A stretch of 64,000 nt of DNA from Paratrimastix pyriformis (Eukaryota; Preaxostyla; Paratrimastigidae), in the NCBI GenBank assembly GCA_027972325.1, contig JAPMOS010000055.1, forward strand, positions 158,501-222,500, in the 5' to 3' direction. Shown piece by piece: positions 1-64,000 of the stretch. The notes below the pieces were generated by a model. That model was given only the letters and a program-made list of their open reading frames with translations, searched no databases and was not told the DNA's origin. Within the stretch, counting starts at the first letter, position 1. Each line of letters starts with the position of its first letter. The translations under genes and the position numbers were made by a program.

Positions 1-12
1 CCATCTGGGGCA

Positions 13-1217
13 TTGGTCTCCGGACCCTCTGGTCCTTCTTCGCCTACTTTATCCGACCCCACAAGTCTTCCGGAAACGGAAAACGGGGCCATTGAAGAAA
101 TGTTTGGCGATGATCAGGCCGACGAACCGACGGCTGAACAAGAAGCAGGTCTGTGTTCTCGTGCACAAACCACTTTTCACTGGTTGAAACAAACGGCGCC
201 CGCTCACCTCTCGCTCGCTCAGCCTCTTTAGGCGAGGAGCAGATGGATTGTTCCGATGAGCCGGGGCAGCTGGGGGCGGCAAACTCGAAAGCTGCGCGTC
301 GGGAGACGGCAGTGAACTTGTTCGCCGACGACTCTCAAGTCGGGCCTGTTCCGGCCGTCTTGGGGTCGTACACCCAAGGAGGACGCGCGGTGGTGACACA
401 CACCCCACCGTCCATGGCCCGCCTCCGGGAGATTTTCCGGAAATACAGTCGTAATTCGTACGATGTGGCGGGCCCCTTGGTTGAGCCCCCCAAGGAGTAC
501 ATGGTCGCCTCCTTCATTAAGGAGGGACCATTTGGCTCCTTGGAGGTGGGGAAAGCACTCGTGGAGTTTTGGCGGTTTGCCATGCTCACTCGGAGGTGCT
601 GCCTCGCTGCGGCCACGGAGCTCGAGGAAAAGGAGCAGCCCTCACCTGAGGTGCTCCGCGCCTCTCTCCAAGACGCGGTGGCGAGTAGCGAAATGCTGCT
701 CTCCCGCATCGAGGGGATCCGTAAGCAACGCATCGGGATGGCCGTCAAGGCATCCGAGCTGCTGGCGGCGACTCCGGCCTCCGCGCCCACTCAGGGGTCA
801 CTCTTCACTCGTGAGGAGCTCCTTGAGATGGAAGCGAGGGTTGGCCTGGCCTCCCAAGCCAAGGCGAAGACCTTGGGGAGGTCGCCCGGAAGAAGGACGA
901 GCCTCGGGCCCCATCTTCCTCCACACGAGGGCGCAGCCGCTCACGGAAACAGCTGGCCCCCTGGAAACGACAGGCAGGATCGAGGAACGCGGCCGGGAGT
1001 AAACACCCCGCCCCCTCCCCGCTCTTCTGCTGCGGGTTCCAACAAGAAGTCTCGCTCGTACGTCCCAGTAGAGCGGGGGGTTGGAGCAAGGGTTGGACAG
1101 TCGGATTGTCATGACAAACCGTTGTCGCCCCCGGTAGCCTCTCCGGCTCTCGCCGCCTCCCCGACTGTCCGTCATGGGGGAGCACCGCTCCCCGGCTGCT
1201 CGGCAGCAGGGAAGTAG
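13..1217 (+). CDS. Putative gag-like ORF of the DIRS element
   Basis: A GC-rich ORF lies directly upstream of the reverse transcriptase. The main frame runs 153-1,217; a second frame from 13 to about 231 probably represents its N-terminal part before a frameshift near 150-230. The middle (about 400-800) encodes a plausibly folded alpha-helical section, and the C-terminal third is basic, Ser/Pro/Arg-rich and low in complexity, as in nucleic-acid-binding gag proteins. No CCHC zinc knuckle is visible. The assignment rests on position before RT in a DIRS-type element, not on a recognised domain. Confidence 0.5.
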
Positions 1218-1237
1218 CGAGAGCAGCTGCTTTTCGC

Positions 1238-3187
1238 ATGCGCGGAAAACGCGGAACAGAGAGATTACCCGGCAAAGTTGCGACGGCGCTTGTCGGCCTG
1301 GGAGAACCTTTCGTCCCCATCACGCAGGTTCGCGGTGAACCTGCTGAGGGACGGGTTCAGGGTCAAGGGGACCTCTCTGCGGTCACCGACCTTCCCCAGC
1401 GCGAGTTTCGCCTGCCCCAGGAGGCAGTGGAAGCGATCGACAAGGAGGTCGCAGAATTGCTGCGTGTCGGTGCGGCCATCGAAACCCACCAGCAGCAGGG
1501 ACTGGTGCTCCAGCACCTCTTCACGGTCCCGAAGCCCGACGGGGTCTTCGTCCAATCCTGGACTGTCGGCCCTCGAATGTGGCCAAACCACCCCATTTCA
1601 AGATGGAAGGGGTCGGCGACCTTCGGAATGTCCTGAGAAGTCAGGACTACATGATAAAGCTCGACCTCCGGAAAGCGTACTGGCATGTGCCGGTCGCTTC
1701 CGAGTCGCAGCCGAAGCTGTCGTTTGCCTGGCGGGGCAAGATATACCTCTGCAGGGCAATGCCCTTCGGGGCAAACCTGGCGCCCTTCGTGTTTACGAAG
1801 ATGATGCGCCCGGTCGTCGAGGAGCTCCGGGCAGCGGGCATCCGCTGCCTGATCTACCTCGACGATCTGCTGTGCATGGCAGCCAGCAGAGAGGAGGCAG
1901 CTCAGATTGCCCTCAGGGTGTGCATTCTGATGACAAGCCTCGGGCTCACAGTGAACACAGAGAAGTCCGTGTTCGAGCCCACGCAGAGGATCGTCTTTCT
2001 GGGGTTTCAGATCGACAGTCGATCCATGCGAATCTCCCTTCCGCCGGAGAAGGCCGTGGCCATCCGGGAAAGGATTGCCCAGTTCCTGGGCCGGAGCCAC
2101 ACCAAGACCCGGCCATTCGCCAGTCTTGTCGGACAGCTCGTGTCGTGTCGCCCGGCTCTCGAGCCGGGGCACCTTCACCTGTTCTTCCTCAACCGCTGCA
2201 AAGCGCGTGCGGTTCGAGCGAGCGGGTGGATAGAACACGTTCCTGTCGGCGCAAGCGCAACAGGAACTGCTCTGGTGGCACGAACACATTCTCCAAAACG
2301 GTTGCACCTTGACGCTGCCTCACCCAGTCTGCACAATCCAGACGGATGCGAGCAACAGCGGCTGGGGGGCGACCTGGAGCGATGGAACCCAGACACGTCC
2401 CTTGGAGGCGTGCGGGTTCTGGAGGGGGACGTCTCCGGGGCAGAAGGGCCCGACCGAGACAGACCGCCATATAAACTGGCGGGAACTCTCCGCCTTGCTC
2501 TTGGCCTTGAGATCCTTTGCGGATCGGGTCAGGGGCAAGACAGTGAAGTGGCAGTGCGACAACACAGTCGCGGTGTGCTGTGTGCGGAAGTGGAACACCT
2601 CTGCGCCAGCCCTCCTTGCACTTCTCCTCGAATTGTGGAAGTTGAAGGAAGAACTCCAAATTCGGCTGGTTCCCGAGCACATTGCAGGGGAAACCAACAT
2701 CAGAGCAGATGCTCTGAGTCGGCGGACGGACAGCTCCGACTGGAAGCTGAATCCCTCCCTCTTCCGACAGGTCTGCCTGCGACTGGATTTCCAGCCCCAG
2801 GTGGACGCCTTCGCGACGCTGGCCAACAGCCAGCTCGCCAGGTATTGGAGTCTCCGCCCGGACCCCGGAGCGGAGGCCCAAGATGCCTTGCCCAGGACTG
2901 GGCCAAGGTGCGGGTGTACGGGAATCCCCGTTCAACCAGATCGGCAAAGTCCTGAGGCATGTCATCCGCCAACGGGTGACTGCCCTGTTGATTGTGCCAG
3001 TCTGGCGCTCGGCCCCGTGGTGGCCGATGCTCCTGAACCTGCTTGTCAGGGCCCCGCTGGTTCTCCCCAACACGGTGGAGACTTTCCTGCCCGGACTGGG
3101 CGGGAACAGTCAGGGGATCGGCCTCACTCACTGGAGTGCGTGGGCGGTCCTGGTCTCGGGTCATCCGCTGAAGAAGCGGACAGCCCA
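1238..3187 (+). pseudogene. DIRS-type reverse transcriptase and RNase H, frameshifted
   Basis: The reverse transcriptase copies the element RNA and the RNase H degrades the RNA template. The RT shows LDLRKAYWHVPV (catalytic Asp, near 1,663), MPFGANLAPFVF and the active-site motif YLDDLL (near 1,855). The RNase H starts near 2,320 with QTDASNSGWG, followed by NWREL and WQCDN, and ends in the ADALSR region near 2,710. A following segment (2,880-3,190) with APWWPMLLNLL-type residues is the usual linker to the recombinase in DIRS elements. Reading frame changes occur near 1,545-1,580, 2,200-2,240, 2,870-2,890 and 3,190, so no single ORF covers the protein. Family assignment is secure; the state is degenerate or affected by sequence errors. 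Confidence 0.88.
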
Positions 3188-3556
3188 TCTGACACCGACA
3201 GTGTTGTCGTGGAGGTAGAGGATCTGGAGGATCCCGAATTACTCGGAAAGCTCTATCCTCACCTTTGTCCGGTCTTCCTTCCCCGAGGGGTGGACGACCG
3301 CGCCCTTGCCTTGATGAAGAATGGTTGGTCCAAGTCCAGGACACAGGCCATCAAGACGGCATGGGATCGTTGGACCGACTGGTGCGGGAAGAAGGGGATG
3401 GACCCCTTTGAGGCAACGGATGTGCGCCTCACCAACTTCCTGACCGAATGCTTCCATCGGTTCACTTACGGCCACGGCTCGTTCAAGAACACAGCCAGTG
3501 CCATTTCTACGAAGCTCTCCCTCCTGCTGGGAAAGAGCATCGGTGCGACCCCACTG

Positions 3557-5037
3557 TTGTTGTTGTGATACTATTTCGACTGCCAGTAACTGCACGCAAA
3601 ACACAGAAAACTGAAACAGAGGAAAATCCGTTAATCCGGTCGAAACCGGCGGGTAACATGCCGACCTAAACCCCTTCAGGGGTAGGCGTACAGACGGCAT
3701 GGCGGGAAAGAGAGAGACTGGAATATCGCCGGGAAACAGAATCGTTCAAACACTTGAGCAATCAAAAGGAACATCATCAAAAGAAAGAACGGGGCCAGTA
3801 GGGGGACAAAGGGATCCAACACTGAGACACGGGACAAGAAGAACAAAAAAAAGGGGGGGCGAAGGATGCAAAAGACAGTTAGAACGAAAAATATTCCCGA
3901 ACCCAGCCTGTGGGGGCGGCGGAACCCATCCACCATGACCTACCACCTCGGTAGGACAGGCGTACTGGGCCCCTGATCCACCATCCCCATTCTCGTAGCT
4001 CCCTTCCCAAATGCCCACGGTTGGCAACAGGCGAGAGGTCGGAGTGGCTGATCTTCGGAGGCACGGCAGAAGCGGCATGGTCGGGCGTCGAGGTAGCACG
4101 AGCGGGCGCAGCAGGCACAGCAGACAATGGAGACACACCAGCAGCAACAGGGACAACAACCGGGGCAACAGCGGCAGCAACAGGAACCAGAACAGGGGCA
4201 GGGGCATGGGTAGGGGCAGGGGCAGGGGCATGTGCAGGTGCAGTTGCAGGGGCAGGTGCAGGTGCAGGTGCAGGTGCAGGTGCAGGTGCTGTTGCTGTTG
4301 CCGGAGCATGAGCCGCAGTCGGAGCCGGAACAGGTGCCGGCTTGGCAAATGGATTCGCCAAGGTGAGAGGTGCTCTTGGGACAGCGGAAGAGGCAAACGG
4401 ATTGCTGGAAGAAGGGGAACGGGCTCTCTCCTTCTTCCCCGCTGGACGATCGCCATCGATGATCGGGTGGCGAGTTCCACCTCCACCTCCAAGTTGCTTT
4501 GGACCACGGTACGTAGTCTCCCCCAACAGATAGGAGGACTCGTTCTGGCGGTGTGCGGTGTTTGTCCACAGACGAGCCGCGCGATGATTCTTGTGGCACG
4601 TGGCAGTCGAAAGTTCGCACATTCGATTGCTGGAACAATAAAGCCCCAAGAAGTTGGAAAATAAACTGGCTGATCGCTTCAGGCTGCTTCTTCGGATTGT
4701 CCTCCAGCAGCATGTGCACCGTGCGTTCGATGATCTCATAGCGTGGGGCCCGGTGCTCATTGACGACCAATGAACTGAAGAGCTTCATAAGCTCCAAACG
4801 CATCCAAGGAGAGAGCTTGTCCAATGGAGCTGAAGAGGGGGACCACAGATGCCGACCCAACTCATCTTGAAGATACTCTACCATAGGGTCGTCACGACTA
4901 AGGATCTCGGCGTGATCCATAATAAAGTTGGAATCGTCCTTACTGAGCTCGTCATGCTCAGTTGCGATCTCCATGGCCAGAAACGGGCGGAACGCGGAGC
5001 AAAGGGAACGTGTAACGCCGAGACTTCAACCGGGGGG
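3557..5037 (-). mobile_element. Retroposon insertion with 10-bp target-site duplication and CAA tail
   Basis: The decamer GACCCCACTG occurs at 3,547-3,556 and again at 5,038-5,047 and is the only interruption in the recombinase gene, which makes it a target-site duplication. Read on the minus strand, the insert begins with a short leader, has an ATG about 60 nt in, and ends in (CAA)n just before the duplication. A short simple-repeat tail plus a variable target duplication is the signature of LINE-type target-primed reverse transcription. No reverse transcriptase is encoded, so this is a non-autonomous passenger or a retrocopy of a host mRNA. Confidence 0.75.
3879..4974 (-). CDS. Unknown protein carried by the retroposon insert
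   Basis: The ATG at 4,974 lies about 60 nt from the insert's 5' end. The first 120 residues look like a folded helical protein (MEIATEHDELSKDDSNF...), then the sensible frame shifts near 4,500 into a low-complexity Ala/Pro-rich region encoded by hexanucleotide (GCAGGT-like) repeats at 4,190-4,310, with two NPF tripeptides just before it. The frame change could be an indel or a retained intron. I do not recognise the family; a host-derived retrocopy or an ORF1-like protein of a non-LTR element are both possible. Confidence 0.35.
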
Positions 5038-5721
5038 GACCCCACTGGTGTCGGCATTCTTGCGGTCGGTCTCGAAGCTGCGGCCAGCGAAACCACGCTA
5101 TGCTGAGACCTTCGACCCCGCCCCTTTGGGGAAGGTCCTTCGAAAGAAGGACAAGTCAGTAGGGTTCTTGCAGGGGAAGACTGCAACCCTGCTGTACTTG
5201 TCGGGACTCCGGGCCTGCGATATGGCAAGGGCCTCGGTGAAGCTGTCCCGTTTCGACGACACGAGCCACTCTGTCCAGCTCGTCGTCAAGACCAAGACAT
5301 CCCATGGGCAATGGGTTGTCAAGAAAATCATGGGCATGCCAAAGAGCCCTGAGGTTTGTCCACACTGCTGTCTGCAGCAGTTGATCCGCGGACGCCCCAA
5401 GGGTGCGGCTGACAGTCCCTTTGTGAAGATCAAGGGACCGATTCATGGTGCCCTCACGGCGCAGTACCTTTCGAAAGGGTTGCGGCCGTCATGAAGGAGG
5501 CTGGGATCCCAGCCTCCTTCAAGCCCCACTCCCTTCGTGGAGCGGGCGCCTCGAAGCTGCTCGAGCACAAGGTGCCGGAGGCAGTTGTCAGGCGGATGTT
5601 TGGGTGGTCTGCGAGGTCTGAGACCCTCGATAGACACTACAACAGAGCCCCTCCTGCCTCGTTGGAGGATGTGCTCCCGGTGGATGAACCTGTCGGGGAC
5701 CCACAGGATGAAGATCTTTGA

Positions 5722-5838
5722 AGTCTCCAATGGTTTCGTCCTTTGAGGGAGAGAGTGATGGATAGCCCTTATTTAGAAACCCGAAAACTTGAAGGGTTTA
5801 TCGGATAAGGGTATCCCTCTCTCCCTCAAAGGACGAAA
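5722..5838. repeat. Internal complementary region of the DIRS element
   Basis: The segment contains TTTCGTCCTTTGAGGGAGAG near 5,731 and its reverse complement near 5,819. The second half (from ATCGGATAAGGG at about 5,799) is the reverse complement of the element's right end at 6,212-6,254. The first half should be the complement of the left terminal repeat, which lies outside the window. In DIRS elements this region templates joining of the two ends into a circle before recombinase-mediated integration. It starts immediately after the recombinase stop. Confidence 0.75.
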
Positions 5839-6254
5839 TATCCCACCTACCCACCCAGACACTGGCGTGCGGCTCCCGGGTTCGGGACCCGCCTTGCCCT
5901 CGTTCTTTGAAGAAGCCCCAGGTCCACAAACGGCCCTGGGCAGGATAAAAGCGCAAAGGTCGCAGGGGGTTTTCTAGTTCCTCTTCCCCCTAGCAAGCCG
6001 AAGCAAAGCGGCAGACCTGAGGAACAGTCCTGCCCTATGGGTTGCCCCGGGGGTCTTCATTGAGGGCAGGAGTAAACAGGGAGGTCTGATAACCTGGTTC
6101 TCGCGTCAAAAAGAGCGGGAGCTGAGGATAGTAACCCACGGGGATATTATTAAACTTTCTGTTTATTCTTTAAATGTTTGAGTGGAATCCTGAACACGCG
6201 TCGTGACTCCAATGGTTTCGTCCTTTGAGGGAGAGAGGGATACCCTTATCCGAT
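5839..6254. repeat. DIRS 3' non-coding region and right terminal repeat
   Basis: No credible gene lies here. The last 43 bases repeat the internal complementary region in inverted orientation and end at 6,254 against AT-rich Polinton sequence. No target-site duplication is expected for this class and none can be tested because the left end is missing. Confidence 0.6.
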
Positions 6255-6361
6255 CAACCTTACCACACAGTAAAGTTAAGGTTGCATCACAACTAATTGA
6301 AAACGAGGCAAATATCAACATTGGAGCCCTCAACTACACACAAAAACCTATCAGAATATAG
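6255..6361 (+). pseudogene. C-terminal remnant of a P1 gene cut by the DIRS insertion
   Basis: An open frame of 34 codons runs straight out of the DIRS boundary to a TAG at 6,359-6,361, ending in NYTQKPIRI. It has no start codon and is read in the same direction as the following structural genes, so it is the 3' end of a P1 gene whose 5' part should lie beyond the DIRS element to the left. A virion protein is a reasonable guess from position only. Confidence 0.5.
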
Positions 6362-6444
6362 TGTCAGATTGAGTATGTCACCATTCTGTCAAAAGGTGAT
6401 ACTCCATGTCAAAATTTTTTTGTGACAGATGAAACTTTTTATGC

Positions 6445-6810
6445 ATGATTTGTATGAAACGCATCATGTTCCTCTCAATAAACATTGATTCAACGCAGAA
6501 AACACTCATTTTGAACCAGTGGATGAACAAAAATCCAAATTACCTAACTCTTATAGGCACTCATCTTGTCACCAATTCAGTCACCAGAAGTCGATATTTT
6601 GTAGTAATCCGGGGCTTATACACTGATCAAATCATTAATAATGTGACGAGTGAAGCCGCAATACCAGTTTTCGTTGGAACAGATAACAAAGGACTCGAAT
6701 TGTCACCAACATCGACTTTAACGAGAACTTACGACTATTCGATATTGGATGAAACAGGACAACCTACAACTGATGTAGTGACTGTAAACATGCTATTTAG
6801 AGTGGATTAA
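6445..6810 (+). CDS. Unknown P1 structural-block protein, left copy (121 aa)
   Basis: The protein is nearly identical to the one at 40,404-40,769, and this conservation across copies supports it as a real gene. It looks beta-rich (RSRYFVVIRGLY, IPVFVGTDNKG, VTVNMLFRVD), with neither membrane segment nor known catalytic motif. The first eight residues are Met-rich and an internal ATG at 6,466 (MFLSIN) could be the true start. It is the first intact gene of the block, read toward the next plus-strand gene. A small virion component is plausible but not shown. Confidence 0.6.
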   Translation: MICMKRIMFLSINIDSTQKTLILNQWMNKNPNYLTLIGTHLVTNSVTRSRYFVVIRGLYTDQIINNVTSEAAIPVFVGTDNKGLELSPTSTLTRTYDYSILDETGQPTTDVVTVNMLFRVD

Positions 6811-7031
6811 GAAGGGGAGAGCTTTTGTAGCACGAGTTTAATACCATTTCCTAAGTCTTTTGTGAAGAACACGCCTAAGGATGGAGTCTCTCGTATTCTG
6901 TATCTGAAGACTGTAGCAGTTTTATGAACCCGTTTGATTGGTACCAATTTATGCTTTTTTAACCATGTGCGACATTGATTTGGCTTAAATTTAGCTAAAG
7001 CGGGCACTACGGATGCATCATGAAGCACCAA
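6807..7031 (-). pseudogene. Truncated unknown basic protein, left copy
   Basis: The frame shares the pattern WLKKHKLVPIKRVH and RYRI with a broken homologue at 40,770-40,990, so it is a remnant of a real gene. Its upstream half has been replaced: position 7,013 is where the left block jumps into the C-terminal half of another gene. It ends 4 nt inside the end of the preceding 121-aa gene, tail to tail. The function is unknown. This copy provides the empty site for the twin-hairpin insertion seen at 40,816. Confidence 0.5.
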
Positions 7032-7435
7032 AAATCACACAACCGTTTTATGCAAAGGCATTGGAAAATGACACGGCACTTAAATATACAGCTCTTGTTG
7101 CACAATACAAAGAATGCCAGGAAACATTGCCGGAATTTGTCAAAAAGTATGGTGCTCAATCAAAAATCGTTGAAGGACTGAGAACAGAAATGGCAGAACT
7201 TGCCGCATTAATTCAGAGTATGAATGACAGCGATACGTTTGGTGCAGACCTTGCAAAGCTTTTCCAGGCTAACCTTGCAGCAGAAGCCAACATCCTCAAC
7301 AGGATTATTCCAAAGTCAGGAGCCGTGTCTGTAGATGGACTAAAGAAGAAGTTCAGCGCATTTGAATGGATGAAAATTCCAAAAGCTCCTGAAGCTCCGG
7401 TAGTTCCAGGAGTTCCAGCACATCCGGGAGCATAA
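7013..7435 (+). pseudogene. C-terminal part of a P1 structural-block protein (truncated homologue of 41,536-42,237)
   Basis: From residue 7 (ITQPFYAKALENDTA) the protein aligns with the second half of the 233-aa protein at 41,536-42,237 (ITQPFYAVQQTDNDA), but the N-terminal half is missing, lost by the recombination that also clipped the minus-strand gene beside it. The C-terminus is a Pro/Ala/Val-rich tail (APVVPGVPAHPGA). A twin hairpin begins a few bases after the stop. The function is unknown; helical, probably a virion or core protein. Confidence 0.55.
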
Positions 7436-7440
7436 ACTGT

Positions 7441-7494
7441 AATATTAGCAATGCTCACACATGTATGAGCATTCGAATGAATGGTAAAACCATT
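7441..7494. repeat. Twin hairpin between convergent genes
   Basis: Two adjacent stem-loops: an 8-bp stem AATGCTCA with an 8-nt loop, and a 6-bp stem AATGGT with an AAA loop, separated by a CG linker inside TTCGAA-like sequence. It sits between the stop at 7,435 and the convergent stop at 7,571. The architecture matches the twin hairpins near 12,700, 33,600, 40,840 and 41,010. Confidence 0.65.
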
Positions 7495-7570
7495 GCATCA
7501 CGATCCATTTTGATTCCTATTTATATCTAAGTAGATATGAATAAGTTTAAAATAGTGCAGAACGATTCAT

Positions 7571-8218
7571 TTAGAATCCAGCTCCGGCAGGATGTTCTTC
7601 AGCCTCCTTTCTCAGTTCTTCTAATCGTGCAGCGCTCACAGCACCAGTGTAACCTTCAACCGGTTCTTCCACAGGTTCTTCATAATCAATCAGTCCAGCA
7701 TTTCCAGGTGCGGGTGCAGGAGGCAATAATGATACAGATGTCGGTCTACCGCCCGTAGTAGGCGCATGCATTGGTGCCCCACCAGTAGTTGGAGGAGGTA
7801 GCGTCGGAATTGCGTAAATTGGAGGAATCTCAATCGATGGAAGGAATTCAGGGTGTTCCCTTGCCATTCGTTCTCTTTCAGCATCAATCTTAGCCTGTGA
7901 TTTTAGGTATTCAGCACGTTCTTTTTCTAATCTATCTTTTACCGCTTTGACAGCCATATCAATCTCCTTTTTCTCATCTCTTGCTCCTTTGACTGCTTTT
8001 TTAGCGATCCTTCTAAAACTACCAAGAGGTGACATCTCATATTGACCGGCGGCTTGAATGATTGCGGCGTCATACAACACTTGTTTTCCTGTCATTTTAG
8101 ACATGACAGCCGCACAAATAGCTACAATTTCCTCTGTCTCATCATCAAACTGTGCGATGTGCGCAGCTCTTCGTCGATGTGTACCTTTTGACTTACGTGG
8201 TTCCTTGGAAGTATCCAT
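7571..8218 (-). CDS. Unknown P1 protein with PPxY motif (215 aa)
   Basis: The first ATG in frame is at 8,218 (MDTSKEPRKSK). The N-terminus is basic, followed by a helical, charged stretch (residues about 70-130) and a Pro-rich region containing PPIY and LPPPTTGG, then an acidic tail. PPxY is the late-domain motif used by many enveloped viruses to recruit Nedd4-family ubiquitin ligases; here that is only a suggestion. The P2 protein at 30,819-31,928 has a similar layout with PPKY and PPDY. The gene is absent from the right-hand copy of the block, where its neighbours abut directly. Confidence 0.55.
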   Translation of the reverse strand: MDTSKEPRKSKGTHRRRAAHIAQFDDETEEIVAICAAVMSKMTGKQVLYDAAIIQAAGQYEMSPLGSFRRIAKKAVKGARDEKKEIDMAVKAVKDRLEKERAEYLKSQAKIDAERERMAREHPEFLPSIEIPPIYAIPTLPPPTTGGAPMHAPTTGGRPTSVSLLPPAPAPGNAGLIDYEEPVEEPVEGYTGAVSAARLEELRKEAEEHPAGAGF

Positions 8219-8247
8219 TGTCTTCAATAATAATACACGAGAAATTT

Positions 8248-9373
8248 TCAGAGGATCGATGTCAGTGTGAATACAACAGCACCAAACAATAAAAATGGAG
8301 TGTAATTTGTTGATTCCGTGTCATGTGCAATAGGCTCGACAGGAGGAATTGGTTCGACAGGCGTAATAGGCTCAACAGGCGTAATAGGCTCCGCAGGTGT
8401 AATTGGTTCAACAGGCTCGGTTTCTCATCTTTTTCTTTCTTTGCATTTACAACACATTCATTAAGTTGTTGTATTTGGACATTTGTTAATGTGCCTACAT
8501 TCTTCCAATCTATTATATTACGACAATCAACACAAACTAAGTCACCCCATTGCGGTTTTGATGGCATCTCAGGCTTATTTACATTAATCTGTGCTATTCG
8601 TTGTGATAAAATGTCATCATGAATTCACCCGTTTTGTTCTGACGGTTTAACTCACTCCCTTCACATGATTGGACATTAAGATTTGATAAATCGAGTCCAT
8701 TTTGCTTAATAGTTGATGCAATGTATTTGTCCTTATCAGTCATCAGGCTGAAGGCAATCGAATCAATATTCCATAAGCCCGTGATTGTTGCATGGATGTA
8801 TTGAATCGAATCATTCATAAAATACCATTTGTCGTAATCATCTTTCCATTTGTCAAACTTAGCATAATAGTCATCCATCTGTTTTAGGTATGAATCATTC
8901 ATTTTGATAATGTTTTGAACCCCTTTTTCACATTCAGATAACTCTTTCGGAGCTGAATCTTCAATGTCTTTCAGACAGTCCCAATTTTTGGCACATGACT
9001 CAATCTTCGAACAGTTTACACACTTTTGGAACTGTGTCTCAGTTGTCGATTTAGCTATTGCTGGAAAAAACTCCGTATATGAATCAAAGTCAAAGTTGTT
9101 GGAGTGTGCAAAAGCTAATGCCTGTGGCACCGTGAAATCACTGTAAAAGGCTCTCGTTTTACTCCCTCCACGTAACGGCATTTCAACTCGTAACTTAGCA
9201 TATAATGCCTTTAACTCACGCTTTCTGTCCTCACCTTCTACCTTCATCAGATTGTCATATCGATGTTTTGATATAAAGTCCATTTTCAACGTTAACCTGA
9301 TGTAACTGACATTGTTCTGTTGAAAAGCATTGATGAACTTACTTTCAGTATCCAATGAATTCCACTGAATCAT
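8248..9373 (-). pseudogene. Cys-rich membrane protein, A16/G9/J5-like, left copy, broken
   Basis: This is the left copy of the 383-aa gene at 42,234-43,385. The first 250 residues are intact (8,620-9,373). A deletion of about 20 nt and a frame change near 8,600-8,620, and another break in the repeat region near 8,420, interrupt it. The C-terminal half continues with the Cys-containing segment, a repeated VEPITP-type linker and a hydrophobic C-terminal segment (FLLFGAVVFTLTSIL) before the stop at 8,248-8,250. It is divergently transcribed from the L1/F9-like gene with only 47 nt between start codons. Confidence 0.5.
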
Positions 9374-9420
9374 TCTTAATGCTATACAAGGTGAAATTTT
9401 CGATGAGTACTGTATACAAC

Positions 9421-10074
9421 ATGGGTGGAAACATTAGTTATAACTCAATTAGGCAAGACCTGTTGAACTATCTGTCTGTCAATGAAACCAACATCATAAT
9501 GCAACAAGTCAATGTGGTTCTTAATGCAAAGAATGAAATCATCTTTCGTAACATAGCTCACATCAAAAACGTGAAGATTTCTTTTGCCAATGACATAAAG
9601 AACCAAATCATAGCAAAAACCATATTGGAATCGACATCGGCAACATCTGCTTTCAATGACATCCTCAACAAGATATCAGAAAAGCAAAACCAAGGTGGTA
9701 TCTTTACCGCAAACTTTAACGTGCTCGACATGATTAAGAAGCTAAAGAACGTTGTTGATGTCAATCGTGTCAACCAACAGATGCAAAACATACGAAACTC
9801 ATTCGACGTCGTCAATTCCTTCCAAGTTATTAATGATGCTTTTGTTCCTTCATCAAGTCTCGAAGATGTCGACTTAACTGCTACCAATCAACTATATAAC
9901 AAACAAGTTTACGATTCATTAGCTGAAATATATTCTGAAGTGGATCAACACACAAAAGATGAAGAAGAACACGACATTGGACAAACTGCTGATAACACCA
10001 CCGCATTGATTGCTATTGCTGCTGTCTTAGTGGTTGGAGGCTTTATCTATATGAACAAACAAAGCGGAAAGTAA
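9421..10074 (+). CDS. N-myristoylated single-pass membrane protein, L1/F9-like, left copy
   Basis: I chose the ATG at 9,421 because it gives the N-myristoylation sequence MGGNIS; an ATG six codons upstream (9,403) would hide it. The body (residues 10-175) is alpha-helical and Asn/Gln/Ile-rich, and one membrane segment lies near the C-terminus (ALIAIAAVLVVGGFIYM), leaving a short basic tail. A myristoylated Gly, a helical ectodomain of about 180 residues and a C-terminal anchor form the architecture of the L1/F9 family of viral entry-complex proteins found in poxviruses and other large DNA viruses. The disulfide cysteines typical of poxvirus members are not seen, so the match is by architecture. 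A second copy lies at 43,433-44,085. Confidence 0.5.
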   Translation: MGGNISYNSIRQDLLNYLSVNETNIIMQQVNVVLNAKNEIIFRNIAHIKNVKISFANDIKNQIIAKTILESTSATSAFNDILNKISEKQNQGGIFTANFNVLDMIKKLKNVVDVNRVNQQMQNIRNSFDVVNSFQVINDAFVPSSSLEDVDLTATNQLYNKQVYDSLAEIYSEVDQHTKDEEEHDIGQTADNTTALIAIAAVLVVGGFIYMNKQSGK

Positions 10075-10096
10075 TTTCAAATGTATATTATGTCAG

Positions 10097-10729
10097 ATGA
10101 GTCAATCAGAACTGCTTTTCATGGCAAAAGTGGCAAAAGCCTGTATGATGAAACAAAAGTACAACAAAGATTTCATGGTTCCATTGATTGGCACACTGTC
10201 GAGGAACCCTGAAATCGATGATAGCATAATTCCTCATGATGTCGAGCCTGAGGTGCCTGAAGAAGAACGAAAAGAACGTGTACGACCTCGAACAAAAGAG
10301 GAGCAACGCTTTGAAGAAGAAAGGAATTTTCATGAATACATGAAAGGTGGATACACACAAACTCAAATCATTGAAACCGTCAGACAACTCAGACCATATG
10401 TTCCTTCTCGTATCTTTAACGCAACAATCTTTGCTAAACAGAACTTTATTCGTGTGACACCTCAAGCATTTCGTGAGTTAAAAGCCCAAGTCTTTGATTT
10501 GAGCCCTGATGTGATTGCTGATATGGAACATGAGTACAACGTCGCTTCACACGCTAAAGGTAGTCGAAATATCACTAAACTATTTGGTTCAAAGTATGAG
10601 ACAGTCGCTGAGACAAAACAACAAATGCGTGCTGCAAAAGGCAAGAGACAACCAAAAGCTCATAATCCACAACCGCAAAAAGAATACAACTTACGGTCCA
10701 AAACACGGTTACGTGGAGGGAAAAAGTAA
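10097..10729 (+). CDS. Unknown basic P1 protein (210 aa)
   Basis: The gene starts 22 nt after the L1/F9-like stop and ends 14 nt before the next gene, so the three are probably co-expressed or share tight spacing. The N-terminal third is mixed, the centre acidic/Arg-rich (PEEERKERVRPRTKEEQRF), and the C-terminus strongly basic (YNLRSKTRLRGGKK), fitting a DNA- or RNA-binding virion core protein. No domain is recognised. It is not present after the right copy of the block, where sequence similarity stops at about 44,085. Confidence 0.5.
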   Translation: MSQSELLFMAKVAKACMMKQKYNKDFMVPLIGTLSRNPEIDDSIIPHDVEPEVPEEERKERVRPRTKEEQRFEEERNFHEYMKGGYTQTQIIETVRQLRPYVPSRIFNATIFAKQNFIRVTPQAFRELKAQVFDLSPDVIADMEHEYNVASHAKGSRNITKLFGSKYETVAETKQQMRAAKGKRQPKAHNPQPQKEYNLRSKTRLRGGKK

Positions 10730-10743
10730 GAATTTCTATTTGT

Positions 10744-11652
10744 ATGGTATTGACAACCATGCACAGAACAGTTGAAACTGTTAATGAAACTCAACTAAAT
10801 GATACTCTTCAAGAGCTCCATCACCCTAACAAAGTAATCCTTACGCCTTATGATGAGGCTATTGCTAAGCAAGATGAAAGCTTAGCACAGAATGTTGTGA
10901 AGATAAGTGGACAAACTGTGTTCATTAAAAAAGAATGGTATGAGCTGTCTGATGTGTTCAAACAACCTGTCATCTTCCAATCATTTGAGCGTTACATGAA
11001 ATGGATTTACCCTCTACTAAACAATTCCGGGCGCGACTTACAGTTCGATGACGATGTGGATTCCATGGCTGAACTCGGTGGATTCATTGAGGAGGTGTTT
11101 AAATACAAACTCGATAAGCTCCTCGTTGAATCTGTCGTGTGTGATGTATCACAAAATAGTGGACTCGTCGATGAGATACAAAAGATGAAACGTTACATCA
11201 ACAAGTACGAATCCTCAGTAAATTCATGCTGGGGTATCTTAAAGAAAAAGGTGACTGAACGAATGCAAAATTTCGAAAATGAATGGCTCGGCTTTATCAA
11301 AATGTGGAGCGTCGTATATCAAAATGATAAGTATAATGGCATCACCTACGATTTAATCCTGCAAGCTATCAAAGCAAACAACATAATTGACATCTGTGTG
11401 ATGAATGTGAAATACAACAACATTATCTAGAAGTTCATCCGCTACTTCGAGCTGTATGTCGTAAAGAATGATAAGACTGTCGTGTCAACCAATAAGTATG
11501 AACTCAGTTTAATGCTTCCTGATGCATCTGAAACTGTATCTAACATCGCTACATCCATTTCTGGCATCATCACCAATACAAAAGTCCTCGATAAAAGCAC
11601 ATTGCTTCGTCAGGTGTCAAATCTAATGTCGATGAAATCACTTACTGCTTAA
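10744..11652 (+). CDS. P1 protein X, in-frame TAG (about 302 aa if read through)
   Basis: The frame runs from 10,744 to a TAA at 11,650-11,652 with one TAG at 11,428-11,430. Protein-like sequence continues beyond the TAG (KFIRYFELYVV...), and the P2 protein at 18,484-19,133 is a paralogue across both sides of it, so the TAG interrupts a real gene. The same TAG is present in the inverted duplicate at 28,980. The protein is helical, without membrane segments; presence in both Polintons makes it a candidate core or minor virion protein. Its stop overlaps the convergent VLTF3-like gene by a few bases. Confidence 0.55.
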
Positions 11653-12164
11653 ACACCTAATTTAAGCTCATTCCACTTCTTCTCATACTTCTTTATGAAC
11701 TCTCGATTGACACAAATCCTTTTGTATAACTTCTTATCTTCAATACCATTAGCCTGTAATAATTTGTATATGATGAACTTGTAATTCATTCTATACTTCC
11801 TGATGGCTAACCTGTCTTTTATCTTAGCAAACTGTCTCTTCATGCTTTCCCTGACTGTTGGTGCTATCTGATAATGTACCATCTTGCTAAACACCTGGTT
11901 GAAATAATTCGATGGTTTATATGGCACATAATGTGATTTATTACGTGCTGCTCGCTCTTCCTGAAAATTACATACAAATGGTGTCTCTAACACACATCCA
12001 CAGTTCTGACAGACATTTAAACCTTCTGGTGTTGTAACTGCATCTGGCTTATCACAACACTTCCATTCTGGTTCTTTTGGTTCCTTCTCAACTTCCTGTC
12101 TATATAAGTCCAATGATAACTGCATCAAACGCTTTCTCTCTGCTTTCTCATCCATCTCCTTCAT
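11649..12164 (-). CDS. VLTF3-like late transcription factor (zinc ribbon), P1
   Basis: The 171-aa protein has an N-terminal charged helix, then a zinc ribbon with CC at residues 36-37 and CQNCGC about 16 residues later, and a C-terminal helical domain containing VPYKPSNYFNQVFSKM and NYKFIIYKLLQANG. Zinc ribbon followed by a helical domain with conserved Tyr/Phe and an ILxxL-like segment is the layout of the viral late transcription factor 3 (A2L-like) family, a hallmark of nucleocytoplasmic large DNA viruses. The likely role is directing RNA polymerase to late promoters. An identical copy lies at 28,246-28,761. Confidence 0.5.
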   Translation of the reverse strand: MKEMDEKAERKRLMQLSLDLYRQEVEKEPKEPEWKCCDKPDAVTTPEGLNVCQNCGCVLETPFVCNFQEERAARNKSHYVPYKPSNYFNQVFSKMVHYQIAPTVRESMKRQFAKIKDRLAIRKYRMNYKFIIYKLLQANGIEDKKLYKRICVNREFIKKYEKKWNELKLGV

Positions 12165-13044
12165 GATTAATATAACAATAGATTATATTAAATCAAAAAC
12201 AACAAAAGTTAAAATGCAGTGGCTGCTTGAACTTAAGCATCCACATATTAAACACTGCAAAGGCTAAAAAGTACACTTGAAAAGCAATGCTGCGTAACAA
12301 CAGTTGTTCGCTACGATACTCTCGGGCGGAAGGATTTGTGGTCACTTGAAATCCCGGGTTCGTAGTGACGTGCAAAAAAGCACGGACGATATGAACTGTA
12401 AGTTCACACGTAACTGAAACTATGTGACCGTTATCACTATTCATTTTGGTATTTTTGCCTTCTAAGCAACTTACATGATTCCATGGATGTATGCTGTTCA
12501 GTGATAGCCTGCGAAACACTTTTAGCGCTTATCAGTGCTTCCGGTTCTATTTGAACAAAATTCATTTGATGCTAAGCTCAATTCATGAGAAAACAACGCT
12601 GCGAAACACAATTGATATCTGAATGTGTTCCCGTCATTATTTAATCACTGCATGGCTTCTCATCAAAACATCCAACCATTCAGTCGGCTTCTTGTGCAAT
12701 GCACACAGATGTGTGCATTCGAATGAATGGTGCTACCATTCATTGCATGTATGCGGCTGATAGAATAGCACCTTTATGTGGTACTACTCCATAATTACTA
12801 TATTTCATAATTCTTTAAGCCATTTTTAGAAAATAATTTGAGCTATGTGCATTATTTCATGTCACTTTGCTGAGCCTTCAGTGATCCTGATTGAAATTTT
12901 GCTCATCTTGAACCTGTATCTAAAAATCACTACTTTCTCATTTTTGCCTCTTCTTGGTGCCCTATCTACTCAAATTCATCAAAAGTAAGATATCCATTGG
13001 ATATATTAGCTAAAAGTAAAACTGAAATCGAGAAAACACTCTAT
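12165..13044. other. P1 intergenic region with twin hairpin at 12,695-12,746
   Basis: About 880 bp without a supported gene; a 108-codon open frame here has no protein-like features. Near 12,700 there is a clear twin hairpin: a 10-bp stem AATGCACACA with a GA loop and a 10-bp stem AATGAATGGT with a GCT loop, separated by CG. It lies downstream of the GIY-YIG gene and upstream of the VLTF3-like gene, and is copied at about 27,666-27,717 in the inverted duplicate. Confidence 0.6.
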
Positions 13045-13516
13045 TTAGAAATCAATGAGGTACTCATAAAGTGCATCCTTATCTTCCTTCTGTATCTTCT
13101 TATGGTTTTTATCTTATCAAAAGCATTTGCTTGTATTGCTCTTTGTTAGTCTTAGCTGAAATGCCTAAGTAGGCAATTGATGACTGCAAACTGTTCAATG
13201 TCTTCCTGAGTTGTGGTGGTAAGAGTTTCTTTGACTCTCCATACTCAAATACGAGGTCATCAAATGTAAAACTACTTTCACATCTTTGTTTAACCTGATT
13301 TGGATTCAATTTCAATGCTACACTGCATGCATATAGTGACTTGTATATTGTTTTCGTACCATCCGTCTTATTTGTCACTATTACTTGAGTCCTTGCTCCT
13401 TTCACATATTTCTCCTTCTTCTTGTATTCTCTCGGCTTGTAGTTCGACAAATCCTTGCAAAACGTCTTCTTGTATTTCTCCTGTTGGTATTCTTTGCGCT
13501 CATCTTCAGTGCGACA
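13045..13516 (-). pseudogene. GIY-YIG endonuclease of P1, 3' part, split by P2
   Basis: The frame enters from the P2 boundary with CRTEDERKEYQQEKYKK, a basic helical segment typical of what follows a GIY-YIG domain in viral nucleases, then a NUMOD-like DNA-binding unit (DGTKTIYKSLYACSVAL). The 5' part, with the catalytic domain, is at 32,997-33,283 on the same strand. The two join in frame across P2 when one CGACA duplication is discounted. Two single-base homopolymer differences from the duplicate copy (26,892-27,365) shift the frame near 13,105-13,120. Confidence 0.75.
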
Positions 13517-13937
13517 AGTAAGTAAAGGAGACCCCGTACATAAAACTTTCTATGATGGGAAGAGGTCATGGAGTCATGGTTATTAAGAAAAGTGCCATCA
13601 TAAATGGGCTGACCTGCACCTGCCCATCATAAAAACTTCGTCATTTTATGAAAATCCTCGTCGGGATTTGTGACGTGAAATTTTCCATCCACTGGTAGGC
13701 GTAGGGTGGGAAAAGGGAGAGTGAGACGTATGGGGATACATGAAATTGATTTCCTAACATGAATACAATTTTATTTCCTTCATTTTATGTCCTCTCCTTA
13801 TGTTATTCATCTTCTGACTTCTTCTCTCTGTCTTCTAACGAATAGGATCCGAAGTTGGGAAGAATACGCAGTCTTCACACTCAAACTTTGTTCTCGTCAT
13901 ATTCTGATCTCTCCTTATTATTCTTTCATCTTATGAC
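13517..13937. repeat. P2 left terminal inverted repeat
   Basis: Starts AGTAAGTAAAGGAGACCCCG against the GIY-YIG gene and ends at the inner boundary near CTTATGAC (13,930-13,937), next to the integrase 3' end. The reverse complement is at 32,566-32,996; a duplicated copy is at 26,471-26,891. Confidence 0.88.
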
Positions 13938-14690
13938 ATCAGCAGATGACTATTCAAGTTGCTTTTTTAATCTGATGAGCTTTTTTGTGTTGATGATATT
14001 GTTTTCATCGATTCCTTCTCGTTTCAGCTTCATCAAGTCACGGTTTATTGAAACTTTTGTGAATTTCATGAGACACATCTTCAATATTTTATGTTCAACA
14101 GTGTCAATCTTTTGAAGTTCGTCTGTCTTAAAACGTCGACGTTTACCATCAATAACCCATTTTGTGCCTTCACGTTTGGAAATGTTATATATCTCTTTAC
14201 TGAAACGTGGAATTTCTTTCGAATATTTGCCTACATGTTCATAAATTCTCACTGTATCGCCTGGTTTAAATTTCTCACCAAGTCGCTCGACAATAATTGA
14301 ATTTTCTTGAGAAATCTGGCTATGGAATTGTTTTTGCATTGGAACATTTTTGAAAACAAAATTTGGAGTCTTCATCAATAACCCTTTATGTGGAGTGTTG
14401 TTTTAATTGGTGACCAGTTCTTGAAATATTGAACTGATATTGACATGTTGGAGATTTTCAAGACTGAAAATATATTTAAAAAGCAGTTGCTTTAATGTTC
14501 TTGTGAGACGATCAATGATTCCGAGTCGATTTCCACCAACAATGTGATCATCACTTGCAGATTCAAAACGACAAATAATATTGCGGTCGTTGTTGAAAGC
14601 AAGGAATGATTTTTCATTAAATTCGTCATCCCTTCAAGTTGGTAGGGGGATTTTGAATATCATGTTGTAAATTATTTAAGAATTCTTTGT
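13938..14690 (-). pseudogene. P2 integrase, 3' fragment in left arm
   Basis: This is the C-terminal half of the integrase whose fuller copy is at 25,325-26,458. The frame 13,950-14,378 encodes the C-terminal domain (GDTVRIYEHVGKYSKE and a basic tail), and 14,380-14,690 the part containing GIIDR. The gene breaks off at 14,690 where Harbinger sequence begins, with five bases (TTTGT) shared by both parents at the junction. Confidence 0.75.
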
Positions 14691-16292
14691 CGCTTTGTCC
14701 TGTGTTTGTCGGTCACCTCGTTCTTCATTTTCTCATAGCTACATGGCGAAAGGACGATGGAAGGAGTGACTCATGTACGCAGACTTCAATCTGGTCCGGA
14801 CTTGTGTGGGGGTTTTGCCTGTCTTCTCGGCAATGACTGCGACAATTCTGCTGAGAGGCTCTCCGTGGTGAAGTTGTTCGGCTTCTTGCTTCTTCTGGAT
14901 GTCCTCTTTTGTCCACCGTGAGCGTGAAGAGATTTCTTCTTCGCACTGGCCTCCGTCTTTGTTTCTCTTCCTTCTCTCCGTCGGCGTCCGAGTGCTCTTC
15001 TTCTGTGGTATCCGAAGCGTCGGTGGATTTTGCAAGGTCTTCTTCGTTGTCGTCATCCACCACAACCAAACTTCTTTTGTTGCGTTTCGGCATGAACTCT
15101 TGGCGAATGGTTTGCCGGACGAGTATGAGTAACCCAGGGAGGTTCGCAATTCGCCGGAAAATGACTCTGCCCTGGGTAAACCGAATTCGGGATGAATATT
15201 CACGCTTTCCCGTCACAGAACGACAGTGTCGAGGATTTTATGGATGCAGTTCGCTTGTTTTACACGAAATTTGGGAGAAATATGGCAGTCGTGCAAGCCA
15301 ACTCGTCAGTGACATTTCCACATATTCATCTTGAAGAACCCGAACATAGAACAACCCAAATAAATTGCTCCGTTTCTCTGGTGGACAAACCAGTATAACA
15401 CGCATCTTGTGGAGGGTGTTCACGAAGGAGTTGGTCGCGAGGCCAACCGAAAATTTATATGGAGAATGAGTGAATATTTGGCAACCAATATGAATGAGAT
15501 CTCACTGGATGCGCGTTTTCATGAACCTGCGCCACAGGGACTGTTCGCACCTTGCGTTTTGTGCCTCGATGCCACGTATTTCCCCTGCCCACGCATGCCG
15601 ATCACGAGATTCATGCAAGATACTTTAATACTCATCGGAGGTGTGAGTGCCTCAAATATGAGGCAGCTGTGACCACCACAACGGGGCAGCTGTGCTGGTG
15701 GAAAGGGCCACTGATTGGATCGGCCCACGATTTGACCGTTTTCCGTCACTTTGGGCTTGCTGACCAGCTGCTGCCCGGCGAAAGAGTGCTTGCCGACTCT
15801 GCATACATTGGCGAGCCCTGTGCTGTCACCCCATACCGGCGCAACCAGATCGTCGGAGAGCGCAGGCTCCTTTTTAATCGCCACCACCACTCTGTGCGTG
15901 CCATTGTGGAGCAATTTTTCGGGCGTTTGTGCGACTTTTCTTGTCTGATGGAGACATGGCGCCATGACGAAGAGCTGCACATGTTCACCGCTCACGCCCT
16001 TGCCCAGACGACGGCCATCAAACTGCGTCATGAGCCCCTTCGCATCGACATCAACCCTCTCTTGTTGTAAGAAATGTATGTGCTGCTTGCGTGAATATAC
16101 AAAATATACACTGTACATAATATATATACACCGATCTGTACATATCTATGTTTATGTGCAATAGGAACCGCCCCGACCGGCCCATACATAAAAGTTGTAG
16201 AAACGAAGGTGACTATGCCACACGATCGCATGCATCGAGTACATTCATTCCCCAAAATGTATACAGTTTCTATACGGAATGTTGCCTGGCCC
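14686..16292 (+). mobile_element. PIF/Harbinger transposon copy 1, left end missing
   Basis: Nearly identical to the complete copy at 19,134-21,404 but lacking about the first 660 bp. It keeps part of the Myb-like gene (minus strand, about 14,720-15,090), the whole transposase region (15,192-16,070, broken by single-base indels) and the right terminal repeat ending GTTGCCTGGCCC at 16,292. It has an extra 13-bp sequence near 16,079 relative to copy 2. The missing left end is replaced by P2 integrase sequence at the inverted-duplication breakpoint. Confidence 0.85.
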
Positions 16293-16340
16293 AATAATAT
16301 AGAAATAACTATCTCTTTCTATATTATAAAGAATAGTATA

Positions 16341-16571
16341 ATGGCACGTGAAGTATTATTAAGAGCAGTGAGTGTGATTGTTACAGAGGGTGATCATGTG
16401 AAAATTACGAGAGAGAGTAACAATGTATGGGTAAAAATCAAGACAATCGCCAAAGATGGAAAATCAATGACAGGTGTTTTGGAGAATGATGTGATACCAG
16501 AGAACAAGAAATACAAGATTGGGAAGAAGGTTAAATTTGAGACAGATGAGATCATACAAGTGCTCGTTTAA
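16341..16571 (+). CDS. DUF2314-like small beta protein, P2
   Basis: The ATG at 16,341 starts MAREVLLRAV; frame upstream of it reads through the Harbinger end and is not part of the gene. The 76-aa protein has the pattern GDHVKITR, VWVKIKTI, MTGVLEND, YKIGKKVKFETDEI. It matches a P1 protein at 41,114-41,350 and resembles the bacterial DUF2314 (YegJ-like) pattern of WVxVxxI...GxLxNxP...GDxVxFxxxEI. The role is unknown; presence in two divergent Polintons suggests a conserved accessory function. It lies 48 nt from the right end of Harbinger copy 1. Confidence 0.5.
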   Translation: MAREVLLRAVSVIVTEGDHVKITRESNNVWVKIKTIAKDGKSMTGVLENDVIPENKKYKIGKKVKFETDEIIQVLV

Positions 16572-16607
16572 TGAATTTAATATATAAGGAAATATTATAT
16601 ATTAAAT

Positions 16608-17000
16608 TTATTCATTGATTTTAGTGATAGTAATATCATCAGACTGATATTTGGCACAGGATTTTTTTTTAATATTTTCAATAGTTTGCATTGTAAGATG
16701 AAGGTCACTAGCGATACCAGATAGACGATTGTATTCACGTCTCATATTGTGGATTTTATCGACGAGAAGCCATTGAGGTGAGGTATTGACGATGCGACCA
16801 CCTTGAAGATGTTTTCCACGATTATTTTGAATGAGTTTTGTTACTTCGATCACCCCGTCACCACCATTCATTTTTTTATAGACAGAAGTCAAACAACAAT
16901 TTAGATGTTGTGCAACGTCATGCACATTATGAAAGTCCTGACAGATTCCGGTCTGATGGTTTGTTACTCTCCAACCATATTGTTTTGTTTGTCGAGTCAT
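16608..17000 (-). CDS. NUMOD-like putative DNA-binding protein, P2 (130 aa)
   Basis: The N-terminal half (GWRVTNHQTGICQDFHNVHDVAQHLNC) has the form of a NUMOD1-type helix-turn-helix: a beta hairpin followed by a helix that begins after aromatic and small residues and is continued by a short variable part (SVYKKMN). A similar unit follows the GIY-YIG domain in P1. A catalytic domain is not present, so it may be a remnant of a homing-type nuclease or a stand-alone regulator. It converges on the DUF2314-like gene. Confidence 0.4.
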   Translation of the reverse strand: MTRQTKQYGWRVTNHQTGICQDFHNVHDVAQHLNCCLTSVYKKMNGGDGVIEVTKLIQNNRGKHLQGGRIVNTSPQWLLVDKIHNMRREYNRLSGIASDLHLTMQTIENIKKKSCAKYQSDDITITKINE

Positions 17001-17070
17001 ATTTGCTATATTATTATTCTATATATTTCGTTTTTTTAAATTAAGAAAAAGAGAGAATTAAAAAATAACC

Positions 17071-17836
17071 TCAATCCTTGATTAAATTAACCCAGTGTGT
17101 TTCTTTCCAGAAGTGATATAAAAGATCATTATCATGATCTTGTAATAACGCTTTCGCGAGAAGAAAGCGGTCACGAAAATTTACAATTTTAGAAAATTTG
17201 ATTACTTCCTTTTTCAAATCATTTCGAAACATGCGACGATTAAAATATTGTTCTGCGATGGGAAACAAACACTGAATACCTCCGCGAATAGTATCAGTTT
17301 CATTAACATCAATCTCCTTGCGATCATACTTGTATTTTCGAGTGATCTCATAATTGTTTTCGCCTTTATATTTAATAATTGTAGTGCATCCGAGAAATTA
17401 GTCGGGATTTCCAACCTGATGTGAATATAAGTGAGTGCTTCATCAAAAGTCTTGATTAATGAGGTCATCATGACAATTTGGTGTAACATTTGACCCATAC
17501 TCGGCTCATATTCATTGAAGAATATCATCCGACCTTGGTATTTGGCGGCCTTCATGATTCGTCGTTGGTAAATCATGGAGTCTCGCGCATGCTTGATAAA
17601 AATGCCAATAGGAGAACGGATGGTATTTTTAAATTTATAAATTCTCGATTTTCTCGGAATTGCCTTAATTGATTGGCATCATTTTGTTGCTCCAGAAGCC
17701 ACAAAATCCGACTATATGGTCCACATCCAAGAACATTCAGAATTTTTCGGATCTCCGGTAGATCAGAATTAATTTGAGAATCATAATATGCGATGAGATT
17801 ATCAATTCGTTTCATGTAAACATCTCGTAATCCCAT
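17071..17836 (-). pseudogene. Unknown P2 gene, three frames
   Basis: Three overlapping frames (17,573-17,836, 17,214-17,576, 17,071-17,268) read as successive parts of one helical protein of about 250 residues that begins MGLRDVYMKRIDNL. Frame changes fall near 17,580 and 17,230-17,300. Its position between the protease and the small genes fits a virion gene. I do not recognise the family. Confidence 0.4.
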
Positions 17837-17966
17837 GTAGAATTCAGTAATAAATGGTGATTCATTTTTTGCATTTTCTTATATATAATAGAATTAGATA
17901 ATTTATTTTTATATTAAAATATTTGGAAATTAAATTCTAGATATTTTAATTTATAATTAATTATTT

Positions 17967-18443
17967 TTATTTAATGAACTTTTTTAATAATCGGATGCAG
18001 CGGGTATCATTTGCTTTGGCACTATTATTTTTGAATGAGTATATGATATCATATGGTGCGTAATCTTGTGATCTCATCACAATAAACAGAATGCAGTAGT
18101 ATCCACACATATTGGAGTTGATATTTTGAATTTCATTAGTGGAATATATACAGGTTTTCCTCGAACGATATAAAAAGTCTCTGATGGCTGGCGGAGGAAT
18201 AACTCCGAAACTATCATAATATTCACAATATTCCTGTCCATGAAATGCACAAACCCAATGACTCCCTCGTTCTTTTGTTGTATTTAAATTAATTACAATA
18301 CTCTGGCCATCTCGGAGTGGTTCCAGATTCTTGAGTTGGTCAATACAGTAACAACCACGGTAATCTGGTGATGCCCGATAGAGAACATCATCTATTTCAT
18401 CTAAATATAATGGATGTATCTTTGAAAGTATATCAACGGTCAT
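17967..18443 (-). CDS. Adenain-like cysteine protease (PRO), P2
   Basis: The 158-aa protein starts at the ATG at 18,443 (MTVDILSK). Catalytic His lies in GSHWVCAF, the acidic residue in YYDSFG and the nucleophile Cys in SNMCGYYC, with Asn instead of the usual Gln shortly before it. This is the C5/C48 adenain-type fold that Polintons, virophages and adenoviruses use to mature capsid proteins. The size is close to that of other Polinton proteases, and the gene sits among probable structural genes. It is the clearest morphogenesis gene of P2; P1 shows no protease in the window. Confidence 0.8.
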   Translation of the reverse strand: MTVDILSKIHPLYLDEIDDVLYRASPDYRGCYCIDQLKNLEPLRDGQSIVINLNTTKERGSHWVCAFHGQEYCEYYDSFGVIPPPAIRDFLYRSRKTCIYSTNEIQNINSNMCGYYCILFIVMRSQDYAPYDIIYSFKNNSAKANDTRCIRLLKKFIK

Positions 18444-18483
18444 ATATAATGCTAAATACAAAATAATTATTATATAATGTTCT

Positions 18484-19133
18484 TTACTGTGTTTTCTTTA
18501 ATAATTGTGACACCTGTGTGATTGAGCTCAGTTGTTGTAATAATGCCGATTTGTCATATTTCGCCGCATTTTGGATCAGACTTGTGAAAGCGCTTGCGAC
18601 ACCAGAAGTGGTGGATAATAAATTATTATCAAGAAGTTCCTGCGACAGTTTGGCTGTGATATCTTTTAATCTGCTTTCTTTCTTATCCATCACCATTTCT
18701 TTTAAATGGGTCAAGAATTCAAAGATGACGTAGTTATAGATGGCATTCAAATTATTAAGACTTAAATAGTTTTGATTCCGTATGGTGTCCAGAATGACTA
18801 AGAAAGTGATCTTATTATATTGTTCATCATGATATTTATCAGCAATCACACCGATATAGGTATCCCATATAACCTGGAAACCTTTCAATCTGGCACAATA
18901 TCCAAAATTAAAACATTTTGAGTCATGTGAACCGATGTATATCTTCACTTGATTAATCAGTTTGGATAAGCCAGATGTATCCGCTAATTCTTGTATTTGG
19001 TATGACGTTAACTCAATGCCATAATATTTGATTTCATTCAATAATTCTCCCATTTCTTGCATTGTATCACAATTTTCGGAGAATTTCAATTTTTCTTCAC
19101 GCAATATTGGTGCTATATATTTGATATATATTT
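18484..19133 (-). pseudogene. P2 protein X, 5' end lost at the Harbinger insertion
   Basis: Residues from YIKYIAPILREEKLKF onward align with P1 protein X (YMKWIYPLLNNSGRDLQF...) over the whole remaining length. The roughly 90 N-terminal residues that P1 X has are absent; coding stops at the Harbinger terminal repeat at 19,134 and does not resume on the other side, where a plus-strand gene begins within 11 bp. Sequence was therefore lost at, or after, the insertion. The function is unknown; the sequence is helical. Confidence 0.6.
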
Positions 19134-19618
19134 GGGCCAGGCAACATTCCGTATAGATAACCACAAGACTCTCGAAAAATGCACACCTTGTGCCGACGCA
19201 CCACATTCACCAGACAAGCACCCCATCCTCATCGCTCCTTCACCGGAGTCCTTCATGTATAATGCTGCAGAATGTGTATCTATATGTATGTACAGGTATA
19301 TGCATGTATATAATGTAGAAAACGGAATATATTTTTTCAACATCAAAAGGAGAACCAGGCACTTATTCCAGAAGGACCCGCGCAGCTCCTTCTGCCGTGA
19401 TCCGGGTGAAGTGGAGTACTTTGTAGCCGGGGTGGGGTGAACCCGGGGTTGCACTTGTCAGATCGACATCTGGAGGGACGGCCAGATCACCCTGAATGGT
19501 GTCGACAACCCAGGGTGGGGGTGCGTTGGGACCCTCGATGGGAGGGGCATGTAGCACCCACTGCAGGCCATTATTGCCTCGGGTGATTGTGAGCGTAAGA
19601 AAAAAGAGATGAACCCCG

Positions 19619-20212
19619 CTACTGACCTCGGACAATTGATGTTTTGATTGAAGCTGGAATGTAGAGATGTATTCCGTCCTGTTCAATCTTCCAAGAATGG
19701 AAAGCAATTTTTGAAGGGACTGTGGATGACACTGGATGAGGTGTGCTGTTCAGCCGGGCAAACTGTCTTTCAAACTCTGCCGAGCTTTCTGGGAGCAGTT
19801 TTGTCGCTTTGTCCTCGTGTTTGTCGGTCACCTCGTTCTTCATTTTCTCATAGCTACATGGCGAAAAAGTACGATGGAAGGAGTGACTCATGTACGCAGA
19901 CTTCAATCTGGTCCGGACTTGTGTGGGGGTTTTGCCTGTCTTCTCGGCAATGACTGCGACAATTCTGCTGAGAGGCTCTCCGTGGTGAAGTTGTTCGGCT
20001 TCTTGCTTCTTCTGGATGTCCTCTTTTGTCCACCGTGAGCGTGAAGAAGATTTCTTCTTCGCACTGGCCTCCTTCTTTGTTTTCTCTTCCTTCTCTCCGT
20101 CGGCGTCCGAGTGCTCTTCTTCTGTGGTATCCAAAGCGTCGGTGGATTTTGCAAGGTCTTCTTCGTTGTCGTCATCCACCACAACCAAACTTCTTTTGTT
20201 GCGTTTCGGCAT
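19619..20212 (-). CDS. Myb/SANT-like Harbinger protein
   Basis: The 197-aa protein begins MPKRNKRSLVVVDDDNEEDL, with an acidic then basic N-terminus, followed by a Myb-like trihelix: SRSRWTKEDIQKKQEAEQL, a middle helix (PLSRIVAVIAEKTG) and a recognition helix (TPTQVRTRLKSAYM). In Harbinger elements this partner imports the transposase and binds the transposon ends. A truncated, frameshifted version is in copy 1 at about 14,720-15,090. Confidence 0.75.
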   Translation of the reverse strand: MPKRNKRSLVVVDDDNEEDLAKSTDALDTTEEEHSDADGEKEEKTKKEASAKKKSSSRSRWTKEDIQKKQEAEQLHHGEPLSRIVAVIAEKTGKTPTQVRTRLKSAYMSHSFHRTFSPCSYEKMKNEVTDKHEDKATKLLPESSAEFERQFARLNSTPHPVSSTVPSKIAFHSWKIEQDGIHLYIPASIKTSIVRGQ

Positions 20213-20312
20213 GAACTCTTGGCGAATGGTTTGCCGGACGAGTATGAGTAACCCCAGGGGAGGTTCGCAATTCGCCGGAAAATGACTCTGACCTTGGTAA
20301 ACCGAATTCGGG

Positions 20313-21193
20313 ATGAATATTCACGCTTTCCCGTCACAGAACAACAGTGTCGAGGATTTTATGGATGCAGTTCGCTTGTTTTACACGAAATTTGGGAGAA
20401 ATATGGCAGTCGTGCAAGCCAACTCGTCAGTGACATTTCCACATATTCATCTTGAAAAACCCGAACATAGAACAACCCAAATAAATTGCTCCGTTTCTCT
20501 GAGTGGACAAACCAGTATAACACGCATCTTGTGGAGGGTGTTCACGAAGGAGTTGGTCGCGAGGCCAACCGAAAATTTATATGGAGAATGAGTGAATATT
20601 TGGCAACCAATATGAATGAGATCTCACTGGATGCGCGTTTTCATGAACCTGCGCCACAGGGACTGTTCGCACCTTGCGTTTTGTGCCTCGATGCCACGTA
20701 TTTCCCCCTGCCCACGCATGCCGATCACGAGATTCATGCAAGATACTTTAATACTCATCGGAGGTGTGAGTGCCTCAAATATGAGGCAGCTGTGACCACC
20801 ACAACGGGGCAGCTGTGCTGGTGGAAAGGGCCACTGATTGGATCGGCCCACGATTTGACCGTTTTCCGTCACTTTGGGCTTGCTGACCAGCTGCTGCCCG
20901 GCGAAAGAGTGCTTGCCGACTCTGCATACATTGGCGAGCCCTGTGCTGTCACCCCATACCGGCGCAACCAGATCGTCGGAGAGCGCAGGCTCCTTTTTAA
21001 TCGCCACCACCACTCTGTGCGTGCCATTGTGGAGCAATTTTTCGGGCGTTTGTGCGACTTTTCTTGTCTGATGGAGACATGGCGCCATGACGAAGAGCTG
21101 CACATGTTCACCGCTCACGCCCTTGCCCAGACGACGGCCATCAAACTGCGTCATGAGCCCCTTCGCATCGACATCAACCCTCTCTTGTTGTAA
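20313..21193 (+). CDS. PIF/Harbinger DDE transposase
   Basis: The catalytic triad of the DDE_Tnp_4 family is visible: Asp in LCLDATYFP, Asp in RVLADSAYIG and Glu in AIVEQFFGRL; GSAHDLTVFRHF is the usual segment before the second Asp. The N-terminal 60 residues (from MNIHAFPSQNNS) are in another frame and join the main frame near 20,490-20,510, where the two copies also differ by a base. If that shift is real the copy is inactive. Copy 1 carries the same gene at 15,192-16,070 with its own indels. Confidence 0.82.
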
Positions 21194-21414
21194 GAAATGT
21201 ATGCGAATATACAAAATATACACTGTACATAATATATATACACCGATCTGTACATATCTATGTTTATGTGCAATAGGAACCGCCCCGACCGGCCCATACA
21301 TAAAAGTTGTAGAAACGAAGGTGACTATGCCACACGATCGCATGCATCGAGTACATTCATTCCCCAAAATGTATACAGTTTCAATACGGAATGTTGCCTG
21401 GCCCATATATATAA

Positions 21415-24400
21415 ATGTTCCAAAAATTAACTTCCATCATTAAGAAATTAATTGCCCAAAAAATTATGACCAAAAACTATGCTCAGTCACTGAAAAAAAA
21501 ATATTCCAACTCAGAATTACCAATCCAACGTGTGGTCGCAAATCATCTCGCTTCATATGTGAATTCCAACCAAAAAATGAGTCCACGTCGCACAAATCAT
21601 TACCTTGATACCCTCATTGATATTCACAATCGGACTATCGAAATGCACAAGAAAGTGGGACAATTCAACAAAGATCTGAAAAAATACCAACCAATTGAAT
21701 TGCCAAAAACGCAAGAAGAAATACAAAATCAAGAAGATATTAATTTGATTGATTCTGACCAAGATATGACACAAGTTCCAGTATACTGCACAGGAAAAGC
21801 AAACTTTATCGTTATGAAAGATGATGTAAGCGAGCTCGCTTCATTCAAATTTAGAGTTAAAGTCCTTGTCCCATCGTATGTTGCGGACATCGGCCATGAA
21901 ATTCTCATTCGCGACTACTTGATACATGATCTCCAAAAATCAGAAGATTTAAAACAAAAACAGATGTCTCTTCAAGTTTACAGTTTAAATATTGAATCCA
22001 TTGAAAATCTATCTGCAACTTCACTGAAAAACCTCATGGATTCACCTCTTGAACTTGAACGAATTAACTCTCTCACATTAAAACATAATATTCCAATGCG
22101 TGCATGGTCTCCTCCTGCTATTGATATTAAAGGTGTTGGCTCTTATAAACGGAGCTTCAAAGATCACAATTGTGTCATTGATGCGTTGCTTTTCCACTAT
22201 CCATGTCTCTCTCGTCAATATATTATCCATATATTGAAACTTCTTCATTCCGACCTCAATAACACTGACAAATTAAATAAATATATTGAAAATGGTATCA
22301 CTACGAATGATATCGTATTTATTTGCACTCAACTGAACATCACATGTTATGCATTTGACTGGAATAATGTCCTATTCCATAAATATGTCGCCACCAACAG
22401 GCATCCTATCTCTATCCCAAAGAACTTCAAACTTCCAAATCTATCCGATGAATGTTACAAAAAGAAACCTTTTATCTTCATCCTCAATAATAACCATTGT
22501 TATTTAATCACAGAAGAAAGTGTAATCACAACAATATTAAACTCTCGTAAAAAGGACACAAAGGTCAATAATATTCGCACTTCATTATTCCAAGATGAAA
22601 CTCCAATTAAAGACACAAATACTTTCATTAATGCTAACGACACTTACAAAGAAATCCATGAAAATATTCACATTGAAGATCTTCATAGCCTTGAAAATGG
22701 TGCGAATGTCATGTATTCTTGTGATGATCTATTCGATATGTTGATGGAAATGTTAACAAAACTCAACTTCCAAGTGTCTTCCAAAAATATTCACTTACAA
22801 GGCCATTCTGTTTGCTATATTAAATACCAACGCGATGATAATCATGTCGTTCATTTATATGCAGATTCCAATTATCACAAAGCCTCATCGATCTCGTATA
22901 AAAATGCTCTCTCCATCTGCAAATCTCTTGATATACCGTTCAATAACCAACCAAGTTCTGTCATCTTCTCGAAATTTGAGAAGCAATGTGATTCCAATGA
23001 ACGATGCAACGTTTCTGACCAACTTAAACGAGAGGTATTCAACAAATCTCTCGGTAAATGCACTGTCTGTCAATGCTTCCCTGACGATCCAGAAATCGAT
23101 CACATCACCCCAGTATGTCAAGGTGGCCTCACACATCTTGACAATTTACAAGTGCTATGCAAATCTTGCCATTTAAAGAAATGCAAAGCAGAACGCGAGA
23201 ACGGTAAATATTCTAAGATTGATAACACTCGTAGTTATTACAACCAACAAGTCTTTGATATCATCTCTCAATATACTCCTTATGCTTTCGTTGAAGATGT
23301 CCCTTATGAACTCTCTCCAGATTTCTTTGGTATATACATTCAAACGAAAATCGATATGCGGAAAACTCGACGGAATATTTTAATGCATGCCCACACCGAT
23401 ATCCCACGGTTCTGTGTCATGGATCAAGTGACTCCTTTCGATAAAAATAATGATAAGATTGTTTGTGGAAAATATTATGTGGAAACATCTCACTATTTTC
23501 CAACACGTGGATCTGGCTGGTATTACCATAACACTATCACTCATTGTCTCAAAATGGGTTACTTCTCACTTGACGATATTAAATATAAGATTGTTTGCTC
23601 TCTCCCAATAAAAGATAATAAATTCAATGATGTGATTGACGGCTTCGTGAATATTGTCGACCAATCCGCCAAACATTATATTCAAGATCATCAAATAACA
23701 GATCAAGAGGCAATAAATAATATCACTCGTAACTTCACTCAATTTGGCAAACTCAGCATTAATGGATGGATCGGTTGCATGAACCGAATTAAAACTTCAC
23801 AATCATCTCTCCATTTATACAACCGATAAATCTCAGGCTTTGTGTGACTTCCTCACTTCAGAAAATGCATTCGTCGAGACTAATGAAAACAAAACCATCT
23901 TTTCAATCTTCCATCAAACCGAATCTTTGATCTTTGGCGACCGTCGTCCGATTTATCAATTCGTCGTCGAACAAGAAGCTATCGAATTGGATATACTCCG
24001 GCATAAAATTATTGACCATGGTGGCATTGTTTCTCGTTATAACACAGATTGTGTCACTTGCTATGTTCCATACTCTTTCGATGATGATACCGATAAATTA
24101 CGAGACATCATTGATACTTCATTTTGGGATCATGAAAACAAGTATTCAAAATATCAATTTGAAGCAATTTCAAAAACCCGCTTCTGTGAGCGCATGAAGG
24201 GTTATACATTCAACGAATATCATTATTCAGAACAACAAATTACTGTCGTTACCGATGAAAAGATTGATAAAGACTTTTCACCCCTTGTTGATTATGTTGT
24301 TCCAACCGACAAAAAGACACCAATTGTTAGCACTCTCATCAATGCACGCGCTGGTTGTGGTAAAACTACTTTAACCAACAAAATTATTGAAAAACTCACG

Positions 24401-25279
24401 ACAACAGGACGCACTTACCGTGTCACAACCCCTACAAATATTAGTGCTCGTTTATATGAAGCTGGCATCACGCTTCACAAATTATTAAATATGGCGAGCA
24501 AAAATAAACACGTATTTTTCAATTGTTTCAATGTTGATGTGCTAATTATTGACGAAATCAGTATGTGCTCTTCATATTTCTTCACATTCTTCCGAATGTT
24601 ACAACTCGCTCTCCCTAATTTGAAATTCATTCTTGTCGGTGACTTTGAGCAACTTCTTCCTGTCGCTGATGACCATTTCGATTACGAACACTCAATGATC
24701 GTGAAAGAATTATCAAATTTCCATATGATTCATCTCACAAAGTGTCGTCGTGCTGACCGGAAATTATTTGACATTTGTGACCCAATAAATATTAAAAATC
24801 TCCATAAAACGGACTTCCATAACGCACTCAATCCTATGCTTCATATTTGTTTTACCAACAAAAAACGTATTGAATTAAATCACGTATGTATGTTACGCTT
24901 TATTGCATCACACAATAAACTCAAACCCGTCCATTTCCAAAAATATAAAAACGATCCCGACAGCCAAGATGTGGATTTACTCGAAGGTATGCCAATTATT
25001 GGGCGAGCAAATAATAAGGCTTTCGAGGTGTATAAGAACCAACGCTTTACTGTCAAGAAAATTGATAGAAAGTCCAAAAAAATAACCATTTTCAATCCTC
25101 TGGAAAACGATTGTAAGGAAATACCTTTCGATGACTTCCAGTCTTTATTCTATCTTGCATTTGCCACCACCTGCCATAGCTCTCAAGGCCTCACTATCAA
25201 TCAACCTTATACCATTCATCAATGGGAGGCATTTGATAGCCGCATGAAATATGTCGCTCTCTCGTTCCACAAATTATGA
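21415..25279 (+). pseudogene. P2 replication protein: HNH nuclease region plus SF1 helicase, one frameshift
   Basis: Two ORFs (21,415-23,829 and from about 23,820 to 25,279) form one protein of about 1,280 residues: the second frame is open upstream of its first usable start and continues the first, so a one-base shift lies near 23,790-23,815. Visible parts: a conserved N-terminal region (CVIDALLFHYPCLS...), an HNH unit at about residues 545-585 (CTVCQC, EIDHITPVCQGG, CKSCH), a conserved GSGWYYHNTI segment, a NTDC motif, then SF1 helicase motifs AGCGKTT, VLIIDEIS, GDFEQLLPV and ATTCHSSQGLT. The helicase is Pif1/RecD-like. The region before it could be a derived polymerase, as in transpoviron-type fusions, but I see no certain polymerase motifs. 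It begins 11 bp from Harbinger, so its start may be truncated. Confidence 0.7.
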
Positions 25280-25324
25280 ATTCATTAATGTCGCATTATA
25301 ATTATCTCAAGTAAATATATAAAA

Positions 25325-26458
25325 ATGAATAAAACTTTAGAAGAAAAATATTATGACCCACAATTTGGTTTCCAAAGCTTCGACAAATTTTACAAAAAAC
25401 TACAAGATGATCATATTGATCTCCCAAAATCAGAGGTCAAATCATGGCTTCAAAAACAGGAAGTTCACCAACTCGCAAAAAACCTCTCATCAAAAAAGCA
25501 AATTTCCTACGAATTGTGGCACCTCCTTTGACCTTTCAAATTGATAAAATTTATGTTCCAAAAGCACTATCTCAGATTAAAAATAAAACATCCATAAAAC
25601 CATTAAATAATGATCATCTTTATGCATTTCTTTTATGTGTCGACATTCTGAGTCGCAAAGCTTATATTTATAAATTAAAGGATCGGTCAATGTCTGACAC
25701 ATTACGAGCTTACAAAGAATTCTTAAATAATTTACAACATGATATTCAAAATCCCCCTTACCAACTTGAAGGGGATGACGAATTTAATGAAAAATCATTC
25801 CTTGCTTTCAACAACGACCGCAATATTATTTGTCGTTTTGAATCTGCAAGTGATGATCACATTGTTGGTGGAAATCGACTCGGAATCATTGATCGTCTCA
25901 CAAGAACATTAAAGCAACTGCTTTTTAAATATATTTTCAGTCTTGAAAATCTCCAACATGTCAATATCAGTTCAATATTTCAAGAACTGGTCACCAATTA
26001 AAACAACACTCCACATAAAGGGTTATTGATGAAGACTCCAAATTTTGTTTTCAAAAATGTTCCAATGCAAAAAACAATTCCATAGCCAGATTTCTCAAGA
26101 AAATTCAATTATTGTCGAGCGACTTGGTGAGAAATTTAAACCAGGCGATACAGTGAGAATTTATGAACATGTAGGCAAATATTCGAAAGAAATTCCACGT
26201 TTCAGTAAAGAGATATATAACATTTCCAAACGTGAAGGCACAAAATGGGTTATTGATGGTAAACGTCGACGTTTTAAGACAGACGAACTTCAAAAGATTG
26301 ACACTGTTGAACATAAAAATATTGAAGATGTGTCTCATGAAATTCACAAAAAAGTTTCAATAAACCGTGACTTGATGAAGCTGAAACGAGAAGGAATCGA
26401 TGAAAACAATATCATCAACACAAAAAAGCTCATCAGATTAAAAAAGCAACTTGAATAG
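25325..26458 (+). pseudogene. P2 retroviral-type integrase, frameshifted
   Basis: The gene starts 45 nt after the helicase and ends 12 nt before the P2 terminal repeat, where Polinton integrases usually lie. Three frames are needed (breaks near 25,510, 26,000-26,060). Catalytic positions read Asp in FQIDKIY, Asp in GDDEFN and Asp, not the expected Glu, in GIIDRLTRT. The C-terminal domain (GDTVRIYEHVG, FKTDELQKI) is chromodomain/SH3-like and ends in a basic tail. The P1 integrase (37,615-38,649) is a divergent relative with the normal Glu. The 3' part is repeated at 13,938-14,690. Confidence 0.75.
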
Positions 26459-26470
26459 TCATCTGCTGAT

Positions 26471-26891
26471 GTCATAAGATGAAAGAATAATAAGGAGAGA
26501 TCAGAATATGACGAGAACAAAGTTTGAGTGTGAAGACTGCGTATTCTTCCCAACTTCGGATCCTATTCGTTAGAAGACAGAGAGAAGAAGTCAGAAGATG
26601 AATAACATAAGGAGAGGACATAAAATGAAGGAAATAAAATTGTATTCATGTTAGGAAATCAATTTCATGTATCCCCATACGTCTCACTCTCCCTTTTCCC
26701 ACCCTACGCCTACCAGTGGATGGAAAATTTCACGTCACAAATCCCGACGAGGATTTTCATAAAATGACGAAGTTTTTATGATGGGCAGGTGCAGGTCAGC
26801 CCATTTATGATGGCACTTTTCTTAATAACCATGACTCCATGACCTCTTCCCATCATAGAAAGTTTTATGTACGGGGTCTCCTTTACTTACT
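26471..26891. repeat. P2 terminal repeat, internal duplicate
   Basis: Same sequence as the terminal repeat at 13,517-13,937 in inverted orientation, ending CCTTTACTTACT at 26,891 and followed by TGTCG, the complement of the target-site pentamer, and P1 sequence. It is a copy of the P1/P2 junction, not a third insertion. Confidence 0.88.
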
Positions 26892-27365
26892 TGTCGCACT
26901 GAAGATGAGCGCAAAGAATACCAACAGGAGAAATACAAGAAGACGTTTTGCAAGGATTTGTCGAACTACAAGCCGAGAGAATACAAGAAGAAGGAGAAAT
27001 ATGTGAAAGGAGCAAGGACTCAAGTAATAGTGACAAATAAGACGGATGGTACGAAAACAATATACAAGTCACTATATGCATGCAGTGTAGCATTGAAATT
27101 GAATCCAAATCAGGTTAAACAAAGATGTGAAAGTAGTTTTACATTTGATGACCTCGTATTTGAGTATGGAGAGTCAAAGAAACTCTTACCACCACAACTC
27201 AGGAAGACATTGAACAGTTTGCAGTCATCAATTGCCTACTTAGGCATTTCAGCTAAGACTAACAAAGAGCAATACAAGCAAATGCTTTTTGATAAGATAA
27301 AAAACCATAAGAAGATACAGAAGGAAGATAAGGATGCACTTTATGAGTACCTCATTGATTTCTAA
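26892..27365 (+). pseudogene. GIY-YIG 3' part, duplicated copy with open frame
   Basis: Open from the P2 boundary to TAA at 27,363-27,365, with no start codon of its own. It reads CRTEDERKEY, a basic helix and the NUMOD-like unit. Unlike the left-arm copy it has no frameshift, and the two differ in homopolymer runs. It has no catalytic domain. Confidence 0.7.
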
Positions 27366-28245
27366 ATAGAGTGTTTTCTCGATTTCAGTTTTACTTTTAG
27401 CTAATATATCCAATGGATATCTTACTTTTGATGAATTTGAGTAGATAGGGCACCAAGAAGAGGCAAAAATGAGAAAGTAGTGATTTTTAGATACAGGTTC
27501 AAGATGAGCAAAATTTCAATCAGGATCACTGAAGGCTCAGCAAAGTGACATGAAATAATGCACATAGCTCAAATTATTTTCTAAAAATGGCTTAAAGAAT
27601 TATGAAATATAGTAATTATGGAGTAGTACCACATAAAGGTGCTATTCTATCAGCCGCATACATGCAATGAATGGTAGCACCATTCATTCGAATGCACACA
27701 TCTGTGTGCATTGCACAAGAAGCCGACTGAATGGTTGGATGTTTTGATGAGAAGCCATGCAGTGATTAAATAATGACGGGAACACATTCAGATATCAATT
27801 GTGTTTCGCAGCGTTGTTTTCTCATGAATTGAGCTTAGCATCAAATGAATTTTGTTCAAATAGAACCGGAAGCACTGATAAGCGCTAAAAGTGTTTCGCA
27901 GGCTATCACTGAACAGCATACATCCATGGAATCATGTAAGTTGCTTAGAAGGCAAAAATACCAAAATGAATAGTGATAACGGTCACATAGTTTCAGTTAC
28001 GTGTGAACTTACAGTTCATATCGTCCGTGCTTTTTTGCACGTCACTACGAACCCGGGATTTCAAGTGACCACAAATCCTTCCGCCCGAGAGTATCGTAGC
28101 GAACAACTGTTGTTACGCAGCATTGCTTTTCAAGTGTACTTTTTAGCCTTTGCAGTGTTTAATATGTGGATGCTTAAGTTCAAGCAGCCACTGCATTTTA
28201 ACTTTTGTTGTTTTTGATTTAATATAATCTATTGTTATATTAATC
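27366..28245. other. Duplicated P1 intergenic region with twin hairpin at 27,666-27,717
   Basis: Inverted copy of 12,165-13,044. No supported gene. It contains the same twin hairpin as the left arm. Confidence 0.6.
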
Positions 28246-28761
28246 ATGAAGGAGATGGATGAGAAAGCAGAGAGAAAGCGTTTGATGCAGTTATCATTGG
28301 ACTTATATAGACAGGAAGTTGAGAAGGAACCAAAAGAACCAGAATGGAAGTGTTGTGATAAGCCAGATGCAGTTACAACACCAGAAGGTTTAAATGTCTG
28401 TCAGAACTGTGGATGTGTGTTAGAGACACCATTTGTATGTAATTTTCAGGAAGAGCGAGCAGCACGTAATAAATCACATTATGTGCCATATAAACCATCG
28501 AATTATTTCAACCAGGTGTTTAGCAAGATGGTACATTATCAGATAGCACCAACAGTCAGGGAAAGCATGAAGAGACAGTTTGCTAAGATAAAAGACAGGT
28601 TAGCCATCAGGAAGTATAGAATGAATTACAAGTTCATCATATACAAATTATTACAGGCTAATGGTATTGAAGATAAGAAGTTATACAAAAGGATTTGTGT
28701 CAATCGAGAGTTCATAAAGAAGTATGAGAAGAAGTGGAATGAGCTTAAATTAGGTGTTTAA
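28246..28761 (+). CDS. VLTF3-like late transcription factor, duplicated copy
   Basis: Encodes the same 171 residues as 11,649-12,164, including the zinc ribbon CC...CQNCGC. It is intact, whereas the flanking GIY-YIG and X genes in this arm are incomplete. Confidence 0.5.
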   Translation: MKEMDEKAERKRLMQLSLDLYRQEVEKEPKEPEWKCCDKPDAVTTPEGLNVCQNCGCVLETPFVCNFQEERAARNKSHYVPYKPSNYFNQVFSKMVHYQIAPTVRESMKRQFAKIKDRLAIRKYRMNYKFIIYKLLQANGIEDKKLYKRICVNREFIKKYEKKWNELKLGV

Positions 28762-29370
28762 GCAGTAAGTGATTTCATCGACATTAGATTTGACACCTGA
28801 CGAAGCAATGTGCTTTTATCGAGGACTTTTGTATTGGTGATGATGCCAGAAATGGATGTAGCGATGTTAGATACAGTTTCAGATGCATCAGGAAGCATTA
28901 AACTGAGTTCATACTTATTGGTTGACACGACAGTCTTATCATTCTTTACGACATACAGCTCGAAGTAGCGGATGAACTTCTAGATAATGTTGTTGTATTT
29001 CACATTCATCACACAGATGTCAATTATGTTGTTTGCTTTGATAGCTTGCAGGATTAAATCGTAGGTGATGCCATTATACTTATCATTTTGATATACGACG
29101 CTCCACATTTTGATAAAGCCGAGCCATTCATTTTCGAAATTTTGCATTCGTTCAGTCACCTTTTTCTTTAAGATACCCCAGCATGAATTTACTGAGGATT
29201 CGTACTTGTTGATGTAACGTTTCATCTTTTGTATCTCATCGACGAGTCCACTATTTTGTGATACATCACACACGACAGATTCAACGAGGAGCTTATCGAG
29301 TTTGTATTTAAACACCTCCTCAATGAATCCACCGAGTTCAGCCATGGAATCCACATCGTCATCGAACTGT
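28758..29370 (-). pseudogene. P1 protein X fragment in right arm
   Basis: Inverted copy of 11,040-11,652, containing the same in-frame TAG (28,980-28,982). The 5' third of the gene is absent because the duplication ends at 29,370, where P2 sequence upstream of the ATPase begins. Confidence 0.6.
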
Positions 29371-29437
29371 CGAAATTGACATATTATAATATACCTACAG
29401 AAATTAATTTATCAGCTTAATATATACTATTCATTTC

Positions 29438-30107
29438 ATGCAGGTCATTAATGCAAAACAGTTCTTTCATAAAGATCAAAAACGTGACATCGATGATATT
29501 AATCCTCTCGCATTTCAGGGAACTTTTCGGGCTTGTCTTGTTGGTCCTTCAGGTTGCGGCAAAACAAATCTCCTGGCTAGTATGATCATCCAGCAAGATA
29601 TTCTTTATGATCGAGTTTATATTTATTCTAAACATTTGGACGATGAAGATGATGTCTATATGGATATCATTAAAATGTTACACAATGTGGAAGACATCAT
29701 ACGCAAACGAACTGGCAAAAAATCATTTCAAATGGTTTTCACTGGAAAACTCATCAACGACGTCATTCCAGTCCAAAACTTGGATCAACATTATCGCAAT
29801 CTTGTGATCTTTGATGATATGATGAACGAAAAAAACCACAGCAAAAGAAATCATTGAATATTATACAAGTGGTCGACATGCGAATTGTAGTTGTGTATAT
29901 TTGGCACAATATTATTTTAAAATCCCCGTCGAAATTCGCGGAAATAGCAATTATTTTTGTATTTTTAAAATGTTAAAAAGGATTCAAGAATTCTCAGTGA
30001 AATTACCGGCGACAAAACTAAAGATGAACTCCTTCTCATGTATCGTTCTGCAACGAAAGAACCTTTTAATTTCTTCTTAGTTGATCTCAAACAAGTGATC
30101 CTCAATT
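29438..30107 (+). pseudogene. Genome-packaging ATPase (FtsK/HerA, A32-like), P2, frameshifted
   Basis: Walker A is GPSGCGKTNLL (about residue 35) and Walker B NLVIFDDMM (about residue 127). This ATPase pumps DNA into capsids in Polintons, virophages and large DNA viruses. The frame breaks directly after Walker B in a run of seven A (about 29,829-29,835) and continues in another frame with IIEYYTSGRHANCS and VYLAQYYFKIP, which contains the usual sensor region, to a stop near 30,107. A homopolymer error is as likely as mutation. The gene starts 67 nt from the inverted-duplication breakpoint. Confidence 0.82.
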
Positions 30108-30818
30108 AAAATATCGGAAAAACTTTGACGAATCTTGGGTTTCTGAAGACCATGAAATTTGAAAAAAATGTCCAGATTTTTGGTGAAAATTTGAACCATT
30201 GTCCATATTTTGACTCGAATTTTGAACCATTTGTCCCGATTTTCATTGAAATTCTGAACAAGATTTCATTATTTTCTTATTTTTTGGGATTTCAGTCAAA
30301 AAATGACATAATTTGTTTTGACATGATATAGCTACTTTTTGACAGGGTTATGTTCACCTCGATATGATTACATATTCTGAAGTGTCATACGCACTAGTTT
30401 ATAGGTGTTATGTTGATGCTTAGCTCAATTTCGTGTAGTTACTGAGCTAGGTCAATAATTTAGTAATTTGATGAAATTTTCTAAGTTCCGCCAAATTCCT
30501 ATAGGAAAATCGTATTTTTGGAATAGTTAACTCTTCAGAATTTATAAATATTTCTAAATGTTTATAACGTTTCATGAACTAGAGCACATTTATAGTAATT
30601 CTGGTGAAAAAGCTAAGATTGTTGATCGTTAATGAATGTGCCTGTCAACATTAGATATCTTCATGTCAAAAATGTCAAACTTCAAAATCATGTTTTCTTG
30701 ATGGAAACCCATCAGATTATGTATAACTAAGCATTTTGATGAGTCTGGTTGTGTGAGATTCATTTAATCTGTCAAAAATAAAAAATTTCTGTTATACTAA
30801 TATATATATAGTCAATCC
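30108..30818. other. AT-rich gap in P2
   Basis: About 700 bp of strongly AT-rich sequence without a credible gene; the 68-codon open frame here is low in complexity. Positions 30,790-30,815 contain alternating TA upstream of the next start and may be a promoter. Confidence 0.4.
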
Positions 30819-31928
30819 ATGTTATATGTCAAACCAAAAACCAAGTCCAATGTGAAAACTGGAAAATATATTAAGATTCAGACCAAAAAGACTAAAGGAA
30901 ATCAGAAGAAAGGCATAAACAAACACCAAAATCAGCCTTCTATCGAGTATCATAAACTCAAGATGCTTCAGGATGTGATGGAAGAACGAAAAGAAAACGA
31001 AGAGGCATATCATCAAAAGAAACTCGATGATAAAAGTTCCGTCAAGATCAAAAAGCTTAAGAATATGATAAATCAGAATGATGATGAAGTTCTTGATCCA
31101 GAAAACATCAATTATGATGCATTACTGGATGTCATGCGGAAAAACCCAACAGAAGTGTTAGAAGTGTTAGGTTCAAAGAAATTAGAACTAATAAGACGAA
31201 AGTTGTTTGAGAAACAAAAGAAGATCGAGAAACAGAATGAAAAAGATTTACAAGATCAAGTAGGTGCATATATCGAGGATGTTGAAAAATCAAGATATGA
31301 ACCACAGATTCCTCCTCCACCAAAATATTCTAAACCGATTGATGTTTTACCGCCCGATTATCAACCTGAAGAAATTCCATCACATGTCTTGCAACAGGAA
31401 GGTCAGTTAGTGGTTGATAGTGAAAAGGAAGAAGAAGAACTAGAAAGGGCAATCGAAATGGATAAAGCTAAAAAAAGACGGAATGATATATTAAGTATGG
31501 AAAAAGCACTAGCTGCCGAATCTGGAAAGAAACTGTTCGATGAAACACATTCAAAACTCACTGATATCGCTCGACGTTTCAATGATGTTCGAATACAAAA
31601 AAACAAACCCCATGAATATCGGACTCGATTCAATATCATGATGGATGATCCAGTTCTCAGAAATTGGATAATTGAACATTTTGTAGATCCACGAAATGGT
31701 TCCATTCAAGAGCGGGCAGCGAGAGCCCATCAGTCGATCGGTGATTATATTGATACATATATGCGTCCAATCAATGAGATTTTACATACAAATGAGCGGA
31801 AAGGTTTTCGGCTTGAGGCTAACGATGTTAGGGAAATTCAACGTATTTTCAATGATCATATGAAAAAACAAACTCAAGGTTTCGGCGTATTAATTTCTTC
31901 TTTCAAAGATAATTATTTTCTTCTATAA
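30819..31928 (+). CDS. Coiled-coil, PPxY-containing protein, P2 (369 aa)
   Basis: The N-terminus (residues 1-45) is very Lys-rich, then long charged helices (about 45-160, coiled-coil-like), a Pro-rich centre with PPPPKYSKP and LPPDYQPEE (two PPxY motifs near residues 170 and 185), another acidic helix and a more folded C-terminal third. It lies between the ATPase and the last gene of P2, a usual place for capsid-associated genes. The layout resembles the P1 PPxY protein (7,571-8,218). I do not recognise a family; a scaffold or inner-virion role is a guess. Confidence 0.55.
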   Translation: MLYVKPKTKSNVKTGKYIKIQTKKTKGNQKKGINKHQNQPSIEYHKLKMLQDVMEERKENEEAYHQKKLDDKSSVKIKKLKNMINQNDDEVLDPENINYDALLDVMRKNPTEVLEVLGSKKLELIRRKLFEKQKKIEKQNEKDLQDQVGAYIEDVEKSRYEPQIPPPPKYSKPIDVLPPDYQPEEIPSHVLQQEGQLVVDSEKEEEELERAIEMDKAKKRRNDILSMEKALAAESGKKLFDETHSKLTDIARRFNDVRIQKNKPHEYRTRFNIMMDDPVLRNWIIEHFVDPRNGSIQERAARAHQSIGDYIDTYMRPINEILHTNERKGFRLEANDVREIQRIFNDHMKKQTQGFGVLISSFKDNYFLL

Positions 31929-31938
31929 TTATATATTA

Positions 31939-32533
31939 ATGCCTATTATCACTTTAAAAAATGGTGCTCAAGCAGAGAAAATCATTATGTCTGGAACTTA
32001 CAAAGATACCAAACAAAATCGTTCTTTAGGGCGTGTTGGTCAAAAATATAATAAAACTGTACAGGTTTCGAATTGTGAAAGGTCCTTCTCGTGGTATCAG
32101 GAAAGCGCGACACTCCGGGGGCAGTCTAAAAGACTACGATTTCTCCGATGTCGTTTTAAATGGCCAGCCTATGACTTATATTGACGACGATGGTAATTCG
32201 GTTGTTCAATTAGTCAAAACAGATGGTTCAGTCGAAGATATTCCGGAAGATAGATATATTCGCTTCTTCAAACCACAGGTTGACGCAATATTAAAAAAAA
32301 AAAACCCACGTGAATATTACAAAAGACCAATAAAAGATACGATGATGGTCGGTGACGGAATAGGGGCCGAAATTGTTGATGGTGTCGCCGAATTACCTGG
32401 CGCGATCCGCAAGGTCATAGGTGATATGAAGATTCACGGTCCAAAGATCGGCATCACACATGGCTATCGAAACCCTTTCACTGGACAATACATGGTCGGA
32501 AATAAGTCAGAAGATTTAACTTACATGGGATAG
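31939..32533 (+). pseudogene. Unknown P2 terminal gene, frameshifted
   Basis: The first frame begins MPIITLKNGAQAEKI at 31,939 and the second continues from about 32,070 to the stop at 32,531-32,533, with a break near 32,065-32,075. The C-terminal half is Gly-rich with GDGIGAEIVDGV, and a 12-A run lies near 32,291. It is the last gene before the right terminal repeat. A minor capsid or membrane-interacting virion protein is possible from position and the Gly-rich hydrophobic section, but nothing proves it. Confidence 0.45.
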
Positions 32534-32565
32534 AACTTATTTTCTCTAAATAATTGGAACTTTAC

Positions 32566-32996
32566 GTCATAAGATGAAAGAAATAAAAAGAATAAAAAGG
32601 AGAGATCAGAATATGACGAGAACAAAGTTTGAGTGTGAAGACTGCGTCTTCTCCCCAACTTCGGATCCTATTCGTTAGAAGACAGAGAGAAGAAGTCAGA
32701 AGATGAATAACATAAGGAGAGGACATAAAATGAAGGAAATAAAATTGAATTCATGTTAGGAAATCAATTTCATGTATCCCCATACGTCTCACTCTCCCTT
32801 TTCCCACCCTACGCCTACCAGTGGATGGAAAATTTCACGTCACAAATCCCGACGAGGATTTTCATAAAATGACGAAGTTTTTATGATGGGCAGGTGCAGG
32901 TCAGCCCATTTATGATGGCACTTTTCTTAATAACCATCACTCCATGACCTCTTCCCATCATAGAAAGTTTTATGTACGGGGTCTCCTTTACTTACT
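32566..32996. repeat. P2 right terminal inverted repeat
   Basis: Begins GTCATAAGATG next to the last P2 gene and ends CCTTTACTTACT at 32,996, followed by the target duplication CGACA (32,997-33,001) and the 5' part of the interrupted GIY-YIG gene. Confidence 0.88.
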
Positions 32997-33283
32997 CGAC
33001 ATGCTTTAATCATGTTCAACATCTTGAATCCCTTTTCTGTATATTCTTTGATGTATTTCTCTTCTATCTCTTTAATGTTCTCACAATCACAAATGGCTTC
33101 TATTTCTTCAATGGTAAACTTGTCAATACCTACTTCTCTCATTCTGCTGTAAAGCATATGTGTACATTCACTCTTGACATGCGTTTTATGCACTGCCCAT
33201 CTCGAACGGATGTTCTTAGTTGAACCTATATATAATTCATTCGGCTCAACAGTGTTGACTATCTTATATATGTAGTATTTCAT
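32997..33283 (-). pseudogene. GIY-YIG endonuclease of P1, 5' part with catalytic domain
   Basis: The ATG at 33,283 starts MKYYIYKIVN; the GIY-YIG signature is YIYKIVN...LYIGST, followed by the catalytic Arg in SRWAVHK and a Glu in the C-terminal helix region (EKYIKEY). The frame then runs into the P2 terminal repeat after KACR and would end in noise. The missing 3' part is at 13,045-13,516. Such nucleases in Polintons and giant viruses are often homing-type or recombination enzymes. Confidence 0.8.
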
Positions 33284-33333
33284 TTTACTATACTATAGTA
33301 TTAGATAATATTTCAACTGTATTTAAGTCACTT

Positions 33334-33531
33334 TCATTTTTGATTTTCAGTTGGTGCTTCCAAATTATAATGAATTCTGCTTTGCTCTCTGCCCTGTTTC
33401 TGTAACTCTCCATACACTACAGTTTCTTCTAACAATGCTTCTAATAGGTTGGTTATGTCTTTCATTGAGCGTTCAATTGATGTAAGTTTAGTATTCATCT
33501 TGTCAATTGTCGACTGCTGAGACGATTCCAT
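33334..33531 (-). CDS. Small coiled-coil protein, P1 (65 aa)
   Basis: Starts MESSQQSTIDKMN at the first ATG (33,531) and has a heptad-like pattern (KLTSIERSMKDITNLLEALL). It lies between the GIY-YIG and polymerase genes on the same strand. The function is unknown; the regular helix supports a real small gene. Confidence 0.4.
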   Translation of the reverse strand: MESSQQSTIDKMNTKLTSIERSMKDITNLLEALLEETVVYGELQKQGREQSRIHYNLEAPTENQK

Positions 33532-33582
33532 AATAATGAACACTGATAAAATTTCACTTATTCTTTTGATTCTTCCATTTTA

Positions 33583-33642
33583 ATCCGGTAATGCAACGGA
33601 TGGTGCAACCATCCATTCGATTATGCAATCTTGATTGCATAA
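33583..33642. repeat. Twin hairpin at the end of the polymerase gene
   Basis: A 7-bp stem GGATGGT with a GCA loop is followed by an ATTCG linker and a 10-bp stem ATTATGCAAT with a CTTG loop. The second hairpin encodes the last residues and the stop codon of the polymerase ORF, so it has become part of that gene's 3' end. Confidence 0.65.
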
Positions 33643-36600
33643 TGCCCATATGCGTAACTGTCAGTCTTGTTTCTGAGATACCTTTTGTCATCATAAGAGC
33701 ACAATGCAAACTTGTTCACTGCTACTGAATATAACTGATGGTACTTGCTTTGAATTGTGCAAAATTTCACCTTAGGATGTGCCTTATCAATCTCTTCTTC
33801 ATTCTTTTTCTCCATCTCTTCATCAATCTCTTCATCAGTCTCTTCATCATTCTTTCTCTGTTTGCGCTTTGACTTCTGTTTGCGCATTGGCTTCAGACAT
33901 TCTGAGTTCAGACATTCCATGAATCTTTTGTGTGACAATTCTTGCTTGATTGCTGACTTCTTCACACCTTTGCATTTGGCATGCTTCTCCTTATCACCTT
34001 CTATGACATATGAATACATCTTCGAACGTAATCCACAGAACTCTATGATTTGCTTGCCTTTGGCTTCATCCTTGAACTTTCCAATCTTGGCAATGTTCTT
34101 TTCGCTGAATAGTGCATTGTCCTCTGGATAATTGGATGTATCGAGTTCGTCTTCAAATTCTTTCATGTCTTCGTAGATGTCTTCTGTCTCCACAGCTACA
34201 CATAAACTGTCAGTGTCAGTGAATAGCAACTTGACTTTGTCCCCATACTTTGCTTTTAGTGTATTGTAGTAAAAGTCATACATGTGCATCTTGGATAAGT
34301 CTAAAATTGATTGCCCAACTGCTATTGGCATGTTCAATTTGACTGATGTCTGTCTTGCATGTATGCCTACGAGTTTATCTCCAAATATCACTGTCTTCTC
34401 ATAATTTCGCTTGGCTACGAGCTTACGTGCCTTCTCCTCACTGGAGGTTAGTGTAAAGTTGATATGAGAACGATTGTTCTGCATGGTTTTTCCAAATACT
34501 GCATTGTTTGCTAATTTGAATAGCGCCTTCTCGAATTCATTCTTTGTTTTTGAACGCTCATTGGTATTGAATCCTATGTAGTCTTCTAACCATGGCTTTT
34601 GCTTAAATGACATCACCCTTTTGACTGCTTTCAGTTCCATCCCTAAACTCAAATATAGCTGGAGTGCCCGATAATGCACAACGTAATCATTCTTATCTTC
34701 AAAATCACAAATCAACTTCTCAACTTTCGCCTGCTTTAGGCTTAAATTCGTCTTCAACAACTTCTGGTATTCAGATAACTTTTCATCTTCTACAACCTTC
34801 TTGCATGGCGCTAATGGATAATCATTGTGCATGTCATGTAGTTCTTTTGGATATGATAAATCCACTTCTAATATGTAGCCTCTATCTCCATTCTTGTCTA
34901 ATGACATTATCTTGCTCTTCGTGAACTTGCTTACGTTCTTTTCCCATTGAAAATCAGTCGTTGGTAGTCTGTAACTCATTGCTTTGCCGTATAGGTTGTT
35001 AGCATCGAGATACAGAATATACACTGTTTTACCCTCTTTGTTGTATGTCTTCATGTACTTGTTGTTGGCTTGACAATATCTGTTCGTTATCATTGAAATC
35101 CCTCCTCGAATACCCTTCTCAATAAACAAATGCATGTCCATTTGTGTGTCATTAAATAAGTCTAACTCCACCTTCGAACGCTTCAATGCCGCATCCCATG
35201 ACATTGCTGGTAATGACACGTAACATACCGGATCGAGCCCGTAATTTTTCATACACATGCTACGAAACTTTTCGAAGACATCTGCTAATAGTAACACATC
35301 AGTTTTAAGGTATATGTCATGATAATCACCTAACGTTTCACATTCAAATGTGTTCCATACTGTCTGTGCATGTGCATAATCTTCATCAGATATGGCTTTA
35401 TCGTTTAGTTTACTGTAAAATGCTTCCTTTGGTGGCAATTCAGTCTCATCGAACTTCTCCATTGTGTTCAAATAGTCATATGGATAAACACCCTTCTGGC
35501 ATAAAAGTTTCAGGTTCTCTTCACTGATTCCTTCCCAATCTGCTTTTGTTCTGATAAAATCATCGTAGTTGTTCTTCCCTAAGTTCTCTGATAATTTATC
35601 CAATGATTCTGTCATGAATGCAAAACTGTCTTTGAACTCTATATTTCCATCCATCGAGAACGACAGATACTTCTCTTCAGTCAATGCTAAGCATGTAATT
35701 TTCTCACTAAAGTTCCCTATTTCTTGCATTAGGAGGTGAGAATCATATCCCTTTAGATTGTGAAAGAAAACTGGTACCTTGTAATTCTTCAGACTGAATA
35801 ATAAGTTACATCCTTTATGTGCTGCCCCTCGATATTCACCCGTAATATGATCATGGTCTCTCACTTTATCTGATTCATCTTTGATCTTTCGTCCACAAAT
35901 ATGACATACAGTGGCTTTATCAAACTCTTTTTGTTGTTCCTTCGATAAGTTCATCTCACAGTTCCTTTTGACTTTCTTCAGTATCGTTTTACGCTCTTCG
36001 ATGATGGATTATAAGAAATGCTCAACTGCTCCTTCACCACGATACAATTGTATTGGTCTCTCAAACTCTGGATAATTACTGACAACTTTGTAAGCATATG
36101 AACACACATTGTGGTGCTGATATGCTGCTTTTATCTTTTTCTCATCGTCATCATCATCAATTGGTGTCGTTAGTGCTTCAAAATCTGCATAAATCACAAA
36201 AGGTTGCTTCACTGATTTTGATATATGCTTGAATTGGACATGAGCATCTTCTTCTATTGGTAACCATGCTTGACAACATTCATGCTCATAACACACTGGC
36301 TTATGTCTTTGCTACAGGCTTTCATTCCAAAATCCATGCATACAGTTCAGGCAAAAATACATTCTGCCCTTGTGATTGTTCTGGCTTGAACTCAGTAGCC
36401 GAGACAAATCTTTTACAACACATAATGTGAGTTGGTTTCAGTCTTCTCACATCCTTCTCCATTCATCACCTCAGTATTCTCATCGAGCTCTGTGATACGT
36501 AGCATGTTGACAACTGCTTTAGCTGTATTCCAAATTGGTGAGACATACAATGGATTGAATACAACTGATGTCTTCTTATCCTTCTTAACCTTCTTTGTTG

Positions 36601-37545
36601 TGATATGGTGCTCAATCACATTAATAGCTATGTTATTCTTTGCCTCAAAACGTGATATATTGTCGATTTCCATTGGAAAATGAATCCCCTTAAAGTCGAG
36701 CTCATTTTCATACTTCATGTATTGTTTCACACGATGTCCATTCTTCTCAACTGGATGCAATGCCGCTAAGACACACCATTTAAAACACTGATTGTCATCA
36801 TTATGAACGTTTATTAGAGCATTCTTTTGCTTTAGAACATCTGGAAGAACAATGTAACTGCTTCCACGCATTGGCTTGTATGAGGCTACATTCAAAAACA
36901 CACATTCTCAATACGTTTTAGGACCCATGCACTTCCATTGTTAACAAAATTGTCCACGAGCTCTTGGATTCTCGACACTGCATTCCCAATTCCTTCTTCA
37001 ATGTCTTTCTTACCGAGAATTCGAATGCTGCCCGACGAAAAGTGTCCATACATTGACTTGTCTTCTTTGGTGAACTGGCATTTCAACACGATGTTCAGTT
37101 TGAACTGTCCTCCCTTCATTTCTTCATATAATATCTTTTTTATCATTCCTTCAGTGTCCGCAAAACATCTCTCAACACTTTGCTTGTAGTCAGTTGCCTC
37201 GATCTTTCCATGGTTCATAATCGAATAGTTCTTCATAAAACCTTTCATGGCTTTTTTGCATTCTACCACTTCATATTGTGCTATTTTTCCAAACTCATCT
37301 TCGACGTTTTCTGCTCCTTTTGTTGATAATGCATCTACATCAATAACTTCTTCTTGTGCAACCTTCACTTCTTTCTTTTCCTTCTTTTCCTTCTTTTCCT
37401 CTTTTGGTGATGCTGCCTGACGTTTATTTATGTATTCTTCGAACAACTTCTTCGCCTCTTCATCTGAGAGTCCATCAAATGCAACAAATGGATTTGCGGT
37501 TTTAGTTGTCATGTCTATAGTAGTGTGAGATAAAATTTTTTTCAT
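33621..37545 (-). pseudogene. Protein-primed DNA polymerase B (Polinton pPolB), P1, frameshifted
   Basis: One gene of about 1,300 codons in four frames: 36,892-37,545, 36,413-36,901, 36,009-36,296 and 33,621-35,954, with breaks near 36,895, 36,300-36,410 and 35,955-36,008. In order: an acidic/Lys-rich N-terminus, DDNQCFKWCVLAALHP, a zinc-finger segment near 36,330, exonuclease motif YADFEAL, an embedded HNH-like unit CHICGRK...DHDHITG, exonuclease II HNLKGYDSH, then polymerase motif A (DANNLYGKAM), B (LANNAVFGKT) and C (FTDTDS). This is the complete motif set of Polinton polymerases, which replicate linear genomes from a terminal protein. It is divergent from integrase with 69 bp between. Confidence 0.92.
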
Positions 37546-37614
37546 AATATTTTATTAATCTATAATTTTAAGGTTTCTCTAAGTCACTTTTAATTTTATA
37601 ACTTCATTATACTA

Positions 37615-38649
37615 ATGGAAAAGACCATTCAGAATGCTTATAGCGATCCTAAAACGGGCTTTGTTTCCGCTCCTAAATTGTATCGAAAACTAAAACAAGA
37701 TGACAAGAAAATCACCTTAGATGCTGTCCAAAACGTGCTAAATAAGACACCTGATTATCAAATCATGAAAGAAGATAGAAAACCCAAAAAGTTCAACACG
37801 ATTGTGGCTCATACTGCTCTCGCATGTGTTCAGATGGATATCATCATCTATGATCGTTTTAAGACGAGAACTGGATTCGAGAACATCCTCTGTGTTATTG
37901 ATGTGTACTCTCGTTATGCTGCCTGTCGTCCTCTTAAAACAAGAAAGCCCACTGAGGTTCTCAAAGCAATTAAAAGTAGCTTCCATGATGACTTAAAAGG
38001 TACTCCTGAAAACATCAACTGCGACAATGAGTTCCAAGCTAAACAATATGTCAAATGGATGACTGACAATCATGTTGTGGCTCATTTCAGTGACCCTGAA
38101 GAAATCAATAAGAACAGTATTGTTGAACGATTCAATCGTACAATTGCTCTCAAACTACAACGTTGGCGTCTCTCTTCTGGTGACTCCGATTGGACTAAAG
38201 TTCTTCCTGATTTGGTATCTTCTTACAACAATGATTACCACAGAACCATTAAAGCAACACCTTATAATGTGTTCAACAACCATGATACAAACAAACAATC
38301 AGTCACTCAAATAGAACGTATTTATAATATCGGTGACCATGTTCGTGCTGTTCGAAAGCTCAAGGCATTCGCTAAAGGTGATGAAGTAAAGTATTCTCTC
38401 GCTGTCTATATCATTGATTCGTTCGATGGTAAAAAGTATGTTCTCAAGAACCTGAAGTCTGGAGAACTGTTGAAAAAGCACTACAAACAATATGAGTTGA
38501 AGAAGGTTGGAGAAATCATCGAGAAGGAGAGCACTGAAAAAGCTGTCAAGAAGATTGATGACACAAAGAAGAAAAGACTCGTCAAACGAAGACTGACTCG
38601 AGAAGGTATTGACACAGATAATATAATGCATGATATGAAGCTCCGTTAA
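37615..38649 (+). CDS. Retroviral-type integrase of P1, intact (344 aa)
   Basis: The DDE catalytic triad is visible: Asp in VQMDIIIYD, Asp in NCDNEFQ and Glu in NSIVERFNRT, with core features VIDVYSRYA and SYNNDYHRT between and after. The C-terminal part (GDHVRAVRKLKAF...YIIDSFDGKKYVLKN) is the chromodomain-like fold of Polinton integrases, and a Lys/Arg-rich tail follows. The N-terminal 60 residues are a helical specificity domain. It is the best preserved replication/integration gene in the window. Its stop overlaps the small minus-strand gene at 38,646-38,816. Confidence 0.92.
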   Translation: MEKTIQNAYSDPKTGFVSAPKLYRKLKQDDKKITLDAVQNVLNKTPDYQIMKEDRKPKKFNTIVAHTALACVQMDIIIYDRFKTRTGFENILCVIDVYSRYAACRPLKTRKPTEVLKAIKSSFHDDLKGTPENINCDNEFQAKQYVKWMTDNHVVAHFSDPEEINKNSIVERFNRTIALKLQRWRLSSGDSDWTKVLPDLVSSYNNDYHRTIKATPYNVFNNHDTNKQSVTQIERIYNIGDHVRAVRKLKAFAKGDEVKYSLAVYIIDSFDGKKYVLKNLKSGELLKKHYKQYELKKVGEIIEKESTEKAVKKIDDTKKKRLVKRRLTREGIDTDNIMHDMKLR

Positions 38650-38816
38650 TGGAAATATTCATTTTCATACACTATTGTTGTGGAATCGTCACTCTCATCT
38701 CCTTTCTTCTTAGTTATTGTAACACTGAAATATTCATCACCATGAAGCTGAATCAACTCCTGTATGAGTTCAAATAGTGCCCTATCAATCTTAACTGGAT
38801 GTTTATCACAATTCAT
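38646..38816 (-). CDS. Small acidic protein, P1 (56 aa)
   Basis: A short frame from ATG at 38,814-38,816 to TAA at 38,646-38,648 reads MNCDKHPVKIDRALFEL and continues with alternating hydrophobic residues (YFSVTITKKK) and an acidic C-terminus. The protein-like composition and the exact tail-to-tail overlap with the integrase support a gene, but no homologue is known to me. Confidence 0.4.
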   Translation of the reverse strand: MNCDKHPVKIDRALFELIQELIQLHGDEYFSVTITKKKGDESDDSTTIVYENEYFH

Positions 38817-39731
38817 TCTCTATATACTAACTATAGATAATTATTTTTTCTTCAAATACCTTTACATGTTAATCAAATGCTCTCACTCGTTCACTATTTC
38901 ATTGAGTTAGCCTCAGTAGCTCATCAAAATGTCGCTTTATTAGCCTTATAGCTCATCAAAATGTCGCTTTATTAGCCTTATAGCTCAAATGATGAAACGC
39001 TGTTTTTTATCTCTTTGAAATAGAAGGTAAATCTGATTGATTTCTCTTTCAATTCATGTCAAAGCTGAGTAAATTTCCGCTTTAAAGGGTCTTAAGCTGA
39101 AATCAAATTTCATATTGTTTTATCATTTTGTCATACTTTTCCATTTTCTTAGAATCAATTATTTGAGCTGATTCAATCAAAAAGAATGCATCATTTACTT
39201 AAGATTGATGCATTATTTAATGATCACTTTTGAAAAGCACTTTTGTCACAATTTTATTTTGAATGAAGAGAGAAGCTGTTTCTGATTGATTTCTCATTCG
39301 TTTGATGCTTAAGACGATTGAATTGTTTGATTCTTTGAAAATGGAAAAATAATTTCTGGGACAAAAAATGGAAAAAAATTGAAAATGCATGGAGAATTCG
39401 CTTTTTGCCTCTAATTTCGTTTGTAGCTCGAATGAATTGATGCTTAAATCATTCCAAGCTGATAAAAATAAAATGCTCGTTTTACTTAAAACACATTGAG
39501 AAAAAAGATTTTGCTCTGAAGAAATCGATTTTTGCTTCAAATAACGTTTGTAGCTCGAGAAAATTAATGCTTAAATCATTCAAAGCTGATAAAATAAAAT
39601 GCTCCTTTTCGATAAAAAATAATGAGAAAAAAAGATTTTGCTCTGAAGAATTCGATTTTTGCCTCAAATATCAACGCAAGCGTGAAAAATTGTGTGTGAA
39701 AATCGAATGTTCCAGAACCCGCCTTTTATAA
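38817..39731. repeat. AT-rich gap with about 125-bp direct repeats
   Basis: No gene is supported. Two imperfect direct repeats of about 125 bp (39,415-39,541 and 39,542-39,666) share GTAGCTCGA, TTAATGCTTAAATCATT and AAAAAGATTTTGCTCTGAAGAA; a shorter repeat (TTTATTAGCCTTATAGCTCA) occurs twice near 38,935-38,985. It separates the replication half of P1 from the second structural block, and could be a fused terminal region or a replication/packaging sequence. Confidence 0.5.
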
Positions 39732-40355
39732 CTACTGTTTCTGTAGTTCATCGGCTTTAATCCTATAGTATTCTTTCTTAGGAACACTAAATATATAGCT
39801 TTTAGGAGTCACGGTCTTATTGTAATAGTTATAAGGATACATAGGTCCGCTCAATAATATTTCATGACGAATGATGTGTTCCATTGTGTCGTCGTTCATG
39901 TACGCCTCGTACATGTCCGTGGAACTAATATCGTGAAATTCCTTAACCAATTCCTTTTTAATTTCTTCCGGAGGCAACTCATCCCCAGCGGGTGCAGGTT
40001 TAGGTTCAGCAGGTGCGGGTTTAGGTTCAGCAGGTGCGGGTTTAGGTTCAGCAGGTGCTTCTAAGTCCTCACCGGCTAAGTCGGCATCTTCATCAATAAG
40101 GACTTCTGCGCTCTTATCATCGTCTTCTTCTCCCTCCTCATTACCTTCTTCTTCCTCCTCTTCTTCACCTCCGCTTCCAGACTCGGAACCAGAGTCAGAG
40201 CCGGAGTCAGAATCAGATTCTTCTTCAGCGAACATTGCATCGAGTGTTCCCTTCTGAGGCTCATTGACAGGTTGTTGACTATGTTGTTTTTGGTTGTGAT
40301 ATAGCATTATTGTTAAGGCTAATGCAACCTTTTGACTGCGTGTAAGGTGGTCCAT
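39732..40355 (-). CDS. Acidic, repeat-containing P1 protein (207 aa)
   Basis: After a helical N-terminus (MDHLTRSQKVALALTIML) comes a long Asp/Glu/Ser tract and three tandem AEPKPAP units, then a conserved-looking C-terminal 80 residues (EFHDISSTDMYEAYMNDD, MYPYNYYNKTVTP). Such acidic linkers are common in virion or nucleic-acid-mimicking proteins. It is divergent from the 121-aa gene with about 50 bp between starts. Function unknown. Confidence 0.55.
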   Translation of the reverse strand: MDHLTRSQKVALALTIMLYHNQKQHSQQPVNEPQKGTLDAMFAEEESDSDSGSDSGSESGSGGEEEEEEEGNEEGEEDDDKSAEVLIDEDADLAGEDLEAPAEPKPAPAEPKPAPAEPKPAPAGDELPPEEIKKELVKEFHDISSTDMYEAYMNDDTMEHIIRHEILLSGPMYPYNYYNKTVTPKSYIFSVPKKEYYRIKADELQKQ

Positions 40356-40403
40356 CTGAATATGATACAGACATAAATTATTGACTCGAAAAAGTTTTTA
40401 TGC

Positions 40404-40769
40404 ATGATTTGTATGAAACACATCATGTTCCTCTCAATAAACCTTGATTCAACGCAGAAAACACTCATTTTAAACCAGTGGATGAACAAAAATCCAAATT
40501 ACCTAACTCTTATAGGCACTCATCTTGTCACCAATTCAGTCACCAGAAGTCGATATTTTGTAGTAATCAGGGGCTTATACACTGATCAAATCATTAATAA
40601 TGTGACGAGTGAAGCCGCAATACCAGTTTTTGTAGGAACAGATAACAAAGGGCTCGAATTGTCACCAACATCGACTCTTACGAGGACATATGACTATTCG
40701 ATCTTAGATGAAACAGGACAGCCAACAACTGATGAAGTGACTGTAAACATGTTATTTAGAGTGGATTAA
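40404..40769 (+). CDS. Unknown P1 structural-block protein, right copy (121 aa)
   Basis: Differs from 6,445-6,810 at only a few residues, so the two copies are recent or under constraint. DNA similarity begins at about 40,388, upstream of the start. Beta-rich, no known motif. Confidence 0.6.
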   Translation: MICMKHIMFLSINLDSTQKTLILNQWMNKNPNYLTLIGTHLVTNSVTRSRYFVVIRGLYTDQIINNVTSEAAIPVFVGTDNKGLELSPTSTLTRTYDYSILDETGQPTTDEVTVNMLFRVD

Positions 40770-40990
40770 GCTGTGGAGACTCCATTCATCACCAGTTTTA
40801 TGCCATTTCCTAAGTGACGATGGAACTTTGTTCCATCACCCGGGTGACAGACGATTGTCTGTCATCTCTTTTGTGAAGAAATCACCAAATTCTGTTTTGA
40901 TGATTCTGTATCGTAACATGTGTTCTGTTTGATGGACACGTTTGATTGGCTTAAGATTATGTTTTTTCAACCATCTACGGCAAGGAATGG
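40770..40990 (-). pseudogene. Broken basic P1 gene, right copy, interrupted by a twin hairpin
   Basis: The frame has WLKKHNLKPIKRVH and RYRI as in the left copy (6,807-7,031), then a 52-bp insertion (40,816-40,867) absent from the left copy, which brings a stop into frame, and then resumes with LGNGIKLV. A second twin hairpin lies against its 5' part (about 40,983-41,036). The function is unknown. Confidence 0.55.
40816..40867. repeat. Twin-hairpin insertion with an identifiable empty site
   Basis: An 8-bp stem GATGGAAC with a TTT loop, the palindromic linker ACCCGGGT and a 7-bp stem GACAGAC with a GATT loop form a 52-bp unit. The left copy of the same gene reads directly across this point (CCTAAGT then CTTTTGTG at 6,851-6,865). 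The unit is therefore an insertion rather than a part of the gene, unless the left copy lost it by an exact deletion. Confidence 0.8.
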
Positions 40991-41036
40991 TTTCACCATT
41001 CGTTCGAATGCGCACAGATGTGCGCGTTGCATTGTG
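40983..41036. repeat. Twin hairpin upstream of the broken gene
   Basis: A 7-bp stem GAATGGT with a TTC loop, a TTCGAA-containing linker and a 7-bp stem GCGCACA with a GA loop. It resembles the 12,695-12,746 unit with the two hairpins in opposite order, and lies about 80 bp beyond the stop of the DUF2314-like gene. Confidence 0.65.
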
Positions 41037-41113
41037 ACGTATTATATTTTGTCTTATCGAACATAACAGAGATGATTTCTGCTGTCATTGAATGTAGCTA
41101 ATAAAATAGTCGA

Positions 41114-41350
41114 CTAAACTTTTTCTTTATCGACTGCTACCTCAGTGATTTCACCTGCGCGGAACCCTATTACGTCACCCAGATTGAAACGGTGCTTAAG
41201 TATCAACTTATTATTACCTTTTCCCTTCAATCGTTTTCCAGTGATCTCTGTGATGATAATCCAAAATCCCTCACCTTTCCTCACAATTTTCACGATTGAA
41301 CCAACTGTAATAACAGCTCCGGCATTGATACGAATATTGTTTTCATCCAT
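41114..41350 (-). CDS. DUF2314-like small beta protein, P1 (78 aa)
   Basis: Reads VGSIVKIVRKGEGFWIIITEI, then LKGKGNNKLI and GDVIGFRAGEITEV. The order of strands and the Trp/Ile/Gly positions match the P2 protein at 16,341-16,571 and the DUF2314 pattern. It is divergent from the 233-aa gene. There is no counterpart in the left structural block. Confidence 0.5.
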   Translation of the reverse strand: MDENNIRINAGAVITVGSIVKIVRKGEGFWIIITEITGKRLKGKGNNKLILKHRFNLGDVIGFRAGEITEVAVDKEKV

Positions 41351-41535
41351 TGTGATCCAGTATATTTAGTCGATAAATTTTTTCTCCATCAATTGTATTA
41401 GTAACCAATGTCAGAAAAAATGCCTGCAAATCCGTATTCAGACACCGTTAGCAAAACAAAGAAGAGGCAACCAAAGGAACGAGGAAAAGTCATAAAGGAG
41501 CACGTCATTCTCAAGGTGAATCATTTGAGGCGACC

Positions 41536-42237
41536 ATGGGTAAGGTGCTCGATATGATTGACAAAAGAAATGGAAAGATACCAGAGAAAGAGTTCACGAG
41601 CATGCAAAAGACCTTCATGACTCAGCCTGAAATAAAAGCCGGTGTTGATTTTGAACTCGGCAACTTTAGGTTCTACCGTAAGGATGACAGTTGTTGGGCA
41701 ATATTCTTAGGTGACATTAAAGACGGAAAACGAGTGCCACATGAGTACGTGGCGAGTGATGATGTCACTAAAGATGAATCAAATACCAGATATGGATTGG
41801 TTCGTAAGGATGTTGATGTATTTGAGAAGGTGCCTATTGATAGAGCTGATTTCGATATGGCAAAGAAGATATATGATGAACGACTAACAATTACACAACC
41901 ATTTTATGCGGTTCAGCAGACTGACAATGATGCGATCACTTACACCGCATTAGTCACAAAGTACAAGCAGTATCAGAAAGAACTTCCAGAGTTCGTGGCA
42001 AAATATGGACACACAAGCCCTATAGTTGAGGGATTGCGTAAATCAATGCAGGATTTGGCTGTACGGATCGACACAGCGAATAAAAATATTAAACCAGATA
42101 GCAATATTTATAAGTTCTTCATGTCTAACCAACGGAACATATTTGCACCGCAACAGGACACCTCTCAGATGGGTGCATTACAAGGTCTCCTTGAGGCTAT
42201 AAAAGTCAAAACTGACAAAATTACAGGAGGCACCTAA
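41536..42237 (+). CDS. Unknown P1 structural-block protein, right copy (233 aa)
   Basis: The main frame begins MGKVLDMIDKRNGKIP; a frame from ATG 41,408 with a basic N-terminus (MSEKMPANPYSDTVSKTKKR) runs into this point and could be its true start if a base is missing near 41,530. The first half contains DFELGNFRFYRKDDSCWAIF, the second a helical TALVTKYKQYQKELPEFV segment shared with the truncated left copy (7,013-7,435). It ends overlapping the convergent 383-aa gene by four bases. Function unknown; a virion protein by context. Confidence 0.55.
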   Translation: MGKVLDMIDKRNGKIPEKEFTSMQKTFMTQPEIKAGVDFELGNFRFYRKDDSCWAIFLGDIKDGKRVPHEYVASDDVTKDESNTRYGLVRKDVDVFEKVPIDRADFDMAKKIYDERLTITQPFYAVQQTDNDAITYTALVTKYKQYQKELPEFVAKYGHTSPIVEGLRKSMQDLAVRIDTANKNIKPDSNIYKFFMSNQRNIFAPQQDTSQMGALQGLLEAIKVKTDKITGGT

Positions 42238-43385
42238 ATTAATAGAATTCTCGTAAGCGCAAAAACGCCGGCACCAAATATCAGATAGGGAATATAATTT
42301 GTTGTTTCTTTTTCATCAGGATGAATTGGAGTTACAGGTTTAGTCGGATCTTCAGGTTGCCTTGGAGTTGGCGTTACATCAGGAGGAATTGGCTCTTCAG
42401 GAGTGTCAGGCTTCTTATCCTCTTTTTCCTTCTTAGCATTTACAACACATTCATTAAGTTGTTGTATTTGGACATTTGTTAATGTGCCTACATTCTTCCA
42501 ATCTATTACATTACGACAATCAACACAAACTAAGTCACCCCATTGTGGTTTCGATGGCATCTCGGGCTTATTTACATTAATTTGTGCTATTCGTTGCGAT
42601 AAGTACTCAGGCTTATAATAAAAGGTCATCATGAATTCACCCGTTTTGTTCTGACGGTTTAACTCACTCCATTCACATGATTGGACATTAAGATTTGATA
42701 AATCGAGCCCGTTCTGCTTTATAGTTGATGCAATGTATTTGTCCTTATCAGTCATCAGGCTGAAGGCAATCGAATCAATATTCCATAAGCCAGTGATTGT
42801 TGCATGGATGTATTGAATAGAATCATTCATAAAGTACCATTTGTCGTATTCATCCTTCCATTTGTCGAATTTAGCATAATAGTCATCCATCTGTTTTAGG
42901 TATGATTCATTCATTTTGATAATGTTTTGAACCCCTTTTTCACATTCAGATAACTCTTTAGGGGCTGAATCTTCAATGTCTTTCAGACAGTCCCAATTCT
43001 TAGCACATGACTCAATCTTCGAACAGTTTACACACTTTTGGAACTGTGCCTCAGTGGTGGATTTTGCTATTGCCGGAAAAAATTCTGTGGATGAATCAAA
43101 GTCAAAATTGTTGGAGTGTGCAAAAGATAATGCCTGTGGAACCGTGAAATCACTGTAAAAGGCTCTCGTTTTACTCCCTCCACGTAATGGCATTTCAACG
43201 CGTAACTTAGCATATAATGCCTTTAACTCACGCTTTCTGTCCTCACCTTCTACCTTCATCAGATTGTCATATCGACGTTTTGATATAAAGTCCATTTTTA
43301 ACGTCAACCTGATGTAACTAACATTGTTCTGTTGAAAAGCATTGATGAACTTACTTTCGGTATCCAATGAATTCCACTGAATCAT
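42234..43385 (-). CDS. Cys-rich single-pass membrane protein, A16/G9/J5-like, right copy, intact (383 aa)
   Basis: The protein has a helical N-terminal domain, a Cys cluster (CVNCSKIESC, NWDCLKD, SECEKG), a middle helical part, a second Cys region (GDLVCVDCRNVIDW then QIQQLNEC), a Pro/Thr linker and a C-terminal membrane segment (IPYLIFGAGVFALTRILLI). Multiple extracellular cysteines, a closing Q-x-x-C element and a C-terminal anchor are the architecture of the A16/G9/J5 family of entry/fusion-complex proteins. This is architecture, not proven homology. It is divergently paired with the L1/F9-like gene, with 47 bp between starts, in both copies of the block. Confidence 0.42.
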   Translation of the reverse strand: MIQWNSLDTESKFINAFQQNNVSYIRLTLKMDFISKRRYDNLMKVEGEDRKRELKALYAKLRVEMPLRGGSKTRAFYSDFTVPQALSFAHSNNFDFDSSTEFFPAIAKSTTEAQFQKCVNCSKIESCAKNWDCLKDIEDSAPKELSECEKGVQNIIKMNESYLKQMDDYYAKFDKWKDEYDKWYFMNDSIQYIHATITGLWNIDSIAFSLMTDKDKYIASTIKQNGLDLSNLNVQSCEWSELNRQNKTGEFMMTFYYKPEYLSQRIAQINVNKPEMPSKPQWGDLVCVDCRNVIDWKNVGTLTNVQIQQLNECVVNAKKEKEDKKPDTPEEPIPPDVTPTPRQPEDPTKPVTPIHPDEKETTNYIPYLIFGAGVFALTRILLI

Positions 43386-43432
43386 TCTTAATGCTATACA
43401 AGGTGAAATTTTCGATGAGTACTGTATACAAC

Positions 43433-44085
43433 ATGGGTGGAAACATTAGTTATAATTCGATTAGGCAAGACCTGTTGAACTATCTGTCTGTCAATGAAAC
43501 CAACATCATAATGCAACAAGTCAATGTGGTTCTTAATGCAAAGAATGAAATCATCTTTCGTAACATAGCTCACATCAAAACGTGAAGATTTCTTTTGCCA
43601 ATGACATAAAGAACCAAATCATAGCCAAAACGATATTGGAATCAACATCTGCCACATCTGCATTCAACGACATCCTGAACAAGATATCAGAAAAGCAAAA
43701 CCAAGGTGGTATCTTTACCGCTAACTTTAACGTGCTCGACATGATTAAGAAGCTAAAGAACGTGGTTGATGTCAATCGTGTCAACCAACAGATGCAAAAC
43801 ATAAGAAACTCCTTCGACGTTGTCAATTCCTTCCAAGTTATTAATGATGCTTTTGTTCCTTCATCAAGCCTCGAAGATGTGGACTTAACTGCTACCAATC
43901 AACTATACAATAAGCAAGTTTATGATTCATTAGCTGAAATATATTCTGAAGTGGATCAACACACAAAAGATGAGGAAGAACACGACATCGGACAGACTGC
44001 TGATAACACCACCGCATTGATTGCTATTGCTGCTGTCTTAGTGGTTGGCGGCTTTATCTATATGAACAAACAAAACGGAAAGTAA
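43433..44085 (+). pseudogene. N-myristoylated membrane protein, L1/F9-like, right copy, frameshifted
   Basis: The start MGGNIS and the C-terminal membrane segment (ALIAIAAVLVVGGFIYM) are the same as in the left copy at 9,421-10,074, with mostly synonymous differences. A one-base difference near 43,579 moves the second half into another frame. Similarity between the two blocks ends a few bases after the stop, and the proposed end of P1 is 62 bp further on. Confidence 0.5.
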
Positions 44086-44142
44086 TTGCCTCTTTTTGAA
44101 ATGGATGTCAATCATTGTTCCATGAAAACAACGTCAATTTAC

Positions 44143-44421
44143 TTACTTATGAAGTTCCATTTCGATAAGATCATCAGTGAGTCCGGTTGCCTGGGTGTCC
44201 GCCTCTTCGGCATGTTCTTCCACTGGTGCTTCCACACGGGAACGGCGCCCTGTAGGTGTCCGTGAGCGCGAGCGGGAGCGCGACCGTTTTTTTGCCTCTT
44301 GGAGAATCTCGGATTCATCGACTGAGTGTAGAATACGCGATTCTGAAATTTTTGCAGAGGTGAAACTGAAGTGAACGTGTTCATCATTTTTCACACATTT
44401 CCAACTGGGAGAAAAACGCAA
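44143..44421 (-). pseudogene. Arg/Ser-repeat coding fragment at the P1 edge
   Basis: An open frame of 92 codons without a good ATG contains RSRSRSRSRTPTGRRSR, an RS-like tract, followed by an acidic end. Its stop codon lies within the proposed terminal sequence of P1, so it may be a host exon cut by the insertion. It is equally possible that it is a chance frame. Confidence 0.3.
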
Positions 44422-44449
44422 CCGTCGAAATGGGTACCGTAAAACACGA

Positions 44450-44640
44450 TATTTAGTACCCCCCGAAATTTAGTACCCCCCCCTATTTTTCGGGCTCGGA
44501 CCAGACATTAGAGAAAAACCCGAAATTCGCGCAAATTTCGGCTATATGGGGGTACTAAATTTTGGCTATAGGGGGTACTAAATTTTGGCTATAGGGGGTA
44601 CTAAATTTTGGCTATAGGGGGTACTAAATTTTGTGTGAAC
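44450..44640. repeat. Short repeats built on TAGTACCCCC / GGGGGTACTA
   Basis: TTTAGTACCCCCC occurs twice near 44,451-44,485, and its complement is repeated at 44,545-44,632 in about 26-bp units with TACTAAATTTTGGCTATAG. The whole can fold back on itself. The same TTTAGTACCCCC string occurs in every unit of the 142-bp satellite at 52,061-58,052. Confidence 0.6.
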
Positions 44641-44934
44641 CACTGTTTCCGGTTTTGTATGGACGGGGCGTCGACAAGAACCCAGAGTGCACAGGGCGTT
44701 CATGAACGGGGGGGGGGGGGGGGGTGAGCGAGAGCCGGTTTTGGGGATCCTCTGGGAGAAAACTGGTAATGCACGCAGCCCCCTCCCCCCCCCCCCCCCC
44801 GAGCCCGATTATCCGGCCCCTCCAACGATTTCACCCCCACCCCCTCCTCGAGCATTCGTATAAGATCATTTTTGTTTTTGCAGAAAACCGGACCGGAAAA
44901 CTGCGGGACGGGGGATGGTGGGGTTGGGGGTGGT
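44641..44934. other. Non-coding stretch with long G and C runs
   Basis: A run of about 18 G near 44,707-44,724 and a run of about 18 C near 44,783-44,800 are opposite in sense and could pair or form G-quadruplexes. No gene is supported. Such runs are error-prone in assemblies. Confidence 0.5.
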
Positions 44935-46275
44935 TTATTCTGGTGGCGCGTGACCAACGACGGGGACCAGAGCGCCTCCCGCAGCAGGGAGCGGGGCATC
45001 GAAGGTGGCATCGTAAGGCCGCAGCTTGTTGCGCGCGTAGACCTTGGGAATGCTCGGCTTGACCCGATCGTCAAAATCGATAACGTAGGTCCCGTTGCGC
45101 CTGCGTTCCGCCACCCTCCCGGCCCAGCAGAACTTGCCAATGCCGGGCCGGCGCCATTTGGCAGGCGGGGCGACCATGACGCGAGTCCCCTCCTCGATGG
45201 TCTCTTGGTCCTTGTTGCGGCGCCGCTCAATGTAGCCGTACTCGCGGTGCCGGTAGAACGCCACGGCCTCCTTGATTTGGCGGACCTCCGCGGCCGTCAG
45301 GTTGGCGAACTTGTCCGGCAGCTGGGCCATGTCGCCCAGTTGTTCATACTCGGGGAGGTAGAGCGACATCATCACAACCGGGCGTTGCTGGAAGACCGAA
45401 GAAACCGTGGCCGTGTTGTACAGGTGCACGGCGGGCTGCAGGAAGGGTTGCCACGGCAGCTCGCGGTTGGTGGCCGGCACGATCCGCATCTTCATCACCC
45501 GGTTCTTGATCTTCTTGACGGCGTTCTCGGCCTTCCCATGAGACTGGGGGTAGTACGGCCTCGACCGGTGGTGCTCCATGTGGACCCCGGGCAGCAGGTT
45601 CTTGTTCCTGAGCGGGTTGATGACTGTGAAGAGCAAATCCGAAACGCACAGAACAGACGCGATCCACTCGGCCACGCGCTGGTTGACGAACTCGGTCCCA
45701 TTGTCGGTCACGATCCGGGTGGGGAGCAGATTGGGCTCGTCGCTGGTGAACACACGACTGAGAAGGGCGGTCACCTCCTCCCCGGTGGCCTTCGTCTCCC
45801 ATGTCGCGGCGGCCCACATGTAGCTCGTGAAGTGGTCCACCAGAACGCAGAACGCGCGAGGCGGCTGGCAGCTCATCTCGAAGCCGCCGCAGTCGAGCTC
45901 GACCACCTCGAGGGGCCGGTTGACCACCAAGGCGTGGTACTTGGGATGCTCGTACGTGGGCCGGACGCTCTGGCACTGGCCACACGTCCCGATGATGTCC
46001 CGCGCAAGTTGATCCAGGCCAATGATGTAGTAGAGGCCTTTCGCGTAGGCAATCAGGGCATCTCGGTTGAGGTGCCCCTGCTGGACATGCAAGCGCCGCA
46101 GCAAGCGCACACGGCGGGCAAGCGGGTAGATCACGGGTACCCAGATGGGCCGATCGCGGATCTCGTGGTCGAAGCGGAGCCGCTGCAGAACTCCCCCCTC
46201 GTCGACGCGGTACAACCCTTCACGGGCATGTTTGCGGCAGTTCGACCGATAACTGGGTGTTCCTCCCCGGACTGA
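44935..46275 (-). CDS. Gypsy-class integrase, intron-containing, no reverse transcriptase nearby
   Basis: The main exon holds an HHCC zinc-binding domain (HVQQGHLN...GTCGQCQ), a catalytic core with Asp in VELDCGGFE, Asp in TDNGTEF and Glu in GKAENAVKK, and a C-terminal chromatin/DNA-binding part (RPGIGKFCWAGRVAER...YVIDF). Its frame enters through a splice acceptor (TTTTTCAG at about 46,276 on the minus strand) from the acidic exon at 46,348-46,687. Ty3/gypsy elements carry such integrases after RT, but no RT is seen for 6 kb upstream. A Ginger-type DNA transposon or a domesticated integrase fits better. Confidence 0.78.
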   Translation of the reverse strand, partial: SVRGGTPSYRSNCRKHAREGLYRVDEGGVLQRLRFDHEIRDRPIWVPVIYPLARRVRLLRRLHVQQGHLNRDALIAYAKGLYYIIGLDQLARDIIGTCGQCQSVRPTYEHPKYHALVVNRPLEVVELDCGGFEMSCQPPRAFCVLVDHFTSYMWAAATWETKATGEEVTALLSRVFTSDEPNLLPTRIVTDNGTEFVNQRVAEWIASVLCVSDLLFTVINPLRNKNLLPGVHMEHHRSRPYYPQSHGKAENAVKKIKNRVMKMRIVPATNRELPWQPFLQPAVHLYNTATVSSVFQQRPVVMMSLYLPEYEQLGDMAQLPDKFANLTAAEVRQIKEAVAFYRHREYGYIERRRNKDQETIEEGTRVMVAPPAKWRRPGIGKFCWAGRVAERRRNGTYVIDFDDRVKPSIPKVYARNKLRPYDATFDAPLPAAGGALVPVVGHAPPE

Positions 46276-46687
46276 AAAATGAGACAAACGGGGCATTGAT
46301 CATGACATGGAAAACCAAAAACAGACGTTCCACCCCGGTAAGGATCAGGTGGATCCCCCGCGCCGTCCGGTCGTAGCTTCCATAATCAGCCACATCACCA
46401 TCGTCCCCGTCCTCTGCTACATCAACCACGACGTCAATCTCGGCGGCTTCTGCGGGGTCCAGGTCTCCAAGGGCTGGCTCTTCGGCCTCCTCATGTGCCG
46501 CCTCGTCACCACCTCCGAAAAATATCTCCTCCTCAGGAAGCGGTGGAGGGAGGTCGTCCTCAACTGGAGGGAGGTCGTCCTCAACCAGCTCCTCAGGAAG
46601 CGGTGGAGGGAGGTCGTCTCCAACCAGTTCTTCTTCGATTGGTTCCATATCAGTGGCGCCACTCGAGTGGCTATCACCCTCTCCCAA
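46276..46687 (-). CDS. Acidic exon(s) upstream of the integrase
   Basis: The frame encodes a Glu/Asp/Pro-rich repeat (DDLPPPLPEE repeated) followed by an Asp/Val-rich section ending in TARGIHLI. A GT near 46,340 and an AG at about 46,276 would join it in frame with the integrase and remove about 65 bp. A (GGT)n microsatellite borders it at 46,691-46,713. The role is unknown; it may be an unstructured N-terminal extension of the integrase. Confidence 0.4.
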
Positions 46688-46828
46688 CCCCGGTGGTGGT
46701 GGTGGTGGTGGTGGCAGCTTGTTGTTCAGTCAAGACAATTTGTCGGTGTCATTGCTGTCGTGTTTCATAGACAAAAAACAAAAAGCTGAATTGAAAAGAG
46801 GGGTTGAGGGGTTGGACGGTATTACGAG

Positions 46829-49800
46829 TTACTGGAAGTCCGCGCGTTCCTCTGGCAGAAGGCCGTTGCCCAAAGCTTCCGGATCCTCCAGTGGGTTGAA
46901 CTCGTCGGAAGGAGGAAGCCGCTGATAAGGCTCATCATCGGGAGCGGGGATCAGGGGGCCCTCTTGGTCGTCTTGAAGCTCGAAGGCCTGCTCTTGTTGT
47001 CGTTGCTCGGCGGTGGTGGTCTGCTCGGAGGCCTGCTCTTCTTGTAGAGCCGGGGCAGGTTCTTCTTGAGGGGGGAGCAGAGGAAGATGCAGGTCCCAGC
47101 CGTCGACAGGGGGTGCCTTGACGTTGCAGAGCCCCGGCTCATGGGCTTCGAGGGGCAGGTATGCTTCGCCCTGCTGGTGCACCAGCACCGGAGGCACGTG
47201 GCCGATCATGAGGCTCTCCACTGCAGGCGCCCGGTCAATCAGATCAACGCGCGTTCCGGTGGTCTCTGCCGCCAGGAGAGCCGGCCCACAGCCGCAGAAG
47301 CAGTCCAACACAGGGCCCGGCCCCCCGTAGCGGCGGAAGAGGTAGACGTAAAGATCGGCCGGCTTGGCGAAGCGGTCCTGCCCCGCCTGGTGCCGCAGGT
47401 AGACCGCGTTGGTGCGCGGGTTGGCCCGGGCGTTCATCTCGGCCAACTTCGCACTCGGAGAAGGGCACAGTACATCCCAGCGCCAGTTGACGGGCCCCTC
47501 GTGGCCTCGCTGGAAAACCTCGATGGGCAGCTCCACCTCCTCAGGGCGGGGGGCTCCCGGTGAGAGCGACGGCCGGGGGTTGGCCTCCTCGAGGTAATCT
47601 GCGCGAAGAAGTGATGAAGAAGGACAAGTTAAAAACCAATTGTATCGTGAAGGGAATGAATCACGGACTTCCCCAGATGGCACGAATTCGGTGATCGCTC
47701 ACGAAATCGAAGCACTCGAGAGCCGGCGTCCATTGCTGGGACAGGTTGGCCTCGGTATCCATCACGATGATGGTACCGTTGGGGGCAATGAACGAGTCGA
47801 GGTACTGGACCAGGGATCCGTAGTCCGGGGTGGGTCTGTCTCGAGGGTCGTCGGTAATGCCCCAGGGAGCATCCAACACGGCCAAGGTATAGAGTGTCTA
47901 TCGAATGAAACGAAGATGTTAGTGGGGATCCAACAAGTTGGAAACTGCAGACACGGCGGGGATTATCCTTCGCGCGAAACAAGATCTCTTCGGCATCCCC
48001 GCGGTAGAACCGGGCCAAGGTTTCACCAAAAGGGATCGTGGCCTTCCGCGGGTGCGGAAAGCAGCTGGGGGCGGGAACGAGGCGCAGCGAACGCGGGCTT
48101 GGTGGTGACCTGGGCGACTGACGCAGCTGCGGTGGCTTGGAGTGTTGTTGCTGGGCCTGGGCCGGGGTCTGGTGTTGAGGCTGACCCGGCTGGGGCTGAG
48201 GCTGAGCCGGCTTGGCCTGGGGGGCGGGCTGCGGCGGCTTGGCCTTGGCCTGGGGGGCGGGCTGCGGCGGCTTGGCCTGGGGGGCGGGCTGCGGCGGCTT
48301 GGCCTTGGCCTGGGGGGCGGGCTGCGGCGGCTTGGCCTGGGGGGCGTGCTGCGGCGGCTTGGCCTGGCTGGCTTGGGGCTTGGCTTTGGGCTCGGGCTCG
48401 GGCACCGGCTTCGCCCAAGGCTGGGCTTCCTCGGTGGCCGACTCCGGCTCCGGTGGGAGTGCGCAGGCCTTGACCTCATAGTCGTCATCGGCCTCCGCCG
48501 CCTTGGCCTCAGCTTCGGAGGTCGGCTCGGCTTGGGAAAGAAGCGCCTTCAGGGTGGCCCGCTTGGCCGGCTCTGACTTCGGCGGCTCTGGGTGCTCGGA
48601 GGCTTCCTCCCGGAGTGCCCGCTTTTCCTCACGTAGTTCCCGGTCGACGGTCTTCAGCGTGCGCTTGCTGGCACGGGGGATGTCGTGGTGTCCCGTCTCC
48701 TCCCAGAGCCGGGCGTACGGGCAGTGCTCGGGCATCAGGTAGTCCTGCATTGCCGGTGGCAGTTGTGCCGCGCACCACCCCAGCCAGTAACCGAGGACCA
48801 ACTCGAAGTCGGAGAGAGGCCGGCCGTCCATGAACCTGATCTCTGGGGGCAGGTTGCCAACGTCGGTCTCGTTGAGGCGCTCGAACGGGCAGCCCAGCTC
48901 GCCCAGCATCTCGGTGAAGGCCGGGAGTCGCACCTTGCCCTTGAGGATTTGGAACGGCCGCACGTTGAGGCAATTCATGAAGGCGAAGGTCTCGGTCCGG
49001 ACGAGATGGCACCGTAGGACCTCCCGGGCGGCCTCGTCGGGGGGCAGGTAGAGGACGGGCTGGCGGGTTCAGTAGCCGAGGACCAAGTCGAAGTCGGTGA
49101 GAGGCCGGCCGTCGATGCGGATGCAGGTGATCTCTAGGGGCAGGTTGCGCACGTCCGTCTCGTTCAGGCGCTCGAACGGGCAGCCCAGTTCGCCCAGCAT
49201 CTCGGTGAAGGCCGGGAGTCGCACCTTGCCCTTGCGGATTTGGAACGGCCGCACGTTGAGGCAATTCATGAAGGCGAAGGTCTCGGTCCGGACGAGATGG
49301 CACCGTAGGACCTCCCGGGCGGCCTCGTCGGGGGGCAGGTAGAGGACGGGCTGGCGGGTTCAGTAGCCGAGGACCAAGTCGAAGTCGGTGAGAGGCCGGC
49401 CGTCGATGCGGATGCAGGTGATCTCTAGGGGCAGGTTGCGCACGTCCGTCTCGTTCAGGCGCTCGAACGGGCAGCCCAGTTCGCCCAGCATCTCGGTGAA
49501 GGCCGGGAGTCGCACCTTGCCCTTGCGGATTTGGAACGGCCGCACGTTGAGGCAATTCATGAAGGCGAAGGTCTCGGTCCGGACGAGATGGCACCGTAGG
49601 ACCTCCCGGGCGGCCTCGTCGGGGGGCAGGTAGAGGACGGGCTGGCGGGTTCCGTCGGCCACCTCGGCAGCATCGTGGGCCTCCAGCAGCAGGAAGGTCT
49701 GCTCGGCCTGTCGAATGGGCTTCTTCATTTCGGGCGCAACAACAGAATTGGCCTCGGAGCCGCTGAACGACCCCTGCAGCAGGGCGCGTGCAACCCAGCA

Positions 49801-50850
49801 ATTCATCTCCAAATCTCTGGCCTAGCGGGACGGGCACGAACAACGTGTGTGAGCGCCAGCGTGGAAATGGTTGTTCCGAGCAGACCTCAAAGATGCGCCA
49901 GAGGTTCGTGGGTGACGGCTGTCGCTCGACCGGGAGCCGGGAGAGCTCACACAGCAGCTCCAGGGAGAAGCTCGCCAGCATCTTCAGGAGTCTAGTCATC
50001 GACAAAGGCATGTGGGGAGAGTGCAAGGAGAGTGAGTGGACAGACTTGGAAGGGGCGTCCACGCTCTTCGGAAGTGCAGCTCACTGAGGGCGGGAGCCAA
50101 CAGTGTGTCCAAGTCCGGATGGTCAAGGGAGTAGAGCTTGGGGCCTGATAAGAGGAGGTGAGGTGATGATGCGAGAAAAATGGGAGAGACAACAGACTTG
50201 GAGGGAGGCACGCTTGAGGTTCAGCAGGACATCGAAGGTGCTGCTTCCAAACCTCGCGTCGTGGGTGAGCAGGTTGACCCGATGTTGCAGTTCGAGCATG
50301 GCCTCTGGCTCGAGCGTGTTGTAAACGGCCACGTCGATGTAGTCCTCCTTCAGGTGCTGTGCAGGGGGAGAAGATGGTTCGTTGTTGATGGCTGCGACAC
50401 CGTACCGCAGACCTTCCTGATCTTGGGGAACTCCTCGTTGAGCTTCTCCACCCTTTCACGAAGCGCGTCCCGCTGTTCCGGGGTGATCCCGGTCGGCAAC
50501 TCGGAGACCCGGCGCGGGTCTACGATGATGCGTGCCACTTGGAACCTAGAGACACATTAGAGGCCGAGCCCCAAAAAAACGAGCGCTGTGCAGACCGGTG
50601 CGAGCCATCGACCACCTGGTATCGAGCCTCAACCTGGGGCGACTTCTGCACGATGATGCTGAACAGGACCGAGGCACCCAGTTTGTTGAACCACTCGATA
50701 ATTGCGGCCAAACGCTCGTAGGACAGGGGCCGGGCGAGGCTCGGGCAGGGGTCGATGGAGCTCAGGAGGACCTGTGCCCTTTTGGCGATGCTTTTCCCCG
50801 GCTGGGATACATTGATGAGGCCCCCCCTACCCACCAACCCGAACAAAGCA
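46829..50850 (-). CDS. ParB-like domain plus DNA N6A/N4C-type methyltransferase, multi-exon
   Basis: Successive minus-strand frames join across GT...AG introns. Exons at about 50,600-50,846 and 50,420-50,540 carry a ParB-like unit (YQVVDGSHR, then [14 protein letters not shown]). Later exons carry the repeated segment (48,779-49,812), a long Pro/Gln/Ala/Lys repeat (about 48,180-48,420), then a beta-class methyltransferase: the DPPW-like motif LDAPWGI (about 47,870) followed by a target region and, in the next exon, motif X/I ([22 protein letters not shown], about 47,290-47,350). Motif IV before motif I is the order of beta-class amino-methyltransferases. The intron between 47,600 and 47,690 has a GT donor and CGCAG acceptor. 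The Cys in DCFCGCG is unusual. It may be a host gene or transposon cargo. Confidence 0.6.
48779..49651 (-). repeat. Tandem triplication of a 291-bp coding unit
   Basis: Units 49,361-49,651 and 49,070-49,360 are essentially identical; unit 48,779-49,069 is slightly diverged. Each encodes [25 protein letters not shown] and [16 protein letters not shown] and has a length divisible by three. At each junction of the first two units a TGA follows VLGY, whereas in the last unit VLGY continues into WLGW. The duplication thus truncates the protein unless the units are alternative or spliced out. Confidence 0.85.
49652..50214 (-). CDS. Probable further exons between the ParB part and the repeated unit
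   Basis: The frame 49,652-49,812 encodes [25 protein letters not shown] and leads in frame into the repeated unit. Frames upstream to about 50,214 (for example [12 protein letters not shown] near 50,215) have consistent codon bias but exon limits are uncertain. They belong to the same minus-strand gene. Confidence 0.35.
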
Positions 50851-50900
50851 AAAGGAAGTCAGTCACTTGTTGGTCAAAAACAAGGAACGATAAAAAGAGG

Positions 50901-51407
50901 TCACGACTTGGAGGAGGAGGAGGAGGGAGGGTAGTTTTTCAAGAACGCAGTGCACAGAGCAATAACGGACTGAATTAATTGCCGGGCCTCCGGGGCGAGC
51001 TCAGGCGAGTTGGGACGGCCCCGCTTGCGCTCGGCCTTCGCCTTGGGTTCGGGGGCTGGGCCGTCGTCCGACGAGGAGCTGATCTCCACGGGGGCCTGGT
51101 GCTTGGTGCCCCGGTGACGCGGCGGGGCGTCCTTCTCGGCCGCCTGATCCTCCGCCTCCGAGGCCTCCGAGGCCTCCTTGTTGGCCTCGTGATGCCCCGG
51201 CTTCCGTCGGCGGGCCGGTGGCGGGGGGACCGGGGCGGCGTCCTTCTTGGGCTTGGTGGGCGCCACCGGGGCCTTCTTGTTCGCTTCGGGGCCGTCCTTC
51301 TTGGGCTTGGGCTTGTTCTTGACCTCCTCTTCGGGGGCCTTCTTGGGGGCCTTGGGCTTGGCCTTCTCCTTTGGCTTTGGGCTCGGGGAGGCATCGTCGT
51401 CATCCAA
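50901..51407 (-). CDS. Lys/Pro-rich disordered protein or N-terminal exon
   Basis: Starts MDDDDASPSPKPKEKAKPK, is dominated by Lys, Pro, Ala and Glu, includes a Ser/Asp tract (EISSSSDDGP) and a more ordered end (ARQLIQSVIALCTAFLKNY) before a poly-Ser tail. It may be an exon of the ParB-methyltransferase gene or a separate histone-tail-like protein. No domain recognised. Confidence 0.4.
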   Translation of the reverse strand: MDDDDASPSPKPKEKAKPKAPKKAPEEEVKNKPKPKKDGPEANKKAPVAPTKPKKDAAPVPPPPARRRKPGHHEANKEASEASEAEDQAAEKDAPPRHRGTKHQAPVEISSSSDDGPAPEPKAKAERKRGRPNSPELAPEARQLIQSVIALCTAFLKNYPPSSSSSKS

Positions 51408-51479
51408 GATCCTAAAAAACAGAGATCAGGTGTGAAAGGCAAGAAACCACTGCGACAGACGCCACGCGAGCTGCACCGG

Positions 51480-51999
51480 TTGCCTTGTCCTTGTGCTCGA
51501 TCGGGAGGGCCTGCGTCGGGAGGGGCGCGGTCGGGGCGGTCGGCGCAGGGGCGCTCCTTCGGCGGTATGGGTGGCGGCGGGGCGGGAGACCTAACGAAGA
51601 AGGAATTAAACCGAGCTTGAGGTGAGATGAAAACACAGACAAGGGCGCGGGTTGGGGCTGCTCGGTCAGCGGCTCGTCACCGCCAATGTCGACGCGCTCG
51701 TCGTCAGCGGCGAAAGCAGGGGAGGAGGGCCTCCCAATGCTCTCGAAGGCGTCTTGAATCACCATCAAATGCAGGGGCGCAGCGAGCGTCCCCCCCACAA
51801 GCTTCGAGGCGGCATTGATGCGGCGACGGAAGCTATGACAAGATGTTGTGGGAAAACAGAAGGGGCGAGGACAAACAAACCAATTGATCGCCACGTGTGG
51901 TGCCTCGGCCCAACCCGGGGGTTGAAGCGAGAGTGTGCCCTCACACCAAGCAATGGCATCTTCGGGGGTCCTGAACTGATTCCAATCGATAGAGTTCAT
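51480..51999 (-). CDS. Unknown two-exon gene start
   Basis: The first exon begins MNSIDWNQFRTPEDAIAW at 51,999 and can splice at a GT near 51,880 to an AG near 51,832, removing about 50 bp with a pyrimidine-rich end, to continue INAASKLVGGTLAAPLHLM. The rest is Pro-rich. It is the most upstream gene of the minus cluster; the satellite array begins about 60 bp beyond its start. Confidence 0.4.
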
Positions 52000-52060
52000 C
52001 TGAAAACGGCAAAAAGGCGCGTGAACAAGGAAGAGAACCCGGGGTAATGTCCACCCCGCT

Positions 52061-52578
52061 GAGTTTCACCGAAAAAACCCTTTGGGACATGTCACACCGA
52101 TCCGAAAAATTCGATTTCCATTGAAATTCCATACGAGTCGTATGGATTTTAGTACCCCCGACAAACTTCGGGATAGTGGTTCTGATGACGAAAAACGTCG
52201 AGCTTCACCGAAAAAACCCTTTGGGACATGTCGGAACACCGATCCGAAAAATTCGATTTCCATTGAAATTCCATACGAGTCGTATGGATTTTAGTACCCC
52301 CGACAAACTTCGGGATAGTGGTTCTGATGACGGAAAACGTCGAGTTTCACCGAAAAAACCCTTTGGGACATGTCGGAACACCGATCCGAAAAATTCGATT
52401 TCCATTGAAATTCCATACGAGTCGTATGGATTTTAGTACCCCCGACAAACTTCGGGATAGTGGTTCTGATGACGGAAAACGTCGAGTTTCACCGAAAAAA
52501 CCCTTTGGGACATGTCGGAACACCGATCCGAAAAATTCGATTTCCATTGAAATTCCATACGAGTCGTATGGATTTTAG
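52061..52578. repeat. 142-bp satellite array, left part (about 3.6 units)
   Basis: Direct repeats with a strict 142-bp period; each unit includes CCATACGAGTCGTATGG, a perfect 17-nt palindrome, CGAAAAATTCG and TAGTACCCCCGACAAACTTC. Unit differences are few. The array stops at TTTTAG (52,578) and resumes after the element at 52,579-57,229 in the same register. Open frames inside it are by-products of the repeat. Confidence 0.95.
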
Positions 52579-52800
52579 AAGTCCGTCGTATCCTCGGACT
52601 TCCTGAACCCCCTCTCACCGGTTACGGTCCTGCTGTCAGGACACCATCATGTGGACACCATCATGTGGAGTTTGGCAGTATCTTCAGGTTACACCGAACT
52701 TGAAAGATTAAATAATTAGTTTCAAGATAAATTATTTCGCAAGAAAACTTAGTCTTACTCTCCCTGGCGTACCTGCCTTTCTCCCGCATTTTTTCGGCGG

Positions 52801-55800
52801 TGCACTCAAGCGGTTTTCTGAAGGTTACACTTTGAACGTTGTTCTGCGTTTACCGACGCCACAGCCTGTGGCGTCTTGTGCTTGGGTCGTTATGTTTTTG
52901 GGCCGGCTCTCGTTTTCCTCGGCTGCGGCCAAGTCTGGTTGGAGAGCATCTGATATCGGCCTCTGGCAACCACTTGTTGGACTTCTCGAAACACTTCTAT
53001 GACGATGGAGCAGCTGCTCTGGCCCTCGCGGTCCCTCCTCCTCCTTTTCCTGGACGGCTTTGGAGGATTTCTCTGCATTGCCAAGGCGGCCTTGCTGGCT
53101 TTGGCCCGTCGCTGGGCTGGGCGCTCTGGTTCTTTTTCATTGTTTCGAGGTTTGTCCTAATCTTTTTTGTTTTTTCCCTTTGGTTGCGATGATTGGGCCG
53201 CGACCTTGGTCGCCTGGCCATACTGATCCGTTGGGAACGCGTGCACTCTTGGGTGGCGGTTCCGTTTGGATTCGGGCGGTTTTGGGGCTGGCCTTATCGG
53301 CCATGCTGCGCTTCGGGCGCTCCCTACCGCACTGCACTCTTGGTGCAGCTCGAGCTCTGGCGCCGACCTGGCTGACGAGCAGGTCTTGGCGGTGGCTCAT
53401 GACTTTAATTACCGGACCCTCAATTGGGCGACGGTTTGAGCGGCTAGGCTTTTCAGTCTCCGCTTGGGTCCCTCGACGACAATCCCTGTTTGGGGTTTTT
53501 CTTCGTTGGTATTTTCGGGCATTATTCCGTTGAGGAAATAGATTGAAGTGCCCTCTCTTTTTCCCTTCTCGTTGATTGCTGTTTAATAAATTAAACGGCT
53601 GTTTTCGCGAGAGTCGGGAGGATGAATTGGTCCCCTCCCACAAGACGGGCAGGAAAAACGGAAAATGGGGAGAGCGCGAAGGCAGTGTTGGGACGCAGTC
53701 CGTTCCTTTCTCTTGGACCTTTTCTGTTTGCCATTCCTTTCGCGGCTCATTCCCAGAAAGCCGGCGAGTTGGTGCGAATTGTTCCCTCTTTGCGCACCCT
53801 TAGTGGGCCAAGGGGATCTCATTCCCTTCGCGGCATTGGCACCAGTTTTTGGAGCTGGTTCTCTGGGTGGCCCGATTTGGTTTCGGCCCGGCCTTTTTTG
53901 ATGCAGAAGGGTTGGTTGCTTTCCGTTCTTCTGTTTTCTGGACATCATGCCGCTTTCTCCGCAGATGATGGGGCCTTGCCCCTCTGATACCGCTGAGGCT
54001 TGCTCGGCGCCCCCCCCGTTTTCTTTGGGTGGCTTCTTTCGTGCCTCAGGCGAGCGGAGCGGTTTATGCTTTTTGCGCGAAAGAGCGCATGCAATGCTCA
54101 TGCTGGTCGGTCGTGACCGGTTCCGCGCTCATCTCTCTTTGTCTCCTCGACCTAGTTGGGTCTCGGGCTCGCGTCGCGAGCCGACTGATCGTGGGGGTGG
54201 GGGGCCTTGCCCCCACCCGATTTGGGGTCTTGCCCCCTCCCGCTTTGCGGATCTGTCCCCGGCCCGACTTGGGGGTCTTGCCCCCAAGCCGCCTTGGAGG
54301 TCTTGCCGGCTTGGCCTCGTGTTGTTCCGCGAGACCAGTGTTGACTCAGCCCCACGTATGTCGGGTGTGGTTTCCGCGCGGGGTGGTTTTCCCCCCTCTT
54401 TGCCACGTTGCTGGCGGCCGACCGGGTGTTCACGCCGTTCACACGGCTGACCAGGGCACGACGTCCTGTGGACTTTGCCCGACACTGGGCGGGCAACCCT
54501 TGTTGGGTCTGTCCGGTGGAGCCGCCGCACTATGTGGGGAGTGGTGCCCCCCCCCCCCCCCATCGACTGGCCACGCTTCTTGGGCCTTTGGGGATTGGGT
54601 TCGGATGGCGTGGGCCTGCAGCCTTCGTGCTGTGTCCCTTTTTTGGTGGCATCCCGTCGGGTTTGCGCCCTTATCATGGGCGACGTCGTTTACCCGGGAC
54701 CTCCTGACTATCTCTGCTTTCTCTTTGATTCTCAGCAGGCCGCCCCTCCTTTGGGTGTCGGTTCGACGGGGGTCGACTGGGGCTGGAGAGCGCCCTTGGG
54801 GCGGAGGCAGTGCCTCTTGTTGTCCTGTCCGGACCAAGATGGGGTTGACTGCCATCTCTATCGGACTTCGGTGGGTGAACTTTCATCCGTTCCGCGGTGC
54901 GGTCCGTGTGGTCGGGCGTTTCTCTTCCCTGACTCTTGACTCTTATTTCCCCCCGGTCAGGACCGCTGGGCGGGCACTGTTGCCTCTTTTCTTGAGATCT
55001 CCATTACTGTGTTTGATGGAGGGACCTTGCGCCTGGTTCGCCCATGGCCCATGGCGGTTCGCTGAAGAGGGAGACTTGTCTCTGGCTTTGCCTTGTCGGT
55101 TGAGTCTGCGCCTCTCTGGTGCGCGCTGCCGCGAGCTGGCTCGTTGCCTGATGCCCGGTGCCTCTGGCAGAATGCCAGGGCTTGCTTTTGGCATACAGGG
55201 CCACCCCCTGTGGGGATGGGTCCAAATCTGCTGTCGGTCACTGATGCAAGCGGGTGAACTCCCTCAAAGGGGGTTCGCAGTTTCCCTTCCGTGGTACTAC
55301 CCCCTTTCGGCGTCGGAGCTGCGCGTGGCGCTCGCGTGGTTCTGTTCCTGGTGCGCGCTGGACGCTACGCGGTACGCATGCCGTTGTGACGCCGTCCGCG
55401 TTGGCGCGGTCCGCTGTGATGACGTCCGCTGTGATGACGTCCGCTGTGATGATTTCCGCTGGGCTCGCCTTGCGCGATGATGCGGTTCGCCTTGCGCGAT
55501 GATGCGGTTCGCCTTGCGCGATCATGCGGTTCGCCTTGCGCGATCATGCGGTGCGCCGCGCCTGGCACTCTCGTCTACCTTGAGCTCTACGCCTTGTGCG
55601 GTGCTCTGCAGTCGGTGACCTGTGCTGTTTGCTGGACGCGATGAGCTTGGTGCGGAACGCAGAGCGCTTTCCGCAGGTGACGCGCGATGCCGCGTCGCGC
55701 GACGGGTTTTTTCAATCCGTCTTTGCGGGTGTGCGTTGCAGCTGGCTTCAAGTCGGCCTTGCTGCGCTACTCCGCCTGTTTCCCTTGAGGCAACCGGGTT

Positions 55801-56702
55801 CGTCCGGCTCCTCTGTGGCCCATCGTGGAGATAGTGTCTGTCCTTCTCCTGGGCGGCTCTCTTGGGCTGCGGGTCTCGGGACCGGCGCGCGTTCCTCCGC
55901 ATATTTGGGATCATCAATCGGGCTTTGTCGCTTCCCTTCTCCAGTGTGAGAGGGGCTGCTGTTGGCTCGGGCCCAGCTATGGGTTCCCCGCGATGGTCGG
56001 GGGCACTGCCCCCCTTTTTTCCCATCTGGTGCGGGTACCTTGCGCAGTGTCTGGCCGAGTGCGTTGCGGCGGCTTGGCCGGGCTTCGGATTTGTTGGGTG
56101 CCCCTGGCTGGTCCGCCAGCGGACCTGTTGATCCCACCGGTGGTGGTCGCTCTTCGCTCTGGGGCCTGCCCCTTGCAGCTGCCCCGGGAGCGGCACGTTT
56201 CGTGGCGGTCAGCCACGGTATCATCCGGGGCCTCCGGACGTTTTGTGGGACGACACGGCTGGCTGACGCTGTTCAGTCGCAGAGTTTTCCCCCTTCTCTT
56301 GTCGGGTCGGATGCGTTTCCACCCTTCATCGGCTGATGCTCCGGGGCTCGTTGACCTTCCGGTCAGAACATGGATGTGTTTTTCAGGGCGCGACCCGCGT
56401 GGCCGTTGGCCGATGGGGTTTAGCGTTTTGACGAGTGGATAGCTCCCTCGTTTTTTCCCGTGGAATATAATTGTGTTTCGCCCTTTGAATGGGCTCTGGC
56501 CATCCCGACTCGTTGACTATTGGGATGTGCCTTGGGATACAACCGCTTGCTCCATGAGCAGGCCGATCGTTGCTGCTGGGGTTTTCTCTGCCCTTTTCGA
56601 CAAGTCGCTCGCCTGATGGGCAGGGTCGTTACGGGGTCAGGTCGGGAGGTACGTCCGCGCCCTTCTGCGGGTGTGGACACGGCCCGACGAATCTTTGAAA
56701 TC
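52801..56702. other. Interior of the non-autonomous DIRS element
   Basis: GC-rich, with pyrimidine-rich plus strand and long open frames in several phases (for example 54,029-55,480) that lack any protein motif and are Trp/Cys/Pro-rich. Short tandem repeats occur at 55,400-55,455 (about 15 bp, TGATGACGTCCGC) and 55,465-55,550 (about 21-23 bp, TTCGCCTTGCGCGAT). No recognised gene. Confidence 0.5.
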
Positions 56703-56822
56703 TCCACATGATGGTGTCCTGACAGCAGGATCGTAACCGGTGAGAGGGGGTTCAGGAAGTCCGAGGATACGACGGACTTATCAGAACCCCCCGAACCCTA
56801 CGGGACTGCTGTCAGGACACCA
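56703..56822. repeat. Internal complementary region of the non-autonomous DIRS element
   Basis: The left half is the reverse complement of the first bases of the element, the right half the reverse complement of its last bases; they meet at 56,779/56,780. Both halves end in the shared GTCCTGACAGCAG core, so the region is itself an imperfect palindrome. Confidence 0.88.
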
Positions 56823-57229
56823 GAATCCCACCTCCCACCCCTGGCGGCCGCGGACGCAGCGCGGTTGAGGGATGCCCCGGAGCGAAGGGGTCAGAGATCG
56901 AATGTGAGTGAAGGCCGTCCGGTTTTTCTAATCACCTCTTTTCCGGACTATATGGCTGAGGGATCGTCTATCTCTGGCCCCCCTTGGGGGGTCCCTCGAT
57001 GGGAGTCTAATCTTGGATGCTTGTCTTTTCTACCGCCGAAAAAATGCGGGAGTAAGGCAGGTACGCCAGGGAGAGTAAGACTAACTGTTCTTGCGAAATA
57101 ATTTATCTTGAAACTAATTATTTAATCTTTCAAGTTCGGTGTAACCTGAAGATACTGCCAAACTCCACATAATGGTGTCCACATGATGGTGTCCTGACAG
57201 CAGTCCCGTAGGGTTCGGGGGGTTCTGAT

Positions 57230-58052
57230 TACCCCCGACAAACTTCGGGATAGTGGTTCTGATGACGAAAAACGTCGAGTTTCACCGAAAAAACCCTTTG
57301 GGACATGTCGGAACACCGATCCGAAAAATTCGATTTCCATTGAAATTCCATACGAGTCGTATGGATTTTAGTACCCCCGACAAACTTCGGGATAGTGGTT
57401 CTGATGACGGAAAACGTCGAGTTTCACCGAAAAAACCCTTTGGGACATGTCGGAACACCGATCCGAAAAATTCGATTTCCATTGAAATTCCATACGAGTC
57501 GTATGGATTTTAGTACCCCCGACAAACTTCGGGATAGTGGTTCTGATGACGAAAAACGTCGAGCTACACCGAAAAAACCCTTTGGGACATGTCGGAACAC
57601 CGATCCGAAAAATTCGATTTCCATTGAAATTCCATACGAGTCGTATGGATTTTAGTACCCCCGACAAACTTCGGGATAGTGGTTCTGATGACGGAAAACG
57701 TCGAGTTTCACCGAAAAAACCCTTTGGGACATGTCGGAACACCGATCCGAAAAATTCGATTTCCATTGAAATTCCATACGAGTCGTATGGATTTTAGTAC
57801 CCCCGACAAACTTCGGGATAGTGGTTCTGATGACGGAAAACGTCGAGTTTCACCGAAAAAACCCTTTGGGACATGTCGGAACACCGATCCGAAAAATTCG
57901 ATTTCTATTGAAATTCCATACGAGTCGTATGGATTTTAGTACCCCCGACAAACTTCGGGATAGTGGTTCTGATGACGGAAAACGTCGAGTTTCACCGAAA
58001 AAACCCTTTGGGACATCTCGGATGGATTTTAGTACCCCCGACTAACTTCGGG
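57230..58052. repeat. 142-bp satellite array, right part (about 5.8 units)
   Basis: Continues the 52,061-52,578 array in register from TACCCCCG. The last unit is truncated: after GGGACAT it jumps to the GGATGGATTTTAGTACCCCC part of a unit with a variant TAACTTCGGGA, then into the flanking gene region at about 58,053. Confidence 0.93.
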
Positions 58053-58112
58053 AGACTCCAGAGGGGACAGTGGCTATTACCCTGGGGAACAGCCGCACTT
58101 GATCCCGCCAAA

Positions 58113-60109
58113 ATGCCTAAGGAAAGCACTCAGGAACTTCGTGAGACTCGCAGCGGCCGCCGTTACCCGACACCGTCTCGTCACTCGCTGGTTGAGTCGG
58201 ATGAGGAGCCCCACTCGAGGAAACGTTCTCGCGCGGAACGCAAGTCATCCGATGCTGCGCAGGGGTCTCTCCGCCTCGAGCCTGGCACCGAAGATGAGAC
58301 TGGACAGGAGGAGGAGACCCAACAGGCCAGCCAGGATGCCACGGCCGCACAAGAAGAACCCCAACAGGTCAGCCAGGAACTCCAACGTGCCATCGTCTTC
58401 ATCCCAGCCGAGCAGAACACTGAGTCAGAACCCAACAAGGAAGCCAGCCCATCCGAGGAGACCGCCGCACCCGAGCAGCCTGCCGACCCCGCCGAAGCCG
58501 AACAGACCGCCGACCATGAGCAGACCGCCGACCATGAGCAGACCGCCGACCCTGAGCAGACCACCGCAGACCGCGAGCAGACCACCGCAGACCGCAAGCA
58601 GACCACCGCAGACCGCGAACCCGAGCAGACCGCCGAACCCGAGCATGTCCACGCCGAACCCGAGCAGACCGCCCAACCCGAGCCTGTCCCCGCCGAAACC
58701 GAGCTGACCCCGAACCCGAGCAGACGGCCGAACCCGACCAGAGCACCGAACCCGACCAGAGCACCGAACCCGACCAGAGCGCCTCTCAGGCCTCCAACCC
58801 CGCCCCTCCGTCCACACAGCGCGCCCCTCCTCCGACGGCCTCGAGGCAGCCACTTCAACGCCGGCCCGCCACTCACCCTCCGAAACCGACACTTCCCGCG
58901 CCGACACCACTTCCCGCTCCCGCTCCCAAGAAACTGTCGTCCGTCTTCATCCCGCCCAAGACCCCAGGACAGGCCCCCGGCTATCAAGAAGTCCGCAGCG
59001 GCTGCGGCTCCGCCTGTTGCTCTCAAGACGCCTCCGCCTCGGGCTGCTGTGTCTCTCAGAACGCCTCCACCTCCGGGCCCGGTCCCCGCCGCCAGGAGCA
59101 CTTCAACGCCTCCAGCGGTGTCGGCTCGGGCCACCGCCACGATCACTTCGACGCCTCCGGCAGTGGCTCCGGGTCGGGCTCCCGTGGCTACTCCCAGAAC
59201 GCCACGCCCGGCCCAGGTCACCTCCACCGCAACGAGCACTTCGACGCCTCCGGCAGTGGCTCCGGGTCGGGCTGGCGTGGCTACTCCCAGAACGCCACCG
59301 GTCACCGCCACGAGGAGCACGTCGTCAACGCCTGACGCCGCAGCGGTCCTTCCCACTTCGAGTACGCTTCCGCCTCCCTTTGCAACTGTCCCCCGCCCCT
59401 CAATCAGTCTGTTTTCTGTTTTTCCTCTCTTGTGGGTTTCTCATGCCTCTCCAACAGGACCTACCTATTCTACCAACCGGAAACAAAGTCATTGATGAAG
59501 CTCAGCCGACAGGCATTTTACGAACGGATCTTTCCCAAGTTGCTGGGCCGTTGGTTCCCGAACACGAATCATCTGAATCGCGGTGTCATCGTCCCTGTTC
59601 ACTTTTTCAAGACCTTGGCCGAGTACCAGCTCTCCGGTGCCATCTGTGTTGAGTTGCACAAGGTACTTACCCGGATGTGTCTCACCTTCGGGAAACTCTT
59701 TTTTTCCCTGTCCTGCGGACAATGCGCTGATATCGGGAAGACCTACGAGTTCCTGATCAGCAGAGCCTTGGCTCTTCTTGTGACCCTGGACTCCGAGGCT
59801 GCATTCGACCAGGACCCCGCCATCGAGGGCTCGATGAGGCTCGAAGAGCTTGCCCTCTGGGAACGCTCTTTCCCCTTCTTCGCCAAGGAGGTTCTTCGTG
59901 ACCGTTCCATGTTGGAGCTCTCTGACTACTACGGTGATCAGTTCCCCAAGGCCTTCCTGGGCTGCGAACGTGAATACCTCGCTCTCTCCGAGGACGATCG
60001 GAAGACCTATGACTGGTCGATTCACTGCCACAAGTTCCGCACCAACACCTGCCGCCGCGAGATACCGGCCCATTGGGACTGCCTCTTCAAGTTCACTGGG
60101 AGCGCATAA
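58113..60109 (+). CDS. Unknown two-exon gene, copy 1 of a tandem family
   Basis: ATG 58,113 follows CCGCCAAA. Exon 1 (to about 59,405) encodes a disordered, charged protein with tandem EQTADHEQT-like repeats, then a Pro/Arg/Thr-rich part. An intron of about 48 bp (GT near 59,407, CAACAG near 59,454) leads to exon 2, a folded domain: LSRQAFYERIFPKLL, WFPNTNHLNRGVIVPV, CVELHKVLTRM, then an acidic-aromatic C-terminus ending FKFTGSA at 60,109. The intron and exon 2 start are conserved in copy 3. The exon-1 frame probably shifts near 58,720 and 59,000. I do not recognise the domain. Confidence 0.5.
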
Positions 60110-60247
60110 CAGGATGATTTTCCCTCTCTCTCCGCCACCTTCTTCCCGCGTTCCCTGTGTCCATTTGCTTTTTTTTTTTGGAATGCACCCTGGTTTTGAA
60201 AAGAGTGGCTATGACCCCCCGGATTTTCCCGTCTGGAACCCGCCAAA

Positions 60248-60846
60248 ATGCAGAGGAAGCACGCAAGGAAAGGGAGTCCCCACGCTGGACTCGTTGCCGC
60301 CGCGAGATCATTCGCGTCGAGGACGTTCCTGACAGTGCCGATCCCGAGCCCATTCCGGAGCCCCGTCTCCGTCTCCAACCGCCTCCTTCCGAGGCCGCTG
60401 CGGACGAGCCTCGTTCGAGGCCTCTCGCGTGGCTCTGGTCAATTCTGCTGACGATTCCCTCGTGACCGAACTGCCTCCCGAGTCCGTTGACGAGGCACCT
60501 CACGTGGACAACGATGGCGGCATATGCACTCCCCCCCGAGTCGCCTGAGCTGGAGTCCGTTCACGAGGCCCTTTCCGCGGAAGCTCTTGAATTATATGGC
60601 GACGACTACGACGGTGAAGACCGGGACCTCATCACCAAGTCTACAATGAGACCCTCAGCGAGCATAACTGCAGGAACCCCTTCCCTTTCCCTCCTCATTG
60701 ACGTAAACGTTGCCCTTTGTGGGGCTAGTCGCATCGAGAAGACCTTCGTTGATCTATTGTTCGACAAAAACTTTTATGTTGTGCGGAACCCGTCAGCGTG
60801 GATCCACACACCAAGAAGAGCGTGTGCCAGCCGTAGTTCGTCCTAG
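60248..60846 (+). pseudogene. Copy 2 of the tandem family, degenerate
   Basis: The promoter-proximal sequence GTTTTGAAAAGAGTGGCT and the start context CGCCAAAATGCAGAGGAAGC match copy 3. The frame is lost within about 50 codons and the folded exon-2 domain is missing. Sequence matching the 3' end of exon 2 of copy 1 reappears near 60,905-61,025, so the copy is internally deleted. Confidence 0.45.
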
Positions 60847-61101
60847 AAGGGGAAAAAAACAGAGAGATGGCGTGAGAAATAGTCCTGTGGCCTCTCGATT
60901 TGATCTGACTGGTCGATTCAGAGCCACCAGTTCCGCACCTACACTTCCCGCTGCTCTCCTCCCTCGGGACAGCCTCTTCAAGTCGGTTGATTTTTCCCCT
61001 CCGCCACCTTCTTCCCGCTTTCCTTGTGTCTGATTTTGAACTTCCTGGTTTTGAAAAGAGTGGCTGTTACCCCCTGGAGTATCCCGCATGGAAACCGCCA
61101 A

Positions 61102-61857
61102 AATGCAGAGGAAGCACGCAAGTCATGCCATGCTTAGCAGACGGACTCGGTCTCGCCAGGTGATCGAGGACGTTCCCGAGTCCCTTCTTGAGCCCCTTCC
61201 TGAGTCCCTTCCTGAGCCTCTTCCTGAGCCTCTTCCTGAGCCCCTTCCTGAGCCCCTTCCCGGCATCACGCCAGGAGCCAGCCAGGGCAAGCTGCCGCCC
61301 CCCAGGCAAGGCCGAACCCCAGGCGAAGCCGCCCCCAGGCCAAGCCGCCGCAGCCCGCCCCCAGGCCAAGCCGCCGCAGCCCGCCCCCAGGCCAAGCCGC
61401 CGCAGCCCGCCCCCAGGCCAAGCCGTCGCCTCAGCCCCAGCCGGCTCAGCCTCAACCCCCCCCGGCTCCGAAGTCCACTGCTCCCCCGCTCAATCGGTCT
61501 GTTTACTGTTTTCCCTGATGTGTTGTGGGTTTCTCATGCCTCTCCTCCAGGACCTACGACTTCTTTCAACCGGAGGACAAGACCGAGGTGCACCTAAGCC
61601 GACAGGCTTTTTACGAACGGATCTTCCCCAAGCTGCTGGCAAGTTGGTTCCCGAACACGAATCATCTGAATCGCGGCCTCATCTTCCCCGTTCACTTTTT
61701 GAAGCCGTTGACTGAGTACGATTTCTCCGCTCCCATCTGTGTTGAGTTGCACAAGGTACTCGCCCGGATGGTTCTCGCCTTCGGTGGCGTCTTTTTTTCC
61801 TTGACCAGCGGACGCTGTTCTGATACGTCGCAGACCTACAGGGGCCTGTCAGCCTAA
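61102..61857 (+). pseudogene. Copy 3 of the tandem family, truncated
   Basis: ATG at 61,102 begins a short basic N-terminus followed by LPEPLPEP repeats and a region built from the same GCCAAGCCGCCGCAGCCCGCC repeats as the minus-strand gene near 48,300. An intron of about 55 bp (GT near 61,498, CTCCAG near 61,549) leads to the conserved exon 2 (LSRQAFYERIFPKLL, WFPNTNHLNRGLIF, CVELHKVLARM), which stops at 61,857, about 100 residues earlier than copy 1. Confidence 0.5.
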
Positions 61858-61860
61858 CCC

Positions 61861-62585
61861 ACCATGGAATTCGATCATACACTCTGAATATTGCCCTGGT
61901 GGATGTTTTTCCGTTTTGTTGGGCATAGGAAGTCAGATAAGCTAAACGCGAGTATCGTGCGTTCGGACGGGAGCATCGTGCATTGAATGAAATAGCGGTT
62001 TCAATGTCGGAAACGATGGGTTACGGGTCCAGGACAACCCATAAAAATTCCGCGCGTAAGTCTCTGGTCGGATCGACCAGGGTGATAGCCACCTGCATGC
62101 GCTAAACGCGATCTATGTAACACCGCGCGTCCTGATCGCGGTGGCATCGCGGTGGCCGATCTGAGAGTCGGAAACCCCGGCCCCATGGTGGGGGCCCCCT
62201 GGGCGCGTGTCGGGGTTCCATCCCCGCCGGTTATGGGACGGGTAATAGCCGCACAAGTTTGTATAGGCCGAAAACGCGTTTTGCCCCGAATCGACCCCAG
62301 GAAAATTGTTGCGGGGGTGCACTCCAGGTACTCGAATGACGCTCCACCACCACCCCGATCGAGTGGCTACCTCAGATTTTGAAAATTCAAATTTTGAATT
62401 CGGGGTATGGTCGACCGCGCCAATCACAACTCATACAACGCTCCGGAGCTCGTCCTGATCGCGGTGGCATCGCGGTGGCCGATCTGAGAGTCGGAAACCC
62501 CGGCCCCATGGTGGGGGCCCCCTGGGCGCGTGTCGGGGTTCCACTTTCTCTACAAGGGGCGTGCGCGTCCTTTCTATTGACCCCT
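61861..62585. repeat. GC-rich non-coding stretch with a 91-bp direct repeat
   Basis: The segment GTCCTGATCGCGGTGGCATC... occurs at about 62,129-62,221 and 62,452-62,543, nearly identical, about 323 bp apart. A third, shorter relation (GCTAAACGCGA) occurs at 61,939 and 62,100. No gene is supported. Confidence 0.6.
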
Positions 62586-63380
62586 TCACATATCAACCAT
62601 TTTCGCAGCAAAAGTTTCGGGAGAAGTCACCAAAAGATCCAGATCCTCACGTGTAACACGACGGGTCACATCATCAGCCAGGATAATCTCAGGATCCATC
62701 ACAAATTCATCCCACCGTCTGGCAAGAAATAACACGTAACTGCAGACTTCACACAGGCACTCGGCACCCAGGTGTTGATGCCGACGCGCCACATCCAGAG
62801 GGATATAATCGGTCACACCAAACAGAGGAAGGAGGTGCCCACACTCAGACGGGGCTGGGCTTTGGAGAGGCCGCATAGAATCCAAAAGAAAAAGGATCTG
62901 ATCCTCAATGTCATACACAAACAACACAAAGTGCCCGCCTCCGCGTACCTCGGTGTGAATGGGGCACGCCACAAATCGACACCCCGGCATGCCACACACA
63001 TAGCGCGCATTGGGCTGGAGGTGACAAAGGGATGGGATAAAATCAAACGGGGTTCGAGAGGCAAAGAGGTGACGGATAGCACGCAGGTAAACATCCATGA
63101 AACGAGACGGCAGAAAATCATGGGATCTCACACAGGCAAGATCCTCATGAAAAATATTAAAAGCAAAAAAATAAGACTGGACTTGGGAAGGGATGTTCGC
63201 GATCGGAAAGCAGAGATCGTACTTAGATCTGGCTTCACTCTGCGACCATGCCCCCGGGGCCGAATAACGGGGAGTCCGACGACGAGAAACGAGAGCAGGA
63301 GAAGGGGAGGGAATCACCGGGGGATGAGGTGAGGAAGGCAACAGCGGGGGAGGCAAAAAAAATGGGGACGGCTCCAGCAA
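62586..63380 (-). CDS. C48 (Ulp1-like) cysteine protease-like protein
   Basis: After a Pro-rich start the 264-aa frame has the Ulp1 layout: His in GGHFVLFVYD, Asp in FLLDSM about 18 residues on, and a Cys in ECLCEVCSYVLFL about 55 residues later, where Cys of LC or EVC could be the nucleophile; the usual Gln before it is not obvious. PNARYVCGMPGCRFVACPIH may bind metal. Such proteases are common cargo of large eukaryotic transposons and also process SUMO-like proteins. A longer protein is possible, with the Pro-rich repeat at 63,400-64,000 as N-terminal part. Confidence 0.5.
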   Translation of the reverse strand: MLEPSPFFLPPPLLPSSPHPPVIPSPSPALVSRRRTPRYSAPGAWSQSEARSKYDLCFPIANIPSQVQSYFFAFNIFHEDLACVRSHDFLPSRFMDVYLRAIRHLFASRTPFDFIPSLCHLQPNARYVCGMPGCRFVACPIHTEVRGGGHFVLFVYDIEDQILFLLDSMRPLQSPAPSECGHLLPLFGVTDYIPLDVARRHQHLGAECLCEVCSYVLFLARRWDEFVMDPEIILADDVTRRVTREDLDLLVTSPETFAAKMVDM

Positions 63381-63399
63381 CCCCGGGGTGAAAGCATCT

Positions 63400-64000
63400 T
63401 GGCGGAGGGGAGTCGATGGCCGAAGTGAGGAGGAATAATCGCCTGCCGGGACGGGGCCAGGGACGGTGGCGGTGGCGGGGGCGGGGGCGTCACCTGCGTG
63501 TCGCCCGACTCGCAGAGCGGGGACCGGGGCGGGGGTGGGGGCGGCTCGTCGGTCTCGGCCGACTCATTGGGCGGGGGCCTGGTCGGGCCGGCCGACTCAT
63601 CGAGTGTGGGTGTGGACGGTGGCGGTGGCGAGGGCGGGGGCGGTAGCGGGGGCGGTGGCGGGGCGTCACTTGCGTGTCGCCCGACTCGCATAGCGGGGAC
63701 CGGGGCGGGGGCGGGGGCGGCTCGTCGGTCTCGGCCGACTCATCGGGTGGGGGCAGCGGGGACGGTTGCCGGGGCGGCTGCTGGAACGTTGTCGGCGGCG
63801 GGGGCGAGGGCGGGGCGTCACCTGCGTGTCGCCCGACTCGCATAGCGGGGACCGGGGCGGGGGCGGGGGCGGCTCGTCGGTCTCGGCCGACTCATTGGGC
63901 GGGGGCCTGGTCGGGCCGGCCGACTCGTCGAGTGTGGGTGTGGACGGTGGCGGTGGCGGGGGCGGTGGCGGGGCGTCACTTGCATGTCGCCCGACTCGCA
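63400..64000 (-). repeat. Proline-rich coding minisatellite
   Basis: A compound repeat (higher-order unit about 330 bp, subunits about 165 bp) encodes on the minus strand SPLCESGDTQVTP, poly-Pro and ESAETDEPPPPPPR in every unit. It reaches the window edge. It may be the N-terminal region of the C48-like protein or a separate Pro-rich gene. Confidence 0.6.

Follow-up and report, generated by a model that had tools for sequence, protein, structure and literature searches.

Double-hairpin units of about 50 bp in Polinton copies of Paratrimastix pyriformis: candidate non-autonomous mobile elements

RESULTS

The locus and its carrier

The window, by which we mean the whole stretch of 64,000 nucleotides analyzed here (C447:158501-222500 of the Paratrimastix pyriformis assembly, which comprises 56,060,509 bases in 495 contigs), contains an element of 38% GC between host flanks of 60% GC. 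Because it encodes a retroviral-type integrase and a PolB-related ORF, the carrier was taken for a Polinton, an assignment that agrees with the original prediction and is supported by these predicted proteins. The features of the carrier and of the first insertion site, A1, are as follows (a slash marks a junction).

33621..35954, minus strand: PolB-related ORF of 777 aa, named from its protein relatives; its 3′ end is altered by a B3 unit
37615..38649, plus strand: rve (retroviral-type) integrase of the Polinton (PF00665, E 7.7e-9)
40404..40769, plus strand: 121-aa gene, convergent with the gene interrupted at A1; query for finding other copies of the element
40836..40990, minus strand: 3′ part of a small gene whose last residues are replaced by the A1 unit, with an early stop at 40,836-40,838
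40815..40815, plus strand: target base T of A1, repeated at 40,867, which makes a 1-bp overlap of both flanks
40816..40866, plus strand: class A unit at A1, 51 bp, composed of GAC, hairpin 1, ACCCGGG, hairpin 2 and TC
40819..40837, plus strand: hairpin 1 of A1, GATGGAAC-TTT-GTTCCATC, perfect 8-bp stem
40838..40844, plus strand: linker ACCCGGG of A1, part of the palindrome TCACCCGGGTGA together with the stem ends
40845..40864, plus strand: hairpin 2 of A1, TGACAGAC-GATT-GTCTGTCA, perfect 8-bp stem
6855..6856, no strand: empty A1 site of the left, diverged copy, CCTAAG/TCTTTT

The integrase has 321 relatives (120 listed). Of the relatives of the 777-aa ORF, 7,993 were scored and 120 listed. Identity is 44-52% over 83-100% of the ORF in nearly all of those listed, one row being 55% identical over 6%, and many of them are about 1,250 aa long. 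The precomputed domains of the matches listed include PF02945 (endonuclease VII) in many and PF03175, which we take to be DNA_pol_B_2, in some, while a Pfam search of the ORF itself found the endonuclease VII part only. The PolB ORF of the window is shorter than many of these relatives, and part of the gene seems to be missing or broken.

The right gene copy had been predicted to hold two adjacent perfect stem-loops where the left copy reads straight across, and this is what the letters say: the 8-bp stems lie at 40,819-40,837 and 40,845-40,864, and the left copy is joined at 6,855/6,856. The predicted unit of 52 bp is real, but the inserted piece measures 51 bp (40,816-40,866), T40,867 being a repeat of T40,815. 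Folded as single-stranded DNA, the unit reaches -14.6 kcal/mol (z -5.1 against 200 shuffles). In a DNA search with positions 40,780-41,100, A1 was filled in four copies (C447, C255, C18 and C118; 98-100%), whereas two others (C208 and C329) lack exactly the unit, with flanks that match 97-98% over 234 bp and 92-94% over 36 bp; these two read CCTAAGTCTTTTG where the filled copies have CCTAAGT, the 51 bp and TCTTTTG. The count at A1 among 49 merged places is 4 filled and 2 empty. The left copy, predicted to be the empty counterpart, is indeed empty, as is C452, but both belong to a diverged subfamily, and the near-identical empty copies are C208 and C329. A deletion in the left copy does not account for the empty state, since both states also occur among other copies that are more closely related.

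Twin hairpins across the window

The further twin hairpins predicted for the window were located at the class B units listed here, to which the B7 site of the left copy is added.

7450..7494, plus strand: site B1, between two convergent ORFs; sole match of its type in the class B pattern search, with an empty form that is not clean
12698..12744, plus strand: site B2
27666..27712, minus strand: the B2 unit again, inverted duplicate of 12,698
33598..33643, minus strand: site B3, nine codons short of the point where the PolB-related ORF stops in empty copies
40985..41025, plus strand: site B0, present in 6 of 6 comparable copies, with no empty copy seen
8093..8248, minus strand: B7 site of the left copy, without a full unit (42 bp of the unit missing, possibly with a short residue)

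They had been described as one plan with different stems. The plan is common, but there are two families: the unit at 40,816 has neither the ATGGT hairpin nor the TTCGAA linker of the predicted plan and reads GAC-H1-ACCCGGG-H2-TC. Between 6,001 and 44,200, seven bins hold twin hairpins, against a mean of 0.65 and a maximum of 3 in 40 dinucleotide shuffles; one of the seven (17,122-17,190) looks unrelated and one is the duplicate at 27,666. When the stems had to sum to 14 or more and the loops to span 3-8, six twin hairpins remained in the element (those at 17,122 and 27,666 counted, that at 40,985 not) and none in the two host flanks, while loops of up to 9 add a few unrelated pairs in the element and one in a host flank at about 52,554. 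The pairs at 17,122-17,190 and at about 13,627 (with its duplicates) were rejected as units, having neither linker nor stems in common with them. The GC content of the four units measured is 40-55%.

The Polinton region contains a large inverted duplication (window 11040-14632 and 25772-29370, 95-100% complementary in pieces), to which the twin hairpin at 27,666 is due, so that it is not an independent insertion. The host DNA of the window carries 142-bp tandem repeats in two arrays (51952-52677 and 57171-58038), whose repeat units contain the hairpin TCCATACG-AGT-CGTATGGA.

Two families in the assembly

The assembly was searched by protein, DNA and pattern, and part of it was read letter by letter; all assembly counts are lower bounds, because the searches scored best candidates only. 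The 121-aa gene gave 60 match rows, fragments included. A class A pattern of linker plus half stems gave 30 rows, its reversed control 1; the 22 rows with 0-1 mismatch are real units, and in the fetched loci of the other 8 (2-3 mismatches) no such unit was found. Class A, defined by the linker ACCCGGG, thus has 22 places in the 56-Mb assembly at five sites (A1 4, A2 8, A5 1, A6 2 and A8 7). A looser pattern for the first half of the unit gave 23 places, the same 22 and C184:37112, where a further class A first half (37112-37137) lies outside the known sites and is known as a pattern match only.

Filled and empty states were counted per site in the 49 merged places (216,221 bases), with row numbers that differ between sites because both flanks had to match. 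A2 was filled in 8 and empty in 18; A3, which holds a chimeric unit with a different linker, in 3 and 23 (4 of the empty ones with a changed target); A5 in 1 and 23; A6 in 2 and 13; and A8, taken to include A9, A10 and A11, in 7 and 23. A7 (C255 and C118) was left out of the counts, being a hairpin pair in a repetitive stretch whose empty form is not clean. A decayed A2 unit, a sign of turnover, was seen in L034 (C177).

Class B, with the linker CG, has 91 pattern places against 0 in the control. They fall into B2 (21), B5 (43), B3 (14), B0 (6), B6/B7 (6) and B1 (1), a sorting by matched letters in which the surroundings were read for a minority of places. One precise empty copy was read at B2 (L094); of the 39 match rows of this site, 8 fall short by exactly 49 bp, compared with 20 fetched rows that have the unit. 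Fourteen places were read as empty at B3, and 25 of 42 rows there are about 51 bp shorter, against 10 full ones. Among the 49 merged places, B4 is filled in 5, exactly empty in 3, reduced to a 28-bp remnant in 1 and diverged at the spot in 21; the partly deleted unit of C107 at this site is a sign of turnover. The 60 rows of B6 include 4 filled ones and 15 that are about 51 bp shorter, two of these empty copies having been read, and the 33 rows of B7 include 2 filled ones, while the flanks of C410, C452 and C191 overlap there by 2-3 bases, as judged from match coordinates only. No empty copy of B0 or B5 was found among the copies compared, and B1, B0 and B5, which have no clean empty copy, are not counted as polymorphic. 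Wherever the surroundings of units were compared, the units lay in Polinton copies.

B5 was considered as a Polinton terminus and rejected: with L096 as the query, 39 rows besides C61 start at its base 117 or 118, but copy C115 and the distances indicate an insertion private to C61. A separate GC-rich insertion seems to be present beside the B5 unit of C61 (L096 1-117), perhaps with a duplication of ACTGT. At C7:19811-19890, two B3-type pattern matches lie 51 bp apart, possibly a tandem duplication of the unit.

Filled and empty copies of the same site

According to the original prediction, a mobile unit should leave many precise empty sites among relatives of its carrier. When these were searched by protein, DNA and pattern over the whole assembly, both filled and precisely empty copies were read at ten sites, six of class A and four of class B, and an eleventh follows from match coordinates. 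The closest pair, C263 and C115, shows 0.77% mismatches over 1,433 aligned bp, and its only indel is the A2 unit; C164 and C447:144116 (1.5%), like C263 and C164 (2.0%), differ by a single indel of 51-52 bp. At A6, C19 differs from C331 and C255 by 82-84 bp and smaller indels, hence not by the unit alone.

Related units also stand at different sites. Those of B6 and B7 are alike in 51 of 54 bases, those of A2 and A9 are identical but for the three bases of one loop, the A6 unit joins the H1 of A5 to the H2 of A1, and the A3 unit joins a class A H1 to another H2. Such similar units at different sites, together with the exchanged hairpins, mean that copying into new places is needed. On a tree of 31 copies, which is rough and has three long-branched rows, the numbers of changes needed are 5 for A2, 3 for A1, 2 for A3, 1 for A6 and 2 for B4. 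The 5 changes at A2 imply that units have also been lost, inserted more than once at one spot or passed on by conversion between copies, and the last of these is likely.

Stems, loops and targets

Compensatory variation of the stems had been predicted, and it is complete in class A: in 8 distinct units, standard pairs fill 128 of 128 pair cells, and both sides have changed in 7 of the 16 pairs. This value and the all-paired value were reached by 0 of 500 shuffles, and slid control structures were 25-54% paired; further pair types are unremarkable in number (140 of 500 shuffles). Since the units are few and related, the compensation shows that pairing has been kept, not how many events there were. 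The loops occur in both orientations. In 20 exact matches of B2, the loop reads GCT in 18 and AGC in 2, and at one class A site the loops TAC with ATGT stand against GTA with ACAT. Inversion of the whole unit is ruled out as the cause by the constant order of H1 and H2. Separate insertions with other loops are a possible source of the variants at the class A site, and both loop orientations are expected if hairpins are copied across in replication.

The target of class A is (T)GA/C, with 1 bp duplicated (A or T), a motif that A1 carries on the opposite strand (AAAAGA/CTTAGG). That of class B is TG/C, with about 2 bp duplicated (GC at B6). Junction overlaps of 4-5 bp (TGCA at B2, AATGC at B4 and TAATG at B3) are longer because the unit ends resemble the target, and at B3 a C of the filled copy is T in the empty copies. 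The motifs were chosen after the sites had been seen, and a duplication of just 1-2 bp can be mimicked by chance or by microhomology joining. Five class A sites lie in a 671-bp intergenic stretch (L006 1864-2534) in which TGAC occurs 17 times against 4.6 expected, perhaps as a regulatory motif of the Polinton. Class A units begin with GAC (AAC in one) and end with TC, which is GA...GTC on the reverse strand; the GT...AG ends of a spliceosomal intron or introner are absent from them.

Effects on genes

Three units, A1, B3 and B6, fall in the final 9-16 codons of ORFs, to which they supply a stop codon of their own. With frames read by eye, the protein end changes from FFTKDLGNGIKLVMNGVSTA* to FFTKEMTDNRLSPG* at A1, from HYRIKMEESKE* to HYAIKIA* at B3 and from KAEEHWDQKAVNTK* to KAEERCTQRCAHPNE* at B6. 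The B2 unit cuts an open frame by about 19 residues, although this frame has only about 43 codons and may not be a gene. In the N-terminal part of a gene, the B7 unit (L101 60-120) keeps the frame open, which is 42 bp longer than in the left window copy according to the letters and 51 bp longer than in C410 and C452 according to coordinates. A2 lies about 40 bp upstream of a start codon. The hairpins are therefore not confined to gene 3′ ends, a position that had been named in advance as a warning sign and that is real for some insertions (A1, B3 and B6) but not for all. Since units also occur upstream of and inside genes, a transcript-end hairpin alone is an insufficient account of them; nor is such a function required, since copies without the unit outnumber those with it at B3 and B6. 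At A1 and B2 more copies are filled than empty. The 3′-end positions could reflect tolerance or use.

DISCUSSION

Near-identical Polinton copies differ by the precise presence or absence of a unit; similar units stand elsewhere, share a target motif and are flanked by short duplications, and their stems are perfect yet variable, their hairpin modules swapped and their loops inverted. As judged from these sequence comparisons, the unit is probably a very small mobile element, non-coding and non-autonomous, that consists of two hairpins with a short linker and exists as two families, A and B, with short preferred targets in Polinton DNA. The mobility originally proposed thus gains support from precise empty sites at ten sites, from similar units at other places and from full compensation in the stems.

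An alternative holds that the twin hairpins are transcript-end signals, acting through hairpin cleavage or polyadenylation as in Mimivirus, and that usefulness at gene 3′ ends accounts for their gain and loss at these positions. The positions of A1, B3 and B6 in the last codons of their ORFs, each with its own stop, agree with it, as do B2 in its doubtful frame of about 43 codons, B1 between convergent ORFs and the Mimivirus hairpins, which according to the part of PMC4402537 used here likewise form without sequence conservation. It seems unlikely to us, however, in view of the A2 unit upstream of a start codon, the B7 unit inside the N-terminal part of a gene with the frame open, the excess of copies without the unit at the gene ends of B3 and B6 (the reverse at A1 and B2), and the conserved linker and ends, which a signal of structure only would not need.

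Origin in place, by template switching of the Polinton polymerase and not by copying from elsewhere, would yield perfect stems and flipped loops, both being expected products of copying across hairpins. It is disfavored, since five class A sites have linker, ends and stem modules in common and one unit recurs, nearly unchanged, at B6 and B7, and we regard it as barely plausible. Spread solely by ectopic gene conversion or recombination between repeated TTGACAT-like motifs, without a transposition enzyme, would fit the enrichment of TGAC in the stretch with five class A sites and the scattering of A2 over the tree, but class B targets share little beyond TG/C, and in the junctions inspected the flanks of different sites are dissimilar beyond the short motif; as the only process, conversion is thus very improbable. 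Palindromes are prone to deletion, and the units might be ancestral and have been precisely deleted from many copies, like palindromes between short direct repeats. The decayed A2 unit (L034), the partly deleted B4 unit (C107) and the excess of filled over empty copies at A1 and B2 point in that direction. The flanking repeats of class A are 1 bp, however, empty copies exceed filled ones at A2, A3, A5, A6 and A8, short rows exceed full ones at B3 (25 to 10) and B6 (15 to 4), and similar units at several sites need copying anyway, which leaves very little room for ancestral presence.

If the units are mobile elements, their movement could be coupled to replication of the carrier. During strand-displacement replication of the Polinton, the single strand set free would fold into the twin hairpin, and a copy of the folded unit might be inserted elsewhere, at a nicked or slightly staggered break, with a putative nuclease, polymerase or recombinase of the Polinton or of the host assisting in trans. 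Copying across the hairpins would flip the loops while keeping the two arms of each stem matched, and gene conversion might then spread a unit from one copy to the same site in others. More tentatively, Polintons may host hyperparasites of their own, namely two families of gene-less elements of about 50 bp. In the form of folded single strands, these would transpose into short target motifs while the Polinton DNA replicates, with a Polinton or host enzyme; if that is true, few transposing elements known outside organelles would be as small. A unit of about 50 letters is in any case one of the smallest mobile-element candidates outside mitochondria, it may add an extra layer of parasitism to virus-like transposons, and it could give Polinton genes a route to new 3′ ends or in-frame pieces. 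The assembly makes it possible to test whether double-hairpin DNA is mobile: it contains the same site many times over, both filled and empty, along with two families that differ in target and a carrier that has few enzymes.

The units resemble MITEs in being short, non-coding and non-autonomous and in having a target duplication. MITEs are usually longer and have a transposase-bearing parent with the same ends; the unit patterns, searched over the whole assembly, found the units and a few chance matches, with no MITE-type parent among them. The original prediction compared the units to the mitochondrial double-hairpin elements (DHE) of fungi, reportedly first described in Allomyces by Paquin in 2000. 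According to the sections of PMC10085805 used here, such elements in chytrids (e.g. Allomyces) and in Schizosaccharomyces have two adjacent hairpins per short unit, occur in several copies per genome, lie mostly in intergenic regions and are potentially mobile, and those of fission yeast were sought by a GC content above 75%. The units described here share the two adjacent hairpins and the sporadic presence with empty sites. In contrast to the mitochondrial DHE, they lie in Polinton copies of a 56-Mb assembly and have 40-55% GC in the four measured, and no mitochondrial location was found for them, the 22 class A places mapping to Polinton copies at known sites and the window showing an element of 38% GC in host DNA of 60% GC. 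The comparison therefore stands as a resemblance in plan and behavior and not as membership. In IMG/VR, no relatives of three unit patterns or of the PolB-related ORF were found, and the titles and abstract openings of the open-licence PMC literature gave no earlier report of double-hairpin elements in Polintons.

Other hairpin repeats are set apart by similar comparisons. In the portion of PMC4478555 consulted, the GC42 clusters of yeast mitochondria are 42 nt long, polymorphic at many sites and inserted at a 2-base AG target that is duplicated, with loops more variable than stems and with merger and shuffling of modules, and more experiments are said to be needed to decide between cut-and-paste and RNA-mediated copying. 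The A3 and A6 units likewise combine merged or shuffled hairpin modules. By description, however, the two kinds differ: the yeast clusters are mitochondrial and GC-rich with an AG target, whereas the target here is GC or A, with 1 bp in class A, GC at B6 in class B, and an overlap of 4-5 bp at B2-B4. In Mimivirus, one hairpin-forming palindrome of non-conserved sequence ends transcripts (PMC4402537, in part), while the present units are double and sporadic, with linker and target fixed, and are found upstream of genes and within them as well; confinement to gene 3′ ends of the Mimivirus type was not seen, A2 and B7 being the exceptions. The short palindromic repeats of Volvox carteri organelles average about 50 nt, form hairpins, are mostly intergenic and also occur in nuclear DNA, where they are judged to be inert transfers from organelles (PMC2670323, in the passages used here). 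Unlike these nuclear copies, the units in P. pyriformis show precise insertion polymorphism among Polinton copies.
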